This document shows, one piece after another, positions 1 through 64,000 of a DNA stretch of 64,000 nt (position 1 is the first letter of the stretch; each line of letters begins with the position of its first letter). This DNA comes from Deltaproteobacteria bacterium (GTDB lineage Bacteria > Myxococcota_A > UBA9042 > DTJE01). The DNA is taken from contig JAKPTZ010000007.1 of the NCBI GenBank assembly GCA_029555025.1, forward strand, positions 1 to 64,000. The letters run 5' to 3'. The notes below the pieces were generated by a model, which did not search any database, was not told the origin of the DNA, and saw nothing but the letters and a program-made list of their open reading frames with translations. Position numbers and translations under genes: made by a program.

Positions 1-1422
1 CGATGCGGGCGGATACTTCATCATGACCGCGGGATCGCCAAGCAGGTTGTAAAGATCCGCATGCTCGCGATAGAGCCTTTCCGGGTCGTCCGCGCCCTGT
101 TCTCCGTATGCGATGGAAGCCCCGTCGATGGTCTGCCGGAAGTCGTCGCTGTGATTGATCAATTCCGCCTTGGTTCGCATGAAGAGTTCGCCCGCCGTCT
201 TTGGGCGCTCGCCAAGACCGACCCGGGTGACTTCGTACGCGAGCACCGCGTTGCCGACGGGATGTGATTCGTCGGACGAGGCGAACACAGCCACCGGACC
301 GTCGGGAAGGTGCATCATGGCTTCGGCGATGCTGTCGTCGCCCCAGTCGAAATTGCCGTTCAGGCAGGCCAGGAAGACCATGACCGGAAGTCGGTTTTCA
401 CACTTGATTTCGGGAAGCTGGTCGGTCTTAAGCCCCTGGGTCCAGTCCTCGTTGCCGTGACCGATGTAGATGCTCATCAACGAGCCCTGGTTGATCAGCT
501 CGACCACCTTTTCATGGAAAGGAGTGTAGTAGTAGCTGGAATTTTCGCTGTCGTACGCGCCGATGATGTCGAAAGCGTGACTGATCAGGTCAAGACCCTG
601 GAATGTGAAATACTCAAGCGTGGCGTCAATCTCGGGTGAAAAACCGGCCTCGCCGACGTAAAGGGAAACGCGACGGTTCCACAGGCCGGGCGTGTATCCG
701 GCTTCGTGATTCACAACCTTCTGAAGGTAATCGCGGACTTCCTGGTTGTTCGACGCGGTGATGCGACCAAGGGCGACGTCCGGGATGTAGTCGTCGTCAA
801 GGTCGGCAATCGAGTTGTCGGTGAAGCAGATGCCGGTCAGGACATTGTCGCAGTCGGTTGTCGGCAGGGGCTTCGTGAAACCTTCCTCGGGCACGTCCTC
901 CACGTCTCCGACAAGCACGACGAAAAGAGTCTCTTCGGCGGGCAACTTTTTGAAGAGCTTGTTTATGTGGGCACGCGCCATGTTCGTCCAGTTGGCCGTC
1001 GAAACCGTGGTTCCACCCAGAATGTCGGATCTGGTCATGACCTGGGTTCGGAAGCCCCTCGACTGGCGGTACTCGGCCAGTTCCGATGCCGATTCGAGCA
1101 GGGAATCCGAGGCGATCACAAGGTAATTGACCTCGGTCGATACCACCTGCACATCTGAATCGAATGACGAATCGGGATCCACGACATCGACCGGCTCGGT
1201 CGAGTCACCGCCGCCATCGGACTCGACCGCGTCCTGACCCGGCAGATCCAGGCCCGCGTCTTCCGGAACAACGTCGTCGCCGGGTGTATTGACATCCAGC
1301 CGGGGATTATCGGTTCCCAGGGCATCCGGGGCGCCGTCAAGGTCGCCTTGAACGGAATCGCCGCCGCAGCCGGCAACCAGGAGGATCGAAATCAGCACAA
1401 CGGGAATGAGGTGAAGCTTCAA
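1..1422 (-). CDS. Gingipain-like C25 family cysteine protease, lipoprotein (partial)
   Basis: An uninterrupted minus-strand frame of 474 codons starts at a TTG (1420-1422) and runs off the left edge without a stop. Upstream is GGAG at a good spacing. The first 19 residues form a lipoprotein signal ending in a VAGC lipobox (Cys19). An Asp/Pro-rich linker of about 60 residues follows, then a domain that I read as peptidase C25. Motif YIGHG (His322) and motif ACLNGNF (Cys353) match the gingipain His-Cys dyad order and have a similar spacing. This predicts a secreted, lipid-anchored protease. The C-terminal part is missing from the window, so any sorting or adhesin domain cannot be seen. The family call rests on the two motifs and is otherwise inference. 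Confidence 0.82.
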   Translation of the reverse strand, partial: MKLHLIPVVLISILLVAGCGGDSVQGDLDGAPDALGTDNPRLDVNTPGDDVVPEDAGLDLPGQDAVESDGGGDSTEPVDVVDPDSSFDSDVQVVSTEVNYLVIASDSLLESASELAEYRQSRGFRTQVMTRSDILGGTTVSTANWTNMARAHINKLFKKLPAEETLFVVLVGDVEDVPEEGFTKPLPTTDCDNVLTGICFTDNSIADLDDDYIPDVALGRITASNNQEVRDYLQKVVNHEAGYTPGLWNRRVSLYVGEAGFSPEIDATLEYFTFQGLDLISHAFDIIGAYDSENSSYYYTPFHEKVVELINQGSLMSIYIGHGNEDWTQGLKTDQLPEIKCENRLPVMVFLACLNGNFDWGDDSIAEAMMHLPDGPVAVFASSDESHPVGNAVLAYEVTRVGLGERPKTAGELFMRTKAELINHSDDFRQTIDGASIAYGEQGADDPERLYREHADLYNLLGDPAVMMKYPPAS

Positions 1423-1583
1423 GGAAGACTCCAGAAAGAAACCGGCAGATTATCCGTGTTTGAAGGCCCTGCGTCAATCCGGCCGGCAATCCGGCAGATG
1501 CCCGGCGGGCTTCGCGACGGTTCGACGCCGGCGGGCTGGAGATCGGCCCGGCGGCGCGGATTCAGGACGTTTGACCGGCAAAC

Positions 1584-1601
1584 CGGCCGCCTTCACGGCC
1601 G
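1584..1601 (-). terminator. Hairpin after atpE, weak terminator candidate
   Basis: The inverted repeat CGGCCG - six-base loop - CGGCCG lies eight bases beyond the atpE stop. Read on the minus strand it is followed by GTTTGCCGG rather than a good T tract. It could end or attenuate the F0 transcript before the protease gene, but it is not a textbook intrinsic terminator. Confidence 0.35.
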
Positions 1602-1609
1602 ATTCGGGA

Positions 1610-1951
1610 TCAGAGCTTTCCGATCAGCGAGAACGAAATGACCAGGGAGTAGATGACCAGGGATTCGATGAGCGCCAGGCCCAGAATCATCGGGACAAAC
1701 ATCTTTCCCTGGGCGCCTGGGTTGCGGGCAATCCCTTCCATCGCGGCGGTAACGGCCTTTCCCTGTGCCATGGCGCCACCGAAGGCGGCGATGGCGATGC
1801 CGAAACCGGCGGCCAGCGCCACGAACACCTGGACGGTGAACTTGTTGTCGCCCGCGGCGACAGCTTCCTGCGCGAAGGCGGACGGAACCAGAACAAGCAT
1901 CGAAACGAACGTGGCGCCGACGGCGGCCAGAGCCTTCCTGAACAGGGACAT
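1610..1951 (-). CDS. atpE: ATP synthase F0 subunit c, predicted Na+-binding type
   Basis: This 113-residue membrane protein forms the rotating c-ring of F-type ATP synthase. It has an N-terminal signal-like segment ending near AFA, then two transmembrane helices joined by the ARNPGAQGK loop, the usual polar hairpin. The helix-2 carboxylate is the Glu of IES. Counting from the loop Arg, a helix-1 Gln sits 13 residues before it and Glu-Ser sit 20 and 21 residues after it, with a Tyr four residues beyond Ser. This is the same spacing as the Gln, Glu, Ser, Tyr ion site of Na+-translocating c subunits such as that of Ilyobacter tartaricus. Two ATGs lie in tandem; the second (1951) has the better distance from GGAGG. 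It follows atpB by about 65 bases. Confidence 0.93.
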
Positions 1952-2017
1952 CATCTTTCCTCCACGATAAAGGGCCAAGCCCGTCAAGAACCGAAAAACG
2001 GCCAGCACGCCACGCGG

Positions 2018-2920
2018 TCAGGCGTGGTGCGCGTCACCTTCACCATGCTCCTCGGTGGCCATGTAGATGTACACGGTCGAGAGGATGCAGAATACCAGCG
2101 TCTGGACAACGGCGACGAATATACCAAGAACCATGGGAATCAACGGCATCACGACCGATACGCGGGCGATCCAGGGACCGCCGGCAAGCGTGCCCGCCGC
2201 CATCAGAAGGAACGCGGCAAGCGCGGCATGATCGCCGAACATGTTTCCGAAAAGACGGATTGCAAGCGAGACCGGGCGGGCGATGTGGCTGATCATTTCG
2301 ATGCAGAACATCAGAAGCATCAGTGGAAGCGCGTACCACTTGATGATCGGCCCGAAGAACTCCTTGAAATACCCGATTCCGTGTGTCTTGACCCCGTAGT
2401 AGTGAGTCGCGAAGAAGACCACCAGCCCCAGGGCCAGCGTCGTGTTCAGATTGCTGGTTGGCGGCAGGAAACCTGGAATAAGACCAAGAAGGTTAGAAAA
2501 AAGTATGAAAATTCCAAGGGATCCGATCAGTGGAAGGAAATAGAGTGCCTTTTCGCGGCCCATCAGGCCTTCCATCAATCCAAGCAGCGCGTCGGAAAGG
2601 AACTGGAACAGGGCCAGAGGGGAAAAACGGGCCTCGGGGATCACGGATCCGCGTCCGGAGCGCATCTTGACGGCGGCAAGCACCATCAGGACGACAAGAA
2701 TGGCAAACACCAGCACGCCAAAAACGACGTGGTTCAGGTCGGTGACAGGCTCCTTGCCGATAAGGGTTCGCCCGAGCCCGTGCGCAACGGCGTCGGTTAC
2801 GTCGGCCGGGATTACTTCGCTGGCCAGAGACCAGTGGTCATCGCTTGCCGATGCCGGAACGGAACCGGACAACAGCACGATTGCGAGTGCGGTCAGTGAT
2901 GACGCAAAACGAAACTTCAT
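2018..2920 (-). CDS. atpB: ATP synthase F0 subunit a
   Basis: This 300-residue stator subunit provides the ion half-channels next to the c-ring. It has a signal-like N terminus, several hydrophobic helices, and the family signature SLAIRLFGNMFGDH with the essential Arg in helix 4. The C terminus is His/Glu-rich. The ATG at 2918-2920 has a GGGGAAAG upstream. It lies between the small AtpI-like gene and atpE in an F0-only operon; no b, delta, alpha, gamma, beta or epsilon gene is present, so F1 must be encoded elsewhere. A split arrangement like this is known in deltaproteobacterial lineages. Confidence 0.96.
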   Translation of the reverse strand: MKFRFASSLTALAIVLLSGSVPASASDDHWSLASEVIPADVTDAVAHGLGRTLIGKEPVTDLNHVVFGVLVFAILVVLMVLAAVKMRSGRGSVIPEARFSPLALFQFLSDALLGLMEGLMGREKALYFLPLIGSLGIFILFSNLLGLIPGFLPPTSNLNTTLALGLVVFFATHYYGVKTHGIGYFKEFFGPIIKWYALPLMLLMFCIEMISHIARPVSLAIRLFGNMFGDHAALAAFLLMAAGTLAGGPWIARVSVVMPLIPMVLGIFVAVVQTLVFCILSTVYIYMATEEHGEGDAHHA

Positions 2921-2959
2921 CCGCTTTCCCCAGGCACGACGGCCATCACAGGCCGGCCA

Positions 2960-3334
2960 TCACAAAGTAACCCCGTCGCCGCGAAGGGCAACGAAACAGG
3001 ACATCGAAAGTACGGCGACCACCGTCGTCGAGACCCCGATCGCGAGCCCGACAGGGCTTACCGACAGGATTCCGACGGCCAGAAGCGCAAGGCCGGCAAG
3101 AACCCCCATCTTGACCAGCAGCAACGCCACCGTCGATGCCCGCCCAGCGCCGGGCGAAAACATCCGCATGGCGATCAGGCCGATCACCAGGACGTTCAGG
3201 GAACCGGCCAGCCCGCCGGCAAGCGCGGCAAAACCTGGCCCCTTTCCGGCAACCGCGAGACTTACGGCACCCGCGACCGCGGCAAGAACCGCATTGACGC
3301 AAACGGTGTTCCTGACGAAACGCCTGGCTGTCAA
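2960..3334 (-). CDS. atpI: AtpI-like ATP synthase accessory membrane protein
   Basis: A 124-residue protein with four hydrophobic segments, placed directly upstream of atpB. Size, topology and position fit the ATP synthase subunit I family (PF03899), which helps c-ring assembly or ion handling and is not part of the finished enzyme. The start is a TTG (3332-3334) with GAGGAG five bases upstream. That Shine-Dalgarno overlaps the stop of the preceding atpZ gene, so the two are probably translationally coupled. Sequence conservation in this family is low, so the name rests mainly on context. Confidence 0.72.
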   Translation of the reverse strand: MTARRFVRNTVCVNAVLAAVAGAVSLAVAGKGPGFAALAGGLAGSLNVLVIGLIAMRMFSPGAGRASTVALLLVKMGVLAGLALLAVGILSVSPVGLAIGVSTTVVAVLSMSCFVALRGDGVTL

Positions 3335-3343
3335 ACGGGCTCC

Positions 3344-3589
3344 TCAAACGGAACCGGGGCCTTCATCGTCCCCGGCCCAGTACTTCCTGGCCGTACGCCA
3401 GAGGCCGCGAAAGGCGGCCGCCGATCCGAGTGCAAGGAACAACAGCAGGAACCACGGCGCGGTATCAAGCTTCCCGTCGATCCAGTTGCCGATGAAATAA
3501 CCAACCGTGATCGCAATCGCCATCTCGATGCCGACGGACATCACGGCAACGGCCGATCCCAGCGGGCCTTTCTTACGGTTTGAAGCCAC
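3344..3589 (-). CDS. atpZ: AtpZ/AtpI-type small membrane protein
   Basis: An 81-residue protein with a Lys-rich N terminus and two transmembrane segments. The motif GYFIGNWIDGKL followed by a second helix and a short polar tail is typical of the AtpZ (ATPase gene 1, PF09527) family found at the head of F0 operons. I chose the GTG at 3587-3589 because GGGGG lies just upstream and the longer frame adds an Arg-rich stretch unlike the family. It is the first gene of the atpZ-atpI-atpB-atpE unit and ends 10 bases before the atpI start. Confidence 0.78.
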   Translation of the reverse strand: MASNRKKGPLGSAVAVMSVGIEMAIAITVGYFIGNWIDGKLDTAPWFLLLFLALGSAAAFRGLWRTARKYWAGDDEGPGSV

Positions 3590-3757
3590 TGGACCCCCAA
3601 GGTTCCGGCGCCCACGGCGTAAGATGATAACCAATTCGAATTCATGCTGAAAGGTCAAAAACGCATTCGACGGTCGAAGATGTTAAAATTCCAACAGAGT
3701 CACAAAACCAGAGCGGCGCCGCTGTGAAAATCGGAACACTTCCGCCGGACGCGCCGA

Positions 3758-5605
3758 CTACTGAAGCCTGACGGCGGCCGCCTTTCCCGCCTGCAGACTG
3801 ACGCGGGTCGAAAAATCGGGGCGGCCTTCGACAACGACCTTCAGCATGAAATCGACCGGTGTCGGACGATCCATGGGAACCATTATCGGCTGGTTGGTAA
3901 CGCCGCGCGGCCGGGCCTCGTTGTTCAGAAACACCTTCCCGTTCTGCGGCCCGACCACCAGCAGCCTCGCCTCGCGATAGTCGATGGAAACGCGCATCGG
4001 CGCCTTTGGCGGACTTTCGCGATCGATAAGGAATGACGTGTCGACATCTCGGCACTGATCGCAACTCGGATGGGACAGCACAAGCCGGTGACGTCCGGGC
4101 TCCAGCATCAGCCCCTCGACACGCCCGGTTCCGACGCGGCGGCCATCGACCTGAATCTGGACTGCCGGCGGATAGGCGTGAATCGAAATCGGGAACGCTT
4201 CCGGCTTGGGCACGACCTGGGGCGCGGCTTGGGGCGCGGCCTGGGGCTCGACCTTTTCCGGCTGCACCTGGACATCCGACGCCTGCTGGCCTGGCGCTGC
4301 TCCGTACGGCCGTACCCTGATCATCGGGCGTATCCTCGCGGGAAGCGGACCGTCCAGCCCCCGACGGGAAGGCCCCATCTCGAACGCAACCCGCCGCTGG
4401 ATCGACATGGCTGCGGAGAAGTCGGCCTGATCGACGTTGCCGGGATATCCACGCTGTCGGCTCATCACCAGCAGAGCCCCGGCCGAAAGAAGGCCGATTA
4501 CGCCGACGAAAAAGGCGATCCTTATCAACCTGACGCGCTTGACGCTTTTGCGGACCGCCGACATCAGGCGAATGGCCTCTTCCGATTCCGGAAGGATTTG
4601 GATGGCGGTGTCGGCTTCGCGGATGGCCATTGCCTGGCGCCCGGCGGCAAGATACCTGCGACCGAGGGCGACGCGTCCCTGACAGACGCGATGCCTCATT
4701 TCAACCGACTGGACGGCGGGAGCCGAGAAAAAGCGCTTCATCTCCTCGGGCAGAGGGCCGATCCCGACCGAGGCGAGAACGCCCGCGATGGATTCCGCGA
4801 CCTCGCCGGCCGACTGGAATCGCCGGTCCGCATCCCGGGCCATCATCCTGGCAAGAATCGCCCACAAGTCGTCCGGAAAGCCGCGAACCCTTCCCCTGAT
4901 GTCGGGTACCCGGGCCTCGCTGATGGCGCGAAGAAGGCCGGATGGCGTGTCCGAATTGAACGGAAGCGAACCGGAAGAAAGCAGGAAGAACAGCGTGCCA
5001 AGCGAAAAGACGTCCGTCCTTGCGTCAAGGGCCTTTCCGTCAACCTGCTCGGGCGACATGTGGGCCGGCGAGCCGACGATGGCCCCCGTGACCGTCAGGT
5101 GTTCCATGTCAACGACATGGGCGATGCCGAAATCCATCAGTTTCAGAACGCCGCCCGCGCCGACCATGATATTTTCCGGCTTGACGTCCCGATGCACGAC
5201 CCCGTTGGCATGTGCGTGCTCCAGGGCGCCGGCGACCACGGCGGTCACCATGGCGGCAACCTCCGGAATCATGGGCCCGTGCATCGCCAGGTATTCGGCA
5301 AGGGAAATGCCCTCGACCAGCTCGGTGACAATCAGGGCATCCTCGGAATCGGGGGCGGCACCCTGCGGGAGATTTCCCGAATAATCATAAACTTCGACTA
5401 TGTTTTCGTGCTTGAGCTTCGCGATGACGCGCGCCTCGCGGCAGAAGCGTTCGCGCGCGTCCTGGCGCTTCAGCAGGTGACTGTGCATCACCTTGACCGC
5501 GACCGGACGATTCAGGGTAGTGTCGATCCCGCGATAAACAACGGCCATGCCGCCCCGGCCTATCTCGCGATCAATTTCATACCTGCCAAGATATGTCCGA
5601 CCCAT
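3758..5605 (-). CDS. Membrane-anchored Ser/Thr protein kinase with PEGA-like C-terminal region
   Basis: This 615-residue eukaryotic-type kinase has a complete catalytic domain: glycine loop IGRGGMAVVY (15-24), Lys38 of VAVKVM, HRDVKPEN (138-145), DFG (158-160) and SPE (184-186). A transmembrane helix lies around 360-381. The C-terminal part is extracytoplasmic or periplasmic, with a Pro/Ala/Gln-rich linker containing a tandem QAAP repeat and then a PEGA-like beta domain (about 475-540). The kinase would sense envelope state and phosphorylate cytoplasmic targets. It is monocistronic by position, beyond the atp operon and divergent from the DUF465 gene. The PEGA call is by pattern only. Confidence 0.93.
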   Translation of the reverse strand: MGRTYLGRYEIDREIGRGGMAVVYRGIDTTLNRPVAVKVMHSHLLKRQDARERFCREARVIAKLKHENIVEVYDYSGNLPQGAAPDSEDALIVTELVEGISLAEYLAMHGPMIPEVAAMVTAVVAGALEHAHANGVVHRDVKPENIMVGAGGVLKLMDFGIAHVVDMEHLTVTGAIVGSPAHMSPEQVDGKALDARTDVFSLGTLFFLLSSGSLPFNSDTPSGLLRAISEARVPDIRGRVRGFPDDLWAILARMMARDADRRFQSAGEVAESIAGVLASVGIGPLPEEMKRFFSAPAVQSVEMRHRVCQGRVALGRRYLAAGRQAMAIREADTAIQILPESEEAIRLMSAVRKSVKRVRLIRIAFFVGVIGLLSAGALLVMSRQRGYPGNVDQADFSAAMSIQRRVAFEMGPSRRGLDGPLPARIRPMIRVRPYGAAPGQQASDVQVQPEKVEPQAAPQAAPQVVPKPEAFPISIHAYPPAVQIQVDGRRVGTGRVEGLMLEPGRHRLVLSHPSCDQCRDVDTSFLIDRESPPKAPMRVSIDYREARLLVVGPQNGKVFLNNEARPRGVTNQPIMVPMDRPTPVDFMLKVVVEGRPDFSTRVSLQAGKAAAVRLQ

Positions 5606-5789
5606 CCGCCGGCCCCTCGGAAACGCCCCGGGATTTATCCGGATTCAATACCACCCCGAACACACATGTTGGAAGAAAAAAATTTAATCGCCCGGCCGCC
5701 GCTGGCGATGATGCGAAGGGCGGCGTCTTGACCGCCGCGCCGCTGTGGTCTAAATTCCAAAATTCAGGCTCTTGCATAAGAGGTGGCCG

Positions 5790-6005
5790 ATGTCCGAAGA
5801 ACATGAAGCGACGGGAATGACGACCGAAAGGCTCGAGGCACTCCGCGGCGAACACCGCAAGCTGGATCTGGCAATCAAGGAAATGACCGCGCGCCCGTAT
5901 CTGACAGCCGACGAGCAGATTGAAGTTGCAAGCCTTAAGAAACGCAAACTTATGATGAAGGACGAAATCTTCAGGATGGCTACCGCGCTGGGCGTCGAGC
6001 CCTGA
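5790..6005 (+). CDS. DUF465 (YdcH-like) small protein
   Basis: A 71-residue, charged, helical protein. The segment from LRGEHRKLDLAI to LKKRKLMMKDEI matches the DUF465/YdcH pattern, a short antiparallel coiled coil of unknown function that is common in proteobacteria. The ATG at 5790 has AGAGGTGG upstream. An internal ATG at MTTERL is an alternative start. It diverges from the kinase gene and precedes the HU gene by about 220 bases. Confidence 0.8.
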   Translation: MSEEHEATGMTTERLEALRGEHRKLDLAIKEMTARPYLTADEQIEVASLKKRKLMMKDEIFRMATALGVEP

Positions 6006-6089
6006 TTTCACCCTTCAATAAAATCAACCACTTACATCACCGGAATTATTTAATGCCGCGAATTCGCTGAATTAAGTGAAAAAAACCTC

Positions 6090-6118
6090 TTGACAAGCCT
6101 TCGCGTCAAAAGTGAAAC
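6090..6118 (+). promoter_or_regulatory. Possible sigma-70 type promoter of the HU gene
   Basis: A perfect -35 box TTGACA (6090-6095) is followed after 17 bases by TGAAAC (6113-6118), a weak -10. It lies about 110 bases before the HU start. The -35 is convincing and the -10 is not. Confidence 0.4.
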
Positions 6119-6142
6119 TGCACCATGCTCACTACTGAGCGG

Positions 6143-6190
6143 CTGTCAGGCAGCTGCGCCTGACGGGGATTTGAAGGGGTGTGTTACACC
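6143..6190 (+). promoter_or_regulatory. Two tandem hairpins in the HU mRNA leader
   Basis: CTGTCAGGC (6143-6151) pairs with GCCTGACGG (6158-6166) around a six-base loop. GGTGT (6178-6182) pairs with ACACC (6186-6190). Both lie between the presumed promoter and the AAGGAGG ribosome site of the HU gene. They could stabilise the message or control its translation. No known riboswitch or protein-binding motif was recognised. Confidence 0.4.
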
Positions 6191-6227
6191 TGAGGGGCTA
6201 TTGTTGCCATCTTAAGGAGGAACAAAG

Positions 6228-6503
6228 ATGACCAAGGCTGAACTGATCGATGAAGTCCGCAAGGCAAAGGGCGTTGATCTGACCAAGAAGCAGACCGAAA
6301 TCATGCTGAATGCGGTATTCGAAGCGATGACCGCGGCGATCAAGAAGGACAAGAGATTCTCCTTCCCGGGATTCGGCACATTCGCAGTCCGCGGCCGCAA
6401 GGCGCGCAAGGGACGGAATCCCCAGAACGGCGCCGAAATCACCATCAAGGCGTCGAAGACCGTCGGCTTCAAGCCCGCTCCGAAGCTCAAGAGCGTCCTG
6501 TAA
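6228..6503 (+). CDS. HU family DNA-binding protein
   Basis: A 91-residue histone-like protein of usual length. The N-terminal helical dimerisation part begins MTKAELIDEVRK. The beta-arm region has FPGFGTFAVRGRKARKGRNPQNG, close to the HU/IHF signature, ending with a Lys-rich tail. It bends and compacts DNA as a dimer. A strong AAGGAGGAA precedes the ATG. The gene is flanked by leader hairpins and a good terminator, so it looks monocistronic and highly expressed. HU and IHF subunits cannot be told apart with certainty here; the first motif favours HU. Confidence 0.95.
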   Translation: MTKAELIDEVRKAKGVDLTKKQTEIMLNAVFEAMTAAIKKDKRFSFPGFGTFAVRGRKARKGRNPQNGAEITIKASKTVGFKPAPKLKSVL

Positions 6504-6523
6504 CCGGAATTCGCAGATTTCAG

Positions 6524-6565
6524 CCGGTGTCGATGGCGCCCCCTGGCGCCCGGCACTGGTTTATT
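6524..6565 (+). terminator. Rho-independent terminator of the HU gene
   Basis: CCGGTGTCG (6524-6532) pairs with CGGCACTGG (6551-6559), allowing two G-U type pairs. Inside it GGCGCC (6535-6540) pairs with GGCGCC (6545-6550) across a four-base loop. TTTATT follows at 6560. It sits 20 bases after the HU stop. Confidence 0.75.
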
Positions 6566-6659
6566 CCCCGGCCCGACACCCGGCCTTGGCAGAACCGCCT
6601 TCATCGAATACGATTTGACGCGTAATGTCAGGGGCGTGACCGGTGCGCCTGTGTGCGTG

Positions 6660-7763
6660 ATGACGAGTTCCCCTTCCATCCTGCTTGAACACCTTTCCGG
6701 AACGGATGCCCGGACGATTGCCGTGGCGGGCTGCTCCAAGAACGCAGGAAAAACGACGGCGATGAACGTCCTGACGGGAACCTGGGCCGGAAGCGTGACG
6801 GGCCTGATGTCGATTGGAATTGACGGCGAGGACTCGGACTTCTGGCTCGGAGTTCCGAAGCCAAGGATTTCGGCCCTGCCTGGAACCCTTTTCGCGACCG
6901 CCCGCCGCGCGCTCGAGGCGGCTGTCGGGGACTGCTCGATAGTCCTGGACGCCGGCATATCCACTCCGCTCGGCGAACTGGTCATCGCAAGGACGACCGG
7001 GCCGGCGCAGGTTCTGCTGGCCGGAGTCAGGCACAAACGGGACGTGGCGATGGTAAGGGACGCGATGTTCCGGATTGGCGCTGCAAGGGTCGTGATTGAC
7101 GGCGCTTACCAGCGCCTGATGTCCGCCGATCCGGCGATTTCCGACGGACTGATCCTGGCGACCGGTGCAATCCTGGGTCCCAGGCCGGCAGATGTGGTCG
7201 AAAGAACCGTTTCATTCGTGGAAAGAATCAGGGTTCCCGCAACTCAGGATGCCTTATTCCTGTCCGCCATCGAACTGGCATGTTCGACCGGGCGGGCGGT
7301 GGCCGCGACGGCGGACGGACGCCTGGTTCCGGCAGCCGACGAAGGTTGCGATGCCGCCGTTCGAACTTGCGCCGAGTTTGCCGACACGCTGGTCGCGCTG
7401 GCCATGCCTGGCGCGGTTCCGCGAGGGTTTGCCGACCTGCTGACCAGCATCACCGGGATTCACGGATCGCTGGCGCTCGTGGTCAGGGACGCCACCAGGT
7501 TGTTCATCCAGGGCCCCGAGTTCCGCCGGTTCCACGGACGGGGCCACCGGATTTTCGGGGAAAAATCGGTCAACCTCCTTGCAATCGCCGTCAACCCAAT
7601 CGCCGTCACGGGCGGCGGAATGTCTTCCGCTGAACTTACCGCCGCCTTGTCGGAGGCGATTCCCGACGTGCCGGTATTCGATTTCCTGAAGGCCGCATCG
7701 GATGGCGACCACGGCTCGACCAATGACACGGTGCCGCAGGGCACCAGAACGTTCCGGAGTTGA
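6660..7763 (+). CDS. kamB: KamB-like P-loop protein, putative lysine 5,6-aminomutase reactivase subunit
   Basis: A protein of about 367 residues with a Walker A motif AGCSKNAGKTT near the N terminus, then an alpha/beta NTPase-like region and an Ala-rich remainder. It lies directly before kamD and its TGA ends three bases before the kamD ATG, so it is co-transcribed. Lysine-fermentation clusters carry kamB upstream of kamD/kamE, and the KamB/KamC pair is annotated as the system that restores inactivated aminomutase. The name is from position and the P-loop, not from a detailed family match. The start is uncertain: ATG 6660 is used, with GTGs and a TTG as far as 6615 also in frame and no clear ribosome site. 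Confidence 0.65.
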   Translation: MTSSPSILLEHLSGTDARTIAVAGCSKNAGKTTAMNVLTGTWAGSVTGLMSIGIDGEDSDFWLGVPKPRISALPGTLFATARRALEAAVGDCSIVLDAGISTPLGELVIARTTGPAQVLLAGVRHKRDVAMVRDAMFRIGAARVVIDGAYQRLMSADPAISDGLILATGAILGPRPADVVERTVSFVERIRVPATQDALFLSAIELACSTGRAVAATADGRLVPAADEGCDAAVRTCAEFADTLVALAMPGAVPRGFADLLTSITGIHGSLALVVRDATRLFIQGPEFRRFHGRGHRIFGEKSVNLLAIAVNPIAVTGGGMSSAELTAALSEAIPDVPVFDFLKAASDGDHGSTNDTVPQGTRTFRS

Positions 7764-7765
7764 AG

Positions 7766-9337
7766 ATGAAGACAAGCAAGCTGGGCCTGGACTTTGAAAA
7801 GGTTGATGCGGCACGTGCCGCAGCCTCCGAAATCGCGGCTTCCGTGATGGATTTTGCCGCGAAGCGCACCACCACATCCGTTGAACGCGCGACCTTGCGC
7901 ATGATGGGTGTCGAGGGAGCCGACGCTGAAGGCGTCCACTGGGTGAACCGCGTAGTCGATTCCCCGACGGGACGGGACCTGCTGGCCCACGGCCTGTCGG
8001 TTCCTTTCGCGGATGCGGTCGCGCGAACCGGCATGGATGCGTCCGAAACGGCAAGGGCCGTTGCCGCCGGCTCGGTCGAAATGGCGATGCCGTCCGGCGA
8101 GGCCCTTGAACACGCGGTTGCCGCGGCCGAAGACCTTGCCGCAGACAGTTTCCGACGGATCCGAACCCAGCGCTCCAGGCGCCAGGAATCCCTTGCCGAA
8201 CTCGGGGAAGGCGAGCGCCCCCTGCTTTACGTCATCGTGGCCACCGGCAACATCTTCGAGGACGTCGATCAGGCCAGGGTCGCGGCCAAGGCCGGCGCAC
8301 AGGTGATCGCGGTCATCAGATCAACGGCCCAGAGCCTTCTGGACTATATTCCCGAGGGCCCGACCACCGAAGGATTCGGCGGCACCTTCGCGACCCAGGC
8401 CAACTTCAGGATCATGCGCGACGCGCTTGACGAGGTCAGCCGGGAAGAGGGCCGGTACATCCGCCTGTGCAACTACGCAAGCGGCCTCTGCATGCCGGAA
8501 ATGTCCTGCCTGGGCGCGATGGAACGGCTGGACGTGATGCTGAACGACGCACTCTACGGCATCCTTTTCCGCAACATCAACATGCAGCGGACCTTGACCG
8601 ACCAGCGCTTCGCCAGACTGGCCGCTGCGGCTGGCGGATTCATCATCAACACCGGCGAGGACAACTACCTGACGACGGCCGACGCCGCGAAGTCGGAACA
8701 CACGGTCCTGGCGTCGGATCTGATTAACGAACAGATCGCCTTGCGGTGCGGACTCCAGCCGGAACAGCTCGGACTTGGCCATGCTATGCAGATGAATCCG
8801 TGGTCCGAAGACATGTTCCTGAAGGAAGTGGCGATGGCCCAACTGGTTCGCGAGGTCTTCCCCGGATGCCCCATCAAGTACATGCCCCCGACCAAGTACA
8901 TGACGGGAAACATATTCCGGGGTCACGTCCAGGACGCGCTGTTCAACATGGCCGCCGTCATGACCGATCAGGGAATCCACCTGCTCGGGATGATGACCGA
9001 AGCGATGCACACGCCCCACATACACGATCGCTACCTGGCGCTCGAATCCGGGGCGATGATTCGCCAGGCCGCGCGGCATCTGGGGGACGAAATCGAATTC
9101 AAGGAAGGCGGCATCGTTCGCGGATACGCCGCCGAAGTGCTTGAAAACACATGCGCGCTGCTTGAACAGATAAGACGCGAAGGTCTTTTCGACGCGATAT
9201 CCCGCGGAGTGTTTGCCGACGTCCGGCGCCATATGGATTCCGGACGCGGGCTGGATGGCGTAGCGTTGCGCGCGGATGACTACCGCAACCCGGTTGAATC
9301 GATGCTTTCGTTGATGGCCGGCGTGAAAGGGGAATGA
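7766..9337 (+). CDS. kamD: Lysine 5,6-aminomutase alpha subunit
   Basis: The 523-residue catalytic alpha subunit, a TIM-barrel partner that with KamE moves the terminal amino group of D-lysine or L-beta-lysine using PLP and adenosylcobalamin. Length and the conserved core (for example RYIRLCNYASGLCMPEMSC, INTGEDNYLTTADA and AMQMNPWSEDMFLKEVAMAQLVREVFP) fit the family. ATG 7766 follows GGAG by six bases; a TTG two codons earlier is less likely. It overlaps the next gene in an ATGA, so alpha and beta are translationally coupled. Confidence 0.93.
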   Translation: MKTSKLGLDFEKVDAARAAASEIAASVMDFAAKRTTTSVERATLRMMGVEGADAEGVHWVNRVVDSPTGRDLLAHGLSVPFADAVARTGMDASETARAVAAGSVEMAMPSGEALEHAVAAAEDLAADSFRRIRTQRSRRQESLAELGEGERPLLYVIVATGNIFEDVDQARVAAKAGAQVIAVIRSTAQSLLDYIPEGPTTEGFGGTFATQANFRIMRDALDEVSREEGRYIRLCNYASGLCMPEMSCLGAMERLDVMLNDALYGILFRNINMQRTLTDQRFARLAAAAGGFIINTGEDNYLTTADAAKSEHTVLASDLINEQIALRCGLQPEQLGLGHAMQMNPWSEDMFLKEVAMAQLVREVFPGCPIKYMPPTKYMTGNIFRGHVQDALFNMAAVMTDQGIHLLGMMTEAMHTPHIHDRYLALESGAMIRQAARHLGDEIEFKEGGIVRGYAAEVLENTCALLEQIRREGLFDAISRGVFADVRRHMDSGRGLDGVALRADDYRNPVESMLSLMAGVKGE

Positions 9338-10119
9338 TGAACATGGAATCCACAAAAAACGCTGTATTCCCGAAGGGCGTTGACCCAACCAGGATCAAGC
9401 CGTACGGCGACACCATGAACGACGGCCAGGTGCAGCTTTCGTTCAGCCTGCCCGTGCCGATGGGCCCCGAGGCCCGCGAAGCCGCCCGCAGGATTGCCGG
9501 AAGGATGGGCCTGAAGGAACCTTCGATTTATCATGAAACCGATCTTGGTCACGGATTCTCATACTTCATCGTTTATGGGAAGTGCACCCACACCATCGAC
9601 TTCTCGGCCATCGTCGTGCCGAAGATTGACATGGAAGTGATGGGATTTCACGAAATCGAACACTTCATGGAAAAGCACTTCGACCGGCGGATTCGCGTCG
9701 TCGGCGCCTGCACCGGCAGCGACGCGCACACGGTCGGCATCGATGCAATCATGGACATGAAGGGATACAACGGCGAATACGGGCTCGAGCGATACCCGAC
9801 ATTCGAAACCATCAACATGGGCAGCCAGGTATCGAATGAAACCCTGCTTGCCAGGATTGTCGAATTCAAGGCGGATGCGGTTCTGGTAAGCCAGGTCGTG
9901 ACCCAGAAGGACGTCCACCTGTCCAACCTTGCGGAACTGGTCGACATGGTCGAGGCCCAGGGGGTGCGCCAGGATCTGCTGATGATCTGTGGCGGCCCCA
10001 GGATTTCCCACGAAGTCGCCCTGGAACTCGGGTTCGACGCCGGCTTCGGGCCTGGAACCAAACCGAACCACGTGGCCGGCTACATCGCACAGGAACTGGT
10101 CAGAAGAAGACGATCCTGA
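9334..10119 (+). CDS. kamE: Lysine 5,6-aminomutase beta subunit (cobalamin-binding)
   Basis: The 261-residue beta subunit carries the B12-binding Rossmann domain. The DxHxxG motif reads DAHTVG with His132 as the lower cobalt ligand. Lys143 in DMKGYNGEYG is the expected PLP Schiff-base lysine; in the clostridial enzyme these are His133 and Lys144. The late region has the TGSD, VSQVVTQKDVH and CGGPRI segments expected around the B12 tail. It starts in an ATGA overlap with kamD. No other lysine-fermentation gene (kamA, kamC, kce, kal, kdd) follows, so substrate supply and downstream steps must be elsewhere, or the enzyme serves another purpose. Confidence 0.95.
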   Translation: MMNMESTKNAVFPKGVDPTRIKPYGDTMNDGQVQLSFSLPVPMGPEAREAARRIAGRMGLKEPSIYHETDLGHGFSYFIVYGKCTHTIDFSAIVVPKIDMEVMGFHEIEHFMEKHFDRRIRVVGACTGSDAHTVGIDAIMDMKGYNGEYGLERYPTFETINMGSQVSNETLLARIVEFKADAVLVSQVVTQKDVHLSNLAELVDMVEAQGVRQDLLMICGGPRISHEVALELGFDAGFGPGTKPNHVAGYIAQELVRRRRS

Positions 10120-10249
10120 GATAGCCGACATAATCTGGGATATTTTTACAAAAATTTTTTCGAGCTTGAGCCAATACCAAATCTAGCCGCCAGATAAGCC
10201 ACCGAAATTAAACAACAATTCTTATTCGGATAAAAAACATCAAATTAGC

Positions 10250-10278
10250 TTGACATATCTACGAGCCACGATTAAATT
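10250..10278 (+). promoter_or_regulatory. Sigma-70 type promoter of the small Cys-rich gene
   Basis: TTGACA (10250-10255), a 17-base spacer and TAAATT (10273-10278) lie in a markedly A+T-rich stretch (about 10120-10330). The predicted start of transcription is about 50 bases before the ATG of the small protein. Apart from this promoter I see nothing recognisable in the gap after kamE. Confidence 0.65.
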
Positions 10279-10333
10279 CATCCTAGTTGTTTGAATTAAA
10301 CATCCCTGAATACGATGGACGGAGGAGTTGAAA

Positions 10334-10552
10334 ATGCGTGGAACCCAGACTGGCGCCTCAAGTTCACCAAAGTGCCGCACCTTTGATTGCAAGTTCTACT
10401 GCAGGGCAAAGCGCCGTGACGTCGACACGGAATCGTGCATCAACGACTTCGTCACGGCAAACGCCTTTGAAAACAAGAGATCCGCATGCTTCAGGTGCCA
10501 CCAGGGGCGGAAGGTTCGCGAGGAATTCGCGGGAACCCTGGGCAACACCTAG
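10334..10552 (+). CDS. Small Cys-rich protein of unknown function
   Basis: A 72-residue basic protein with Cys at 14, 19, 23, 35, 52 and 55, the last pair as CFRCH. The pattern suggests a metal-binding (zinc or Fe-S) knuckle rather than an exported disulphide protein, since no signal peptide is present. The ATG at 10334 is preceded by a strong GGAGGAG and a near-consensus promoter, so expression is likely. It stands alone between kamE and the oppositely oriented thiolase gene, whose stop is 17 bases away. I do not recognise a family. Confidence 0.6.
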   Translation: MRGTQTGASSSPKCRTFDCKFYCRAKRRDVDTESCINDFVTANAFENKRSACFRCHQGRKVREEFAGTLGNT

Positions 10553-10569
10553 GCATTGACGAGTTGCGG

Positions 10570-11790
10570 TCAGCGCACCTTTCGCAGAACCGTGGTGACC
10601 GAAGCGCAGATCGGGCCGCCGATATTGAATGACGCCGCGTACTCGGGATCCTTCACCTTAAGTCCATCCGGAACCTGTCCGGTAAGCTGTCTGTAATTCC
10701 AGCCGACCATGGCGACGCCCGTGGCCCCGACGGGGTGGCCCTTTGCGATCAATCCACCGGAAGTGTTAATCGGAACGCCGTTGCCATCTATCCTTGCGCG
10801 GCCATCCACGTAGTAGAAGACCCCCTTTCCGGGATCGGCAAGACCAAGGATTTCGACGGCGATGGCACCCATGATTCCGAAGCAGTCGTGAACCTCGGCG
10901 ACATCGATGTTTTCCGCATGAATGCCGGCCATGTCGTACGCCGCGTTCATGGCCTTGTAGGCGGCCGCCGGCCTGATGACGTCACGGCCCGTCACGGAAA
11001 GCGGATCAACCGCGGCGCCGAATCCGACGAGTTCGACGACCTTGTCCGGAGCAATACCCAGGCGATCGATACCTTCCTGGGTTGCAAGAATGATGGCGGC
11101 GTACCCGTCGGAAACCTGGCTGCACTCGAACGTCTTCAGCGGCAACCCGTCAACCACATAGCGATTCGGGCCGTCCAGCGTCATCACCTTGTCAACCGAC
11201 ATCTGGACCTTGTTCATCTGGGCCAGCGGATTCATGTTCGCATGCCGGTACATCGTCACGGGCACGTGGGCCAGTTCCTCTTCGGTGACGCCCCACTCCT
11301 TCATATATCGATCCATGACCTCGGCAAACAGGTGGGGGAAGATGAAGACCTTGCCTTCCCGGTTCTCGGGATGCGATGCCGTTCCCAGCGCCTTGCCGAT
11401 CAGGACGCCGTCCATCTTGCCTTCGTCGTTGCGCATCTTCTCGATCCCGATCGCGATGCCGACGTCGCCGAACCCGAGCAGGAGCTTGTACACGACGGAA
11501 AGAATCGCCTGGCCACCACTCGCGCATGCGTTCTCGACGCACTCAATGTTCTTGCCCGCCATCCCCGGCACCGCGGCCAGCAGCCCGCCCATCAGAGTCT
11601 GATCATTAAGTATCGGAACAATCAGGCCGGCAATGGATCCCACATCGATGGAGGCCGTCTCGATCCCGGCGTCAGCCGCGGCACCCTCGGCGGCCGCGCC
11701 AATCATGGCCGGAATTGACATCGCCCCCAGCTTTCCGAATGGACTTTGATGGTAACCGACAACGAAAATCCTCTTCCTTTCCCGGAACAT
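10570..11790 (-). CDS. Thiolase / acetyl-CoA acetyltransferase family protein (SCP-x-like)
   Basis: A 406-residue thiolase-fold enzyme. The nucleophile Cys is in ECVENACASGGQAI. The late GGLIAKGHPVGATGVAM has the conserved His-Pro, and the late Cys/His region is present as GGPICASVTTVL. HDCFGIMGAIAVEILG is typical of the SCP-x/lipid-transfer thiolase branch, which lacks some motifs of biosynthetic thiolases. It may cleave 3-ketoacyl-CoA or act on an unusual substrate. ATG 11790 with GAGG upstream was chosen; the frame remains open for 35 codons further but looks non-coding. It ends close to the small Cys-rich gene on the other strand. A link to the kam genes is possible but unproven. Confidence 0.85.
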   Translation of the reverse strand: MFRERKRIFVVGYHQSPFGKLGAMSIPAMIGAAAEGAAADAGIETASIDVGSIAGLIVPILNDQTLMGGLLAAVPGMAGKNIECVENACASGGQAILSVVYKLLLGFGDVGIAIGIEKMRNDEGKMDGVLIGKALGTASHPENREGKVFIFPHLFAEVMDRYMKEWGVTEEELAHVPVTMYRHANMNPLAQMNKVQMSVDKVMTLDGPNRYVVDGLPLKTFECSQVSDGYAAIILATQEGIDRLGIAPDKVVELVGFGAAVDPLSVTGRDVIRPAAAYKAMNAAYDMAGIHAENIDVAEVHDCFGIMGAIAVEILGLADPGKGVFYYVDGRARIDGNGVPINTSGGLIAKGHPVGATGVAMVGWNYRQLTGQVPDGLKVKDPEYAASFNIGGPICASVTTVLRKVR

Positions 11791-11870
11791 GTGAGACCTC
11801 GATTCAAGCTGCAAAAATCTTACATCAAACGGGAAAAATTCAACACACAAGTCTTTACCGTTTGAAGTCG

Positions 11871-11898
11871 TTGACATTTCGATGAATTCGGACATAAT
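11871..11898 (+). promoter_or_regulatory. Near-consensus sigma-70 promoter of the Cys-rich lipoprotein gene
   Basis: TTGACA (11871-11876), a 16-base spacer and CATAAT (11893-11898). The predicted transcript would start near 11905, just before a large inverted repeat. Confidence 0.75.
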
Positions 11899-11913
11899 GG
11901 TCGCACTTCGTAT

Positions 11914-11970
11914 GAGACTTCAGTCCCAATGGTGGGACGGATTGCTGAAGTCTCGGTCCCATGGTGGGGC
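11914..11970 (+). promoter_or_regulatory. Nested inverted repeat in the lipoprotein mRNA leader
   Basis: GAGACTTCAG (11914-11923) is perfectly complementary to CTGAAGTCTC (11945-11954). Nested inside, GTCCCA (11923-11928) pairs with TGGGAC (11933-11938). A second partial copy, GGTCCCATGGTGGGGC, follows at 11955-11970, directly before AGGAGGA. It could be an mRNA stabiliser, a translational switch or a protein-binding element. Confidence 0.55.
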
Positions 11971-11988
11971 AGAAGGAGGAATATTACA

Positions 11989-12540
11989 ATGAAGAAGCTG
12001 TCTTTGGTTCTGGTGTGCGCGTTCGCAATGGTTTTTGCTGTTTCCTGTGCCAAGAAGGCAACCCCGGATGCCTGCAAGGAAGCTTGCGCGAAGCAGGCGG
12101 AACTGGTCAAGGCCGCCCAGCCGCAGGAAGCGGTGGCTGACCCCGTCCAGAAGATCGCCGATGAATTCCAGGTCAAGATGACCGAAATGCAGACCGCCCA
12201 GGGCGCCGACATCCAGGCGATCCAGACCGAATGCGACACCGCCGCCGCCAACCTGACCGCCGAAGCCGACAAGGCGAAGGCCACTGAAGAATGCACCGCG
12301 AAGAAGAACGCGAAGGCCGAAGAATGGGCCCCGAAGTTCGCCGAACTGGCCGCCCAGAAGGACGCCGCCGTCGCCGCCGCCCAGAAGGCGAAGGACGAAG
12401 CCGCTGCCGCCGCCGCCGCCGAAGCCGAAGCCAAGCTGGCTGCCTGCGCCGACGAATGCGTCAAGGCCCGTTGCACCGAAGCGAAGGTCACCTGCCAGAT
12501 CGCGGCGACCAACCTCGATGAATTCAACGCCTGCAAGTGA
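11989..12540 (+). CDS. Ala-rich, Cys-rich helical lipoprotein of unknown function
   Basis: A 183-residue protein with a lipoprotein signal (MKKLSLVLVCAFAMVFAVSC, lipidated Cys20). The mature part is almost entirely helix-forming, rich in Ala, Lys, Glu and Gln, including a run of Ala codons around 12402-12425. It has repeated CxxxC-like pairs (CKEAC, CADEC) and further Cys near the end, suggesting disulphide-stapled helical hairpins in the periplasm. A very strong ribosome site (AGGAGGA), a near-consensus promoter and a structured leader point to an abundant envelope protein, perhaps with a structural role like Lpp. No family is recognised. Confidence 0.8.
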   Translation: MKKLSLVLVCAFAMVFAVSCAKKATPDACKEACAKQAELVKAAQPQEAVADPVQKIADEFQVKMTEMQTAQGADIQAIQTECDTAAANLTAEADKAKATEECTAKKNAKAEEWAPKFAELAAQKDAAVAAAQKAKDEAAAAAAAEAEAKLAACADECVKARCTEAKVTCQIAATNLDEFNACK

Positions 12541-12661
12541 TTCGCGACTGATTCCCGTCCGTAATCCCCGACCATCTCCATAAGCCATCCGGACACAATC
12601 CGATTGACACCGGGCCGCTTCGAAACGAAACTGGTTTGCGGCATTTTCCGGAGTCATGCGC

Positions 12662-14980
12662 ATGCGGACTTTCATCTCCTTCTGTGTTCCAGTCATCGCC
12701 ATTCTTGTCGTGGCCACGGGTTGCGAGGGGCGCCGGGTCACCCATGAACAGGACAACGGCGGTATTCCGGACGGGTATTCCTTCGACCTGGCCCATTACG
12801 ATCTGGTCGGCATCGATCTGAACGGACTGGATCTGAACAGCCTTGACATCAGACTGCCGGATTACGGCGGCGACGCTTTTGAGCAGAACGGCCCGATTGC
12901 GAGGCTGCAGAAGTCCGACCTGAGCGTCATCTGCCCCCCGGACGGACAGGCCGAGCCCCCCGGCTTCCAGAACGGGGAAACGGACATCCTGATGGACGTG
13001 GTCGTCACGGCGCCCAAGCAGGAAGCCTCATCAACTCTTGACCGCTACTTCGTGGCCGAGGCCACCCTTTCCAGGGCAACCCCCTGGACCGGTGCCGCCA
13101 TGACGATCAAGAAGGAACTGGGCCTTCCGGATTTCAACGTTGGCGATGTCCTTTCCGTGACGGCAAGCCATCTGGAATACTACTGCCTGACCCAGTTGAC
13201 GGCCTCAGCCGCCACGCGCATCGCGACGGATCAGCCGCTTGAGCCGGTCGATGTCGATCCGGCCGAAATCGGATCCCAGGATCCAGCAACGGCAGAAAAG
13301 TGGGAAGGCGTCCTGGTTCGCCTGCCCGACGTCAAGATCACGGACGCCGCCAAGCCCTATGGCGAATTCGAGGTAACCGGCGGCGTCACGATCAAGCCGT
13401 CTTTCGGGATCACCTACAAACCGGTGGCCGACGAGGAATTCGACGAGATTGTTGGCGTTGTCGATTATTCGTACGGCAAGTACGTTGTCCTGCCCAGGTC
13501 GAATCAGGATCTGGTGCTGAAGGGCGGCAATACCCCGGACGTCATTGAACCGGGTGACATGATTGATCCTCCCGACGTTTCATACGACCTTCCGGAAGGC
13601 GTCGAGCCGCCGACATCGGTCATAGCGATACAGTCGGCGGACACCAGCACCGGATGCACGGCCAACACATCCATTAAGACCATCGCCGACGGCCTCGCAT
13701 TCAACGACCTGGTCGTGGTAAGTCCGAAATTCGTCGCGAAGGCCGGCCAGCTTGACGGCTATTACGTCTGCCAGGGCTTGCTGAATCCGCTTCTGCCCTA
13801 CTCGTGCATCGCGATGACCATCGACGTGTCGGCACCCGAAAAATTCGCGCCGGGCGACGTCATCGACGCGGAAGGGAAGGTCATCGAGTATTACTGCTTC
13901 ACCGAAATTTCCGCCACCGCGGCGACGAAGGTCGGCACCGCCGAAATTCCCGACCCGATCGAACTGGCTCCGGAATTGCCTGGCTCCCAGAATCCATCTC
14001 AAGTAGAACCATACGAAGGCGTCCTGGTTACCGTTTCCAATGTTGAAATCACCGAGACCCCGACAAACGGATCTGACGGGAAGGATCACGGTTCATTCAA
14101 GGTAACCGGCGGATTGGTGGTCGGGAATGCCTTCTACCTGGAGTATATGAACTCGCGTTCCGATGGAAGGGCAATCGGACAAAAGTTCCTGTCGATCACC
14201 GGCGTGCTGGCATATTCGTACGGAAGGTATGAACTGATGCCAAGGTCGATGGCCGACCTGGAGTTCGACGGCGACCCAATCGTGGTCGAAAAGGATCAGC
14301 CCGACATCGTGGCGCCGGACGTGCCGGACGCGCCGCTGACGATGCACCAGATCCAGGCGGCGACGCCGTCAACCGGCTGCACCACAGACGGCTTCGTCAA
14401 CGTTTTCAACAATGTCGCGTTCGCGCAGGTGATTGTTACGGCGCCGAAATTCTCCTCGACGTCGAGCCTTGACGGATACTATGTCGAAGACTATCCGGTG
14501 GCGGAGGATCGTTCCTTCAACGGAATGGCCGTCGTGGCGGACAAGACCCTGGCAACGGCCTTCGTGCCCGGCGACGTCATCACGATTTCCGACGGCGACT
14601 ACTACGAGTACTACTGCTTCAGCCAGGTGCAGATCAACGCGGCCGCAAAGGATTCGACCGACACGGCCCCGGGGCCGATCGACATCGACCTGTCGGTGCT
14701 TGAAAACGCCGGAAGCGGTGCCCTGGCGCGCTGCGAGGAACTTGAAGGTCTTCTGGTCCGGATACCGGCCACGACAATCACTGCCGCGACGTCTTCGGAT
14801 ACCAAGACCTGGTTTGAAGTCGGAAACGGCATCCATGTCAGCAACCAGTTCTACATCCAGGGATTTACCCCGACGGCGGACGCCGCGGTTGCTTCGATTA
14901 CCGGGCTGGTTCGCTATCACTTCGGCAAATTCCGCATTGCTCCCAGAAGCCTCGATGACATCGTGATGGCCACGAAATAG
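12662..14980 (+). CDS. Lipoprotein with three OB-fold-like repeats
   Basis: A protein of about 772 residues with a lipobox (VVATGC) and an Asp/Gly/Leu-rich linker, then three repeats of about 200 residues. Each repeat contains LDxYxV near its start, FxxGDV(I/L), YYC(L/F)(T/S), a hydrophobic strand EGxLVxxP or EGVLVTVS, and ends with YGKxxLxPRS or similar. The pattern resembles the OB-fold-like domains of YhcR/ExeM-type extracellular nucleases, but no nuclease domain follows. A surface binding or adhesive role is inferred. ATG 12662 is preferred to 12656 because GGAG at 12650 is better spaced. Confidence 0.75.
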   Translation: MRTFISFCVPVIAILVVATGCEGRRVTHEQDNGGIPDGYSFDLAHYDLVGIDLNGLDLNSLDIRLPDYGGDAFEQNGPIARLQKSDLSVICPPDGQAEPPGFQNGETDILMDVVVTAPKQEASSTLDRYFVAEATLSRATPWTGAAMTIKKELGLPDFNVGDVLSVTASHLEYYCLTQLTASAATRIATDQPLEPVDVDPAEIGSQDPATAEKWEGVLVRLPDVKITDAAKPYGEFEVTGGVTIKPSFGITYKPVADEEFDEIVGVVDYSYGKYVVLPRSNQDLVLKGGNTPDVIEPGDMIDPPDVSYDLPEGVEPPTSVIAIQSADTSTGCTANTSIKTIADGLAFNDLVVVSPKFVAKAGQLDGYYVCQGLLNPLLPYSCIAMTIDVSAPEKFAPGDVIDAEGKVIEYYCFTEISATAATKVGTAEIPDPIELAPELPGSQNPSQVEPYEGVLVTVSNVEITETPTNGSDGKDHGSFKVTGGLVVGNAFYLEYMNSRSDGRAIGQKFLSITGVLAYSYGRYELMPRSMADLEFDGDPIVVEKDQPDIVAPDVPDAPLTMHQIQAATPSTGCTTDGFVNVFNNVAFAQVIVTAPKFSSTSSLDGYYVEDYPVAEDRSFNGMAVVADKTLATAFVPGDVITISDGDYYEYYCFSQVQINAAAKDSTDTAPGPIDIDLSVLENAGSGALARCEELEGLLVRIPATTITAATSSDTKTWFEVGNGIHVSNQFYIQGFTPTADAAVASITGLVRYHFGKFRIAPRSLDDIVMATK

Positions 14981-15139
14981 GCTTTTTCCTGACAGCGGCC
15001 GGCATCGGCCGAAAAAATCCCGAAATTGCGCCGATTACCGTCATTTACCTTGTGCCATTTTAAGTGGTTCCTGTGATATGCTTGCCGCGACTGTTTACCG
15101 GGTCGCCCGGTTTTGAATTCGGTAAGACCGGAGGAAGTG

Positions 15140-16216
15140 ATGCTGAAGAGAATTCCCTTGCTCCTGTGCGCCCTGGTGGCGGCGTCGCTGACGGCCGTCA
15201 GCCTTGATGCGGTGGCGCAGTCCGCGGCCGAGGATGCCGGCTGGCAGGAAGAAAAGCCGGCGGAAGAACCGGCGGCGGCCGACGATTCCGAACAGGCAGC
15301 CGCGACCGACGGGGAAAAGGCAGAAAAGAAGGCCGAAGAACCATTCGACGAAGACAAGCCAATGGTTCGGGGCAAGACCGTCTATATGGCAGACCGCGGA
15401 ATCATCCTGCCGCTCGGCACCGGCGAGGCGCGCCTGGATCTGTTCGTCGGGCTTAACAAAGGCATGGAAGGTCGAGTTTTCGGGGTCGGCTCGGCGCTGG
15501 CTTCGGAAAGAAACGTCGGCCTGACCTTCAGGGGAACCCTGTGGGGCCCGTTTGAGATGGGCATGTCGGTTCAGTATCTGCAGACGCTCGACAACGGCAA
15601 GAAGACCAGGCCGCACGGCAACTTCGACGGAACCACCACCCCACCTTCGACCGGCCGCGGCCCCGAAGGCGATGGAACCCGCAGGGTGGCCGGTTACGGA
15701 TACAAGTTCGCCGACGGCTTCAGCCAGTTCGTTCCCGCCTACCTTTACGGTCGTTTCAAGGTCGTGGAACAGTTCGGCGTTGAACTGGGCCTTCAGATTC
15801 CGACCATGCAGGCCGACGGATTCAACCGCCCGGCCCTGAGAATCGGGCTGCCGGTTCAGTACATCGCGGTGCCGGGGCTGCTGAAGATCCACGCCAGGCC
15901 GGATCTGCTGATCGGTTTTGGGACGACCGAGCCGCAGGATTCCGCAATGCCTTCGGAGCCGGTCAACGTCGGATTCTATGTCGATGCCGGCATAACGATC
16001 TCGGTTGCCAAGGTCTTTTTCGACGTAACCGTCGGATACGGTCTGGACGTTTATCCGTTCAAATCCGGTTATCTGCCGATGTCGATCCTGGTTGGTTACC
16101 AGGTTCTTACCAGGCTTGACGTTTTCGCCGGGTTCACGCTTGAAAACATGACCCCCGAATTCGGCGGCGCCGGCGACGCCCGCAGCCTTTCTGTCGGCTT
16201 CCAGTGCCGGTTCTAG
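15140..16216 (+). CDS. Outer-membrane beta-barrel protein, paralogue A
   Basis: A 358-residue exported protein with a signal peptide ending near AVAQ. An Ala/Glu/Lys-rich acidic linker (about residues 27-78) is followed by an amphipathic beta-strand domain ending in SVGFQCRF, where the terminal Phe fits a Bam recognition signal. Alternating strands such as ARLDLFVGLN and VFFDVTVGYGLDVY support a barrel of about 12 strands. ATG 15140 follows GAGGAA; an in-frame start nine codons earlier is unlikely. It heads a run of four envelope genes and is similar in its final strands to the next gene. Function is unknown. Confidence 0.75.
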   Translation: MLKRIPLLLCALVAASLTAVSLDAVAQSAAEDAGWQEEKPAEEPAAADDSEQAAATDGEKAEKKAEEPFDEDKPMVRGKTVYMADRGIILPLGTGEARLDLFVGLNKGMEGRVFGVGSALASERNVGLTFRGTLWGPFEMGMSVQYLQTLDNGKKTRPHGNFDGTTTPPSTGRGPEGDGTRRVAGYGYKFADGFSQFVPAYLYGRFKVVEQFGVELGLQIPTMQADGFNRPALRIGLPVQYIAVPGLLKIHARPDLLIGFGTTEPQDSAMPSEPVNVGFYVDAGITISVAKVFFDVTVGYGLDVYPFKSGYLPMSILVGYQVLTRLDVFAGFTLENMTPEFGGAGDARSLSVGFQCRF

Positions 16217-16252
16217 GCCGCAGTGGCCGTTTTTCTCCATGCGGATTTCCCG

Positions 16253-17143
16253 ATGACTCTTGCAAGACTGGCAGCGGCGGTATTGATTGTTTTCCCGGCG
16301 GCAACCGTGCTGGCGGAAACGGTCGTGCCGATTGTTGATCGCCCGATCGTATGCCCGGAGGGCCAGGGTTCGCTGACCTTCGACATGACTGTCGGCCTTA
16401 ACGCCACCGATCCCGGACGGACGGGCGGTGTCTACAGCGACCTGGCCAGCGAGACCCGGGGGGGCCTTGGGGCTTCGTACGGATTTGCAAAAGGAATCGA
16501 GGCCGGGGTCGTCCTGCCGTGGCTCTTCCTCGACATGGACGGGGACACCGTGCAGTCATTCAACGTCGCCATGGCCGGATGGCCGATGTTTTCGAACACG
16601 AACAGCAGAAGCCACTTCCGCCAGGTCTTCGCTTTCGGGAAATTCAGACTTGCCGATTTCGTCGCCGTCGAGTTGACCCTTGCGATACCGCTTGAGGAAA
16701 TCAAGGCCAACCAGGTCGGGGCCAGGGCCGGACTTCCCTTCAAGTTCGCGGTTCTGCCAGGCAGGCTTGCCGTCCACTTCAGGCCGGAACTGCGGCTTGG
16801 GTTCGCGAACAAGGATCGCGCCTTCGGCAACCCCGTCCAGATCACGGCATGGTTCGATGCGGGACTTACGGTCAACGCCACCAAATCACTCTATTTCGAT
16901 GTATCGCTGGGATACGGCAGGACATTCCTTCCATCGCCCGCGAAAATGGTCACTGCCGAATACATGGGGGCGCCGGGCTACGGCGCTTCCGGATGGCTTC
17001 CTCTTTCCGTCACGATGGGTTACACCATCATCGAATCGATCGACCTGTTTGTCGGATTCACGATGACAAACCTTGCCCCGGAAGGATCAATCGCCCCGTC
17101 GGACGGAAGATCGCTTACAATCGGACTCGACTACAGATTCTAG
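16253..17143 (+). CDS. Outer-membrane beta-barrel protein, paralogue B
   Basis: A protein of about 296 residues with a clean signal peptide (MTLARLAAAVLIVFPAATVLA) and a barrel domain ending in LTIGLDYRF. The closing region DGRSLTIGLDYRF parallels DARSLSVGFQCRF of the upstream gene, and both have an ESIDLFVGF or TRLDVFAGF strand at the same distance. They are probably an old duplication. The start is uncertain: an ATG at 16223 is also in frame and neither has a strong ribosome site. It is closely spaced with its neighbours, so probably co-transcribed. Confidence 0.7.
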   Translation: MTLARLAAAVLIVFPAATVLAETVVPIVDRPIVCPEGQGSLTFDMTVGLNATDPGRTGGVYSDLASETRGGLGASYGFAKGIEAGVVLPWLFLDMDGDTVQSFNVAMAGWPMFSNTNSRSHFRQVFAFGKFRLADFVAVELTLAIPLEEIKANQVGARAGLPFKFAVLPGRLAVHFRPELRLGFANKDRAFGNPVQITAWFDAGLTVNATKSLYFDVSLGYGRTFLPSPAKMVTAEYMGAPGYGASGWLPLSVTMGYTIIESIDLFVGFTMTNLAPEGSIAPSDGRSLTIGLDYRF

Positions 17144-17154
17144 AGGGGCCCTGA

Positions 17155-17778
17155 ATGAACAGGCTGCTTTCGGTTCTGGCCGTCTGCCTGCTGATTCCCG
17201 CAGCGGCCGGCGCGCGCGACATGAACCAGAAGTTCGGGATCGGTTACGAACAGAGCGTCGGCGGCGTTTCCGGGATCAACCTTAAATACCATATCAAAAA
17301 GTTCACGATCGCCGGGACGGTCGGATTCGACATCTTCAAGCCGACAGATTCGGATCCCAGGAGCGCGGTCAGGTTCGCCGCCGGGGCCTTCTATGACTTC
17401 GCGTCGTTCAAGAAGGTCAACATGGGCATCGGGCTTCGCGTCAACGCGGGCTGGAAGAACGCCGAGGCGGTCAATGCCGGCCGACGAAAGGAACTGGGCT
17501 GCACCGACAACGATTCGTGCAGCGGCATGGTCAAGTCCGGCGACGTCTGGCAGGTGAACCTGGAAATTCCGCTGGTGGTGGAAGTGTTCCTGTCTGATCA
17601 CTTCGCATTCACATTGTCCGCCGGTTTCGTTATCACTATTCTTACCGAGGACGAAGTCGTGCTCGGCACCGATCGGCTGAATCCATCGATGGCTTCCGGC
17701 ACCGCCGAATCCGGCTTCGGGTTCAGCCTGGGAATGGGAAGCATGCTGGCCACGGCCGGTTTCATGGTTTACTTCTGA
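17155..17778 (+). CDS. Small outer-membrane beta-barrel protein
   Basis: A 207-residue exported protein with a signal peptide ending AGA-RD, then amphipathic strands (IAGTVGFDIF, VRFAAGAFYDF, MGIGLRVNAGW) and a C-terminal MLATAGFMVYF with the terminal aromatic typical of barrels. One Cys pair (CTDNDSC) lies in a predicted loop. Starts 11 bases after the preceding gene with AGAGGGG upstream. Probably a porin-like or channel-free eight-strand barrel. Function unknown. Confidence 0.7.
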   Translation: MNRLLSVLAVCLLIPAAAGARDMNQKFGIGYEQSVGGVSGINLKYHIKKFTIAGTVGFDIFKPTDSDPRSAVRFAAGAFYDFASFKKVNMGIGLRVNAGWKNAEAVNAGRRKELGCTDNDSCSGMVKSGDVWQVNLEIPLVVEVFLSDHFAFTLSAGFVITILTEDEVVLGTDRLNPSMASGTAESGFGFSLGMGSMLATAGFMVYF

Positions 17779-17814
17779 TGCCGGGCGTCTGGCCGCATTG
17801 AAGGAAGGTGCCCG

Positions 17815-19926
17815 ATGACTCCACCAGCACTGCTCAAGGCCGTCATCCTGGCCGCCCTGATGGGCGCCGTTGCTTGTGGCGGCGACCCGCGGACCGACAC
17901 GGGCGACCTGACGCCGGATATCCCCACCGACATCGGAACCGACATCCCGGACATCGACCAGGAATTCGAAGTATGCCGGCCCGGAACAATCCAGGGATGT
18001 TCGACAGACGGTTTCGGCGAGGTGGTGTGCGCCAGGGACGGATCCGGGTGGGAAGTCGTTTCCTGCGGCCAGGGCAGCCTCTGCGTGGCCGAGAAGGGGC
18101 GCTGCTCGAGCTGCATTCCGGGAACGCTGCGATGCCTCAACGACGACATCATACAGCGCTGCGACGATTCGGGCACCAAGTGGGAAGATCATCAGGACTG
18201 CAACGGCGCTGAAACGGGCAAGGTGTGCAGGCTTGGCGTCTGCATCGGCCTTTGCGAGCTGAACTCGAAGCTGAGTTCATACATCGGCTGCGAATACTGG
18301 GCGGTCGATCTGGACAACGCCTTTGTCCCCAGCAACAGCGAAAGCGGCTATGCGGACGCAGCCGGTTCCCCATGGGCGATCGTCGTTTCGAACACCAGCA
18401 CGAAGTATCCGGCGCGGGTCGAAATCGACTGCAAATACGGCCCGGTCACCCGGGATCACTGGGGAAACGAACTGGACTTTTCGCCCATTCTGCCGATGAG
18501 CCTCAGGATTTTCACCATCGCCAGGAAATATTCCGTCGTTGACCCCGCCAGCCAGTATTTCGGCCAGGAGTTCCCGATGGATCTTGACGGGACGTCGATT
18601 AAGCCGCAGGCGTACCGCGTCAAGTCATCCATCCCGATAACGGCCTACCAGTTCAACCCGCTGGAAAACGAGGAAGTCTTCTCGAACGACGCATCGATCC
18701 TGATTCCGTCGAACTCGCTCGGGCGTTACCACCTGGTCATGACCCGCGAGCAGACCTTCAACGACCTTAAGGGGTTCCTGACGGTCGTCGCGATTAACAG
18801 CGGGGAAACCCAGGTAAACGTCACGGTGACCGCACCGACCCTTGGCGGCGACGGCGTTCCCGCCATGACCGGCGGAACCGGCAAGACGTTCATCCTGAAC
18901 CAGTGGGACGTGCTGAACATCGAGACAAACGCGTACGGTGCCGACCTGACCGGTTCAATCGTGCTGGCGAACCACCCGGTCGCCGTATTCGGTGGAAGCG
19001 AGGCGGCCAACGCCCCGAACACCAACCACTGCTGTCCCGACGGCAAGTGCCGGTACCACCAGGAATGGCTGGAATGCGCTTCGCGCAACGACTGCCTCTG
19101 CGAGTGGCCTGCAAACAACCTTGATCCGCCGCGCGATGTCACCTGCCGCAACAACTACGACTGCATCGGCTACAACACGTGCTGCGCGGATCACCTGCAG
19201 ATGCAGATGTTCCCGGTCACGACATGGGGCACGAAATACGTGGCCACGCTCAGTTACCCGCGCGGTTCGGAACGCGACGTCTGGCGGATAATGGCCGCGT
19301 CCGACAACACCCAGTTGACGACATACCCCAGCCAGACTGATAACTGGGTAATAAACCGCGGCCAGTTCGTGGAGTTCGAGGCCGACGAGAATTTCGAAAT
19401 CATCGGCAAGAAGCCGCTGCTTGTCGGACAGTTCCTGGCGGCCCAGCAGGCTCCCGACCCGGGTTCCGGCGAAACCGACGCGAAAACGGGCGACCCGACC
19501 TTCATCCTTGCGGTTCCGGTTGAACAGTTCCGAACCGAATACGTTTTCCTTGCGCCGGACAAGTACATGTTCGACTGCGTCAACATCATCGCGAAGCCGG
19601 GGGTCCCGGTCTTTCTGGACGGCCAGGAACTCCGGCCCGAAGACCTGACCTTCAGGACAATCCGGAAGATGCAATCGGAAATGACCGAAAAGGGCTATGA
19701 ACATCCGTCCGAACTCGGTATCAGGTTTGGTGATTACAAGATTGTCGGACAAGGCGACTGGGCGGTCTTCCGCCTGGTCATCGAGGACGGAGTCCACACC
19801 GCGTCTTCTGCCGAACCTTTCGGCGTGATATCGTACGGTTACGATCAGTACGTGTCATACGGATACCCTGCGGGACTGAACCTGCAGGATCTGAAACTGA
19901 TCGACGAGGAACCGATCGGGGACTGA
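17815..19926 (+). CDS. IgGFc-binding-like lipoprotein
   Basis: A 703-residue lipoprotein (lipobox VACGG at about 20) with an Asp/Thr/Ile-rich linker. Two small Cys-rich modules follow (CRPGTIQGC..., CIPGTLRCL...), each of the type common in myxobacterial surface proteins. The large domain (about 145-700) begins near GCEYWAVDLDNAF. It has the features of the IgGFc-binding protein N-terminal domain: repeated VxIPSNSLGRYHLVM, ANHPVAVFGGSEAAN and a Cys cluster HCCPDGKC...CCADHLQMQMFPVTTWG. It would sit on the outer surface and bind a glycoprotein or polymer. The family name does not imply antibody binding here. Confidence 0.82.
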   Translation: MTPPALLKAVILAALMGAVACGGDPRTDTGDLTPDIPTDIGTDIPDIDQEFEVCRPGTIQGCSTDGFGEVVCARDGSGWEVVSCGQGSLCVAEKGRCSSCIPGTLRCLNDDIIQRCDDSGTKWEDHQDCNGAETGKVCRLGVCIGLCELNSKLSSYIGCEYWAVDLDNAFVPSNSESGYADAAGSPWAIVVSNTSTKYPARVEIDCKYGPVTRDHWGNELDFSPILPMSLRIFTIARKYSVVDPASQYFGQEFPMDLDGTSIKPQAYRVKSSIPITAYQFNPLENEEVFSNDASILIPSNSLGRYHLVMTREQTFNDLKGFLTVVAINSGETQVNVTVTAPTLGGDGVPAMTGGTGKTFILNQWDVLNIETNAYGADLTGSIVLANHPVAVFGGSEAANAPNTNHCCPDGKCRYHQEWLECASRNDCLCEWPANNLDPPRDVTCRNNYDCIGYNTCCADHLQMQMFPVTTWGTKYVATLSYPRGSERDVWRIMAASDNTQLTTYPSQTDNWVINRGQFVEFEADENFEIIGKKPLLVGQFLAAQQAPDPGSGETDAKTGDPTFILAVPVEQFRTEYVFLAPDKYMFDCVNIIAKPGVPVFLDGQELRPEDLTFRTIRKMQSEMTEKGYEHPSELGIRFGDYKIVGQGDWAVFRLVIEDGVHTASSAEPFGVISYGYDQYVSYGYPAGLNLQDLKLIDEEPIGD

Positions 19927-19931
19927 CCTGG

Positions 19932-20645
19932 ATGGCGCAGCGAAAAAAATTCGCCAGAATCAGGCTGCTGGCCGCCTCGCTGGCTCTGGTTGCGTGTATT
20001 CACCTGCCGTGCCGGGCAAGGGCCGACTTCGGCGACATAAGAAACGTCTTTTCGGGAACTGCCTGGACCCTTCAGGAAGGCGATTTCGTGGTCGGCATCA
20101 TCGGGCCGATGACGTTCGGCCTTGTTGACCAGTTTACGCTGACGACGCACCCGATCCTGGATCTTCTGCTGATCCCGAACGTCAATCTGAAATGGAAGTT
20201 CTTCGACAACGACAAGGTGGCCCTGGCTCTGGACATTGCCTACATACAAAGTTTCCTGGACACGGAACTGACGGACATACCGGGTTCGCTGAGCCCCTAC
20301 ATGATTCTTTCGGTTCCGATCAAGGATGTCGCGGCGCTGACTTTCAGGGCGGGATATGTGCTTGAACTCAGCCCGAATTCACACGGACTGACTTACGGGG
20401 CCGAAGTTTCGTGGCTTGTAACGGCGGCCGACCTTATTTCCGTGGGAGTTTCCGGGCAGTACCATCCCCGTGGACGCGGCGCCGATGTCCCCACCGTCAC
20501 GGCCACTTACACCCACGCGTGGGACAGCATCCGCCTGTCGGTCGGAATTGCCGTCGGCAGTTTCCTGACCCGTGTCGGCGACAATGCCGAGGACGTGTTC
20601 GACGTACCCGTCTATCCCATCATTGATGTCTGGTGGCTTCTGTGA
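19932..20645 (+). CDS. Outer-membrane beta-barrel protein of unknown function
   Basis: A 237-residue exported protein with a basic N terminus, a signal sequence ending near CRARA, and amphipathic strands throughout (VVGIIGPMTFGLVDQFTLTT, LMIPNV/NLKWKFF-like, YTHAWDSIRLSVGIAVG). It ends in WWLL. Five bases after the IgGFc-like gene, so same transcript. The stop is three bases from the stop of the oppositely oriented next gene, with no room for a separate terminator. A barrel or beta-rich envelope protein is inferred. Confidence 0.65.
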   Translation: MAQRKKFARIRLLAASLALVACIHLPCRARADFGDIRNVFSGTAWTLQEGDFVVGIIGPMTFGLVDQFTLTTHPILDLLLIPNVNLKWKFFDNDKVALALDIAYIQSFLDTELTDIPGSLSPYMILSVPIKDVAALTFRAGYVLELSPNSHGLTYGAEVSWLVTAADLISVGVSGQYHPRGRGADVPTVTATYTHAWDSIRLSVGIAVGSFLTRVGDNAEDVFDVPVYPIIDVWWLL

Positions 20646-20648
20646 TGC

Positions 20649-21509
20649 TCACAGCGGCTGGGCGGTGACCTGGACGGGCGTGGCCGGCGCGGCCTGAACC
20701 GGGACGGCTGTCGGGCCGGGAGGCGGCCCGGACGAAACGCCCAGATCCTTCAGGGTGTTGTTGTAGGCGGCGGCCGCCTCGTCCGTTTCAAGCCGTCCGG
20801 CGATGTCCCTCATTTCGTCCAGCCTGGACTGAACGCCGATATTGGTTCCGACGTATGTGTTGCGCTGAACCGCGATTTCATCCCTTAACTGGCGCATCCT
20901 CTCCATCGCGGCCTGGTCGGCCGCCGGGTCTCGCTGCTTCATCACGACGTTCGGCGCGGGAACGCGATAAGGCTGCTGCCCGTCCCCGGCAGATCGCGGC
21001 CTGGCCGAGTCCGAACCATCCGATTCGCCGCCCTGCCCGCCTTCGGGCGCCGTGCCCGGTTCAGGCGCGGCCGCTTCAGGTTCGACCGCCTGGCCATCGT
21101 CAACCGCCTCGGGCTGCCTGACCATCCTCTCAACTTCGGCCGCAATCAATTTTTCGACAGCGGCGCGACAACCTGCGACACCGGAATTCATCGGGACTTC
21201 CGCCCCGACCCTGGCAATCCCCATGCAGGCCGACGCAGGCAGGCCGGCAGTGTTGCACCTGGAGAACACGTAGGAGCGGCACCATGTGTTGGGCTGTGGC
21301 ACCTGACGCGCCGCCGCGCCTGCCGGCCGTGCCGCCGGCTGCGAAGGCTGCTGAACCTGGACAGGCTGTTCCGGCACCGGAGGAGCTTCGTCGGTTGGCG
21401 GCTCGGACGTTCCGAACAGCAGCGGGACGGCCACCGCAAGAACAAGAACCGCCAGCACGGCGGCCATCAACACGGTCAACCTTGTGTTTCCAGACTTTTT
21501 TTCTTCCAC
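20649..21509 (-). CDS. Single-pass membrane protein with Pro/Ala-rich periplasmic region and four-Cys module
   Basis: A 286-residue protein starting at GTG 21509 with GGGGGA upstream. A transmembrane helix (about 11-31) anchors a Pro/Gln/Val-rich stretch. A module with the spacing C-x7-C-x9-C-x18-C (beginning WCRSYVFSRC) follows, then a Glu/Gly-rich linker, a helical segment around AAMERMRQLRDEIAVQRN, and a Pro-rich tail. The four-Cys module resembles those of the lipoprotein at 27682-28257. It stands alone in orientation and faces away from the glycosyltransferase gene. Function unknown; an envelope scaffold is possible. Confidence 0.65.
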   Translation of the reverse strand: MEEKKSGNTRLTVLMAAVLAVLVLAVAVPLLFGTSEPPTDEAPPVPEQPVQVQQPSQPAARPAGAAARQVPQPNTWCRSYVFSRCNTAGLPASACMGIARVGAEVPMNSGVAGCRAAVEKLIAAEVERMVRQPEAVDDGQAVEPEAAAPEPGTAPEGGQGGESDGSDSARPRSAGDGQQPYRVPAPNVVMKQRDPAADQAAMERMRQLRDEIAVQRNTYVGTNIGVQSRLDEMRDIAGRLETDEAAAAYNNTLKDLGVSSGPPPGPTAVPVQAAPATPVQVTAQPL

Positions 21510-21582
21510 GGCGTCCCCCGCCAGACAAGGCTCATGTTAACATCTGTCCAGTTCCGGCCCGCATCCCCGGTGGAGAGACACG

Positions 21583-22560
21583 ATGGACAGGCCATACGTT
21601 TCTATAGTACTGCCAGTATTCAACGAGGTGGAAAGTCTTGACCCGCTTTTTGACGAAATCGAGCAGGTCATGACCGGGCTGGGCAGGACTTTCGAGGTCA
21701 TCTGCTGCGACGACGGAAGCACTGACGGCTCGAAGGAAAAGTTGCTGGCGCGGGCTTCTTCCGATGACAGGTACAGGCTGATCTTCCTTGTCCGGAACTA
21801 CGGCCAGACAGCCGCGCTTGACGCCGGCTTCCGGGTTGCCGAGGGCGAAGTCATCATCCCGATGGATGCCGATCTTCAGAACGATCCGGCCGACATCCCG
21901 AAGCTGCTTGCACGCCTGGAACAAGGTGCCGACCTGGTGTCCGGCTGGCGCGCCAGCCGCAAGGACGCCTTCCTTACGAAGACGCTTCCTTCGATGATTG
22001 CAAACAGGCTTGTCGTTTCCCGGGTTACCGGGGTCAATCTTCACGACTACGGCTGCACCCTGAAGGCATACAGGGCTTCCTTCCTGAAGCAGTTCCATCT
22101 TTACGGCGAAATGCACAGACTGATTCCGGCCTATGTGAAATGGGCCGGCGGGGTCGTTGTCGAGGAAAAGGTGAACCACCGGGCGCGAACCTTCGGCAAA
22201 TCCAAATACGGCCTCAGCAAGACTTTCAGGCTGATCCTGGATCTGCTGACCGTAAGGTTCCTGCTGGGATATTCCACCAAGCCGCTCTATTTCATCGGGC
22301 GGTACGGGCTTGCCGCGATCGGCCTTGGGTGCCTTGCTCTGACCTGGACGATCGTGAAGAAGATCCTGTGGCATTACCCGCTTTACACGGATCCGTTCTT
22401 CCTTGTTTCGATCGTCCTGTTTCTTGGCGGGTTCCAGATACTGTTTTCGGGCCTGCTGGCCGAACTCAGCATGAGGACGTATTTCGAATCCCGCGACAGG
22501 GCGCCCTACATGGTCGCAAGAACTGTCAACATCGAAACCGACCGGTTCCGAATGGTTTAG
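21583..22560 (+). CDS. GT2 family glycosyltransferase (polyprenyl-phosphate sugar transferase type)
   Basis: A 325-residue GT2 enzyme: N-terminal GT-A domain with VSIVLPVFNEVESL, CDDGSTDGS and the metal-binding MDADLQNDP, then two C-terminal transmembrane segments. Layout and length match the DPM1/ArnC/GtrB group, which loads a sugar from a nucleotide donor onto undecaprenyl phosphate for flipping across the inner membrane. It is 20 bases upstream of the asparagine synthase-like gene and probably co-transcribed, consistent with making a modified surface polysaccharide. Confidence 0.9.
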   Translation: MDRPYVSIVLPVFNEVESLDPLFDEIEQVMTGLGRTFEVICCDDGSTDGSKEKLLARASSDDRYRLIFLVRNYGQTAALDAGFRVAEGEVIIPMDADLQNDPADIPKLLARLEQGADLVSGWRASRKDAFLTKTLPSMIANRLVVSRVTGVNLHDYGCTLKAYRASFLKQFHLYGEMHRLIPAYVKWAGGVVVEEKVNHRARTFGKSKYGLSKTFRLILDLLTVRFLLGYSTKPLYFIGRYGLAAIGLGCLALTWTIVKKILWHYPLYTDPFFLVSIVLFLGGFQILFSGLLAELSMRTYFESRDRAPYMVARTVNIETDRFRMV

Positions 22561-22580
22561 GCTGCAGGACGGGACAAATC

Positions 22581-24488
22581 ATGTGCGGAATATGCGGGTT
22601 CACGGGCGACCGGCATTCCAGTGATGCCGACTCGATAATTGCCCGGATGACCGAATCGCTTGCACACCGCGGCCCGGACGAGGACGGGTTCTTCGTCGGC
22701 GACGGCGTCCGGCTGGGACACCGACGGCTTTCAATCATCGACATTGCCGGCGGACGGCAGCCGCTGTTTTCCGAAGACCGCGGAATCGCAGTCGTATGCA
22801 ACGGCGAAATCTACAACCATTCGGAACTTCGCGCTGAACTGCTTGAAAGGGGGCACCGGCTCTCTTCCGGATCCGACTGCGAGGTGATTGCCCACCTCTG
22901 GGAAGACCTGGGCACCGCGATGCTTTCCAGGCTTGACGGAATGTTCGCGATCGCCCTGTGGGATTCAAGGCGGCACGAGCTCCTTCTGGCGCGCGACCGC
23001 ATGGGCAAGAAGCCGCTCTTCTGGTCGGCGACCGGCGGCGGAGTCGTGTTCGGTTCCGAACTGCGGGCGCTGCTGGCCCACCCGGATGTTCCTCGACGGG
23101 TCTGCCCCGATTCGCTTTACAGGTTTCTGACCCTGGATTACGTGCCGACGCCGTATTCGATTATCGAGGGTGTCTTCAAGGTCGAATCGGGGGGCTGGAT
23201 TCTTTCGGGTTCGGACGGAATCACTTCGGGAAGATTTCACGAACTGCGGCCGGGCGCGACTTTCGATGGAAATGAGCAAGACGCGGCGGAGGCGGTCTGG
23301 GAAGAACTGGTTCGCGCCACCGGGCGGCGGCTTGAGTCGGAAGTCCCCCTGGGGGTTTTCCTGTCTGGCGGCCTTGACTCGTGCTCAGTGCTTGCGGCGA
23401 TGTGCCGGCACGTCGATCCGTCCGAAATCAGCACCTTCACCATTGCCTTCGACGACCCCTCGTTCGATGAATCGGAAGCCGCCCGCTCGGTCGCCAGGCA
23501 CTTCGGAACCAGGCACCACGAGCACAGGCTTGACGGCGAACAGGCTGTCAGGCTGGTGGGCGAAACGGCATCGATCGCGGACGAGCCTCTTGCCGACTAC
23601 TCGATCATCCCGACGGCCCTGCTGGCAAGGTTCGCGAAGGAGCACATATCGGTCGCCCTTTCAGGGGATGGCGGGGACGAACTCTTTTACGGATATGAAA
23701 CATTCAAGGCCGACCGGCTTGCACGCATCGCGACAAGGCTTCTTCCAGGCTTCGTCACCGACCGCATCCTGCCGGCCGCCGCGTCGGCCATCCCGGTGAC
23801 CGACCGCAACATGGGACTGGATTACAAGGTTGACCGCATGTCGCGGGGGCTTCGTTACGACCGTTTCGGAAGGCATCTGGCCTGGGTCGGGGGTTTTGAT
23901 CCGCGAAGTGTCCGGGGCGGCGGCGGCGTGCTGAATAAATCCACCTCGGACGCGATGTCGATCGGCGAGGAAGACTGGTGGCCCGATGTCGCGCGGGTGC
24001 TCGCGGGAACAGAACACATGGATCCGTTCAAGCGCCTGGCCATCATGTACATGCGCCTGTACCTTCAAGACGGAGTGCTGGTCAAGGTGGATCGCGCCTC
24101 CATGAACTGCGCGCTCGAGGTCAGGTCACCCTTCCTTGACACCGCAATGGTAAAGCTTGCCCTTTCTATGCCGGCGTCCCTTAACCTGCACGGCGGCGCG
24201 ACGAAGGCGGTGATCCGGCGGATGATCCGGGGACGAGTCCCGGAACGAATCGTGTCCGCGCCCAAAAAGGGGTTTGGAGTCCCAGTCGCCGCGTGGCTGC
24301 GAAGCGATCTCAGGCCGATGATTGACCGTCTGCTTTCACGCGAATACCTTGCCAGGCAAGATATTTTCAACCCGTCCGCGGTCGAAGCCATGGTGCGTTC
24401 CCACATGGAGCGACGGCACAATTTCCGAAAGGAACTTTTCAGCCTTCTGATCTTCCAGCTCTGGCACGAGCAGTGGATTTGTAAATAA
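22581..24488 (+). CDS. asnB: Glutamine-hydrolysing asparagine synthase family protein
   Basis: A 635-residue two-domain enzyme starting at ATG 22581 so that the mature N terminus is Cys2 of MCGICGF, the glutaminase nucleophile. The glutaminase domain holds the HRGPDEDG, RLSIID and NGEIYNH signatures. The synthetase domain has the PP-loop FLSGGLDSC and later SGDGGDELFYGYE and the KVDRASM region. It transfers ammonia from Gln to an aspartyl-AMP or, in polysaccharide loci, to sugar carboxylates such as uronic acids. Pairing with a polyprenyl-phosphate glycosyltransferase makes the latter plausible. Confidence 0.9.
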   Translation: MCGICGFTGDRHSSDADSIIARMTESLAHRGPDEDGFFVGDGVRLGHRRLSIIDIAGGRQPLFSEDRGIAVVCNGEIYNHSELRAELLERGHRLSSGSDCEVIAHLWEDLGTAMLSRLDGMFAIALWDSRRHELLLARDRMGKKPLFWSATGGGVVFGSELRALLAHPDVPRRVCPDSLYRFLTLDYVPTPYSIIEGVFKVESGGWILSGSDGITSGRFHELRPGATFDGNEQDAAEAVWEELVRATGRRLESEVPLGVFLSGGLDSCSVLAAMCRHVDPSEISTFTIAFDDPSFDESEAARSVARHFGTRHHEHRLDGEQAVRLVGETASIADEPLADYSIIPTALLARFAKEHISVALSGDGGDELFYGYETFKADRLARIATRLLPGFVTDRILPAAASAIPVTDRNMGLDYKVDRMSRGLRYDRFGRHLAWVGGFDPRSVRGGGGVLNKSTSDAMSIGEEDWWPDVARVLAGTEHMDPFKRLAIMYMRLYLQDGVLVKVDRASMNCALEVRSPFLDTAMVKLALSMPASLNLHGGATKAVIRRMIRGRVPERIVSAPKKGFGVPVAAWLRSDLRPMIDRLLSREYLARQDIFNPSAVEAMVRSHMERRHNFRKELFSLLIFQLWHEQWICK

Positions 24489-24514
24489 AAACGATTGGCA
24501 TATATTAGGGGGAT

Positions 24515-24534
24515 TGACCGGCGCGATCCGGTCA
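24515..24534. other. Perfect 7-bp hairpin between asparagine synthase and Na/Pi genes
   Basis: TGACCGG (24515-24521) pairs with CCGGTCA (24528-24534) around a six-base loop. It lacks a T tract, so it may be a Rho-dependent pause, an operator or an mRNA-end stabiliser. Confidence 0.35.
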
Positions 24535-24583
24535 GGGGTTGCTTCAACGCTGGCGCTGCTCGATTTGCTTGGATGATTCGACA

Positions 24584-26434
24584 ATGGAAGACCTGGATCT
24601 GGTCCTTGTAATCGGTGAACTTGTCGGGGGCCTTGCCCTGTTCATATACGGCATGAAGCTGATGACCGGGGCGCTTCAGTCGGCCGCCGGCACGCGCATG
24701 CGCACCATCCTTGGCCGGATCACGGGCCGAAGGGTCGCGGGGCTGACCGCCGGCACCGCCATGGGTTTCATGGTTCATTCCGGCGCCGGATCGGTGATGA
24801 TTGTCGGTTTCATCAACGCCGGACTGTTGACACTCGCCCAGTCAATCCCGCTGATGCTCGGAAACAACGTCGGCACGTCGCTTTCGATGCAGCTCTTTTC
24901 TTTTCAGGTCGGCAAGTATGCATTTTTCGCCATCGGCATCGGACTGATGGTTGCAACACTTTTCAAGAAGGACGCCATTCGGCAGGGCGGGCTTATTGTC
25001 CTTGGCCTCGGGCTGCTCTTCCTCGGGATGAACCTGATGAAAGAATCGGCCGCGCCGCTTAAGGACGCCGGCTTTTTCAATTCTTTCATCGAGGCGGGGG
25101 CGGCACCGGGAATCCTCGCCACGCTGTCGGGATTCCTTCTTGGAATTGCCGGATCGGCTCTGATGCAGTCGAGTGGGGCATTGATCGGCATCCTGTTCGC
25201 CATGGGGGCGGCCGGCGTGTTTTCATCGGTGGCCCAGCCCCTGCCAATCGTTCTTGGCGCCCACATCGGAACTTGCGTGGTCGGGTTGATTGGAAGCATC
25301 GGCACCAACATTGAATCCCGACGTTCCGCGATGGCCCACCTGATGTTCAACGCGATCGGCGGCGTCCTGGCCCTTGCTATGGCACCCTTGTACGTGAAGG
25401 CCGTCCAGTTCGCCGGTGGCGACATGGTTCATCAGATTGCCAACGTGCACACTTCGGTTCAGGTGGTGAACGCCCTGATTTTCCTTCCGTTCACGAACCA
25501 GTTCACGGCGCTGATCCGACGCATGACACCGAGCACGCGCCTGCCGGTGCCGAAATCCAACCTCGAAGACAAGTATCTCCAGACACCGGAAATGGCGATC
25601 GTTGCCGTGATGCAGGAAACCAGGCGCATGGGAACGATGGTGCGCAAGATGCTGCGCCAGGCGATGACGGGCGTGGTTCGGCCTTACTCGGATCAGCTTT
25701 TCGCGGCAATCGAGAAGGAAGAGGAATCGGTCGATCTGCTGAAGGAGGCCATCAACGAGTACCTCTTCGAGATCAGCAAGCGGCAGCTTTCCCAGCGCCA
25801 GTCGCTGATCATCCAGCACCTGATGAGGACGGTCGCCGACATCGAAAGGATTGGCGACCACGCGGAATCGATTACCGAGATCGTCCGCGAGAAGATCAAC
25901 CGCGGCGTCGAATTCGACACGCTGAGCCTTTCGCGCCTGATCGACGCATTCAGGAAAGTCGATTTCCTGCTGGACAAGATGGTCGAATCGCTGAACCCGG
26001 CCAACCGTGTCTTCGGCGGACATGCCCAGGTGCTTAATTCCGCGCGGATTGAGTACAAGCAACTGAGCGAAGCGGCCCGCGAGTACTACAAATTCAGGAT
26101 TCAGAACAAGGAAGCCGATGCCGTCCACGGAATGATTTACGCCAACCTGTTTTCAACGATGGATCGAATCGTCGGCCACACGAAGAGCGTCGCAAAGAGC
26201 GAACGGGATCCGATGTTCCGCGTGAAGCTTGAAAAGCTGGACATGCCCAGCCCCGCGATGGAAAAGTCGATGGGCAGCGACCAGAATTACCTGTTCATCG
26301 AAACCGGCATCTTCAATACGCACGAACTGGACATCAAGATGCTTTCGTTCCAGCCGCCCGACGGTAATGCCGAAGTCAACGCCCCGGCCATAACGTTCGA
26401 CGCGAACTCCGACCCTGGCCCGGCCAGCGAATAG
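24584..26434 (+). CDS. Na/Pi cotransporter family protein with PhoU-like C-terminal domain, variant signature
   Basis: A 616-residue membrane protein. The N-terminal half (to about 340) has the two inverted repeats of the Na+/phosphate cotransporter family (PF02690). The C-terminal half is a PhoU-like helical domain (about 345-550). The usual QSSSAT signature is altered: repeat one reads HSGAG (65-69) and repeat two MQSSGA (194-199); the paired GANIGTT motifs read NNVGTS (94-99) and AHIGTC (226-231). Transport of phosphate, another anion, or a purely regulatory role are all possible. ATG 24584 was chosen over an upstream in-frame start because the preceding 15 residues look non-coding. Confidence 0.85.
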   Translation: MEDLDLVLVIGELVGGLALFIYGMKLMTGALQSAAGTRMRTILGRITGRRVAGLTAGTAMGFMVHSGAGSVMIVGFINAGLLTLAQSIPLMLGNNVGTSLSMQLFSFQVGKYAFFAIGIGLMVATLFKKDAIRQGGLIVLGLGLLFLGMNLMKESAAPLKDAGFFNSFIEAGAAPGILATLSGFLLGIAGSALMQSSGALIGILFAMGAAGVFSSVAQPLPIVLGAHIGTCVVGLIGSIGTNIESRRSAMAHLMFNAIGGVLALAMAPLYVKAVQFAGGDMVHQIANVHTSVQVVNALIFLPFTNQFTALIRRMTPSTRLPVPKSNLEDKYLQTPEMAIVAVMQETRRMGTMVRKMLRQAMTGVVRPYSDQLFAAIEKEEESVDLLKEAINEYLFEISKRQLSQRQSLIIQHLMRTVADIERIGDHAESITEIVREKINRGVEFDTLSLSRLIDAFRKVDFLLDKMVESLNPANRVFGGHAQVLNSARIEYKQLSEAAREYYKFRIQNKEADAVHGMIYANLFSTMDRIVGHTKSVAKSERDPMFRVKLEKLDMPSPAMEKSMGSDQNYLFIETGIFNTHELDIKMLSFQPPDGNAEVNAPAITFDANSDPGPASE

Positions 26435-26510
26435 GAACTTCCGGCAGCCGGGCAGAAGGACACAGTCCAATCAGGCAGGTTTGAAGGCTTTCAGGACGCG
26501 GTGGTGGCGA

Positions 26511-27677
26511 TCACTGTCCCTTGACCGGGGCCTTGATGTGATGTGGACGGCCGGCATCACGTTCCCACGGCTTGACCTTTATCTTGCCCATTCGAACGTC
26601 GCCGGGCAGCGGGATCCTTCCTGGATGACCGCCCATTCCGCGCCCGGGGCCGCCAATGCCGCGGCCCGGCCTTGTCTTGCCGGAGTAGTACGGAATCTGA
26701 AGCGGCTCCGATGAAGCGAACTCGACGAGCAACATGCCCTGGACGGGGTTGTCGTCCAGCGGGCCCTCAAGGACGATGGTTTCGCCTTCCTCGGATTTGC
26801 TGGACGAAACCAGCTTCACCAGGCCGGCTTCATCCTTGACGGTTCTGACCGTGAACGGCTTGCCGTTCATTGACTGAAGCAGGATTTCAATCGTCTGCGA
26901 GGTTTGGCCCGCGGCCGTCATCCGTCCCCGTGCGGGAAAGATGGCCTCGGCCGGCTGGGCCGCAACTTCCCCGGTCACGTCGGCCATGATGGTCATGCTG
27001 ATGGAAGGAACCTCTGGACTTGAAGTGGTGGCATCAATGCGACCGCGGAAAAGGCCGATTTCGGCGGGGGCATTGAAGACCACCTGGATCTTCGACGGAT
27101 CGGCCGCGTCAATCGAGGCCGAAAGCCGTGGATCGTTTTCCGGTGAAAGTTTCAGGCCGGTCAGCGTGACGCCTTCCGACCGAAGCCCGACGATACCGAT
27201 TTCACGCTCGACCCGGGTATTGCGAAGAACCCTTCCAAGTCGAAGATTGCTTTCGGCGAACTCGACAGCCGGCTTCACTTCGCCCGAAACGGTCAGGATC
27301 ACGACCGGCGTGGTGGCCGAATTCGTGTGAACCTTGACCGACTTCGACTGGGCGCCGCTGCGCCCCCGCGTGTTGAAGACCACCTCCACATCGGCCGTCG
27401 CGCCCGGCTCGACCACGGGATTCGAAACCACCGCCGCGGTGCACGAACAACTGGCCTTCGTTTCCAGGATCGTCACGGCGGAATCCCCGACGTTCTTCAA
27501 CTTGAAGACGTGCCGGATTTCCTCGCCACGCACGGTGACCCCATTGTCAAAAAGGGGCTCGGCGACCTCAATGCGACCGCCCGCCGGGGCCTGCGGTTCC
27601 TGAATCGGAGAGGACTTCGAACAGGCCGACGCCACCGACGCGACGACAAGACACGAGATCACAAAATTGCTTTTCAT
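26511..27677 (-). CDS. DUF1573 domain lipoprotein
   Basis: A 388-residue lipoprotein (MKSNFVISCLVVASVASAC). Residues about 40-140 match DUF1573: FDNGVTVRGEEIRHVFKLKNVGDSAVTI followed by the ASCSCTA motif and PGATADVEVVFNTRGR. A second, similar beta-sandwich follows (about 145-260), and the tail is Gly/Arg/Pro-rich with GRGIGGPGRGMGG. Such proteins are envelope-associated and of unknown function. The start is four bases after the stop of the upstream four-Cys lipoprotein, so the two form an operon. Confidence 0.82.
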   Translation of the reverse strand: MKSNFVISCLVVASVASACSKSSPIQEPQAPAGGRIEVAEPLFDNGVTVRGEEIRHVFKLKNVGDSAVTILETKASCSCTAAVVSNPVVEPGATADVEVVFNTRGRSGAQSKSVKVHTNSATTPVVILTVSGEVKPAVEFAESNLRLGRVLRNTRVEREIGIVGLRSEGVTLTGLKLSPENDPRLSASIDAADPSKIQVVFNAPAEIGLFRGRIDATTSSPEVPSISMTIMADVTGEVAAQPAEAIFPARGRMTAAGQTSQTIEILLQSMNGKPFTVRTVKDEAGLVKLVSSSKSEEGETIVLEGPLDDNPVQGMLLVEFASSEPLQIPYYSGKTRPGRGIGGPGRGMGGHPGRIPLPGDVRMGKIKVKPWERDAGRPHHIKAPVKGQ

Positions 27678-27681
27678 TTCA

Positions 27682-28257
27682 TCACTCAACAGAAGGCGTT
27701 GGGGCCGCGGGGGCCGGTTCGGCCTGCGCCGCGGGGGCCGTGGCCGGGGCTGTGGCCTGTGCGGCGGCGGGAGCCGCGGAGGCACCCTGCACATCGGCCT
27801 GCTGAACGTTCAAAGCTGGGGCCAGCCTGGCCGCCGGTGCCTTCTGGCCCGACTGCATGGCGTCCTGCTTCGAAGCCTGGTTCAACTTGCTGGTATCGAC
27901 AATCATCTGGCGGAACTTGTCGCAGACAACCGCCTTCTTCAAGTCCGCGCCCTTTGCCTCCCGACGAATGTTCAGGCAATCCTCGAGCGGCCTTTCCGCG
28001 CAGACCATATCCGCCAGCAGGTCGCATCCAACGGCCGGTGTCGAACGATCCGGCTGCAGTTCCAGAATCTGTCCACATACCTTGCCGGCCGCCTCGTCGG
28101 CCTTTTCGGCCTGGCGCCTGATATTCGCGCATTCTTCGGACTGCCCGGCCGCGCATACGGCATCGGCCAGCTTTTCGCACGGGGACTTGCGCTTGCAGCC
28201 AGTCCCCAGCGCCAGAACAGCAATTATCGGAAGCAAAACAATAAGCCTGGTTCCCAT
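27682..28257 (-). CDS. Lipoprotein with two identical-spacing four-Cys modules
   Basis: A 191-residue lipoprotein with lipobox ALGTGC. After the lipid Cys come two tandem modules, each with exactly C-x7-C-x7-C-x17-C. Module one begins CEKLADAVC and module two CDLLADMVC; both share NIRR after the third Cys. The tail is Ala/Pro-rich low complexity. The modules look like disulphide-locked helical hairpins in the periplasm. ATG 28257 was chosen because it gives a proper signal peptide. It is co-transcribed with the DUF1573 gene and diverges from the porin. No family recognised. Confidence 0.75.
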   Translation of the reverse strand: MGTRLIVLLPIIAVLALGTGCKRKSPCEKLADAVCAAGQSEECANIRRQAEKADEAAGKVCGQILELQPDRSTPAVGCDLLADMVCAERPLEDCLNIRREAKGADLKKAVVCDKFRQMIVDTSKLNQASKQDAMQSGQKAPAARLAPALNVQQADVQGASAAPAAAQATAPATAPAAQAEPAPAAPTPSVE

Positions 28258-28468
28258 ATACAAAACCCCCAGAAACGACGCGTGGATCGTCGCCCAGTAA
28301 GTGGCCGCTGTCAATCGCGGCGGCGCACCTCACGGCACGCGCGGCGGACGCACCTTGTCCAATCAGGCGGACGGATCCCGCGTGAAGGAAAAGAATGACC
28401 GCCGGACGGATCGGCCGGGCGCGATGATTGGAATACTGTTAGATTTGCAGTGTTACACCTTATTACGG

Positions 28469-28497
28469 TTGACCTTGCTCCTGTTCGAACAAATAAT
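28469..28497 (+). promoter_or_regulatory. Sigma-70 type promoter of the porin gene
   Basis: TTGACC (28469-28474), a 17-base spacer and AATAAT (28492-28497). It lies in the 268-base gap between the divergent lipoprotein and porin genes; the rest of that gap shows nothing I recognise. GGGAGG at 28514 serves the ATG at 28526. Confidence 0.65.
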
Positions 28498-28525
28498 CCT
28501 GCTGGAATATTCTGGGAGGCCCCCA

Positions 28526-29860
28526 ATGAAATCTTATGTGCGCTCTTTTGCGACAATGATGGTCGTGACATTCGCCGCGGCCGGAGCCATGGCTCAGATG
28601 GCCGTTGAACCTTCCGATGGTCAGGGTGACGAACTGCTGCCCGAGGAACCGGCCCGGCAGCCGGCATACACCGAGGTGACGCAGCCCCAGGAACAGCCGG
28701 CCGAAGCCCCGGCAGCCAACGCGGACAAGGCGTGGGGCGAACCGGCGGATGAAGACGATTCCGATGAAGTTGCCGGAAGTTCCACGACGGCCGAGTTCCT
28801 GAAGTTCCTGCGTGAAGGCCCCGCGAAAATCAAGAAAGGTTCCTTCGAGATGGACTTCCACGCCAGGATCCAGGCTTGGGGCGGATGGGTCGGTGAAGAT
28901 TCCCTTCTTTCCCAGGGCGACCGCATGCAGGAATACGGTTTCAGGCTGCGCCGGGCGCGTTTCGGCGTCGAAGGCCAGCTTGTCAAGAAGCTGAACTACA
29001 AGATTGAACTCGACCTGTTCGACCAGGAAAAGTCCGGCGGCCCGCTTTATGAAGCCTGGATCAACTACGAGCCGACCCACTACTTCGGCCTTACGGTCGG
29101 CCTGAACAAGTTCCTTTACTCGCGCGAGGAAATGCTTTCATCCGGCGGCCTGACGCACCTGGATCGGTCGGTGGCGTCAAGGGCGATGGCCCCGGGCGGC
29201 CAGATGGGCGTCATGATCTATTCCCATCCGGTCAAGGACAAGCTGTCGATCGCATTCGGCGTCTATAACGGACTCCAGCGCCGCGCCAGCTTCTTCGAAG
29301 GTTACGAGGGCGTCGGGACGTCCCTTGGAAACAAGTTCGAGCGCATGGCCTACGTCGGACGCATCGATGCAAGCCCGATGGGCGACCTTGGCGGCGACGT
29401 GGCCGACCTGAAGAACAGCCGTCCACTGGTCGGGTTCGGCGCCGGCGCCATGTACAGCAACGGCAAGACGGCCGAAATCATCGGCGCGTCGGGTTACGCG
29501 CAGTTGAAGGCCTCGGGCTTCCACCTGCTGGCCGAAGTCCTGTGGGATCGCAGCAAGCCGCAGGCGGATCCTTCGGTGCCGACCGTGCTGGCTTCCCAGA
29601 TCGATCGCCTGACCTTCGCCGGATCCCTTGGTTATGTCATTCCGAACATTAAACTCGGCCTGGCAGTCAGATCCGAATACATCGACGACAACATGAACGT
29701 GAAGGACGAGGGCGACGTGCTGATCACTGCCGCCACCGTCACATATTACGCGTGCGAGCACTTCCTGAAAGTCCTGGTCGAATACCAGAACAGGTACGAG
29801 CTCCACGGAAAAAGCATCAGCAACGACGCCGCCATCGCCGGCGTCCAGTTGATGTTCTGA
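28526..29860 (+). CDS. OprP/OprO-like porin
   Basis: A 444-residue outer-membrane protein with a signal peptide ending GAMA-Q. A Pro/Glu/Ala-rich linker (about 28-90) precedes a 16-strand-type porin domain. The domain opens with the OprO/P family pattern (FHARIQAWGGWV, RLRRARFGVEGQLVKKLNYKIELDLF, YEAWINYEP...GLTVGLNKF) and ends IAGVQLMF with a terminal Phe. The family exchanges phosphate or other anions across the outer membrane. The variant Na/Pi gene 2 kb away would fit a phosphate route, but substrate is not determinable here. Own promoter upstream. Confidence 0.88.
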   Translation: MKSYVRSFATMMVVTFAAAGAMAQMAVEPSDGQGDELLPEEPARQPAYTEVTQPQEQPAEAPAANADKAWGEPADEDDSDEVAGSSTTAEFLKFLREGPAKIKKGSFEMDFHARIQAWGGWVGEDSLLSQGDRMQEYGFRLRRARFGVEGQLVKKLNYKIELDLFDQEKSGGPLYEAWINYEPTHYFGLTVGLNKFLYSREEMLSSGGLTHLDRSVASRAMAPGGQMGVMIYSHPVKDKLSIAFGVYNGLQRRASFFEGYEGVGTSLGNKFERMAYVGRIDASPMGDLGGDVADLKNSRPLVGFGAGAMYSNGKTAEIIGASGYAQLKASGFHLLAEVLWDRSKPQADPSVPTVLASQIDRLTFAGSLGYVIPNIKLGLAVRSEYIDDNMNVKDEGDVLITAATVTYYACEHFLKVLVEYQNRYELHGKSISNDAAIAGVQLMF

Positions 29861-29918
29861 TTGCGCCCAAGCACCACCCGGCGGGGCCTTCGGACCACCC
29901 GGGTAAGTGAGGTGTCCC

Positions 29919-32900
29919 ATGATACGAAACCTTTCGGGAAAGGTCCTGGCGGCCGTCCTCCTGTCTGCGGCGGTCGTTTCGACCGGCTGCAACGAGGACG
30001 GTCAACTCAGGGCCGTTCAGATATCAAGCGGCGATCAGTTGATCGGCGGCCCTTCGGCAAAGGGCAAGATGGGCGACTATCTGCTGGAAAATGATCGCAT
30101 CCGCGTAATTGTCGCGGGCAAAGGGCCATCATACGCGGCCGGCATGTTCGGCGGCGGCGTCCTGGACATCGATCTGCAGCGCTGGCGCGCAGAGGATCGC
30201 GCAAACAGCGGATGGGATTCGTTCATGGAATCCTTCCCGCTTGCGAACCTGCTGACCCCGAATCCAGACGGAATCCTGAAGGAAGTCGGGTTCGACAACG
30301 GCGACGGTTCAATCCAGCTCGTCAGCCAGACGGGCGAACTCAGCATCGTCAACGACGGCTCGGACGGCAAGGCGGCAATCCTCCGCATGACCGGACACTC
30401 CGACTACATGTTCGACATGCTGAAATTCCTTAACCGCGAACTGATCGACGCGCTTCTTCAGAACCTCAGCTTCAGCGGTATGACGCTGACCCCGGGGCTG
30501 CTGGCCGATTTCGTCGGCAACTACATCCCGGGCTTGAACCTGTTCGCCCTGCTGAACCGCCTTCAGATCGGGATCGACTTCTCGACCGACTACATCCTGG
30601 AACCCGGCAAGCCATGGCTGAAGATGGCGACAACAATCAGGATGTCCCCGCCGTACGACGACATCGTGAAGAAGTGCCCGCCCGTCACGGGCTGCACGCT
30701 TGAATGCCCGAACGGCTTTGCGATGACCGAACTGTCCGAGCCAAGTCCCGACGGCGCAAGCACGCCTTACCTGCGCATGTGCCCGATCTGCGAATGTGCG
30801 AACGCGACGGCCGACATGCCGACCTTCAACGAAACCAGGGACTTCTTCTCGGTTCTTCTTGGAACGCCTGCCGACTGGGTAAGGCCGGAATGGAAGGGCG
30901 GGGTCGTCGCCGGCGACTTCCTGTTCTTCGGTTCGGAAAGTCCCGCGTTCGTCCCCGGCCTGGGTTACGACGTTGACCGCAAGATCTATGAAAACATGTA
31001 CGACGGCGTCGGCACGATGGGAAGCCCGATAACGGTTGACTGGATTGCCGCAAAGGGCATCAACGTCAGCTATGCATGGGCAACGGTTAACCCGTTCGAA
31101 AAGCATGGCTACGACTGTCCGAAATACCGCCTTGCGATCTCGCGGATCGAACGCGAAGACATCGACTTCGTGACCGACAAACTTAAGGGAAGCGCCGAAT
31201 TCGACCTGGCCAGCAACATCGGCGTAAACGACGCCAGATCCAGGGTCAAGACCGCGGTCATCGACAACAAGCCCGTTTACCTTGTGACGGTTCCGGTGCC
31301 GGCCGAGGGGTCACGCCCCCAGGCCTTCGACGACTGGAAAAAGTCGATTCTTGACAACCAGGGCAAGGCCCTCGCCGCGAAATTCGGCGACAAGGTTCAA
31401 ATCGACCTGATCGCGGCACACGAGTGCCTGCCGTCCAAGCTGATGATTCCGTTGTTCTCGTCCTCGGCCACCGCGGTTCTGACCCATTTCACGGGCGACG
31501 CGGGACTTCAGGACGACGGCTCCGGAAATCTTGTCGATCGCAGCCGCAGCTTCACCTTCACCAGGTACCTGACTGTCGGCGAGGGCGACATCGCATCCGC
31601 GCTGCGTCCGGTGTTCGAACTGCGAAACACCCCGCACGGCGAACTTGGCGGCGTCGTTACCCAGAGGGAATCCGGAACGCCACTGTCGAAGGTCGAAGTT
31701 TTCGTACTCGAGTACATCCAGGACAAGGACGGCAACGATTTCGAGTCGTTCCAGGAATACCGCAAAGCCGCCCAGGAACAGCTTCGTTCGTCCGGCTTCG
31801 TGACCGCACTTGAATCGGACACCGGCATCGACATGAGCCCGGACGGTTCTTTCGCCGGCCCGGTCGAAGTCGGCACGTACTATGTATTCGCGCACAGCCC
31901 GACCCTTGGCAACAGCCAGATGGAAAAGGTCGAAATCACCGACGGCGGTTTCGCAAGGGTCAACCTTTCGCTGGTTCCGCCGGCGCGCATCGAGTATCGG
32001 GTGTCGGACAATTCCGGCCTGATGATTCCGGCTCGCCTGACGTTCATGCCGGTTGAACTGGACACAGGGGATCCCCTGGATTACTGGACCAGCTTCAACG
32101 AGCCGGAACTTGGCGATTCCAGGTACGACCACGGCATCGGCCTGACCGAACACTCGCTCAACGGCGAGGGCACGGTCACCGTCCCGGCCGGCCGTTACAA
32201 CATCTATGTGTCCCATGGATTCGAGTATGAAGTGAAGATCATCCGGAACTACGAAGTGTCTTCCGGCGAGAAGAAGGCACTTTCGGTTCAAATCAACCGG
32301 GAAGTCGATACGACCGGTTACGTGGCGGCCGACCTTCACCTTCACACCATCTTCTCGTCCGATTCGTCGCTGCCGGTAGATATGCGCCTGAAGGCCATCA
32401 TGACCGAGGGTGTCGAATACGTGACGGCCAACGACCACGACGTGGTCATCAATTACGAACCGTATCTTGCCGACATGGGTCTGGAGGGATACATCAAGAC
32501 GGTTCCCAGCGCCGAAACGTCCCCGCTCGAGTGGGGACATTTCAACCTGTGGCCGATGAAATGGGACGGCCGCGACATCCCGCTTCACGATCCTGTTCCG
32601 TGGCAGGCCGGCGAATCGATGGAGGAAATCTGGGACGCCATGTTCTCCCGGGCGGACGGGCCGGCGGACGCCGCGGTCATGCAGCTTAACCACCCGCGCG
32701 ACGGAACGATGGGCTACTTCAACCAGATCGGGTTCAAGGCCCACTCGCTGCAGCGCAAGAACGGCGCGATGATGATGTGTTCCAAGGCGGTCGAGGACGC
32801 TCCGTGCAACTTCCACCTGTTCGAGATCTTCAACGGTAAGAACCTTCATTACCTGCACACGCCGACCATCGGCGAACTGGAAAGGTACAACGCGTGCTTC

Positions 32901-34400
32901 AAGGAGATCGTCGCGGCGACGGAAAAGGGCGAATTCGGCTTCGAAGCGAACGGGCGTGGCGCCGTCTGCGGCTGGATGCAGGCCGATCCGTGGCCGGACT
33001 GCGGCGAACTTCTTGAGGATCCCATGCCGGAAGGCCTGGACGAAGCGGGAATCGCCGAGTGGGCGACGCGCCATGACCAGTGCGTCTGGCACAAGGAGAT
33101 GCGCGAGGGATTCGCGTACTGTGACGACGATGCCGTCACGCTTTCGAACTGCAAGCGCATGGCGATGGAATCGTCGAAGCTGATATCCGGAAGGTACATG
33201 CTGCAGCGCACGCCACAGGAACAGACCCTTTCCGTGAACCTGTACGACCGCGCCGAAGACGACGATTCCGTGACGTGCAACGAAAACGGCTGTCCCGATG
33301 TCGGATGCAGCCTGCAGGAAGTATGCGAAGCCTGCCTGAAGCCAATCGCCGCCGACTGTTTCAAGAAGGGCGGCTGGAACGCCGAATGCATGGTGATGTG
33401 CAGGGACAACTGCCCGCAGGAGGACTCAAGGCCGTGCAGCAGTTCCCAGCAGCCGCTGAACGACTGGTTCGCCCTGCTTGACGCCGGCATGAACGTGTTC
33501 GCAAGCGGCAACTCGGACTCGCACAAGACGTCGGCCGAGGTCGGGTATCCAAGGAACTTGATCGTTTCATCCACCGACAAGCCGCACGCGCTTGATCGGG
33601 ATGAACTGAACCGCAACCTGAAGGCCGGGCGCTCGATCGTCACATCCGGACCGATGGTTGATTTTGAAATCCTGGCTGAAGACACCGGCGAACGTGCCGG
33701 CCTGGGCGGCATGGTTCAGGCGAAGAAAGGCAAGCTGCACGCGCGGATCAGGGTTCAGACGCCGTCGTGGTTCAACATCGACACCATCGAAATTTACCGT
33801 AACTCGATGCTCGAACGACAGATTCGCCTCAACTCGAGGCCGGAAGACATCATCGACTTCGACGACGTGGTGGAACTCGCCCGTCCGGACGTCGATTCGT
33901 GGTACGTCGTTATCGTGAAGGGCCTGTCGAAGGACTCGTTCATGACGCCGGTTTACAAGCGAAGCCCCTACGGGAACATCCTTATCATGACGGTCATCTC
34001 GCTTGGCGCCCAGGCGATCCTCGCCAACTTCGACTCGCTGCTGAGCAATCCGGACATCCAGTCGCTGCTGGATCTTGCCGGGCTTTCGCTGGACAGCGCG
34101 CTGAGTTCCACCGAATGGCCTGACAGCATCCCGGTCGTCCCGTTCGCGACAACCAACCCGATCAAGGTTGATATCGACGGCGACGGAAGGTTCATGGGAA
34201 CGAGGACGGTCGATGCCGATCTGGATGGAGTCCCGGACCTGCCGCCGTTCTGCTCGATACCGTGCAAGACCGATACCGATTGTGGCGATAACCAGTTGTG
34301 TTCGCCCAGGCGCGACACCGGCGAAAAGATCTGCCGCATCCCGGCAAGCGCGGCATGTGGATACGACGACCCGCCTGACGGGGAACTCCCGGCCGAATGA
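29919..34400 (+). CDS. Giant lipoprotein with PHP-type metallohydrolase domain (CehA/McbA-like)
   Basis: A 1,493-residue lipoprotein (lipobox VVSTGC). The first 700 residues are mostly beta, with Cys-rich inserts (CPPVTGCTLECP, CPICEC). A carboxypeptidase-regulatory-like beta domain lies at about 560-680. A PHP-like active site begins at about 804 with DLHLHTIFSSD, continues with TANDHD, and closes at about 1197 with SGNSDSHK, as in CehA/McbA-family metallohydrolases. Between and after them are further Cys-rich inserts, and the C terminus has CKTDTDCGDNQLC. A secreted, lipid-anchored metal-dependent phosphoesterase or hydrolase is predicted. ATG 29919 with GAGGTG upstream was preferred to GTG 29907. 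Confidence 0.8.
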   Translation: MIRNLSGKVLAAVLLSAAVVSTGCNEDGQLRAVQISSGDQLIGGPSAKGKMGDYLLENDRIRVIVAGKGPSYAAGMFGGGVLDIDLQRWRAEDRANSGWDSFMESFPLANLLTPNPDGILKEVGFDNGDGSIQLVSQTGELSIVNDGSDGKAAILRMTGHSDYMFDMLKFLNRELIDALLQNLSFSGMTLTPGLLADFVGNYIPGLNLFALLNRLQIGIDFSTDYILEPGKPWLKMATTIRMSPPYDDIVKKCPPVTGCTLECPNGFAMTELSEPSPDGASTPYLRMCPICECANATADMPTFNETRDFFSVLLGTPADWVRPEWKGGVVAGDFLFFGSESPAFVPGLGYDVDRKIYENMYDGVGTMGSPITVDWIAAKGINVSYAWATVNPFEKHGYDCPKYRLAISRIEREDIDFVTDKLKGSAEFDLASNIGVNDARSRVKTAVIDNKPVYLVTVPVPAEGSRPQAFDDWKKSILDNQGKALAAKFGDKVQIDLIAAHECLPSKLMIPLFSSSATAVLTHFTGDAGLQDDGSGNLVDRSRSFTFTRYLTVGEGDIASALRPVFELRNTPHGELGGVVTQRESGTPLSKVEVFVLEYIQDKDGNDFESFQEYRKAAQEQLRSSGFVTALESDTGIDMSPDGSFAGPVEVGTYYVFAHSPTLGNSQMEKVEITDGGFARVNLSLVPPARIEYRVSDNSGLMIPARLTFMPVELDTGDPLDYWTSFNEPELGDSRYDHGIGLTEHSLNGEGTVTVPAGRYNIYVSHGFEYEVKIIRNYEVSSGEKKALSVQINREVDTTGYVAADLHLHTIFSSDSSLPVDMRLKAIMTEGVEYVTANDHDVVINYEPYLADMGLEGYIKTVPSAETSPLEWGHFNLWPMKWDGRDIPLHDPVPWQAGESMEEIWDAMFSRADGPADAAVMQLNHPRDGTMGYFNQIGFKAHSLQRKNGAMMMCSKAVEDAPCNFHLFEIFNGKNLHYLHTPTIGELERYNACFKEIVAATEKGEFGFEANGRGAVCGWMQADPWPDCGELLEDPMPEGLDEAGIAEWATRHDQCVWHKEMREGFAYCDDDAVTLSNCKRMAMESSKLISGRYMLQRTPQEQTLSVNLYDRAEDDDSVTCNENGCPDVGCSLQEVCEACLKPIAADCFKKGGWNAECMVMCRDNCPQEDSRPCSSSQQPLNDWFALLDAGMNVFASGNSDSHKTSAEVGYPRNLIVSSTDKPHALDRDELNRNLKAGRSIVTSGPMVDFEILAEDTGERAGLGGMVQAKKGKLHARIRVQTPSWFNIDTIEIYRNSMLERQIRLNSRPEDIIDFDDVVELARPDVDSWYVVIVKGLSKDSFMTPVYKRSPYGNILIMTVISLGAQAILANFDSLLSNPDIQSLLDLAGLSLDSALSSTEWPDSIPVVPFATTNPIKVDIDGDGRFMGTRTVDADLDGVPDLPPFCSIPCKTDTDCGDNQLCSPRRDTGEKICRIPASAACGYDDPPDGELPAE

Positions 34401-34499
34401 CGCGGCCCCTTTCGCGGGTCAACTAATCGCAGCCCGTAACCATTGATTATCCGGCCACGAACCGCTATGCTGCGGCGCGTTATCTGATGGAGCCTGTCC

Positions 34500-36665
34500 A
34501 TGATGTCAAGAATCGTCGCACTGGTCGCCACCCTCCTGGCGGTGTCTTCAACAGCTTCGGCTTTTGAGGCCAGCGTGGTGCCGGCAACAAGGAAGGTTGT
34601 GCCCGGCGACAAGAACACTTACACCACATGGGCGACCGCCGAATTGGCGGGGTGCCGGAACGAATGGGAATCCTTCCAGGTGGTGATCCGGACGGAAGGC
34701 ACGCTGACCGGCGTCAACGCCGCAATGACCGATCTCGCGGGTCCCTCGGACAGCGTGATCCCGGCTTCGGCCGCGCATCTCTACAGGGAATGGTTCCTGA
34801 AGATCGAAAACCCCTCGGGGGGCGGCATATCGGTCAAGAATCACATGCGCGAACCAGGCCTTTATCCCGACCCGCTCATCCCGTTTGTGGATCCGTATTC
34901 CGAAACGCCGAATCCGGTCGGCGCTCCTTTTGACATCGGGGTAAACGACAATGGACTGGCGGTCGTTTTCGTCGATATCCACATACCGGATCAGGCATTG
35001 CCGGGAACCTACCTTGGCACGCTGGCGGTTACCGCCGAAGGCCAGGATCCGATCGCCATCCCGGTCGAACTGGCTGTCTGGGAACTTGACATGCCGAACG
35101 AGAAGAACATCGGAACCGCGTTTCGCATGTCCGACAGCCAGGTTCGCAGATATCACGGCGGACCCGATGAAGGCGCGACATCGGCCGACTTCGACCGCAT
35201 CCTGAAAAACTACTACGTGGCCGCGCAGGATCACAGGATCGACCCGACCGGTTTCAAGGGCCCGGTGGATTTCCAGTTCGACGGCGACGGCGTGCTGCTG
35301 CCCGTGGACTGGACAGCCTACGATGCGTATATGGCACCCTACATCGACGGATCGTACTTCCCGAATGGAGTTGGAGTCGCGCGTTTCGACGTGGGCATGT
35401 TCGGCCCCGGCCGCGGACGGACGATGGACGACGAACAGTACAAACAGGCTGCCGCAGCCCTTGCGAATCACCTCGACCAGAAGGGCTGGTGGCATAAGGC
35501 GTGGGTATATTCCAAGGACGAACCGTGGCTTACGAAACCGCTCGAGGATCCCTCGGTGGCGGAACAGAACATGATGAACGTCGCCAACGATTCAAGGCTG
35601 CTGGTGGAATCTTCCGACCTTTGGAAGGGACACATCCTTGTAACCGGGCCGAAATTCGATCTTGCCGCCGAATGGGTCGGAATCTGGTGTCCAGTCCAGC
35701 CCATGTACGACAGTTGGTTCTGGACAGAGGATGATTACCCGGGACGTGGCGATTACGACGCGCACGTGGCCGGCGGCGGCGAGCTCTGGTTTTACAACTG
35801 CAACGGCAACATGCCGCCATACCCCGGTTACGACATCGACACGACTATCGGATACGAACCCCGGATCCTGAAGTGGGGTTCCTGGTACGAGGGCGCGACC
35901 GGATACCTTTACTGGCGACTGCTTTACTGGGGCGATTTCGACCCGTGGGTCGAATGGCAGGACATCCCGGGATTCGGCCCATTCTTCGCGCGAAACGGCG
36001 ACGGGCTGCTGATGTACCCGGGTGATGGCGATGGAACTTTCGCCGATGCCCGCACGCCCGAATTTCTGTCCCTGGACGGCCCCATCGTCAGTTACCGCAT
36101 GAAGCAGATACGGGATGGCCTGGAAGACTGGGAAATTTTCATCATGGCCGAAAAGGCCGGTATCGGCGACTGGGTGAAGACGGAAATCGGCAAGGTCTAT
36201 CGCCGTTTCGGCAACTTCATGGAACTGGACTGCGAACGCCTGAATTATTACTGTCCCGAAGATGAACCGTGGACACTGGATGAAGGTGCGCTTCTTCAGG
36301 TTCGGTCGCGCATCGCCGCCAAGCTGCTGTTCACGCTTTACCCCGACAGATACCCGGATCCGGATGAACCAGCCATTCCCGAAGTGGTGGAGTCAGGCGC
36401 GGAAATCACCGAAACAATTGAAGATATCGCTGAATTACCTGGCGATGTGGGAACGGGCGACAGCGTGACCGACGACACGACGGACAGCGGCGAAGCCCAA
36501 CAGGACGCGGCGTCCGATGCGGTTCAGGGATCGGATCTGCAGGAAAGCGGTAGATCCGGATGCGCCGCCGGCAAGGGATCGACACGCGATCTGGCAGCGA
36601 TTCCTGCATTGATATTGGCTGCCGCTGTCGCGATGTTGATGCGACGCAAAAAGGCGGCATACTGA
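34500..36665 (+). CDS. DUF4091 glycoside-hydrolase-like exported protein with MYXO-CTERM-like tail
   Basis: A 721-residue protein with a signal peptide ending ASA-FE. An N-terminal beta domain (about 25-200) precedes a catalytic-type domain with DUF4091 features such as WYEGATGYLYWRLLYW and YRMKQIRDGLEDWEIF, seen in glycoside-hydrolase-like proteins. An Asp/Glu/Thr-rich linker leads to a C-terminal SGCAAGKGS with Cys688, a hydrophobic helix and RRKKAAY. Cys, helix and basic end in this order is the layout of MYXO-CTERM sorting signals processed by a myxosortase. The protein would act on glycans at the cell surface. GGAG upstream supports the start; a second ATG follows directly. Confidence 0.82.
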   Translation: MMSRIVALVATLLAVSSTASAFEASVVPATRKVVPGDKNTYTTWATAELAGCRNEWESFQVVIRTEGTLTGVNAAMTDLAGPSDSVIPASAAHLYREWFLKIENPSGGGISVKNHMREPGLYPDPLIPFVDPYSETPNPVGAPFDIGVNDNGLAVVFVDIHIPDQALPGTYLGTLAVTAEGQDPIAIPVELAVWELDMPNEKNIGTAFRMSDSQVRRYHGGPDEGATSADFDRILKNYYVAAQDHRIDPTGFKGPVDFQFDGDGVLLPVDWTAYDAYMAPYIDGSYFPNGVGVARFDVGMFGPGRGRTMDDEQYKQAAAALANHLDQKGWWHKAWVYSKDEPWLTKPLEDPSVAEQNMMNVANDSRLLVESSDLWKGHILVTGPKFDLAAEWVGIWCPVQPMYDSWFWTEDDYPGRGDYDAHVAGGGELWFYNCNGNMPPYPGYDIDTTIGYEPRILKWGSWYEGATGYLYWRLLYWGDFDPWVEWQDIPGFGPFFARNGDGLLMYPGDGDGTFADARTPEFLSLDGPIVSYRMKQIRDGLEDWEIFIMAEKAGIGDWVKTEIGKVYRRFGNFMELDCERLNYYCPEDEPWTLDEGALLQVRSRIAAKLLFTLYPDRYPDPDEPAIPEVVESGAEITETIEDIAELPGDVGTGDSVTDDTTDSGEAQQDAASDAVQGSDLQESGRSGCAAGKGSTRDLAAIPALILAAAVAMLMRRKKAAY

Positions 36666-36727
36666 TTTTTTCAAAAAAAATCAAAAGTTCAGACATTTGG
36701 GCTTTTATATTTGATTTGATGCAGATA

Positions 36728-36733
36728 TATAAT
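36728..36733 (+). promoter_or_regulatory. Perfect -10 box upstream of the XRE regulator
   Basis: TATAAT at 36728-36733 in an A+T-rich intergenic stretch (36666-36838). No convincing -35 sits at 16-18 bases. An ATG at 36739 lies where transcription would begin and opens a 26-codon frame (to 36819); whether it is translated is unknown. Confidence 0.45.
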
Positions 36734-36838
36734 TCGCGATGCTGGTAACGACAGTCGGTGACGCCAAATTCAACTTGCCTGGAATGACGGACGACGACTG
36801 CCTGTTGTATTGGAAATGAAAAGCACTGGAGGTGCAGT

Positions 36839-37183
36839 GTGCCAAGAAGAAGAGATGAAGACCTGTTGAAGGATGTTGGCCGTCGGCTGGCCAGGATCCG
36901 CAAGGATCGCGGCTGGACCCAGGAACAGCTTGCGGACAAGATCGGGATTGCCCCGGTCACGCTGTCCAGGCTGGAAACCGGCGCCCGCGCAATGAGTCTG
37001 TCTTCCCTGTCAATCATCGCAAAGCAGTTGGAAGTCGGACTTGGCGACGTTCTGGACGTCAAGGCTCCCGCACCCGCGCAGGCGCTTCCGCCGCGCGAAA
37101 ACGAGATCCTTCGCCTGTTCCGTGAATGCTCGTACGATCGGCAGGAACTGCTGCTTCGTGTCGGCAGGGAACTGGCTGACTAG
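36839..37183 (+). CDS. XRE-family helix-turn-helix regulator
   Basis: A 114-residue DNA-binding protein starting at GTG 36839 after GGAGGTG. The HTH_3 domain (about 10-68) reads LARIRKDRGWTQEQLADKIGIAPVTLSRLETGARAMSL, with the recognition helix around VTLSRLE. The short C-terminal part (PPRENEILRLFRECSYDRQELLLRVGREL) looks like a small dimerisation region. It is upstream of the flavoprotein and the head-group genes in the same direction and may regulate them, but no operator was identified. Confidence 0.92.
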   Translation: MPRRRDEDLLKDVGRRLARIRKDRGWTQEQLADKIGIAPVTLSRLETGARAMSLSSLSIIAKQLEVGLGDVLDVKAPAPAQALPPRENEILRLFRECSYDRQELLLRVGRELAD

Positions 37184-37228
37184 CGCCAGGTACATCCTGA
37201 TGACATAATCTGCCGATCTCTCGGCGGA

Positions 37229-38404
37229 ATGAAGATGCCCGGAACGATTTGTGTAACTGGGGGCGGGCCGGCAGGCCTGATGGCAGCCATTGCGGCAGCC
37301 AGGTCAGGATCAGTCGTCACCGTAATGGATCATTCGGGCGGCGCCGGAACAAAACTGCTGCTTACCGGTGGCGGGCGCTGCAACATCACCTGCTTTCTTC
37401 ACAGTGCTGATTTCGTACGGCGCCTTGGGCCGAAAGGCCGATTCCTTGGTCATGCCCTGGCCTCGATGTCCCCCGGGGCGACAAGGGAATTCTTCAGCCT
37501 GGCCGGCGTTCCAACAACTGTCGAGGCCGACGGACGCGTCGTGCCGGTTTCCCAGCGCGCCGTTGACGTAAGGCGAGCGCTGCTGGAAATGGCCGCGACG
37601 CTCGGCGTCAGGTTGCAGACGTCGGTTGACGTAACAGGAATAAAGCGACTGGACGACGGATGGGCGGTCACGACGGGATCGGGCAGCCACCGGTTTGACA
37701 AGGTCATCCTGGCAACCGGTGGAATGTCTTATGCATCGACCGGTTCTGACGGTTCCGGCTACCGGCTGGCGACCGCGCTTGGCCACACTCTGACCAGGCC
37801 TGTTCCGGCCGAAGTCCCCCTTATTTCCGCCGATCTGGACACATCCCGCCTGCAGGGACTTTCGGTTGAACCGGTGGCCATTTCCATAAACGCGGATCGG
37901 CGGCCGCGCACGCGGGGAAGCCTGCTTTTCACGCACTTCGGCCTGTCTGGACCGGCGGTTCTCGATATCAGCGGGGACGTTTCCCGGATGCTCGACGAAG
38001 GCACTCCAGTGACCCTTTCGATCGATCTTCTTCCCGACACTCCGGCGAAAGAAGTCGATGAGATGCTCCAGTCCGATCCCCGATGCATTCAGGGACGACT
38101 TCCTTCGCGGCTGGCGGCCTTCCTGAAGGACGGGGCAATTTCGGACTGGCGTCCGGGACGGCCAAACCCGATCAAACGTTTCACCGTGAAGATAGCCAGG
38201 ACGCGCGGTTTCGATCATGCGATGGTAACGCGCGGCGGAATCGTGACGGGCGAGATCGACCCGGCCACGATGCAGTCCAGGCTTCACCCCGGTCTTTTCT
38301 TCGCCGGCGAAATCCTGGATCTTGACGGCCCGATGGGCGGTTTCAACCTTCAGATTGCCTGGGCGACCGGGCATCTTGCCGGCACATCGGCGTCCGCCGG
38401 GTAA
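37229..38404 (+). CDS. BaiN/HI0933-family FAD-dependent flavoprotein
   Basis: A 391-residue NAD(P)/FAD-dependent oxidoreductase-like protein with the dinucleotide motif VTGGGPAGLMAA at the N terminus, the family segment GTKLLLTGGGRCNIT, ATGGMSYASTGSDGSGY in the middle, and FAGEILDLDGPMGGFNLQIAWATG near the end. This matches the BaiN/HI0933 (YhiN) family, which is widespread and mostly without a proven substrate. ATG 37235 is an alternative start with a better-spaced GGCGGA. No functional tie to the neighbours is evident. Confidence 0.9.
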   Translation: MKMPGTICVTGGGPAGLMAAIAAARSGSVVTVMDHSGGAGTKLLLTGGGRCNITCFLHSADFVRRLGPKGRFLGHALASMSPGATREFFSLAGVPTTVEADGRVVPVSQRAVDVRRALLEMAATLGVRLQTSVDVTGIKRLDDGWAVTTGSGSHRFDKVILATGGMSYASTGSDGSGYRLATALGHTLTRPVPAEVPLISADLDTSRLQGLSVEPVAISINADRRPRTRGSLLFTHFGLSGPAVLDISGDVSRMLDEGTPVTLSIDLLPDTPAKEVDEMLQSDPRCIQGRLPSRLAAFLKDGAISDWRPGRPNPIKRFTVKIARTRGFDHAMVTRGGIVTGEIDPATMQSRLHPGLFFAGEILDLDGPMGGFNLQIAWATGHLAGTSASAG

Positions 38405-38524
38405 CCTGCCGGGAACGGATCCCGGCCGCGCCGTGGACTGCGTAATGCCTTTATTTACGTCCCCAATCGTGGCAACATTCGCGGGGTCGAAAGACTTATC
38501 CACTTGTGGATCTTGTTATTGGTC

Positions 38525-39577
38525 ATGAACATACCGGAAATCCAGCCAGACGAACCAGTTGCGATGCCGGCCCGCAAGCCGGCCGGACCCGTCATGCGAA
38601 TCGTCGCGACTGTCACGGTCGTGATGGGCGTTGCCGGAATCGCCTGGATTATTCACTCGGTCGGCCTCGACTCGCTTGGACAGGTGATGTCCAACCTTTC
38701 GATTCCAAAGTTCCTGGTGCTTCTTGGATGGTATTACCTGATGTTCCTGTTCGACACGCTTGCGTGGCGGCAGCTTATCCGCAAGGCGGATCGACCGTCG
38801 GTCTGGGCGCTTTGGAAGGCGGCCATCGCCGGCGCCTCGATCAACCAGCTTACTCCCGGTGGCAACATCGGCGAACCATTGAAGATAATGGTTCTTAAAA
38901 ACAAGGGCGACCTGAAGGAAATCATCGCTTCGCTCGTCGCCTGGAACTTCATGCACCTTTCGACCACGATGGTCTGCGTCCTTGTCGGCGCCATCCCAAT
39001 CTTCATGTTCCTGAAGGCCGACTTCACCTTCGTGCTGCTCTATCTTGGCGGCGCGCTGATCCTGGGCCTGCCCGCCGCGCTGATCCTTGCGACCTTCCGA
39101 TACAACATCCTCAGCCGTATGGCATCCCTGGTCGCCCGCCTTGGCTTCAAGGCGGATCGTCTGATGAACTGGCAGCAGAAGGTTCACTCGATCGAGAAGA
39201 ACGTGGTCGCGGTCATCCGCGAAAGGCCGAAGGACGTCGCGATCTCCTTCGTCCATCTTCTGGCTTCGCGCTTCATCAGCATCACGATGACCTTCGGCAT
39301 GGTCTGGGTGCTGAACATCGACATTCCGTTCGTCACGGTGATTTATGTCCAGATGCTTAACCTTGCGGTAAGCACACTGTTTTCCTTTGTTCCCGCCAGG
39401 GTCGGTGTGTTCGAAGGATATAACGCCATCATTTTCAAGGCACTCGAGTACACCCCCCAGGCCGGTCTGGCCGTATCCATAATCACCAGGGTCATCCAGG
39501 TCATCACGACCGTTATCGGAGTACTGATACTTGCCCGCCCGATGCTGGACGCAAGGCACCGCGACGGACGGAGGTAA
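38525..39577 (+). CDS. Flippase-like/UPF0104 integral membrane protein
   Basis: A 350-residue polytopic protein with about eight hydrophobic segments. AGASINQLTPGGNIGEPLKIMVL is the hallmark of the lysylphosphatidylglycerol synthase TM region (PF03706) family, as is SFVPARVGVFEGYNAIIFKALEY. Family members move or modify lipids, and stand-alone versions are presumed flippases. It ends 8 bases before the first CDP-alcohol phosphotransferase gene, so it probably acts on the lipid these enzymes make. Confidence 0.88.
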   Translation: MNIPEIQPDEPVAMPARKPAGPVMRIVATVTVVMGVAGIAWIIHSVGLDSLGQVMSNLSIPKFLVLLGWYYLMFLFDTLAWRQLIRKADRPSVWALWKAAIAGASINQLTPGGNIGEPLKIMVLKNKGDLKEIIASLVAWNFMHLSTTMVCVLVGAIPIFMFLKADFTFVLLYLGGALILGLPAALILATFRYNILSRMASLVARLGFKADRLMNWQQKVHSIEKNVVAVIRERPKDVAISFVHLLASRFISITMTFGMVWVLNIDIPFVTVIYVQMLNLAVSTLFSFVPARVGVFEGYNAIIFKALEYTPQAGLAVSIITRVIQVITTVIGVLILARPMLDARHRDGRR

Positions 39578-39584
39578 AAGACGC

Positions 39585-40766
39585 ATGAAATACTTCATCA
39601 TCGACAACGTCGGCCGATGGGCCGGACGCAAGCTGCTTGGGCTGCTGCCGACGACCAGGGCCGTCTTCCAGGCCAGGGCGGCCGGCGCAAGGGAAGTCAC
39701 CATCCTTTCCGACACGCCGGATGGCCGAACCGTCCCCAAGGGCTGTCCCGACGATGTCCGAATCGGTTTCGCGCCCCTTGATCGGGGTGAAGCATCGCTT
39801 ACCGACCTTGCCCAAAGGCTTGCCGCCGAGTCCGGGGATCAGGTGTTCGTGATGGACGCCAACTTCATCTTCCAGCGTGACTTCGCGCCCGACGCCGCGA
39901 CCCGTCCCGAAAACACCGTCTTTTCGGCCGGTGGAAAACAGGTCGCCGCAATCCGCGTGCAGGAAGGCGCCTACAAGGAAGACTGCGCATGCGGCCGTGC
40001 AAACGAGATCGAGACGGCGGGCGGGGTCGCGTCCGCCAAAAAGATGCTTTATCAGGGACTCAAAAAGCCGCTGCTTGTGAACGGACTTGTCGCGGCCTTC
40101 CTGCAGCGCCCGATGGCGCACGTGGTCACCGTCGCAATCGTCAACACGCCGATCAGGCCGAATCACGTCACGATTTTCGCGGGACTGGTCGGGGTCGCCG
40201 GGGCGGTCGTGACGCTGCTTGCCGGTTCAAGACCCTGGATGATGCAGCTTGGCGTGCTGCTTTACTTCCTCGGATCGGTCTTCGACTGCATCGATGGCGA
40301 CCTTGCCCGGCTGAAATACCAGTTCAGCTACATCGGATCCTGGCTGGACACGATCGCCGACGACGCATCGACCGCGGCAATCATGTTCGCGCTTGCGTTC
40401 TATCAGGCCCAGCTTACCGGCGACATGAACTGGTTCTATTTCGGCGCCGGGGCCGCCGGAATTTTCGTTCTGACCGAGCTTTACATCTATTACCACCTGG
40501 CACGCTACTACCACTCGGGCGACGTCCTGGATTTCCAGTGGGCCGTCGGGGTCAAGAAGCGGGCAAGCGCGGAATCCTTCGTCGATTACGTCATCCTGTT
40601 CTTCAAGCGCGACTTCTTCACCCTTCTACTTCTCGTGCTCGGGCTGTTCCAGGTCGTTCATGCTGGACTTGTTTATATGTCCGTATTGATGTACCTGTTC
40701 GGGGGATACGTCCTGCTTGATGTCTTCCTGAGCCTGCGCAGGCCGGGATGGCGAACCAGGCGGTAA
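39585..40766 (+). CDS. CDP-alcohol phosphotransferase with N-terminal degenerate nucleotidyltransferase-like domain
   Basis: A 393-residue protein. The C-terminal membrane domain (about 165-390) has a perfect family signature from Asp234 to Asp259: D-x2-DG-x2-AR-x8-G-x3-D-x3-D. The region LKKPLLVNGLVAAFLQRP...NTPIRPNHVTI resembles the DIPPS half of IPCT/DIPPS enzymes that join inositol phosphate units. The N-terminal 160 residues look like the matching nucleotidyltransferase fold but lack the glycine-rich NTP loop, so probably do not catalyse. The following gene supplies an intact nucleotidyltransferase. GGAGGTAA precedes ATG 39585. Product: probably a phosphodiester-linked polar head group, not identifiable. 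Confidence 0.88.
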   Translation: MKYFIIDNVGRWAGRKLLGLLPTTRAVFQARAAGAREVTILSDTPDGRTVPKGCPDDVRIGFAPLDRGEASLTDLAQRLAAESGDQVFVMDANFIFQRDFAPDAATRPENTVFSAGGKQVAAIRVQEGAYKEDCACGRANEIETAGGVASAKKMLYQGLKKPLLVNGLVAAFLQRPMAHVVTVAIVNTPIRPNHVTIFAGLVGVAGAVVTLLAGSRPWMMQLGVLLYFLGSVFDCIDGDLARLKYQFSYIGSWLDTIADDASTAAIMFALAFYQAQLTGDMNWFYFGAGAAGIFVLTELYIYYHLARYYHSGDVLDFQWAVGVKKRASAESFVDYVILFFKRDFFTLLLLVLGLFQVVHAGLVYMSVLMYLFGGYVLLDVFLSLRRPGWRTRR

Positions 40767-40792
40767 AGCCCACCAACTGTTGGAGAATCATC

Positions 40793-41497
40793 ATGGGAAA
40801 CAGAGCAATCATCCTTGCGGCCGGCATCAGTTCGCGAATCTTCGAACTGACGAAGGGCCTTCCGAAGGGCCTGATGGAGATTAACGGCGAACCGGTGGTC
40901 GGCAGGATTATCCGGCTGCTGCGGGAAGCCGGCGTCTTCGACATCACCGTGGTCGTGGGATACCGCGAGGAGCTTTTCCGCGAACGCTTTCCCGAATGCA
41001 ATTTCGTGACGAACCCGGAATTCCGTTCGACCAACACGTGCGTTTCGCTTGAGCTGGCGTTGAAGGCCAATGAAACCGACAGCGTCTTCGTGATCAACGG
41101 CGACGTGTATTTCGAGGAAAGCATCCTGAAGCAGATGCTTGCCTGCGGCCACCCGACCGTCGCCGCCGTCAGCCGCCATCCGCTGTGCGACGAGGAAATA
41201 AAGGTTCACGTCAAGGACGGCCTGGTCACCACGATCGGCAAGCACCTGAACGATGAAATCGCTTACGGCGAGGCTTTCGGGATCTACCTGATGTCGCCGA
41301 AGTTCTCGGTCTATATGAAGCGTGCCTTGAACCTGCTTAACAACCCGAAGGTCTTTTACGAGGCCGCCATGGATCACCTGCTGGCCGGCGGCCACGTGAT
41401 GAACATCCTTGATGTCGGGGACGCGGTCGTCCAGGAACTGGATTTCCCGACCGACTACGAAGCCCTGATGAAGACCATTTCCGCAAAGTCGGAGTAA
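40793..41497 (+). CDS. NTP-transferase family nucleotidyltransferase (LicC/IPCT/PntC-like)
   Basis: A 234-residue enzyme with the nucleotide-binding N terminus AIILAAGISSRIFELTKGLPKGLMEINGEPV, a modified G-x-G-x-R and the catalytic Lys in PKGL, then the metal-binding VINGDVYF. Length and motifs fit sugar-phosphate or alkyl-phosphate cytidylyltransferases, such as those for phosphocholine, inositol 1-phosphate or 2-aminoethylphosphonate. It is placed between two CDP-alcohol phosphotransferases, so it should form the CMP-activated donor for one or both. Substrate is not determinable by eye. Confidence 0.85.
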   Translation: MGNRAIILAAGISSRIFELTKGLPKGLMEINGEPVVGRIIRLLREAGVFDITVVVGYREELFRERFPECNFVTNPEFRSTNTCVSLELALKANETDSVFVINGDVYFEESILKQMLACGHPTVAAVSRHPLCDEEIKVHVKDGLVTTIGKHLNDEIAYGEAFGIYLMSPKFSVYMKRALNLLNNPKVFYEAAMDHLLAGGHVMNILDVGDAVVQELDFPTDYEALMKTISAKSE

Positions 41498-41500
41498 AAG

Positions 41501-42244
41501 ATGGGATTTAGCGATCGATACCGAGCTCTCTTACCCGGGCTTAAGGTCAGGGGCAATACCCACAACCTTGACTTCTGGGGAATCGTGTTTGGCCGTCCTG
41601 TCGCCTTTTCGATACTGTTGCTGATTGGCGACATCCCATGGCTGACCCCCAACATGCTGACTCATGCGTCCAACGCATTTCTGGTGGCAGGCGCAGCGGC
41701 CATACTGGTGGGAACATGGCCCTGGTTCATGGTAGCCGTTGCGCTGCTGAACATTTCCTACGCCTTTGACTGCGCGGACGGTCAATTGGCAAGGTACCGC
41801 AAGAACGGATCGCTTGTCGGGTCATACTATGACAAAATGTCCGACCATTTCGGGATGACACTGATATACACGGCGCTGGCTTGGGTCGCTTTCCAAAGGA
41901 ATCCTCAGCCCCTCTATTTTCTTCTGGCAATCGCCGCCATCAGTGGAAATCTGATCATAGGCTATGCCAAATGGATCGCGGCAGCCCACGGCAAACTGGT
42001 CGAATCTACCGGTGCGAGTGAGGATTCCGGGCTCCTGCGTGCCGGGTTAATCGTCCTGCGAAAGGGGATTGAATTCCGTGACGCGGATATCTTCCTCTGG
42101 TGTTCCCTGGGCCTTATCCTCGATCATCCAGAAATTGGACTTGTTCTGATGGGCATATCCCAGTTCGTGGTCGCAATAATCTCATCTTTCCACCGTGGCT
42201 GGCTGATGTCGCGTCCTTCACCGCCTGATTCCGGGAACCACTGA
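41501..42244 (+). CDS. Second CDP-alcohol phosphotransferase
   Basis: A 247-residue membrane protein with a perfect CDP-alcohol phosphotransferase signature from Asp90 to Asp115 (FDCADGQLAR, then G-x3-D-x3-D). About six transmembrane segments. It starts three bases after the nucleotidyltransferase stop. Base composition appears lower in G+C than the genes before it and similar to the converging phosphonate genes after it, so it may have arrived with them. Likely role: transfer of a CMP-activated alcohol or phosphonate to a lipid or glycan hydroxyl. Confidence 0.88.
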   Translation: MGFSDRYRALLPGLKVRGNTHNLDFWGIVFGRPVAFSILLLIGDIPWLTPNMLTHASNAFLVAGAAAILVGTWPWFMVAVALLNISYAFDCADGQLARYRKNGSLVGSYYDKMSDHFGMTLIYTALAWVAFQRNPQPLYFLLAIAAISGNLIIGYAKWIAAAHGKLVESTGASEDSGLLRAGLIVLRKGIEFRDADIFLWCSLGLILDHPEIGLVLMGISQFVVAIISSFHRGWLMSRPSPPDSGNH

Positions 42245-42269
42245 AAAAACGGACGCGCGCGTTGATTGA

Positions 42270-43343
42270 TCACATGATTGACCGCAGAAGTTTAAGCACC
42301 AGTTCCGGACTCACGACAGCAGGGTTGTTGTCCGACCTGCCTGGAGTAATAGATTCTGCGGCGATAGCGGACAAATCCCCGTCTGCCACGCCCCAATCCG
42401 ACAATCGTGCGCTGAATCCCATACCGGCCATGATATCCCGCAGTCTGGCCTGAAAGGCACTGATGGAGTCAACGTGAAAAAGGTCGAAGAGCAACTTGAA
42501 CCTGTCACATAAACCAACTTGATAGTTCAATTCCGCTATGCCGGGAAGCGTCAGAAACACTGCGATACCGTGGGGTATCCCAAACCTTGCAGTCAGCGGA
42601 TACGAAATGGCATGGGCCGCAGTTGTCTTGGAAATATCGATTGCCTTGCCCGAAAGATAGCTGCCGTCCTGCAGACTCTTCAACCTATCCGCATCAGTCG
42701 TTGCATCCAGGCCCCGAAGAATGCTTCCTACAGCTTCGACGGCATACTGCCTGGAATCATCGTTCGAACCTTTGGCCCAGATCGATTCGATGGCCTGTGA
42801 CAAGGCATCAAGCACCGTGGCATTCCGGATCCTCTCGGGAAGGGCCACCAGAAAACGCCAGTCAAGTATCGCGATTCCCGGCCTCATGGATTGATGGGCG
42901 ATCGAGTACTTCCTGCCGCCGCTATACACCACCGCGAAATGAGTCGCCTCACTGCCAGTCCCGCAAGTCGTCGGTACGCAGATCGTTGGCACCGTGTTTA
43001 CGAACCCAGCCGGATTGTCCAGTAAGTTCTCGATCGCCGGGAGTCTATTGGAAACCGCCACGCCGATAATCTTGGCAATGTCGATTACCGTCCCACCACC
43101 GACCGCGACGATTATTGAACAGCGCTCGGGAATAACCTGTCGATACAACCGCTGGACATCCTGAACCGGAAGCGCCGTCCCGGCGTATGAAAGGTGGATG
43201 GCGCCAGTCCGCCGGATCGAATCTGAAACTACACCGCCCGGATCTGCCAGACGAAGGGTCTCGCCAGGCATGGTAATGAACAATGGTGTCTCGCCGTCAA
43301 GCAGTTGCGGCAGCACACCCGCGTCATGAAACAGCCTGACCAT
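42270..43343 (-). CDS. Iron-type alcohol dehydrogenase, probable phosphonoacetaldehyde reductase
   Basis: A protein of about 357 residues of the Fe-ADH fold. NAD(P)-binding AVGGGTVIDIAK and TTCGTGSEAT are present, and the C-terminal metal ligands appear as AAHAISYPL and GIPHGIAVF. The usual DALxHAxE segment reads DALSQAIES: one expected metal-binding His is Gln. Position behind ppd and pepM predicts reduction of phosphonoacetaldehyde to 2-hydroxyethylphosphonate, as done by Fe-ADHs in phosphonate clusters. The start is uncertain: ATG 43343 overlaps the ppd end by 20 bases, and the frame is open further upstream. Confidence 0.82.
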   Translation of the reverse strand: MVRLFHDAGVLPQLLDGETPLFITMPGETLRLADPGGVVSDSIRRTGAIHLSYAGTALPVQDVQRLYRQVIPERCSIIVAVGGGTVIDIAKIIGVAVSNRLPAIENLLDNPAGFVNTVPTICVPTTCGTGSEATHFAVVYSGGRKYSIAHQSMRPGIAILDWRFLVALPERIRNATVLDALSQAIESIWAKGSNDDSRQYAVEAVGSILRGLDATTDADRLKSLQDGSYLSGKAIDISKTTAAHAISYPLTARFGIPHGIAVFLTLPGIAELNYQVGLCDRFKLLFDLFHVDSISAFQARLRDIMAGMGFSARLSDWGVADGDLSAIAAESITPGRSDNNPAVVSPELVLKLLRSIM

Positions 43344-44463
43344 TCCTGATTGATTCCATGAAATTAATTCTATTCTCGATCGGTGAGGTTTTCGGCCTCC
43401 CAAGATCGGGCCTGGATCCCTTTCTGGATCGTACGACCAGCAACTTAAGACTGTCGTTGCCCCCGATCCTGCCGAGGCAGTCTTCAAATTCCTGAAGGTT
43501 GTTGGCGACAAGAACAGCCTGATACCCGCAACCCTCGGCTATTCTCTGGAAAGATACCGTTGAAGAAAGCGTCGGCTGACCGCCAGTCGATTCGTGTGCC
43601 TGATTGTCAATCAGGACATGAGTAATTTTTCTGTCCTGTCCGTGCTTCCCAAGCGCCGCGAAGGTTCCCATCTGCATGAGAGCCGCGCCGTCGCCATCAA
43701 GAATGAAAATTGGGCGGTTATGGTCACCGTGGGACACGCCAAGGGCTATCGAGGACGCACAGCCCATCGACCCAACTGTATAGAAATCATTGGCGTGGCT
43801 CATTTGCAGCCTGTCCCGTATTTCATACAACTCCCTGGATGTCTTGCCGGTTGTTGAGATGAAAAGCGCATCTGTCGGAGACGACTGTACAAGCCTTTCC
43901 AGGATTTCCTCCCGCAGCGGAAGTGTGCTCACGGGCGCCTTGTCTTTCGCTGGGGATTCCGCAAACACGCCACTCCGGACCACCAGAGCGAATGCGGCAT
44001 TTTGCCTGCGACAGTAATCAAGCGCCATGTCAACGTTTTGCATCCAATCGTCCGGATCAAGCACGACACTTTCAATTTCAAGGGTTCTCAGCAGATCCGG
44101 AAGAATTCTGCCCATCATCTTGTGCTGAGGTTCGTCCTTTATCCCGGGCTCGCCACGCCAGCCGATAATCATCAGTACCGGCATCGAATAGACGTCTCTC
44201 GCGGTCAAGGACGTGTACGGGTTAACAGTCTTGCCGAATCCGGAATTCTGCATATATACGACCGGAATCCTGCCCGTGGAAAGGTGATACCCAGCCGCAA
44301 TTCCCATGGCTTCACACTCGTTCGAGGCCCCAAGGTGAACAAAGCCCGCAGCGCCAGAGTCGAACAAAGCGGTCAGCCCCTTAAACGTCGAGTCGGGTAT
44401 CCCCGTGAAGAAGCCGGAACCTTTGTCGGCCAGATATTGAATAAAATCGATTGGATTAATCAT
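43324..44463 (-). CDS. ppd: Phosphonopyruvate decarboxylase
   Basis: A 379-residue thiamine-diphosphate enzyme that decarboxylates phosphonopyruvate to phosphonoacetaldehyde, driving the unfavourable PEP mutase equilibrium. N-terminal [13 protein letters not shown], and [20 protein letters not shown] carrying the catalytic Glu, match the family. The TDP-binding region reads [14 protein letters not shown] followed by [13 protein letters not shown]. Length is as usual. It overlaps pepM in an ATGA, so the two are translationally coupled. Confidence 0.94.
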
Positions 44464-45764
44464 GACTTGTGCTCCGGTATCAACGTCAGAATCTCCTTTA
44501 TGGGCATACAGAGGTCATCCGCCTCATGAGCCCTTTCGTTTTCAAGGATCAATCTTGCTGCCTTAACCATCGCCGGATATGCACTGCGCAGCAAGTGATT
44601 GGCATATATGACAACCCGCACACCGGCAGCCGCCAATTCAGATTCGGTAACCGAACTGTAGGTTGATGGAACAACGACAAGCGGCACCTTGACATCGAAC
44701 TCGTTGTACCGCCGGCAGAACTCGAAAATCTCATCGGGCGTTTTTTCCTTGCTATGGATCATGATCCCGTCAGCCCCGGCCGAGATATAGGCACTTGCCC
44801 GTCGAATCGCGTCATCCATCCCCTGTTGAAGAATCAGGCTCTCGATTCGTGCAAAGATCATGAAGTTCTGGGTGATCTGAGCCTTTTTACCGGCCCGGAT
44901 CTTTTCCGAAAAGGCCTCGATGGTGTCCTGGCTCTGTTCAACCTCGGTTCCAAAAAGAGAGTTCTTCTTCAGGCCAACCTTGTCCTCAATAATTACTGCG
45001 GAAACCCCCTCGCGCTCGAGAGTCCGCACCATGTAAACGAAATGTTCGGAAAGCCCGCCGGAATCACCATCAAAAATGATGGGCTTGGTGGTTACTTCCA
45101 GAATATCGGAAATCGTATTCAGCCTTGACGTCAAATCAACGCATCCAATATCCGGCTTTCCTTTTGCCGTCGAGTCCGTAAGGCTGCTGATCCACATTGC
45201 GTCAAACTCATGGTTCATCCCGCCCTTCTTGACTTTAACGGTTTCCACTATCAGACCGGTCAGGCCGCTGTGTGCCTCCATCACCCGAATTGTGTCCTTT
45301 GATTCCAGCAGACGCCTGAGCATATTCAATCTGATACCGGGCGTAGTCCCCATCTCCCTGAGCCAGATATTCAATTCAGTGGAGGAAATGCCGGGCGTAT
45401 AGATCGGTTCAATCAACTTTCCGCCCCACTTCGCAAGCGTATCAATAACCCGCTGGCGAACCTCCTTCTGGACGCCGGTTTTCCAATCGTCACCATGGAC
45501 GACAAAGTCCGGCCTGTACTTTTCAAGGTTTGGCACATAGTCCAGCGTATCCTGGGGCACCACGACATCAACACCCTTAAGATTCTCGACCACCTTGCGA
45601 CGCTGTTCAAAAGTCATGTATGGCAGACGCTTGTAACTGGCGATCGCCCTGTCGGTGAGCAGACCAATCATCACATCCCCGTACTTGCGCGCCTCTTCCA
45701 GAATATTCATGTGTCCCGTATGGATAAGATCTGCACTCATGGCCACATAAACCTTACTGCTCAT
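44460..45764 (-). CDS. pepM: Cytidylyltransferase-phosphoenolpyruvate mutase fusion
   Basis: A 434-residue fusion. The N-terminal domain (1-140) is a CTP_transf_like nucleotidyltransferase with HTGH (15-18) and ISST (126-129). The C-terminal domain (about 145-434) is PEP mutase, which makes the C-P bond, with DGDSGG (232-237) and the diagnostic [10 protein letters not shown] (260-269). PepM fusions to nucleotidyltransferases are known and mark pathways where the phosphonate is activated as a CMP ester. ATG 45764 with AAGGAG upstream was chosen; the longer frame gives Arg/Gly-rich nonsense. It is first in the pepM-ppd-ADH operon. Confidence 0.95.
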
Positions 45765-45895
45765 CCTGTCCGCTCCTTGAAATGACCGCAGAAAGCGTAT
45801 CGACGCCATTGCGCGGCCAAGAATATCACTAATAAAATGCCGAAGCCAACCGGGCTTGAATCGGCAACCCTGGCGGAAAAACGCCACATAATCGT

Positions 45896-46252
45896 TCACA
45901 TCTGATGGCCGTGCGGCCTGAACATGAAGTATGCGGCCGCGACCAGGCACAGCGACGCCCACAGGTAATCCAGGGTCAGCTTTTCCTTCATGTAGAGCGT
46001 CGCGAAGAAGAAGAACACGCACATCGTGATCACTTCCTGGAGCACCTTCAACTGCCCCAGGGAATAGACTCCGAAACCGATCCTGTTCGCCGGCACCTGA
46101 AGGCAGTATTCAAAAAAGGCCACGCCCCAGCTTGCGACGATCGCCAGCAGCAACGGCCGCGCCCGCATATCCTTCAGGTGGCCGTACCAGGCGTACGTCA
46201 TGAAGATGTTGGAAAACACCAGAAGAAATATCGGCAGGATCCGTGAAAGCAT
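45896..46252 (-). CDS. DMT/DUF486 family small membrane protein
   Basis: A 118-residue protein with four transmembrane segments. [34 protein letters not shown] and [25 protein letters not shown] match DUF486 (PF04342), a drug/metabolite-transporter-related family whose substrate is unknown. ATG 46252 is preferred; a TTG three codons earlier is possible. It follows the membrane protein gene at 46316-47998 in the same direction and is separated from pepM by 131 bases. Confidence 0.85.
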
Positions 46253-46315
46253 CTGAAGCAATCCTTCGCAAGACAGTCCCGGTCTATTTGCTCCAGAAGA
46301 CGGACGCCGTCAAGA

Positions 46316-47998
46316 TTACGGCCCGGCACGGTAAAGACCGAGCACCACGGGTTGCTCGTACCGCACCAGAAGGTAGTCCCCGTATGGGCGGCTGGAGAAC
46401 GATATCTCGCTGACCGGCTCGCCGTGGACGACATCCTGATCGCAGGCACGGCGCCCCAGGAGATTGCAGTCAAGCGACCGGTAGAATAGCTGGCACCGCG
46501 GCATGTCGGCCGGCGGTCGATCGGAAACGCCGCGCCTGGTAATCCAGACATCCCTGAATTCGCCCTGGGATTTTCCCGCCGCGATATCCTCGTATCCATC
46601 CGTGCCGATGACCTTCGTGTAAAGAACGCATTCGGGATGATCCCGCAGGGCATCCACCAGAAAGCGCACCTCGAGTTGGGGGTTCATGCCCAGCATCCCT
46701 TCCGGTTCCTCGAAGGCCGTCAGGTAACCTTCGGGTGGACGGTGAACCCGCATCGCCTTGCGGACAAAAGGCGTATTTATTGAAAAAGATGCGATTACCA
46801 GCGCCGCGACAAGCAGCCGAAGACGGACGTCCGGGACGTACCGTCCAATCAGGCGGTTCAGATCCCTTAACCCCCAGCAGGCAATGACCAGGATCATCGG
46901 CAGGATCACCGAAAACATCCTGAACAGCGTGTGATAGTCGTATCGGGACGCCGACGAGTACGTCTTCAGCAGGAAAATCATCGAAACCGGAAGGGCCAGA
47001 TAAACTGCCGGGTGGCGGATCTGGCGGGCGAACCCGGCGACGGCAAGCAGGGCCATCGAGAATGGCAACAGCAGGAACGTGTGGAAGAACATGTTGGCCG
47101 TGCTCGGGTTCATCAGGTTGACGCCGTCAATCAGCCAGACCGGGATCGATCGCTCGTCAAGCATGTTGCTGGCGACCTCGAGGGCGATCATGACCAGGAC
47201 GGCCAGGAACGACGCGACGAACCAGTTGCGGTCGCGAATCGACGTCCAGCCGGTGGCGGCACGGCCGCCTGGCTCGGGCAGGCGCAGGATGGTTCGGGCA
47301 AGGCGCGCCAGGCGTGCAAGGATCGGACGGACGGCCCTGTCGGATCCGATGATGACCGCAATTGCCGCCAGTCCGGGGGTTGCCATGTCGGGACGTGTCA
47401 GGAAGGCAAGCGCGGTGACGACAAGCAATGCGGTAATTGCCGCAATCTGGGCCCCCAGTCCCGAACGGCGCGAAACGAAGACCGCGCCGGAAAGCAGGCC
47501 GATGAAGAACAGCGTCAAAAGGAAGGCCGACGGATAGTTGGTGCGCGCCGCCACCGCGACAATCGGGATGCCGACAAAACCGGCGACGAAGAAAGGCGGC
47601 CAGATCAGGCTTCCCGTCACTTCCAGGCCGACGATGACAAGGAAGCCGGCGTTCAGGACGTGAAGAATACGGTTGAACAGCACCATGTATTCGATCGGCA
47701 GCATGGCGCCGTCAACACGGGAAAGTACTTCGGAAGCCTGCATGCACGTGGTGCAGAAATGATTGCCGTTGCCGAACAGGTGGTCGATGTTCAGCGCGCT
47801 CAATCCGGCCTGAAGGATTACCAGGTCACGTTCGAAATCTGTGAAGTCCGGGAACCAGAAAAAGGCGAACGCCGCGGAACAGAGTGCCCCGATGGCCAGC
47901 CAGAGCGGGCGGGCCGCGTCCTGTCTGGCCCAGATGACAAGAAGAACCAGGCCAAGAAGGAATGCGACAGGGATCAGGATAAGCGCGTAAGGGATCAT
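46316..47998 (-). CDS. Polytopic membrane protein of unknown function with C-terminal soluble domain
   Basis: A 560-residue protein with about ten or more hydrophobic segments up to residue 430, then a C-terminal soluble region of about 130 residues (PPEGYLTAFEEPEG...VLGLYRAGP). The layout resembles GT-C type glycosyltransferases or O-antigen-ligase-like proteins, but no catalytic motif is clear. ATG 47998 follows AAGGAA; an in-frame ATG 17 codons earlier is possible. It lies downstream of the DegT-type aminotransferase and radical SAM genes, all minus strand. Confidence 0.7.
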   Translation of the reverse strand: MIPYALILIPVAFLLGLVLLVIWARQDAARPLWLAIGALCSAAFAFFWFPDFTDFERDLVILQAGLSALNIDHLFGNGNHFCTTCMQASEVLSRVDGAMLPIEYMVLFNRILHVLNAGFLVIVGLEVTGSLIWPPFFVAGFVGIPIVAVAARTNYPSAFLLTLFFIGLLSGAVFVSRRSGLGAQIAAITALLVVTALAFLTRPDMATPGLAAIAVIIGSDRAVRPILARLARLARTILRLPEPGGRAATGWTSIRDRNWFVASFLAVLVMIALEVASNMLDERSIPVWLIDGVNLMNPSTANMFFHTFLLLPFSMALLAVAGFARQIRHPAVYLALPVSMIFLLKTYSSASRYDYHTLFRMFSVILPMILVIACWGLRDLNRLIGRYVPDVRLRLLVAALVIASFSINTPFVRKAMRVHRPPEGYLTAFEEPEGMLGMNPQLEVRFLVDALRDHPECVLYTKVIGTDGYEDIAAGKSQGEFRDVWITRRGVSDRPPADMPRCQLFYRSLDCNLLGRRACDQDVVHGEPVSEISFSSRPYGDYLLVRYEQPVVLGLYRAGP

Positions 47999-48075
47999 CG
48001 GTTGTTCCTTCGGGATCGGCCCGATGGCGGCCGCCGGCAAGGCAAACATATACCACAGGAGAACCTTGCGGTCAG

Positions 48076-49269
48076 CTATCGTTCGGCGATGGCCGCGGCC
48101 CGACACACAGCCAGCGCGTCGCTTTCGGTCAGGGATGCGTACATCGGAAGCTCGATTGCCGTTTGGGCAAGCCTTGCAGCCCCCGGGCAGCTTCCAGGAT
48201 CCCCGCACATCTGAAGCACCTCCTGGCCGATTCCACAGTCGATGCCAAGCTCGCGAAGGCGACGACCGACAAGGTTCGCCGCGGGGTGCGAGGTCACGTA
48301 CATGTAGTAACCGTGCGGACGGTCGGCAGGATCCGACGGTCGCGAAAACGACGCGGGAAGATGACGGTCGTAAATGGCCGCCACGGCCCTCTTCCGTTCA
48401 ACCGCGGCGGCCAGCCCGTCGAGTTGGGCCAGGACGGTCCTGGCCTGACGATCCGAAAAGGCAGCCTCGCTGCCACGGCTGCTTGAATGCATCTTCCGGT
48501 AAAGGCCGACAACGGCGGGACGGATCTGATCCGAATACAGGAACCTGGAAGCGATTTCGAAAAGCGGACGGCGCAGCATCAGCCATTCGGAGGAGGCCAC
48601 CGCCAGCTTCATCGCATCCGCCGCAAGGCCGCGCCGGCGGCCGGGCGGCATCCTTGAGAGCAGTTCGAACGCGGCTTCGCTGTTTGTCACGACCATTCCG
48701 CCGCCAAGTCCGTTAAGCGGCTTCCTGGTTTCAAACGAAAGGAAGCCACCAAGCCCGCGGGAACCTGCCGGACGGCCCTGACAAATCACCCCGGCCGCGT
48801 GGGCGCAGTCCTCGACAATCTTCAGGCCGCGCCGGGCGGCGACCCGCCCGATGGCGCCCATGTCGGCCGAAAGGCCGAAGTAATGCGTGACCAGGAGCAG
48901 TCCGGGCGACGTGCAAGTCCTTTCAACCAGGTCTGCCGTCAGCGACATCGTCCCGCAGTCGGTATCGATGAACCTGACGTCAAAACCTTCCCGGGTAAAA
49001 ATCTGCGGAACCGCCGGTATTGTCCAGGCGGGAACCCACGCGACATCCGGCAGCATCGGCCGCAGGGCCCGCAGCAGCATCCGAAGGCCGTCACGCCCGG
49101 ATCCGCAAGGGAAGGCCCCAAGGTACCCCCACCGCCTGACGAACTCGGCGGCAAGGTCGGCGCAGGCGCCAGAGGCGTTCGGCCAGCCGGCCACCGACGC
49201 GGCGACATCGTCAAACGCAGTGACATCCCTGCGCGGTATCCGGAAGCCCGTCCGAAGCAGCCTTTTCAT
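48076..49269 (-). CDS. DegT/DnrJ/EryC1/StrS family PLP-dependent protein
   Basis: A 397-residue enzyme of the sugar-aminotransferase family. It has the N-terminal GSGRDGLRMLLRAL, VPAWTIPAVPQIFTREGFDVRFIDTD, the PLP-contacting EDCAHAAG, and the Schiff-base Lys in SFETRKPLNGLGGGMV. The motif usually reads SFxxxKxxxxGEGG; here Leu replaces the usual Glu-type residue before the Gly run. Family members aminate keto-sugars or, rarely, dehydrate them. The stop-start overlap with the downstream-encoded radical SAM gene is ATGA, so they are coupled. Confidence 0.88.
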   Translation of the reverse strand: MKRLLRTGFRIPRRDVTAFDDVAASVAGWPNASGACADLAAEFVRRWGYLGAFPCGSGRDGLRMLLRALRPMLPDVAWVPAWTIPAVPQIFTREGFDVRFIDTDCGTMSLTADLVERTCTSPGLLLVTHYFGLSADMGAIGRVAARRGLKIVEDCAHAAGVICQGRPAGSRGLGGFLSFETRKPLNGLGGGMVVTNSEAAFELLSRMPPGRRRGLAADAMKLAVASSEWLMLRRPLFEIASRFLYSDQIRPAVVGLYRKMHSSSRGSEAAFSDRQARTVLAQLDGLAAAVERKRAVAAIYDRHLPASFSRPSDPADRPHGYYMYVTSHPAANLVGRRLRELGIDCGIGQEVLQMCGDPGSCPGAARLAQTAIELPMYASLTESDALAVCRAAAIAER

Positions 49270-50249
49270 CGAATTCCCCTTGTGGCGGCGGCCGACATGA
49301 AACGATTGATTTCCAGCCGGGCCGCGCTGGGACACGAATCACAGGCCGGACGGGGCCATCCAATCATCTTCATCGCCGTGACGATGCCGCCGGCCGCGTC
49401 GATGCACGGCAGCCCGTGGCGTGGATCGCGGGACAGGCCGCAAACCCCGACGCAGCCACGATGATCGACACGAACGAAAAAGCGGCCGCCAAAACATGCG
49501 ACTTCGCGCGCGCCACGACCGGACATGATTTCCAGGGATTCGCGTGAATTCAGGACGACGCCGGATGGAATCGCCGCGGCAACCGCATCAAGCGCGGTCG
49601 CAAGCACGGCGGCATCAGGCCGGGGATTGGCTGGAATGTCACCTGAACGCAGCATGTGGTCGTAGGCCGGCTGGAACATCGCCTTCAAGTCCATCGAAGC
49701 CAGCCACTTCAGGAAATCCGGCAGGCGCCGGGCCGACCCGGCCGAAATCACGGCCGTGACGGACACCGGGACGCCTGCGAACCTGGCCGACCTGATTGCC
49801 GCCACCGCCGCGTCGAAAGCGCCCGCACCACGTATCATGTCATTGACTTCACGGATGCCGTCGATGCTTACAGTGACCCTGGAAACCGACTTCAGGATCG
49901 ATCGTCGTTTCTCAAGCAGCCGCCCGTTCGTATTCAGGCTGACGGACATGCCCAGCGTGGCCGCCCTGGACGCCAGGGCCTCGACGTCGGTTCGAAGAAG
50001 CGGCTCACCGCCGGTGAAGCTGACCGCGATGCAACCAGACCGCGCAAGATCGTCAAGAATGGTCATCCAGGAGGCTGTGGGCAATTCAGAGGGCGCCGCC
50101 GCGGATGCCCGGTTCGATCCGCAATAATCGCACGCCCCATTGCATCGAAGGGTAAGTTCCAGGCTTGCAAAAAGCGGAACCGGGTCGCCGGATGCCATCG
50201 CGACAAACGCCGCGGCGGCCCGACGATAAGAAACTGCCGGATATACCAC
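49266..50249 (-). CDS. Radical SAM protein with SPASM-like Cys-rich C terminus
   Basis: A protein of about 327 residues. The [4Fe-4S] motif is CNGACDYC (Cys36, Cys40, Cys43). SFTGGEPLL and NTNGRLL follow as in SPASM/MoaA-type enzymes. The C terminus has Cys residues around ACFGGRFF, GCVGVCG, PC and CDSC that could bind auxiliary clusters. GTG 50249 preceded by GGGGGG was chosen; the frame is open much further upstream but runs through the divergent promoter region. Likely first gene of the minus-strand set, paired with the DegT-type enzyme. Substrate unknown. Confidence 0.82.
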   Translation of the reverse strand: MVYPAVSYRRAAAAFVAMASGDPVPLFASLELTLRCNGACDYCGSNRASAAAPSELPTASWMTILDDLARSGCIAVSFTGGEPLLRTDVEALASRAATLGMSVSLNTNGRLLEKRRSILKSVSRVTVSIDGIREVNDMIRGAGAFDAAVAAIRSARFAGVPVSVTAVISAGSARRLPDFLKWLASMDLKAMFQPAYDHMLRSGDIPANPRPDAAVLATALDAVAAAIPSGVVLNSRESLEIMSGRGAREVACFGGRFFVRVDHRGCVGVCGLSRDPRHGLPCIDAAGGIVTAMKMIGWPRPACDSCPSAARLEINRFMSAAATRGIR

Positions 50250-50366
50250 AGGACCCCCCGCCTTTTCGACGCCAGGACTCACAACTTTGGTAAGATATCC
50301 GTCGCGAGGCGCGTCGGCAACACCATTGTTCCATCGCCCGCTTCGCGACCGGATTGGGGGGATTGA

Positions 50367-51797
50367 TTGAGACTTGCCTGCATTTACGTCCCGTTCGGAC
50401 ACATGCCTTTCCAGGAAAACCTGCGGGTGGTCGATGAGGACTTCGGGCGACTGCCGCCGCTGAGCCTGCTTTATGCCGCGGCGATCGCCGAAAACGCCGG
50501 CCATGAAGTACTGCTGATCGACGCCAACGTTTCAAGGATGCCTTACGAAGAAGTCGTCGCGCAACTTGAGCAGTTCAAGCCCCAGGCCATGGCGTTCACG
50601 CTTTCGACATACGCGTTCACATCGACAGTTGAGTGGATGGGGCGGCTGAAGAACCATTTCCGGGTTCCGACCATCGCCGGCGGTATCAACCCGCGCCTGT
50701 ATCCCGTCGAAACAATTGCCAATCCGGCGATTGATTACTGCGTGCTTCACTTCGCGACGCGCGGCTTGCCGGCGCTGCTTGACGCAATCGAACACGGACG
50801 CGATCCGGCCGGCCTCCCGGAAGTCGTGGCCCCCGGACCGGACGGGAACCCGATCACCGGCTCTGTCGATGAGACTTTGAACCCATATGACTTCCTGCCC
50901 TTCCCGGCACGCCACCTGGTCGACAATTCGAAATATCACTCCTTCATATCGCAACGCCGGAACTTCACGGTCGCGGTCACATCGACAGGGTGCCCGTTCA
51001 ACTGCACTTTCTGCGCAATCGCCCCGCTGCCACTGTTTCAAAACCCTGTTGATCGGGTGCTTGCGGAAGTGGCCGAATGCGTAGCCAGGTACGACATCCA
51101 CGAAATCGACTTCTTCGATGCCGACTTCTTTGCCAACCGTAAACGTGGGATCGATCTGTGCAACGGGATCCGGGGGCTTGGCCTTGATCTGGAATGGTCG
51201 TGCAGAACCCGAGTCGATATCATCAACGAGGAAGTCCTGGACGCGGCCGCGGCATCTGGCTGCAGGCAGATGTACCTTGGCATCGAAACCCCGGATCCGA
51301 AGGCCCAGGAACTGATGCGCAAGCGGGTTCACGTGGATCGTGTCCGCGGCGTGCTTGAAATGATGAAGAAAAAGGGCATCCGCCCGCTTGGTTTCTTCAT
51401 GCTGGGCGTTCCTGGCGAGACGGTCCTTTCGGCAACCCAGACGATCCGGTACGCCATGGATCTGCCTCTGGATTACGCCCAGTTTTCGCGGATGATCCCG
51501 AAGCCCGGCAGCGGAATCCATCGTGAACTGGTCAAGGTAATCGGCGATGACCCGTGGAAGAGGCACATTCTTGGCGAAACACGGCTTGATCGGCTGCCGA
51601 ACATCTGGTCCAGGATCGATGAAAAGACGGTCGAACTGCTTACGAAACTGGCATACATTTCCTTCTACTACAGGCCTGGATACATAATCAGGGCGCTTGC
51701 CAGGATCCGCAGCGCGGACGAACTCTCGCGCAGCGCAAAGACCGCCATCAGGATGATTCTGGATCTTGGCCACTTCGATGAAAACGGGCGCAAGTGA
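50367..51797 (+). CDS. B12-binding-fold radical SAM protein (BchE-like), first copy
   Basis: A 476-residue protein starting at TTG 50367 with GGGGGGA upstream. The N-terminal cobalamin-type Rossmann domain (about 1-150) lacks the DxHxxG His, as is usual for this class. The radical SAM motif is CPFNCTFC (Cys209, Cys213, Cys216), followed by DFFDADFFAN and GIETPDPKAQELMRK. Class members do methylations, ring formation or rearrangements, often in anaerobes. It diverges from the minus-strand radical SAM gene with a 117-base gap between. It is followed by the DUF362 gene. Confidence 0.9.
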   Translation: MRLACIYVPFGHMPFQENLRVVDEDFGRLPPLSLLYAAAIAENAGHEVLLIDANVSRMPYEEVVAQLEQFKPQAMAFTLSTYAFTSTVEWMGRLKNHFRVPTIAGGINPRLYPVETIANPAIDYCVLHFATRGLPALLDAIEHGRDPAGLPEVVAPGPDGNPITGSVDETLNPYDFLPFPARHLVDNSKYHSFISQRRNFTVAVTSTGCPFNCTFCAIAPLPLFQNPVDRVLAEVAECVARYDIHEIDFFDADFFANRKRGIDLCNGIRGLGLDLEWSCRTRVDIINEEVLDAAAASGCRQMYLGIETPDPKAQELMRKRVHVDRVRGVLEMMKKKGIRPLGFFMLGVPGETVLSATQTIRYAMDLPLDYAQFSRMIPKPGSGIHRELVKVIGDDPWKRHILGETRLDRLPNIWSRIDEKTVELLTKLAYISFYYRPGYIIRALARIRSADELSRSAKTAIRMILDLGHFDENGRK

Positions 51798-51825
51798 CGT
51801 CCGGCCATGCGGCAGGGGTTGATTC

Positions 51826-53001
51826 ATGAACGGTTCCGGCACGGTTGCGGCCGTACGCTGCGCTTCATACGAAGACTGCGCCGAACCGATACTGCGCGCA
51901 ATCGAGCTTGCCGGAATCCTGCCGGAACTGCGGGGCCGACGCGTCCTGCTGAAGCCAAACATGATGAAGGGGGTACCGCCGGAACGGGCCGAGGCGACCA
52001 ATCCGGTCTTCGTCGGTGCCCTGGTTCGCCTGCTGAAAGATCATGGGTGCACGGTAACGGTTGGTGATTCAAGCGGAATCCTTGGATTCACCAGCGAAGT
52101 CTTCGATGCCTCGGGAATGACGGAACAGGTGACGGCCAACGGCGGTCAGGTGATCAACTTCGACGCCGGCCCTTTCTTCGAGATCGACCTTGGAGGCGCC
52201 TTTGGCGGCGTGCGCCGGCCGGTGGCAAGGGCTTTGCTGGAAGCGGACGCCGTGCTGGACGTCCCGAAGGTGAAGACCCACACGTTCCTGGAACTCACCC
52301 TTTCCGTGAAGAACCTGGTGGGTGTCTTTCCCGGTGCGGTCAAGTGCGGCCTTCATACGCTGGCCCCGGATCGCGAGGTCTTCTCGGGACTGGTGGCCGG
52401 CATTCCAGCCGCCCTGCAGGCGGCCGGCGTCAACATCGCCGGCTCGGTCGTCGATGGTGTGCTGGCCCTTGGAGGCAGGGGAGGATCGGTTCCTCCGGCA
52501 CCAACCTGGATGAACGTGGTGGCCGCCGGCAGGAACCTTTTCGATGTTGACGCGTGGTGCGCGCACGCCGCCGGTTTCGGAATGAACGATGTCCCGCTTT
52601 GCAGGATCGGCGCCGCGGCCGGGTTCGGGGCGGCGTCCGTTGAAGCAATCCATGTCGTCGGCGATGTAATCGAACCGGTTCGATTGAAGAGGCCGGGACG
52701 CGATATCCAGGAAACATCGACCGTCCTGACAAGCGCATACTACAAGGCGCGCGGCAGGCTGGTCAGGCCGGTTTTCGACGGCGGTCGTTGCACCGACTGC
52801 GGCAGGTGCGACGAAGTATGCCCCGAGCGGTGCATCGTGGTCGTCGGGCCACGGGATCGCAGGATTTCCGACGCTTGCACGCGCTGCCTGGCTTGCCGGG
52901 AGGTCTGTCCGTCGGGCGCGATGGGACTTGTCGCGAACCGGGCGCTGAAGCCATTCCTGAAAAGCCGCGCGCGCGGCCTTAAGATGGATCGGCTGCGCTG
53001 A
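51826..53001 (+). CDS. DUF362 protein with C-terminal 2[4Fe-4S] ferredoxin domain
   Basis: A 391-residue protein. The DUF362 domain (about 5-300) includes RRVLLKPNMMKGVPPE and DVPKVKTHTFLELTLSVKNLVG. The C terminus has two clusters: CTDCGRCDEVCPERC (about 321-335) and CTRCLACREVCPSGA (about 352-366). Such proteins are presumed electron-transfer or iron-sulphur partners for radical enzymes. Between two B12-type radical SAM genes in one direction, it probably reduces or serves them. ATG 51826 is 28 bases after the preceding stop. Confidence 0.9.
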   Translation: MNGSGTVAAVRCASYEDCAEPILRAIELAGILPELRGRRVLLKPNMMKGVPPERAEATNPVFVGALVRLLKDHGCTVTVGDSSGILGFTSEVFDASGMTEQVTANGGQVINFDAGPFFEIDLGGAFGGVRRPVARALLEADAVLDVPKVKTHTFLELTLSVKNLVGVFPGAVKCGLHTLAPDREVFSGLVAGIPAALQAAGVNIAGSVVDGVLALGGRGGSVPPAPTWMNVVAAGRNLFDVDAWCAHAAGFGMNDVPLCRIGAAAGFGAASVEAIHVVGDVIEPVRLKRPGRDIQETSTVLTSAYYKARGRLVRPVFDGGRCTDCGRCDEVCPERCIVVVGPRDRRISDACTRCLACREVCPSGAMGLVANRALKPFLKSRARGLKMDRLR

Positions 53002-53021
53002 AGCGGCCTGCGGGGGACGAA

Positions 53022-54467
53022 TTGAACGACCTTTGCCCGACCGTGCTTGTGAATCCAGGAATCGTCCAGGCGGGGCCTGTCGCGCAGAAGGTATTTCCAC
53101 CGATTGGCCTGATGTACCTGGTCGCGGCCCTGAAGCAGGCAGGCTTGCCGGTTCGCCTGATCGACGCGAACGCGACCGGTGAGGACGACGACGCGGTCGT
53201 TTCACGGCTGCAAGCGATGCAGCCCCTGGCGGTCGGGCTTCCGGTCTTCGACATCACGCTTGTGCAGACCGCTCGGCTGGCGCGGGCCATCCGTGCCGGG
53301 TTTCCACGCGTGATCCTTTTCGCGGGCGGTCCGGCCGCCACGGTCGATCCCGCGCGGACAATCGCCATGATTCCGGAAATCGATTACGTGCTGGCGGGCG
53401 AGGCCGAGGAATCAATCGTCCGGTTTGTCAGGGGCCTGCGGGCCGGCGAGGTCCCGTCCGGAATCCCCGGCCTTTTCGCTGCCGGGCACAATCTGCCGGA
53501 CGACCACCCGCCCCAGCCGGCCAGGATACTCGACCTTCAGGCAATTCCCCTGCCGGATCGGGAATGCGTGCGGGAAAACTACGAGGCCAGGCGATACTAC
53601 ACGGTACTCGTCCCGGATCGGCACATCGACTGCGTGGTCACCAGCCGCGGCTGCCCCCACCGATGCGCGTTCTGTTACAACTGGCGGTTCAGGCAGGCAT
53701 ACCGATCGCCCGACAGTTGCCTTGAAGAATTCGAGATGCTGCGCGCGCGCGGCGTTACAACCATCGAAATCCTTGATGACAATTTCACCACCGACCGGGA
53801 TCGGGCAATGACGATCCTCGAATCGGTCGCCGCGATGAGGATGCCGGTACGGTTCAGGATCAAGGCACGCGCGGACGCGATCGATGAAGGACTGATGAAG
53901 GCGGCAAGGCGGGCCGGCGTCTATCAGGTCAGCATCGGCGCGGAGTCGGGTTCCCCCGAGATGCTCTGCCGGATGAAGAAGCGCCTGACGCCGGACGTGA
54001 CGGCGCGCGCGGTCGAAACCGTGATGAAGTCGGGCGCGTACTGCCATACCAGCTTCATCGTGGGATTTCCCGGCGAGACGCGCCAGACGATGGACGACAC
54101 GGTGAAGATGATCAAGGCGGTCAGGCCGACATCGGTCTCGATCGACGTGCTGGCCCCTTATCAGGGAACATCGGTTTATGAAATGGCGAAGGCCGACGGG
54201 ACGCTCCAGGGCGACTGGTCAGCCAGTCCGGGTGACCCGCTGCCATGGATCCGCCTCGACTGGACGACGACCAGGAAGGATCTTGAAGACGCCCGCAAGG
54301 CCATGCTCTTCAGGGTATATTTCAACCTGCGGTACATGACGCGATACGCCGCGATGATAATCGGTGGAATGAATCCGACCATGGGCCGTTACCTTGTCCA
54401 GGAAGCCATCGCAACACTGCCGGGGGCCCGCGGGCTGCCTGCCGAACACCAAAAGGGCAACGAATGA
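53022..54467 (+). CDS. B12-binding-fold radical SAM protein, second copy
   Basis: A 481-residue protein starting at TTG 53022 after GGGGGACG. B12-like N-terminal domain (about 5-145) with LIDAN in place of DxHxxG, then the radical SAM motif CPHRCAFC (Cys211, Cys215, Cys218). Downstream landmarks include LDDNFTTDRDRA, IGAESGSPEML and GFPGETRQT. It ends in an ATGA-type overlap with the third copy. Reaction unknown. Confidence 0.9.
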   Translation: MNDLCPTVLVNPGIVQAGPVAQKVFPPIGLMYLVAALKQAGLPVRLIDANATGEDDDAVVSRLQAMQPLAVGLPVFDITLVQTARLARAIRAGFPRVILFAGGPAATVDPARTIAMIPEIDYVLAGEAEESIVRFVRGLRAGEVPSGIPGLFAAGHNLPDDHPPQPARILDLQAIPLPDRECVRENYEARRYYTVLVPDRHIDCVVTSRGCPHRCAFCYNWRFRQAYRSPDSCLEEFEMLRARGVTTIEILDDNFTTDRDRAMTILESVAAMRMPVRFRIKARADAIDEGLMKAARRAGVYQVSIGAESGSPEMLCRMKKRLTPDVTARAVETVMKSGAYCHTSFIVGFPGETRQTMDDTVKMIKAVRPTSVSIDVLAPYQGTSVYEMAKADGTLQGDWSASPGDPLPWIRLDWTTTRKDLEDARKAMLFRVYFNLRYMTRYAAMIIGGMNPTMGRYLVQEAIATLPGARGLPAEHQKGNE

Positions 54468-55927
54468 TTGACGGGATTCTGAAGAAGGTCGGGCTTGACC
54501 TGAAGATCGACAGGGACGCCGGGCCGGCCGTGATATTGGCCAGGATACCTTCATGGATCGATTCGCGACACACGCATCCGGAAAACTGCGAGGCCCCGCT
54601 GGATCTTGGCTACTGCTGCACCGCCGCATCGGTGCGCGGGTTCGTTCCGGTTCTTCTGGATCTTGAAACCGGCGTTATCTCATCGACCGACCTGATCGAG
54701 TCAGTCCGCCGGCTTTGCCCCGCGGCCGTTTTCCTTTCCGGCATCACGCCCGCCGTCCAGGCGATGCTGGACATCGCTTCGAAGGTTCGGGCCGCGGCGC
54801 CTGACTGCCTTGTGGTTGCCGTTGGCCAGCACGCGGACTACTCGCCTGGCACCTTCCTTTTCCCGGGGTCGCCGTTCTCCTTAACGACCGTGGGCGAATT
54901 CGAGGAAACCGTCGGCGAAGTCCTTGCGGCCCTCCGCGACGGGCATGACCCGAGGGTGGCCGGCACCAGGTCCATTCAGGGCACAAGTCTTGTCACCCAC
55001 GGCGAGCGCCCGGCGACGACCGACCTCGACGGACTCGGCATGCCGGATCACCGATTTTTCCTTTCGCCGGTCTATCGGTACCTGCACCCGATGCGGACGC
55101 CGGTCAGGCGCAGGTGGGGCTTCGTCCAGGCTTCACGCGGCTGTCCGTTTTCATGCATCTACTGTTCCAAAACGCTTCGGACATCGTTCGGCCCGACAAT
55201 CCGCAACCGCAGCCCGGAATCGGTGATTGACGAAATGCGCTGGCTGAATCGCCACGGAATCACCACGGTCGTCTTCACGGACGATCTTTTCAATTCGTCG
55301 AAGGAACGGGTGATGCATCTGTGCGAAGCCATCCTGTCGTCCGGCCTGAAGATGGGTTGGACCGCGGAAGGGCGCGTCAAGCCGACCGACCTGGAGATGT
55401 TCAAGATGATGCGCCGGGCCGGGTGCTCGACGTTTTCGATGGGCGTGGAAAGCGGCTCGCCGGCGATTCTGCGGACACTCGACAAGAAGGCGACCGTCGC
55501 CGAGGCGGAACGGGCTTTCGCGCAGGCACGCGAAGCCGGCCTTCTCCGCGTGGCCTTCTTCATGGTCGGATGCCCGGGGGAAACCAGGTACGATTTCGAA
55601 ATGACGCGTGCCCTGCTTCGACGGCTGAAGCCGGAAATGATCCAGGTTGCGAATTTTACGGCCTACCCCGGTTCACGGGCATACGAAAGCTACCTGAAAT
55701 CGATGAACCTGCCGTGGGAACGCTTCCAGCATTATGAAAGGCTGACCAATCTCAGCGCCGAATCGGACGAGATGGTCAGGCAGTGGCAGAAGACGCTTTA
55801 CATGGATCTGCTGACAGGCGGGGATTTCGCCTTCAGGTACGTCCTTAAGCAGAACGTCGGAATGCTTCTTAACCTTGACCGCGAAATCTCTTTCGCCATG
55901 AAGGCGGCAAGAAAGCTGCTGCAATAA
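54464..55927 (+). CDS. B12-binding-fold radical SAM protein, third copy
   Basis: A 487-residue protein with an N-terminal B12-like fold (about 20-155) and the radical SAM motif CPFSCIYC (Cys227, Cys231, Cys234). Later landmarks are FTDDLFNSSKERV, GVESGSPAILRTL and VGCPGETRYD. Its start overlaps the previous gene by four bases. Its 3' end overlaps the convergent YfhO-like gene by 59 bases, so the two messages are partly antisense. Substrate unknown. Confidence 0.9.
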   Translation: MIDGILKKVGLDLKIDRDAGPAVILARIPSWIDSRHTHPENCEAPLDLGYCCTAASVRGFVPVLLDLETGVISSTDLIESVRRLCPAAVFLSGITPAVQAMLDIASKVRAAAPDCLVVAVGQHADYSPGTFLFPGSPFSLTTVGEFEETVGEVLAALRDGHDPRVAGTRSIQGTSLVTHGERPATTDLDGLGMPDHRFFLSPVYRYLHPMRTPVRRRWGFVQASRGCPFSCIYCSKTLRTSFGPTIRNRSPESVIDEMRWLNRHGITTVVFTDDLFNSSKERVMHLCEAILSSGLKMGWTAEGRVKPTDLEMFKMMRRAGCSTFSMGVESGSPAILRTLDKKATVAEAERAFAQAREAGLLRVAFFMVGCPGETRYDFEMTRALLRRLKPEMIQVANFTAYPGSRAYESYLKSMNLPWERFQHYERLTNLSAESDEMVRQWQKTLYMDLLTGGDFAFRYVLKQNVGMLLNLDREISFAMKAARKLLQ

Positions 55928-57968
55928 TCCAAAGGAAGGCTGCCACAAGTCCGGCGCCGCCGACCACAAGACCGGCAAAGGCCGCCGACGGCCTGTATTC
56001 CCAGACAACCGTGTGCTTTCCTGCCGGCAGATCGACAGCCCGGAAGAGGTACCACGAAGTGGCAGGCGCGGCGGGCCGCCCATCGACCGTGACGCGCCAA
56101 CCGTCGGCCATCGCGTCCGAAACCACCAGCCTTGATGTCGACGGGGCATCGACCTCGACCCGCACCCTGGCTGCTTCGTAATCGACAATCCGGACTTTTC
56201 CGGCGGCCAGGCGAGGCGGCGGGGTTGACGGATCGATCACGAAGGAAAGGTCTTCGACGCGCGCGGACGCGGCTGAGTCGTTTTGAATCAGGAAGGCCCG
56301 TTCAAAGGCCTGGGCATTGCGGTAAATGAAGTATCCCCGGTCAGCAGTCATGCAGGTCGAATCCGGCCTGGACACCACCGGGATCCACCCTTCGGCGGCG
56401 ACTTCACTGCCCGAAATCAGCGTGGTCACGCCCGCGACATCCCAGAACGCCAGGCCCAGCCCGGCCGGGTCAAGCACGGGACCCACGTTTGAATCCTGAC
56501 GGATGGCCTGGGCATTTTCGGGCGTGATGGCGGACATCACCGCCGCGTACCTGGCCGGAAGGCTGGTTGCAAGCACCTGGACGTCGAACAGTTGCGCGGT
56601 GACCGTCAACGAAGGATACATCGCGCGCGTATCGAACCGCAGCAAGCGGCCCATCGGCGGCGTGGCATCGCGGATGTCCTTCAGGCACTCCTGATCGATG
56701 GCCTGGACGAACCCTGCCGGTTGCTGCAGGCGATAGACGATTTCATACGGCGCCGACCAGACAGGCCAAAGCGCCATCGCGCCGCACATGAAAAGCGCGA
56801 TCCTGCCCGATCGGCCGGCCCAGTTCGACGCGACACCGACCGCAAGGCCCAGCGCGACGGCGGCCAACACCGGAAATGGCGACACGAAATACTTCGAACT
56901 CAGCTTGAAATGCTCGAACATCGGCACGATCGCATGCCACAGGCGCACGATCGGCGTGTTCGTGATGGTCAGAACGAAGAGGATGGAAAGGATGAAGACC
57001 CCCCTTTCCAGCCATCTGCGGCGCATCGGCAGAAGAACGACAAGGACGGCTGCCGGTCCAAGGATGGTCAGGGCATACCCGATAAGATCCTCGTCAAACT
57101 CGGGGCGCGACGGATCGGCGAAGACGTGAAGGGTCGATTGGATATTGGCCGCAAGCGGAAGAAGCTGGACGGACGCCACGGCCAGCGCGACCGCAAGCCA
57201 GCCGGCGCCACCGGCCAGAACTGACTTCCATGGCGTTTCCCGGCGCGGCCATCCTTCGCCGATTACATAAAGCGCCCCAAGGGCAAGTCCGAAATAGACG
57301 CCCTGCGGATGCCCGGACAGCGCCGCGCAACCGGACGCGATGCCCGCCGCCGGGAACGCCCACGCGGACTTCCTTCGAACCGCGAAGGCCAGCAGGAAAA
57401 GACCGATCATCGACCAGTCGGTTGCCACGTGATGGATCAGGAGTTCTTCCGCCGGCGGGTACCGAAGCACAAGCGACGCATAGACCGCGGCGCCCGCGAC
57501 CGATCCTGCCGAACCGACGCCGAAAAGCCACAGGAACCCGAAGGCGGCCATGGCCCCGGCGATGCCCATGACGATGGAACGCCAGGAAAGAACGACAGTA
57601 TCGGCCGCAACACCGCGGAAAACCGCCATGAAAGGATCAAAGACCAGGGCGTCGGGATCTGCGGCAAGCGGCAGTCCGAAGGCCGGCCACGGATTCATCA
57701 ACGGAAGGCTGCCGACGGCTGTCTGGCGACCGACTTCGGCGTGAAGCGGCAGGTGAACCGACGTCTCGTCTGTGGGAGGATTTTCCAGATGCGTGTGAAA
57801 AAGTACCCGGCCGTCAAGGACGACCGGCCAGGCAAAGGCAAGAACGACCGCGCACACGACACCCAGCGCAACAAGCGGAACAAACCACCGGCGACTGGTC
57901 AGGCTGTTCCAGGGTGCGGACACCGGGCCTCCTTGACGGACGACATCAATCGGCGATATCGGCGACAC
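55869..57968 (-). CDS. YfhO-like polytopic membrane protein
   Basis: A 699-residue protein with about 11-13 transmembrane segments and two periplasmic beta regions. The C-terminal region RVTVDGRPAAPATSWYLFRAVDLPAGKHTVVWEY followed by a last helix is typical of YfhO-family proteins (PF09586), which belong to the GT-C superfamily and are linked to lipid- or polymer-bound sugar transfer. It overlaps the end of the CotH gene by 23 bases and is the last gene of the VTC/CotH cassette. Confidence 0.82.
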   Translation of the reverse strand: MSPISPIDVVRQGGPVSAPWNSLTSRRWFVPLVALGVVCAVVLAFAWPVVLDGRVLFHTHLENPPTDETSVHLPLHAEVGRQTAVGSLPLMNPWPAFGLPLAADPDALVFDPFMAVFRGVAADTVVLSWRSIVMGIAGAMAAFGFLWLFGVGSAGSVAGAAVYASLVLRYPPAEELLIHHVATDWSMIGLFLLAFAVRRKSAWAFPAAGIASGCAALSGHPQGVYFGLALGALYVIGEGWPRRETPWKSVLAGGAGWLAVALAVASVQLLPLAANIQSTLHVFADPSRPEFDEDLIGYALTILGPAAVLVVLLPMRRRWLERGVFILSILFVLTITNTPIVRLWHAIVPMFEHFKLSSKYFVSPFPVLAAVALGLAVGVASNWAGRSGRIALFMCGAMALWPVWSAPYEIVYRLQQPAGFVQAIDQECLKDIRDATPPMGRLLRFDTRAMYPSLTVTAQLFDVQVLATSLPARYAAVMSAITPENAQAIRQDSNVGPVLDPAGLGLAFWDVAGVTTLISGSEVAAEGWIPVVSRPDSTCMTADRGYFIYRNAQAFERAFLIQNDSAASARVEDLSFVIDPSTPPPRLAAGKVRIVDYEAARVRVEVDAPSTSRLVVSDAMADGWRVTVDGRPAAPATSWYLFRAVDLPAGKHTVVWEYRPSAAFAGLVVGGAGLVAAFLWIIAAAFLPPSWRKRFRGQG

Positions 57969-59493
57969 GGGCCGGAATCCAAGCCTTCAATGCCTGAACC
58001 GCCGCATCGTGTTCTTCCTTCGTATATGGCTTCCTGGGATCGCTTTCAACGTACGAAGCGATGGCATCGCCCACCGACGTGACCATGTCAACAAGGCCGG
58101 CTCCGGCAACAAGCGCGGGAATCGACTCGAAAGCACCCTGCATCATCCCGCTGCAGACCGGATTGGCAAAGCAGGACGTGCAGAACACCGACGTGCACGT
58201 ATCAAAGGCGGGGGTCTCGACGAAAGTCCTGTCGGTTCCCCACGGCATCATCGTGAAAACGCCGTCGTCGTCGCTGTGCAGGAAGAAATTGTTGGCCGCC
58301 ATCGAATACCCGTCGGTATGGGCGATGAAGGCCTCGATGGCCCACATCTTCGTCATCGACGCCATGTCGGCGACTTCCGAGACGCCTTCATGCCAGCCGG
58401 ACGTGGAAGCGATACGCTCCATCAACTTTTCCAGATCCGCAACGTCCAGCTTGTCACCGTCCTCGACGTCGAACTTGCCGATCTGACCGGCATAAAGGTC
58501 GCCGGTGCCCTCGTACAGGTGCTGGGTGGATGCAAAATTGAACGTCGTGAACTGATCGTCGTAATTTTCCACCAGCACGTACAGCCCGTAGTCCTGGCCG
58601 TTTACGCGAACCTGGGCGTAACCGGTGCGGGGCGCGGGGATCCCGGCTTCGCGGAAAAGCTTGTACGCCAGCGTTTCGTGCATCATCGTGCGGTCGTCAA
58701 CCATGTTGTTCAGAGTGAAGTTCTTCATTCCAAGCACGCGATCGCCGACCGCGTAACCGTCGGCCTTAATCTTGAAGGCGGCCTTGGCGGTCAGGGGCTG
58801 GAACGAATACCCGCTCTTCAGGCGGACGCCGACCGGCTGGCCGCTGACCGTCTTTCCGGCGACCGTCACGCTGACGACACCGGAAACGTACTCATACGGA
58901 TCGGTGGTCAGGCCGGACACCGCATCGGAACCGAGGGTGATTTCGAACAGGTTCACGACGCCCGGATCAAACAGCTCGTCCGGCGTGTCGGGATTTTCAA
59001 TATTCGCCGTTCCCTGGGTCGGCAGCGTGACGGTGAAGGCGCCGGTTCCGTCCGGGCTGCGTCCCCACGTGAATCCATCCGGCACCGCGGTCACATCGGT
59101 GACGTCGATCACCTTCTTCGAAGGATCCATCAGGAAGACAGACTCGTCGTCGCACTTGATGCCGAAATCGAAACCTTCCCTGGTTTCGCTTGCGCCCTTG
59201 ACGACCAGGTATCCGCCCGGCCTGACTATCGAGCCGGCGGGCAGCGCGTAGTAATGGTCGGTCTTGTCCAGTCCGTCGGTCACAATCCATCCGGCAAGAT
59301 CCGCGACCATGTCACCGACATTCACGATTTCAATCCAGTCGGTTCCGTGGCAGTCGATTTCGTTCAGTCGAACCTCGCTTTCGACCGGAACCACGTCGTC
59401 CGTTACATCCCCGACCGGGTTCGAATCACCGCCGCAACCGACGAATGCGACCAGCAACGACAGGAAAAAGGCAACCGATACTGCATTCTTCAT
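57946..59493 (-). CDS. LTD-CotH kinase-like lipoprotein
   Basis: A 515-residue lipoprotein (lipobox AFVGC). A lamin-tail domain follows (about 38-150: RLNEIDCHGTDWIEIVNVGDMVADLAGW...). A CotH kinase-like domain follows (about 175-505) with FTLNNMVDDRTMMHETLAYKLFREAGIPAPR, VNGQDYGLYVLVENYDD and the metal/ATP motif MPWGTDRTF, where Asp-rich PWDxD is usual. A Cys-rich insert is near CTSVFCTSCFANPVC. CotH proteins phosphorylate surface proteins in Bacillus spore coats. Its ATG overlaps the VTC stop (ATGA). Confidence 0.88.
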   Translation of the reverse strand: MKNAVSVAFFLSLLVAFVGCGGDSNPVGDVTDDVVPVESEVRLNEIDCHGTDWIEIVNVGDMVADLAGWIVTDGLDKTDHYYALPAGSIVRPGGYLVVKGASETREGFDFGIKCDDESVFLMDPSKKVIDVTDVTAVPDGFTWGRSPDGTGAFTVTLPTQGTANIENPDTPDELFDPGVVNLFEITLGSDAVSGLTTDPYEYVSGVVSVTVAGKTVSGQPVGVRLKSGYSFQPLTAKAAFKIKADGYAVGDRVLGMKNFTLNNMVDDRTMMHETLAYKLFREAGIPAPRTGYAQVRVNGQDYGLYVLVENYDDQFTTFNFASTQHLYEGTGDLYAGQIGKFDVEDGDKLDVADLEKLMERIASTSGWHEGVSEVADMASMTKMWAIEAFIAHTDGYSMAANNFFLHSDDDGVFTMMPWGTDRTFVETPAFDTCTSVFCTSCFANPVCSGMMQGAFESIPALVAGAGLVDMVTSVGDAIASYVESDPRKPYTKEEHDAAVQALKAWIPARVADIAD

Positions 59494-60332
59494 CGAAAGA
59501 GCCTCCTGGAAAGGTCGATGGCCGGATTCCTGGCCTGGGGCCTGTTAAAGCACATGAAGTGGTCAACCGCCTGGCAGTACTTCGAAAAACCGCGTCGGGA
59601 CAGGTCGAATCTGCCGATCATCCCCATCACCCATGTCGGAACGCTGGTTTCGGTCTTGATTTCCACAAGAACGGGCGACTCATCTTCGACATGCAGCGCC
59701 GTCGCCCCGTCATCATAATAGATGTACTGCCGGCCGTGATCCAGTTTCGAGGAACCTTCGGCCATGCAGTACGAAAGCTGGCGATCAAACGTGATCCTGG
59801 CATACGCATTGACGTCGCTGACGTAAGGCTCGCGCTGATATTTCACGAAAAGAAACGGTGCCGCGCCGAACGTGATGACAGCATCCTCGAACGATTCGAC
59901 GACCTTGACCCGCCTGGCCGCCGTTCGCGCCCCGTTCAATCCCGGCTCAACCCTTCCAGGCTCTAACCGGTTAGCCATAAACAGGTCGTCCCAGCCGCCG
60001 ACCGGTATGCGCCGGCGAATCTTCCATGTGACGTTTGCCACCTTGTGCTTCAGTTCAAGCCACAGGAACCCGTCCGAGCCATCACCGTAGAAGCGGCACC
60101 TCGGCTTGAACCTGGTGAACCTTTTCAACCGGGTGTCGTTGTAGAACCGAAGATCCGGGGTTTCGAAGTACAGGTTGTTGACGACATAGCGCCCGTCGGG
60201 ATCGACATGCCTGTCGGGCGAACAGAAGGCACTGATGTAATCGCGCATCGCGGGGACGACCGACGACGGAACAAGGTACTTCGATTCGTACCTGCTGATG
60301 ACCTCGGTCCTGTTGCCTTCCACCGGAAGCAA
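59490..60332 (-). CDS. VTC domain polyphosphate-polymerase-like protein
   Basis: A 280-residue VTC domain without membrane segments. It has RYESKYLVP at the N terminus, basic residues in LKRFTRFKPRCRFYGD, WLELKHKV and KIRRRIP lining the tunnel, and VLVEIKTETSVPTW late in the chain. VTC proteins make or handle polyphosphate or another nucleotide-driven polymer. It lies four bases from TolC on one side and overlaps CotH on the other. The VTC-CotH-DUF4956 set recurs in bacteria. Confidence 0.93.
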   Translation of the reverse strand: MLPVEGNRTEVISRYESKYLVPSSVVPAMRDYISAFCSPDRHVDPDGRYVVNNLYFETPDLRFYNDTRLKRFTRFKPRCRFYGDGSDGFLWLELKHKVANVTWKIRRRIPVGGWDDLFMANRLEPGRVEPGLNGARTAARRVKVVESFEDAVITFGAAPFLFVKYQREPYVSDVNAYARITFDRQLSYCMAEGSSKLDHGRQYIYYDDGATALHVEDESPVLVEIKTETSVPTWVMGMIGRFDLSRRGFSKYCQAVDHFMCFNRPQARNPAIDLSRRLFR

Positions 60333-60335
60333 ACC

Positions 60336-61667
60336 TCACTCGCCAAGGAGTTCCCCGAAAGTATCGAAACCGGCCGCCTCGCAGAGGTCAAGCAGGGCTT
60401 CAACGTATTCCCGCCTGGCATCGACCATCATCCATTCCAGTTCGGCGCCGGAAAGCTCCAGGTCGATGACCTCTTCTTCCGATATCCCCTTCGACCTGGC
60501 CACGGCCGCCATCCGCTCGACATCTTCCCTGGCCTTCGCGACATGATCCTTCAAGGTCACCCATGCGGCCCTGGCGGCCGACGCCTGCGCGAAATCCTGG
60601 CCAATCCGCTTCCTGACCTGGTCGATCCCGGCGGAACCGTTGTCTTCCCGGCTGGCCAGGGCCATTTCGGCCCGTCTCAGCTTGTGGCGACCCCAGTTGA
60701 AGACAGGGATTTCAATTCCGAAGGACAGTTCGCCCCAGTCCCTGTCGCGGCTTTCGTAATGATATGCGGCCTGGACGAACCTGAAGGTCGGTATCATGTC
60801 CAGCACCTCGGCCCTGCGCGAAGCCCGCGCCAGTTCGGTCCGGCGCGCCTCCAGTGCCAGTTCGGGACGAACCGACTCGGCCCTTTTCATGATTGCGTCA
60901 AGTTGCGGCTCGCCTTCCGGCAGTTCAAACCCGGCCGCATCGACCGGGGAATCGTTTCCGACAATGGCGGCCAGGGCCTGCCTGGCGGCGCCGAGTGCCT
61001 TCTGCAGGCTTGCCACGTCGCGCCTTGCCTTCAAAAGGGACGTCTGGGCCTTCATGCTGCGAACGAACGGCACCGTTCCAAGATCCGCAAGCCTTGAGAG
61101 CACATCAACCCGACGGGCCTCCAGGGCTTCCCGCCGCTGCGCGGCGACGACTTCGTCCTTCAACAGCAGGACATCGAAAAAGGCCTGCCTGGCCTGGCCG
61201 ATCACCTCTATCCGGTACTCGAATTCATCAACGCACGCATCCTGGTATTCCCACCTGGCAAGCGCGACGTTTTCCCCGACTTCGCCGAACCGCGGAAGAT
61301 GCCATCGCAAACCGATCTGGAAACGGTGGTTCGCGTCGGAATCGAAGTATTCGGTCGAAAGATCCTGGATCCGCAGTTCCGGATTGCGGACGTCGTACTT
61401 CGCGAAGTCGGCGCCGACCTTGCGGGCACTGGCCCTCTGGCGAAGGCGCTGGAGTTCCGGGCTTGAATCGACTGCGGCCTGGACGACTTCGCCTTCCGAC
61501 ATGACAAGTCCGGAAAATCCGTCATCGGAAGCCGGATCAGAATCGGCGCCAGGGGCGGGCGCGCCTTTGGCGCCGTCCCCAAAGGATTCCAGGGCCACTG
61601 CCGTCAACGAAGGCAACAGCAGCACGACAAGAATGACTGCCGCACCACGCCAAATCATCGTGACCAC
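60336..61667 (-). CDS. TolC-family outer-membrane efflux protein
   Basis: A 443-residue exported protein with a signal peptide, an acidic Gly/Ala/Asp-rich start, and two repeats of long helices. Landmarks are SSPELQRLRQRASARKV, HRFQIGLRWHLPRFGEVG and LSFGIEIPVFNWGRHKLRRAEMALASRE, typical of TolC/OEP proteins. It would be the outer-membrane channel partner of the adaptor encoded upstream, whose stop overlaps its start by 13 bases. Confidence 0.92.
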   Translation of the reverse strand: MVTMIWRGAAVILVVLLLPSLTAVALESFGDGAKGAPAPGADSDPASDDGFSGLVMSEGEVVQAAVDSSPELQRLRQRASARKVGADFAKYDVRNPELRIQDLSTEYFDSDANHRFQIGLRWHLPRFGEVGENVALARWEYQDACVDEFEYRIEVIGQARQAFFDVLLLKDEVVAAQRREALEARRVDVLSRLADLGTVPFVRSMKAQTSLLKARRDVASLQKALGAARQALAAIVGNDSPVDAAGFELPEGEPQLDAIMKRAESVRPELALEARRTELARASRRAEVLDMIPTFRFVQAAYHYESRDRDWGELSFGIEIPVFNWGRHKLRRAEMALASREDNGSAGIDQVRKRIGQDFAQASAARAAWVTLKDHVAKAREDVERMAAVARSKGISEEEVIDLELSGAELEWMMVDARREYVEALLDLCEAAGFDTFGELLGE

Positions 61668-63760
61668 CTGGAAGTATGGAAAAGCGCCGGGGCGTCACCG
61701 GTGTCCATCACGACGGTGAACGAATCGCCTTCCGTCACGCACAGGCCTTCCGGCTTCAGTCCGCGATACTCGAACAGAACGCTGGCGACATACCCGCCCT
61801 GAACCGGCTGCAACCGCAGAAGGCGGCCGATCTGATCCGGATCGGGTGCGTCCGGCACCGTCGAAAGCACGTAGATGCCGTCTGCCGTAACCAGAAGATC
61901 CGAAATCGAAGCCGGCCTTTCCCTGACGCGGCCAAGATCGACCTTTGCAAAAACCGAAAGCTGGCCCGGTGCAAGCTTGCCCGAAGCAAGGAATGAATCC
62001 GGATTCTTCAGGCGCCAGATTATTGAACCTTCCGGCCCGACCGGCTGCTTCAGGCCGATCAGCATGGCCGGTTCTGAACCTGCAAGATCCCACGACGCGC
62101 CCTCGATATTCAGGACGTCCAGCCCGGATCCGTCCTTGACGATGCCAAGGGCCGCAACCTGTTCAGGCCCAAGTTGCATCACCGCATCAAAAAGCGCGGC
62201 CGAAGCGACGACGCGGAAATCCCGCCCTTCCCTTGCAACCTTCAGGATTTGCTGCCTTACCGGCTTGCGCTTGCCCTTGCGGTTGGCGTTGTTCGAACTG
62301 ACCAGGTATATGCCGCCGTCGGGCGATGCGGTAATGGCCTCCAGGTCGTTGAGTTCCGCGACACCCTGAAGGACGACAGGCTTCGGATCGACCGCACCGA
62401 AACGATCCATCAGGAAGAGCCATGGAGAATGACGGGCCTTCCCGGCACCGGTGTCGTCGCTGACGATCAGGTATCTTTCAATGTCGGCCAGCCAGATAAG
62501 CCCGGAAGGCTCGAAACTGCCTTCAAAGCCGGATGCCGGGGCGTACCGGATCTTCTGAAGGGCCGACGCATCCAGGGTCACCGTCGAACCGGACGTCTCG
62601 ACCATCGGCACGTCGCCGCTGGCCGGGGCCGCATCGGGCTGCCTGGTTCCAGGCGCCTTCTGATGATCGATTGCGTTCGCTATTGCGTCGGTGACGCCGA
62701 TCATGGAATCCTGCATCTCGACTCGGACGGCTTCGCCCGGCATCAGCGCGTGCGGCCGATCGACCTGGATCCTGAACTTCCGGGCCCAGTAAAGGTTGCC
62801 GCGGAACGAAAGACGAAGCGGAATTGCCTGGTAACCTGGATCGACGGCCACGATCACGCCGGTAGCGTTCTGGGCCATCTGACGGTGCGGATACAGGTTG
62901 ACGCGCTGACCGATCTGCGGAAGCTGGCCGGAGGTCTCGGGAACGTACGCATCGACATAATTTATCGCGGTTTCCTCGATGTTTATGACCGGAACGAAGT
63001 TATCGACCGTGTCGCCCGCCATGTTCACCAGGTTCACCACGCGACCGTCCGTCGGGGAAATGATGGTGCGATTGGCACGCCGGGCCTGCACAATCTGCAG
63101 GTTAACCCTGATTTCGTTCATCTTTTCGTGATTTTCGCCAAGCATCGACCGGACGACTTCCTCACGCTCCGCGACCTTGTCGCGCCCATCATCGCCCGAA
63201 CCGGCCCCCTTTGATTTCAGGATCGGCTTCTGCGCGGCGATCACCCTTTCCAGGGTGTCACGACGTATTATCAAATCCGAAAGATCCCTGGATCTGCCAA
63301 GCCCTGCATCCTGGGCCGACTGCAACCTGGCGATTTCCTGTTTTACCGAATCGAGTTCGGCCTTCTTTTCAACCAGGTCGGTATGCTTCAGGTAGATGTT
63401 CAGGGCATCGGCCTCGCGCTGGGTCAGCAGCTTGTCGAATTCCAGCCCGAAACGGATCCGATCCGCGTTCAACTGGGCCTCGCGACGAGATAGCTCGGCG
63501 CGCAGGAGCGCCTCTTCCGCATCAAGGTCGGACATGTCCAGTTCAAGCAGCACCTGGCCCGCCGCCACGTTCTGGCCCTGAACCACGTGAATCACGGCGA
63601 TCCGGCCTTCCTCGCGAACCCCGAGCACGTGGGTGCGGCTTTCCACCAGTCCGATGAAGTCGGAGTTCGTTTCGTACCTGAAATAGATTGAAAGCACCGC
63701 CACGCCGGCAAGCGCCCAGAACGCCCAGAAGAGGTACCTTCGGTCCAGTTTCATCTTCAT
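61655..63760 (-). CDS. HlyD-type membrane fusion protein fused to a C-terminal beta-propeller-like domain
   Basis: A 701-residue protein. A transmembrane helix (about 9-27) precedes a biotinyl-lipoyl half (RIAVIHVVQGQNVAAGQVLLELD) and a coiled coil (about 75-205). The second lipoyl half carries ISPTDGRVVNLVN, and a beta-barrel region runs to about 365. The C-terminal 295 residues (from about 405) form a second domain with repeated strands and motifs EPSGLIWL, NDLEAITASPDGGIYLVSS and KPEGLCVTEGDSFTVVMDTG, like DUF3616/SdiA-regulated propellers. Adaptors normally end after the barrel, so this is an unusual fusion. No inner-membrane ABC or RND gene is next to it. Confidence 0.85.
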   Translation of the reverse strand: MKMKLDRRYLFWAFWALAGVAVLSIYFRYETNSDFIGLVESRTHVLGVREEGRIAVIHVVQGQNVAAGQVLLELDMSDLDAEEALLRAELSRREAQLNADRIRFGLEFDKLLTQREADALNIYLKHTDLVEKKAELDSVKQEIARLQSAQDAGLGRSRDLSDLIIRRDTLERVIAAQKPILKSKGAGSGDDGRDKVAEREEVVRSMLGENHEKMNEIRVNLQIVQARRANRTIISPTDGRVVNLVNMAGDTVDNFVPVINIEETAINYVDAYVPETSGQLPQIGQRVNLYPHRQMAQNATGVIVAVDPGYQAIPLRLSFRGNLYWARKFRIQVDRPHALMPGEAVRVEMQDSMIGVTDAIANAIDHQKAPGTRQPDAAPASGDVPMVETSGSTVTLDASALQKIRYAPASGFEGSFEPSGLIWLADIERYLIVSDDTGAGKARHSPWLFLMDRFGAVDPKPVVLQGVAELNDLEAITASPDGGIYLVSSNNANRKGKRKPVRQQILKVAREGRDFRVVASAALFDAVMQLGPEQVAALGIVKDGSGLDVLNIEGASWDLAGSEPAMLIGLKQPVGPEGSIIWRLKNPDSFLASGKLAPGQLSVFAKVDLGRVRERPASISDLLVTADGIYVLSTVPDAPDPDQIGRLLRLQPVQGGYVASVLFEYRGLKPEGLCVTEGDSFTVVMDTGDAPALFHTSRWSR

Positions 63761-63765
63761 ATCGG

Positions 63766-64000
63766 TCAGACCTCAACCGTCGTCTGTTCGTTCACATAGA
63801 CAAGGCCCTTCATGCCGTCGATTCCCTCGAGCCGCGCCAGAAGGTCGTCGCAATCCTGAGGCTTCCTGAAGCGAACCTGGTACGCGAAGTCCATGTAGTC
63901 GCCCTGGGCAACGCTGCGCTTCGAAACAAGGGCGAAGTGGGCCGTCAGGTCGCGGAAGACCTGCGAGACGGCAGCCGATGCCGCCGGGTCGGCGGGCACC
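63766..64000 (-). CDS. DUF4956-like protein, C-terminal part only (runs off right edge)
   Basis: The last 78 codons of a minus-strand gene with its stop at 63766. The pattern FALVSKRSVAQGDYMDFAYQVRFRKPQD...LARLEGIDGMKGLVYVNEQTTVEV matches the soluble tail of DUF4956 proteins, in which a membrane part precedes a small ACT-like domain. DUF4956 commonly accompanies VTC and CotH, and here it is five bases from the adaptor start, so it is probably the first gene of this operon. Only the tail is visible, so the family call is tentative. Confidence 0.6.
   Translation of the reverse strand, partial: VPADPAASAAVSQVFRDLTAHFALVSKRSVAQGDYMDFAYQVRFRKPQDCDDLLARLEGIDGMKGLVYVNEQTTVEV

Follow-up and report, generated by a model that had tools for sequence, protein, structure and literature searches.

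Synthase-dependent secretion, as in the alginate, cellulose and Pel systems, couples cytoplasmic synthesis to envelope-spanning export with no separate pump. In yeast, the VTC complex couples the synthesis of polyphosphate with its translocation, and mutating R264, R266 or E426 of Vtc4 inactivates the enzyme (PMC9911596). The pel operons of streptococci, clostridia and bifidobacteria directly adjoin CotH-PPP-DUF4956 genes (PMC7112168). Bacterial VTC and DUF4956 proteins are widespread partners to which no function had been assigned, and the present analysis proposes a concrete, testable role for them. Literature searches found no paper on the combination of a VTC-domain protein with HlyD, the partners being mentioned only at Pel and C. 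perfringens loci, and no description of a machine of the kind considered below.

The window analysed is a stretch of 64,000 nucleotides (positions 1-64,000 of contig JAKPTZ010000007.1, assembly GCA_029555025.1) from a Deltaproteobacteria bacterium (Myxococcota_A; UBA9042; DTJE01). There is good support for a single envelope-spanning system formed by the core genes of the operon at its right end; with about even confidence, we infer that its substrate is inorganic polyphosphate and its mechanism synthesis-coupled export.

Organization of the operon

A single minus-strand operon of this Myxococcota host (contig 55869-64446) carries the genes listed in Table 1 in the order DUF4956-HlyD-OEP-VTC-CotH-YfhO, with junctions of +5, -13, +3, -4 and -23 bp. 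The initial annotation had assigned these minus-strand genes to the families recognised here (YfhO, CotH, VTC, OEP and HlyD by Pfam) and had taken them to be translationally coupled, as the junctions bear out. It had also described a VTC-CotH-DUF4956 cassette; all three genes do belong to the operon, but they are not contiguous, DUF4956 being set apart by HlyD and OEP. The DUF4956 gene is cut by the window edge, and extension of the contig to the right, which the annotation had suggested, located its start (whole gene, 63766-64446). The 3' end of the operon meets a plus-strand radical-SAM gene (54464-55927) tail to tail, and beyond its 5' end a divergent response-regulator/histidine-kinase pair, which probably controls operon expression, begins at contig position 64580. 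No Pho box was found upstream of the operon. No upstream pump gene appeared when the contig was read on to 78 kb, so that a pump missed through the window edge was rejected.

Table 1. Features of the operon within the window
Feature	Position	Strand	Remarks
DUF4956 gene, 3' part	63766..64000	-	226 aa protein; first operon gene
HlyD/EmrA/MacA-type periplasmic adaptor fused to phytase-like beta-propeller	61655..63760	-	
Adaptor part	about 62711-63760	-	aa 1-350
Propeller part	about 61655-62578	-	aa about 395-701
TolC-family outer-membrane channel (OEP)	60336..61667	-	443 aa; Pfam
VTC-domain protein	59490..60332	-	280 aa; Pfam
LTD + CotH-domain protein	57946..59493	-	515 aa; probable lipoprotein, accessory; Pfam
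Multi-spanning protein, YfhO-like C-terminus	55869..57968	-	699 aa; last operon gene

Predicted functions of the encoded proteins

The VTC protein matches Pfam PF09359 (2.6e-30), and comparison of the VTC family profile with solved structures returned Vtc4 (3g3q, 8e-25) as the best match, none of the solved triphosphatases scoring. It consists of the VTC domain only, without an SPX sensor or a Vtc1-type TM domain. Yeast Vtc4 residues R264, R266 and E426 are kept, as are six further tunnel residues; R78, R80, E224, K18, K95, K104, R167, R179 and K251 of the window protein match this catalytic and tunnel set. From its residues, the protein is predicted to be a catalytically intact polyphosphate polymerase. 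PPK1 and PPK2 are absent from the host genome. The search found no biochemically characterised bacterial VTC protein, which counts against the export reading, and no phage homologues of VTC or DUF4956.

The DUF4956 protein is MgtC-like, with five predicted membrane helices, a C-terminal ACT-like domain and a conserved RFR motif. Its matches to MgtC models (2.7e-5 and 1.1e-3) both fall under the family cut-off, and the match of its C-terminus to 2lqj (9.6e-3) is one among many ACT folds; no relative was found in the PDB by sequence, leaving the membrane part without a solved counterpart. Gene fusions were considered as proof of contact with VTC, and no VTC-DUF4956 fusion was found, the apparent ones in gene maps being overlapping calls. 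The lack of a solved relative and of a fusion both counted against polyphosphate export. On the basis of genomic position, we propose that DUF4956 is an inner-membrane translocator replacing the pump. The four core proteins might instead form an envelope-spanning exporter of another cargo (pyrophosphate, phosphate, nucleotides or metal chelates, for instance), with VTC as a triphosphatase or DUF4956 regulator. The TTM fold is also found in triphosphatases, and the MgtC family that DUF4956 resembles is one of regulators, not known transporters; however, the ranking of Vtc4 above all solved structures, with catalytic and primer-tunnel residues kept and no triphosphatase scoring, speaks against another cargo, which we consider unlikely.

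The HlyD-type adaptor named in the initial annotation is present, but its C-terminal propeller of about 300 aa had been omitted. The adaptor part, comprising an N-terminal TM helix, a barrel-sandwich and a long alpha-hairpin, matches HlyD_D23 in Pfam (7e-8) and TIGR01730 (1.3e-14, under cut-off), and the model of its barrel-sandwich/helical hairpin/beta-barrel fold matches EmrA (4tko, 6e-17) and MacA. The propeller family matches Pfam Phytase-like (PF13449) in 19 of 24 members (best 1.5e-8), the window copy reaching only 0.024; no relative was found in the PDB by sequence. Not all members of the Phytase-like family act on phytate, and this was counted against polyphosphate export. The channel matches OEP (PF02321, 4.3e-24) in two stretches.

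The initial annotation had presented CotH as a recurrent partner of VTC and DUF4956; comparison with other loci does not support it as a constant one. The LTD-CotH protein matches both family profiles (CotH PF08757, 8.3e-36; LTD, 5.9e-12), but among the 80 named DUF4956 loci only 11 have CotH, its occurrence in Myxococcota is negatively correlated with that of HlyD and, in the window copy, Gly replaces the first Asp of the WDxD motif (WGTD, against WDYD in solved 5jd9), the Asp of the upstream TDG being retained. The YfhO-like protein matches the model of the YfhO GT-C family (PF09586, 2.8e-10) over only the last 84 (751-834) of 835 model positions, and YfhO was detected at no other locus of the system examined. 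Both were rejected as core parts and are optional additions at the window locus. In a further reading, the system acts on a surface polymer such as an extracellular glycan, which VTC, DUF4956 and CotH tune or decorate. The pel neighbourhoods cited above, the glycosyltransferases flanking the Planococcus and Pseudobutyrivibrio loci, and the YfhO-like protein itself point in this direction, yet the HlyD-type loci have neither a glycosyltransferase nor a polysaccharide synthase as a recurrent neighbour, and we consider a glycan role quite unlikely. Such a role is the one suggested for the accessory genes of Gram-positive Pel systems.

Conservation of the core and absence of a pump

The constant core in relatives consists of VTC, DUF4956, HlyD and usually the channel. 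Across 80 named DUF4956 loci from at least 11 diderm phyla, HlyD is present at 77, VTC at 69 and a recognised channel at 59, and VTC is absent only where the contig stops short of its expected place. Adaptor and channel are linked to VTC in most relatives and many phyla. Neither outcome named in the initial annotation as refuting it occurred, be it their absence beside VTC in all relatives or a dedicated pump immediately upstream, and chance co-location was rejected given this conservation. VTC and DUF4956 occur together in 130 of 284 Myxococcota genomes (VTC only in 4, DUF4956 only in 6), HlyD lies directly downstream of DUF4956 at 132 of 135 loci, and widely recurrent neighbours are limited to VTC, DUF4956, HlyD, OEP and CotH. 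Two Myxococcota counts tell against polyphosphate export: 20 of 77 loci carry VTC-DUF4956 without an adaptor, and 23 of 57 adaptor-bearing loci lack a recognised channel in the vicinity. A signal-peptide protein of ~400 aa with at best weak OEP similarity fills the OEP slot in Campylobacterota, Bdellovibrionota and some Gammaproteobacteria; to require every locus to match an OEP profile was too strict.

All six monoderm loci read carry VTC-DUF4956 but neither adaptor nor channel, as would be expected of components that span the outer membrane. This pattern, together with the complete adaptor and TolC-type channel, favours outer-membrane passage over a transport-free sensing or tethering complex, in which DUF4956 would be an MgtC-like regulator and adaptor and channel structural contacts. 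The MgtC-type architecture of DUF4956 and the linked two-component system would suit such a complex, which we nevertheless regard as decidedly improbable.

The claim that ABC and RND pumps are missing holds beyond the window, where the divergent two-component genes occupy the upstream position: in none of the 134 DUF4956+HlyD loci does the operon include an ABC, RND or MFS pump gene, and pump genes occur within 3 kb at only 7, in 6 cases on the other strand. As a positive control, five of six other adaptor genes in the host genome adjoin RND or ABC pumps, the sixth lying at a contig end. TolC proteins are often common to several pumps, and the locus could accordingly encode an ordinary efflux adaptor and channel for a pump located elsewhere, with incidental VTC linkage. 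This explanation, already disfavoured, is highly improbable: the linkage extends over at least 11 phyla with DUF4956 and HlyD adjacent almost throughout, most of these adaptors cluster separately from those of pumps (a weakly supported split), and the same genome's pump adaptors adjoin their own pump.

A phosphate context is found at several relatives. PiT phosphate transporters lie inside the operon in three gammaproteobacterial relatives, a Pst-PhoU operon lies beside one further locus, and Porin_O_P genes adjoin five related loci, of which four or more lack HlyD. The small base of the PiT linkage, three loci of which two have closely related transporters, was counted against polyphosphate export.

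Proposed mechanism and comparison with known systems

Polyphosphate export is favoured by VTC-DUF4956 co-occurrence, HlyD linkage, the missing pumps and the monoderm pattern, and by the kept Vtc4 residues, the phosphate context, the lack of PPK1 and PPK2 and the yeast VTC precedent. Cytoplasmic VTC would build polyphosphate from ATP, and the growing chain would enter DUF4956, standing in for the usual pump, driven, by analogy with the yeast complex, by polymerisation. The adaptor, whose fold is recognised, would bridge the periplasm and dock the chain to the TolC-type channel, and the propeller may act on the phosphate polymer in the periplasm by binding, sensing or trimming it. The suggestion that a polymer is moved or anchored fares best as export of the VTC product, anchoring being unsupported. 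More tentatively, we suggest a widespread diderm secretion machine, a tripartite exporter with a polyphosphate polymerase and an MgtC-like protein in the pump's place, in which polymerisation drives polyphosphate through both membranes. If true, this pump-free tripartite design would place polyphosphate on or outside diderm cells, and account for VTC in a genome without PPK. It would also connect the VTC proteins of bacteria with the synthesis-coupled translocation seen in yeast, and DUF4956, perhaps even MgtC-like proteins in general, would gain a role in transport.

The proposed system shares with the yeast Vtc1/Vtc3/Vtc4 complex a homologous TTM/VTC catalytic domain whose active-site residues are kept, and the pairing with a small membrane protein, a possible conduit, but its VTC protein lacks SPX and TM domains, its membrane partner is DUF4956 rather than Vtc1, and an adaptor and outer-membrane channel are added; the direction would be outward from the cell. 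Like EmrAB-TolC, MacAB-TolC and AcrAB-TolC, it has an EmrA/MacA-fold adaptor and a TolC-family channel; unlike them, it has DUF4956 and VTC instead of an MFS, ABC or RND pump, and a propeller fused to the adaptor. DUF4956 resembles the MgtC family in its TM bundle, ACT-like C-terminus and weak model match, but its scores stay below threshold, it has a conserved RFR motif and its gene is closely linked to those of VTC and HlyD. The Gram-positive CotH-PPP-DUF4956 genes of pel and related loci share the VTC-DUF4956 pair, often with CotH (PMC7112168; PMC2879425), whereas no adaptor or channel occurs in the monoderm versions that were examined. Synthase-dependent secretion offers the concept of pump-free, synthesis-coupled export, with the difference that the polymerase here is VTC rather than a glycosyltransferase and a TolC-like exit takes the place of the beta-barrel porin with its TPR scaffold.

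The window operon and its probable control region

The window covers bases 1-64000 of a contig of 78,775 bases, from a 97.6% complete, 3.49 Mb Myxococcota genome. On this contig lie six consecutive minus-strand genes (see table) whose junctions measure, in order, +5, −13, +3, −4 and −23 bases, a spacing which shows that the conserved genes form one transcription unit. Divergent genes for an OmpR-family response regulator and a histidine kinase lie 133 bases from the start of the operon, and a radical-SAM gene meets its far end tail to tail. The operon's VTC and DUF4956 genes are the only ones in the genome. Adjoining it are three predicted radical-SAM proteins in a row with B12-binding-like N-termini, accompanied by a putative ferredoxin-containing protein.

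Just right of the window, in the stretch that separates the operon from the divergent two-component genes, sits CTTAAG-N5-CTTAAT, which we take to be a perfect PmrA/BasR-type direct repeat. This site was spotted by eye before the genome-wide count was made, in which YTTAAK-N5-YTTAAK gave a single match and a reversed control pattern two. It is likely to be the operator of the linked response regulator.

Coordinates of the operon and associated features (plain numbers, contig positions; L, fetched locus around a VTC or DUF4956 gene; G000:C4, contig of the window's genome)
Feature	Position	Strand	Remark
DUF4956	63766-64446	-	first operon gene
HlyD adaptor with C-terminal propeller	61655-63760	-	
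TolC-type OEP	60336-61667	-	
VTC	59490-60332	-	
LTD-CotH	57946-59493	-	
YfhO-like protein	55869-57968	-	last operon gene
Predicted radical-SAM proteins	50367-55927	+	
Putative ferredoxin-containing protein	51826-53001		
Candidate operator	64486-64502		L002:6487-6503
Further CotH genes	G000:C4:16008-19741		
PiT/PHO4	L191:4456-6018		PF01384, 3e-94
PiT homologue	L157:12047-13708		adjoins VTC
PiT homologue	L166:12553-12843		contig end
Porin_O_P	L061:12958-14151		
Porin_O_P	L063:13346-14386		
Porin_O_P	L106:13491-15599		
Porin_O_P	L110:7408-8499		
Porin_O_P	L113:3-1103		

Conservation of the module and absence of a pump

Of 284 Myxococcota genomes, 134 were found to carry VTC and 136 DUF4956 (both 130, VTC only 4, DUF4956 only 6; Fisher 1.6e-67, the genomes not being independent and p-values being inflated by kinship between loci). 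Six-frame translations of 80 VTC loci with flanks of about 9 kb were searched with iterated profiles built from the window proteins. Counting the window, DUF4956 was found near VTC in 77 of 81 loci, HlyD in 59, OEP in 34, the propeller in 26 and CotH in 31, the OEP in particular being undercounted because the profiles were grown from window proteins. Unbiased clustering of neighbours at VTC loci revealed no further widely recurrent gene. Among Myxococcota, PPDK_N (PEP-synthase-like ATP-grasp; cluster c10) recurs near VTC at loci L036, L037, L040, L061, L085 and L108.

Another 80 DUF4956 loci, all named and partly overlapping the first set in Myxococcota, represent at least 11 phyla (Myxococcota, Pseudomonadota, Kiritimatiellota, Campylobacterota, Verrucomicrobiota, Fidelibacterota, Lentisphaerota, Bdellovibrionota, Gemmatimonadota, Calditrichota and Ignavibacteriota, plus KSB1). 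HlyD was found in 77, VTC in 69, OEP in 59 and CotH in 11. Where VTC was missing, the contig stops short of its expected place, except at one locus where VTC lies just past the distance limit. At 132 of 135 loci the gene that immediately follows DUF4956 encodes HlyD. The pairing of DUF4956 with VTC and HlyD is near-obligate.

The initial annotation had described the window's adaptor and channel as lacking a pump, and this holds beyond the window: no pump gene lies on either flank of the operon, and none was found inside the operon at 134 loci with DUF4956 and HlyD using E. coli AcrB, MacB, EmrB and MsbA as queries. At only seven of these was a pump within 3 kb, six times on the opposite strand. 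Run as a positive control on the six other adaptor genes in the window's genome, these queries located a neighbouring RND or ABC pump for five; the sixth gene is at a contig end. In a tree, 45 of 47 system adaptors fall apart from pump adaptors, across a weakly supported dividing branch.

Two main gene orders occur, VTC-DUF4956-HlyD-OEP and that of the window, DUF4956-HlyD-OEP-VTC. One genome holds both (L036, L037), suggesting two copies acquired separately, and the nearest relatives of the window adaptor include, besides members of its own family, Neomarinimicrobiota, Calditrichota, Ignavibacteriota and Gemmatimonadota; together these observations suggest that the cassette moved horizontally.

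VTC-DUF4956 occurs in six of six monoderm loci (Paenibacillus, Planococcus, Nonomuraea, Acetoanaerobium, Pseudobutyrivibrio, Enterococcus); four of these also have CotH, and all lack both adaptor and channel, whereas the diderm Hymenobacter has HlyD-DUF4956-OEP. This pattern, from a small set of six monoderm loci, is what an inner-membrane VTC-DUF4956 unit, extended across the outer membrane by adaptor and channel, would be expected to give.

Protein components

Yeast Vtc4 is the top match of the VTC family profile among solved structures (8e-25). The yeast enzyme is inactivated by the triple change of Vtc4 R264, R266 and E426 (PMC9911596); their counterparts in the window are R78, R80 and E224, and Vtc4 K200, K281, K294, R361, R373 and K458 are likewise retained. 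By alignment, the VTC active site is intact. Neither PPK1 nor PPK2 was found in the window's genome; PPK1 occurs in 177 of 284 Myxococcota genomes.

In the DUF4956 model (pLDDT 83), five long helices precede an ACT-like domain; MgtC sequence models match the protein weakly, its fold matches include the MgtC C-terminal domain, and both arginines of its RFR motif (R85, R87) are invariant. The folds of adaptor and channel are established, the former being of EmrA/MacA type with a long hairpin. The propeller has invariant acidic residues and one invariant Arg, with 19 of 24 members matching the phytase-like group.

The window CotH matches the solved spore-coat kinase, with WGTD in place of WDYD, whose first Asp, replaced here, binds metal; its kinase activity is uncertain because of this change. 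Mutation of D228 inactivates B. subtilis CotH (PMC7821199), and an upstream Asp of the window protein is the D228 counterpart judged by spacing. WGTD also occurs in a relative (L042), and HGVD in L077 and L083; such CotH proteins, linked to the export module, may be pseudokinases. A negative correlation holds between HlyD and CotH in Myxococcota (both 9, HlyD only 48, CotH only 16, neither 4; p = 4e-7, relatedness uncorrected); CotH is a side branch of the system, and the window is one of few loci carrying both. The window's genome has two further CotH genes. YfhO was not detected at the other loci examined.

Substrate and proposed mechanism

A PiT/PHO4 phosphate transporter gene lies between a channel-slot gene and VTC at one gammaproteobacterial locus, PiT homologues occur in two other gammaproteobacterial operons, and a Pst-PhoU operon adjoins locus L070; the control queries DtpB, GlmS, PurM and UspA gave no matches in this search. 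Porin_O_P genes (OprO/OprP family) stand beside five Myxococcota VTC/CotH loci, at least four without HlyD, and are possibly an alternative outer-membrane route. As clues to the substrate, these neighbours, found at few loci, are suggestive only.

We consider it highly probable that the genes constitute a single envelope-spanning system, and rate polyphosphate export in the following form an even call. VTC would make polyphosphate, DUF4956 would conduct it, the propeller would handle it in the periplasm, and adaptor and channel would carry it out. Synthesis-coupled translocation has a precedent in the yeast VTC complex (PMC9911596).
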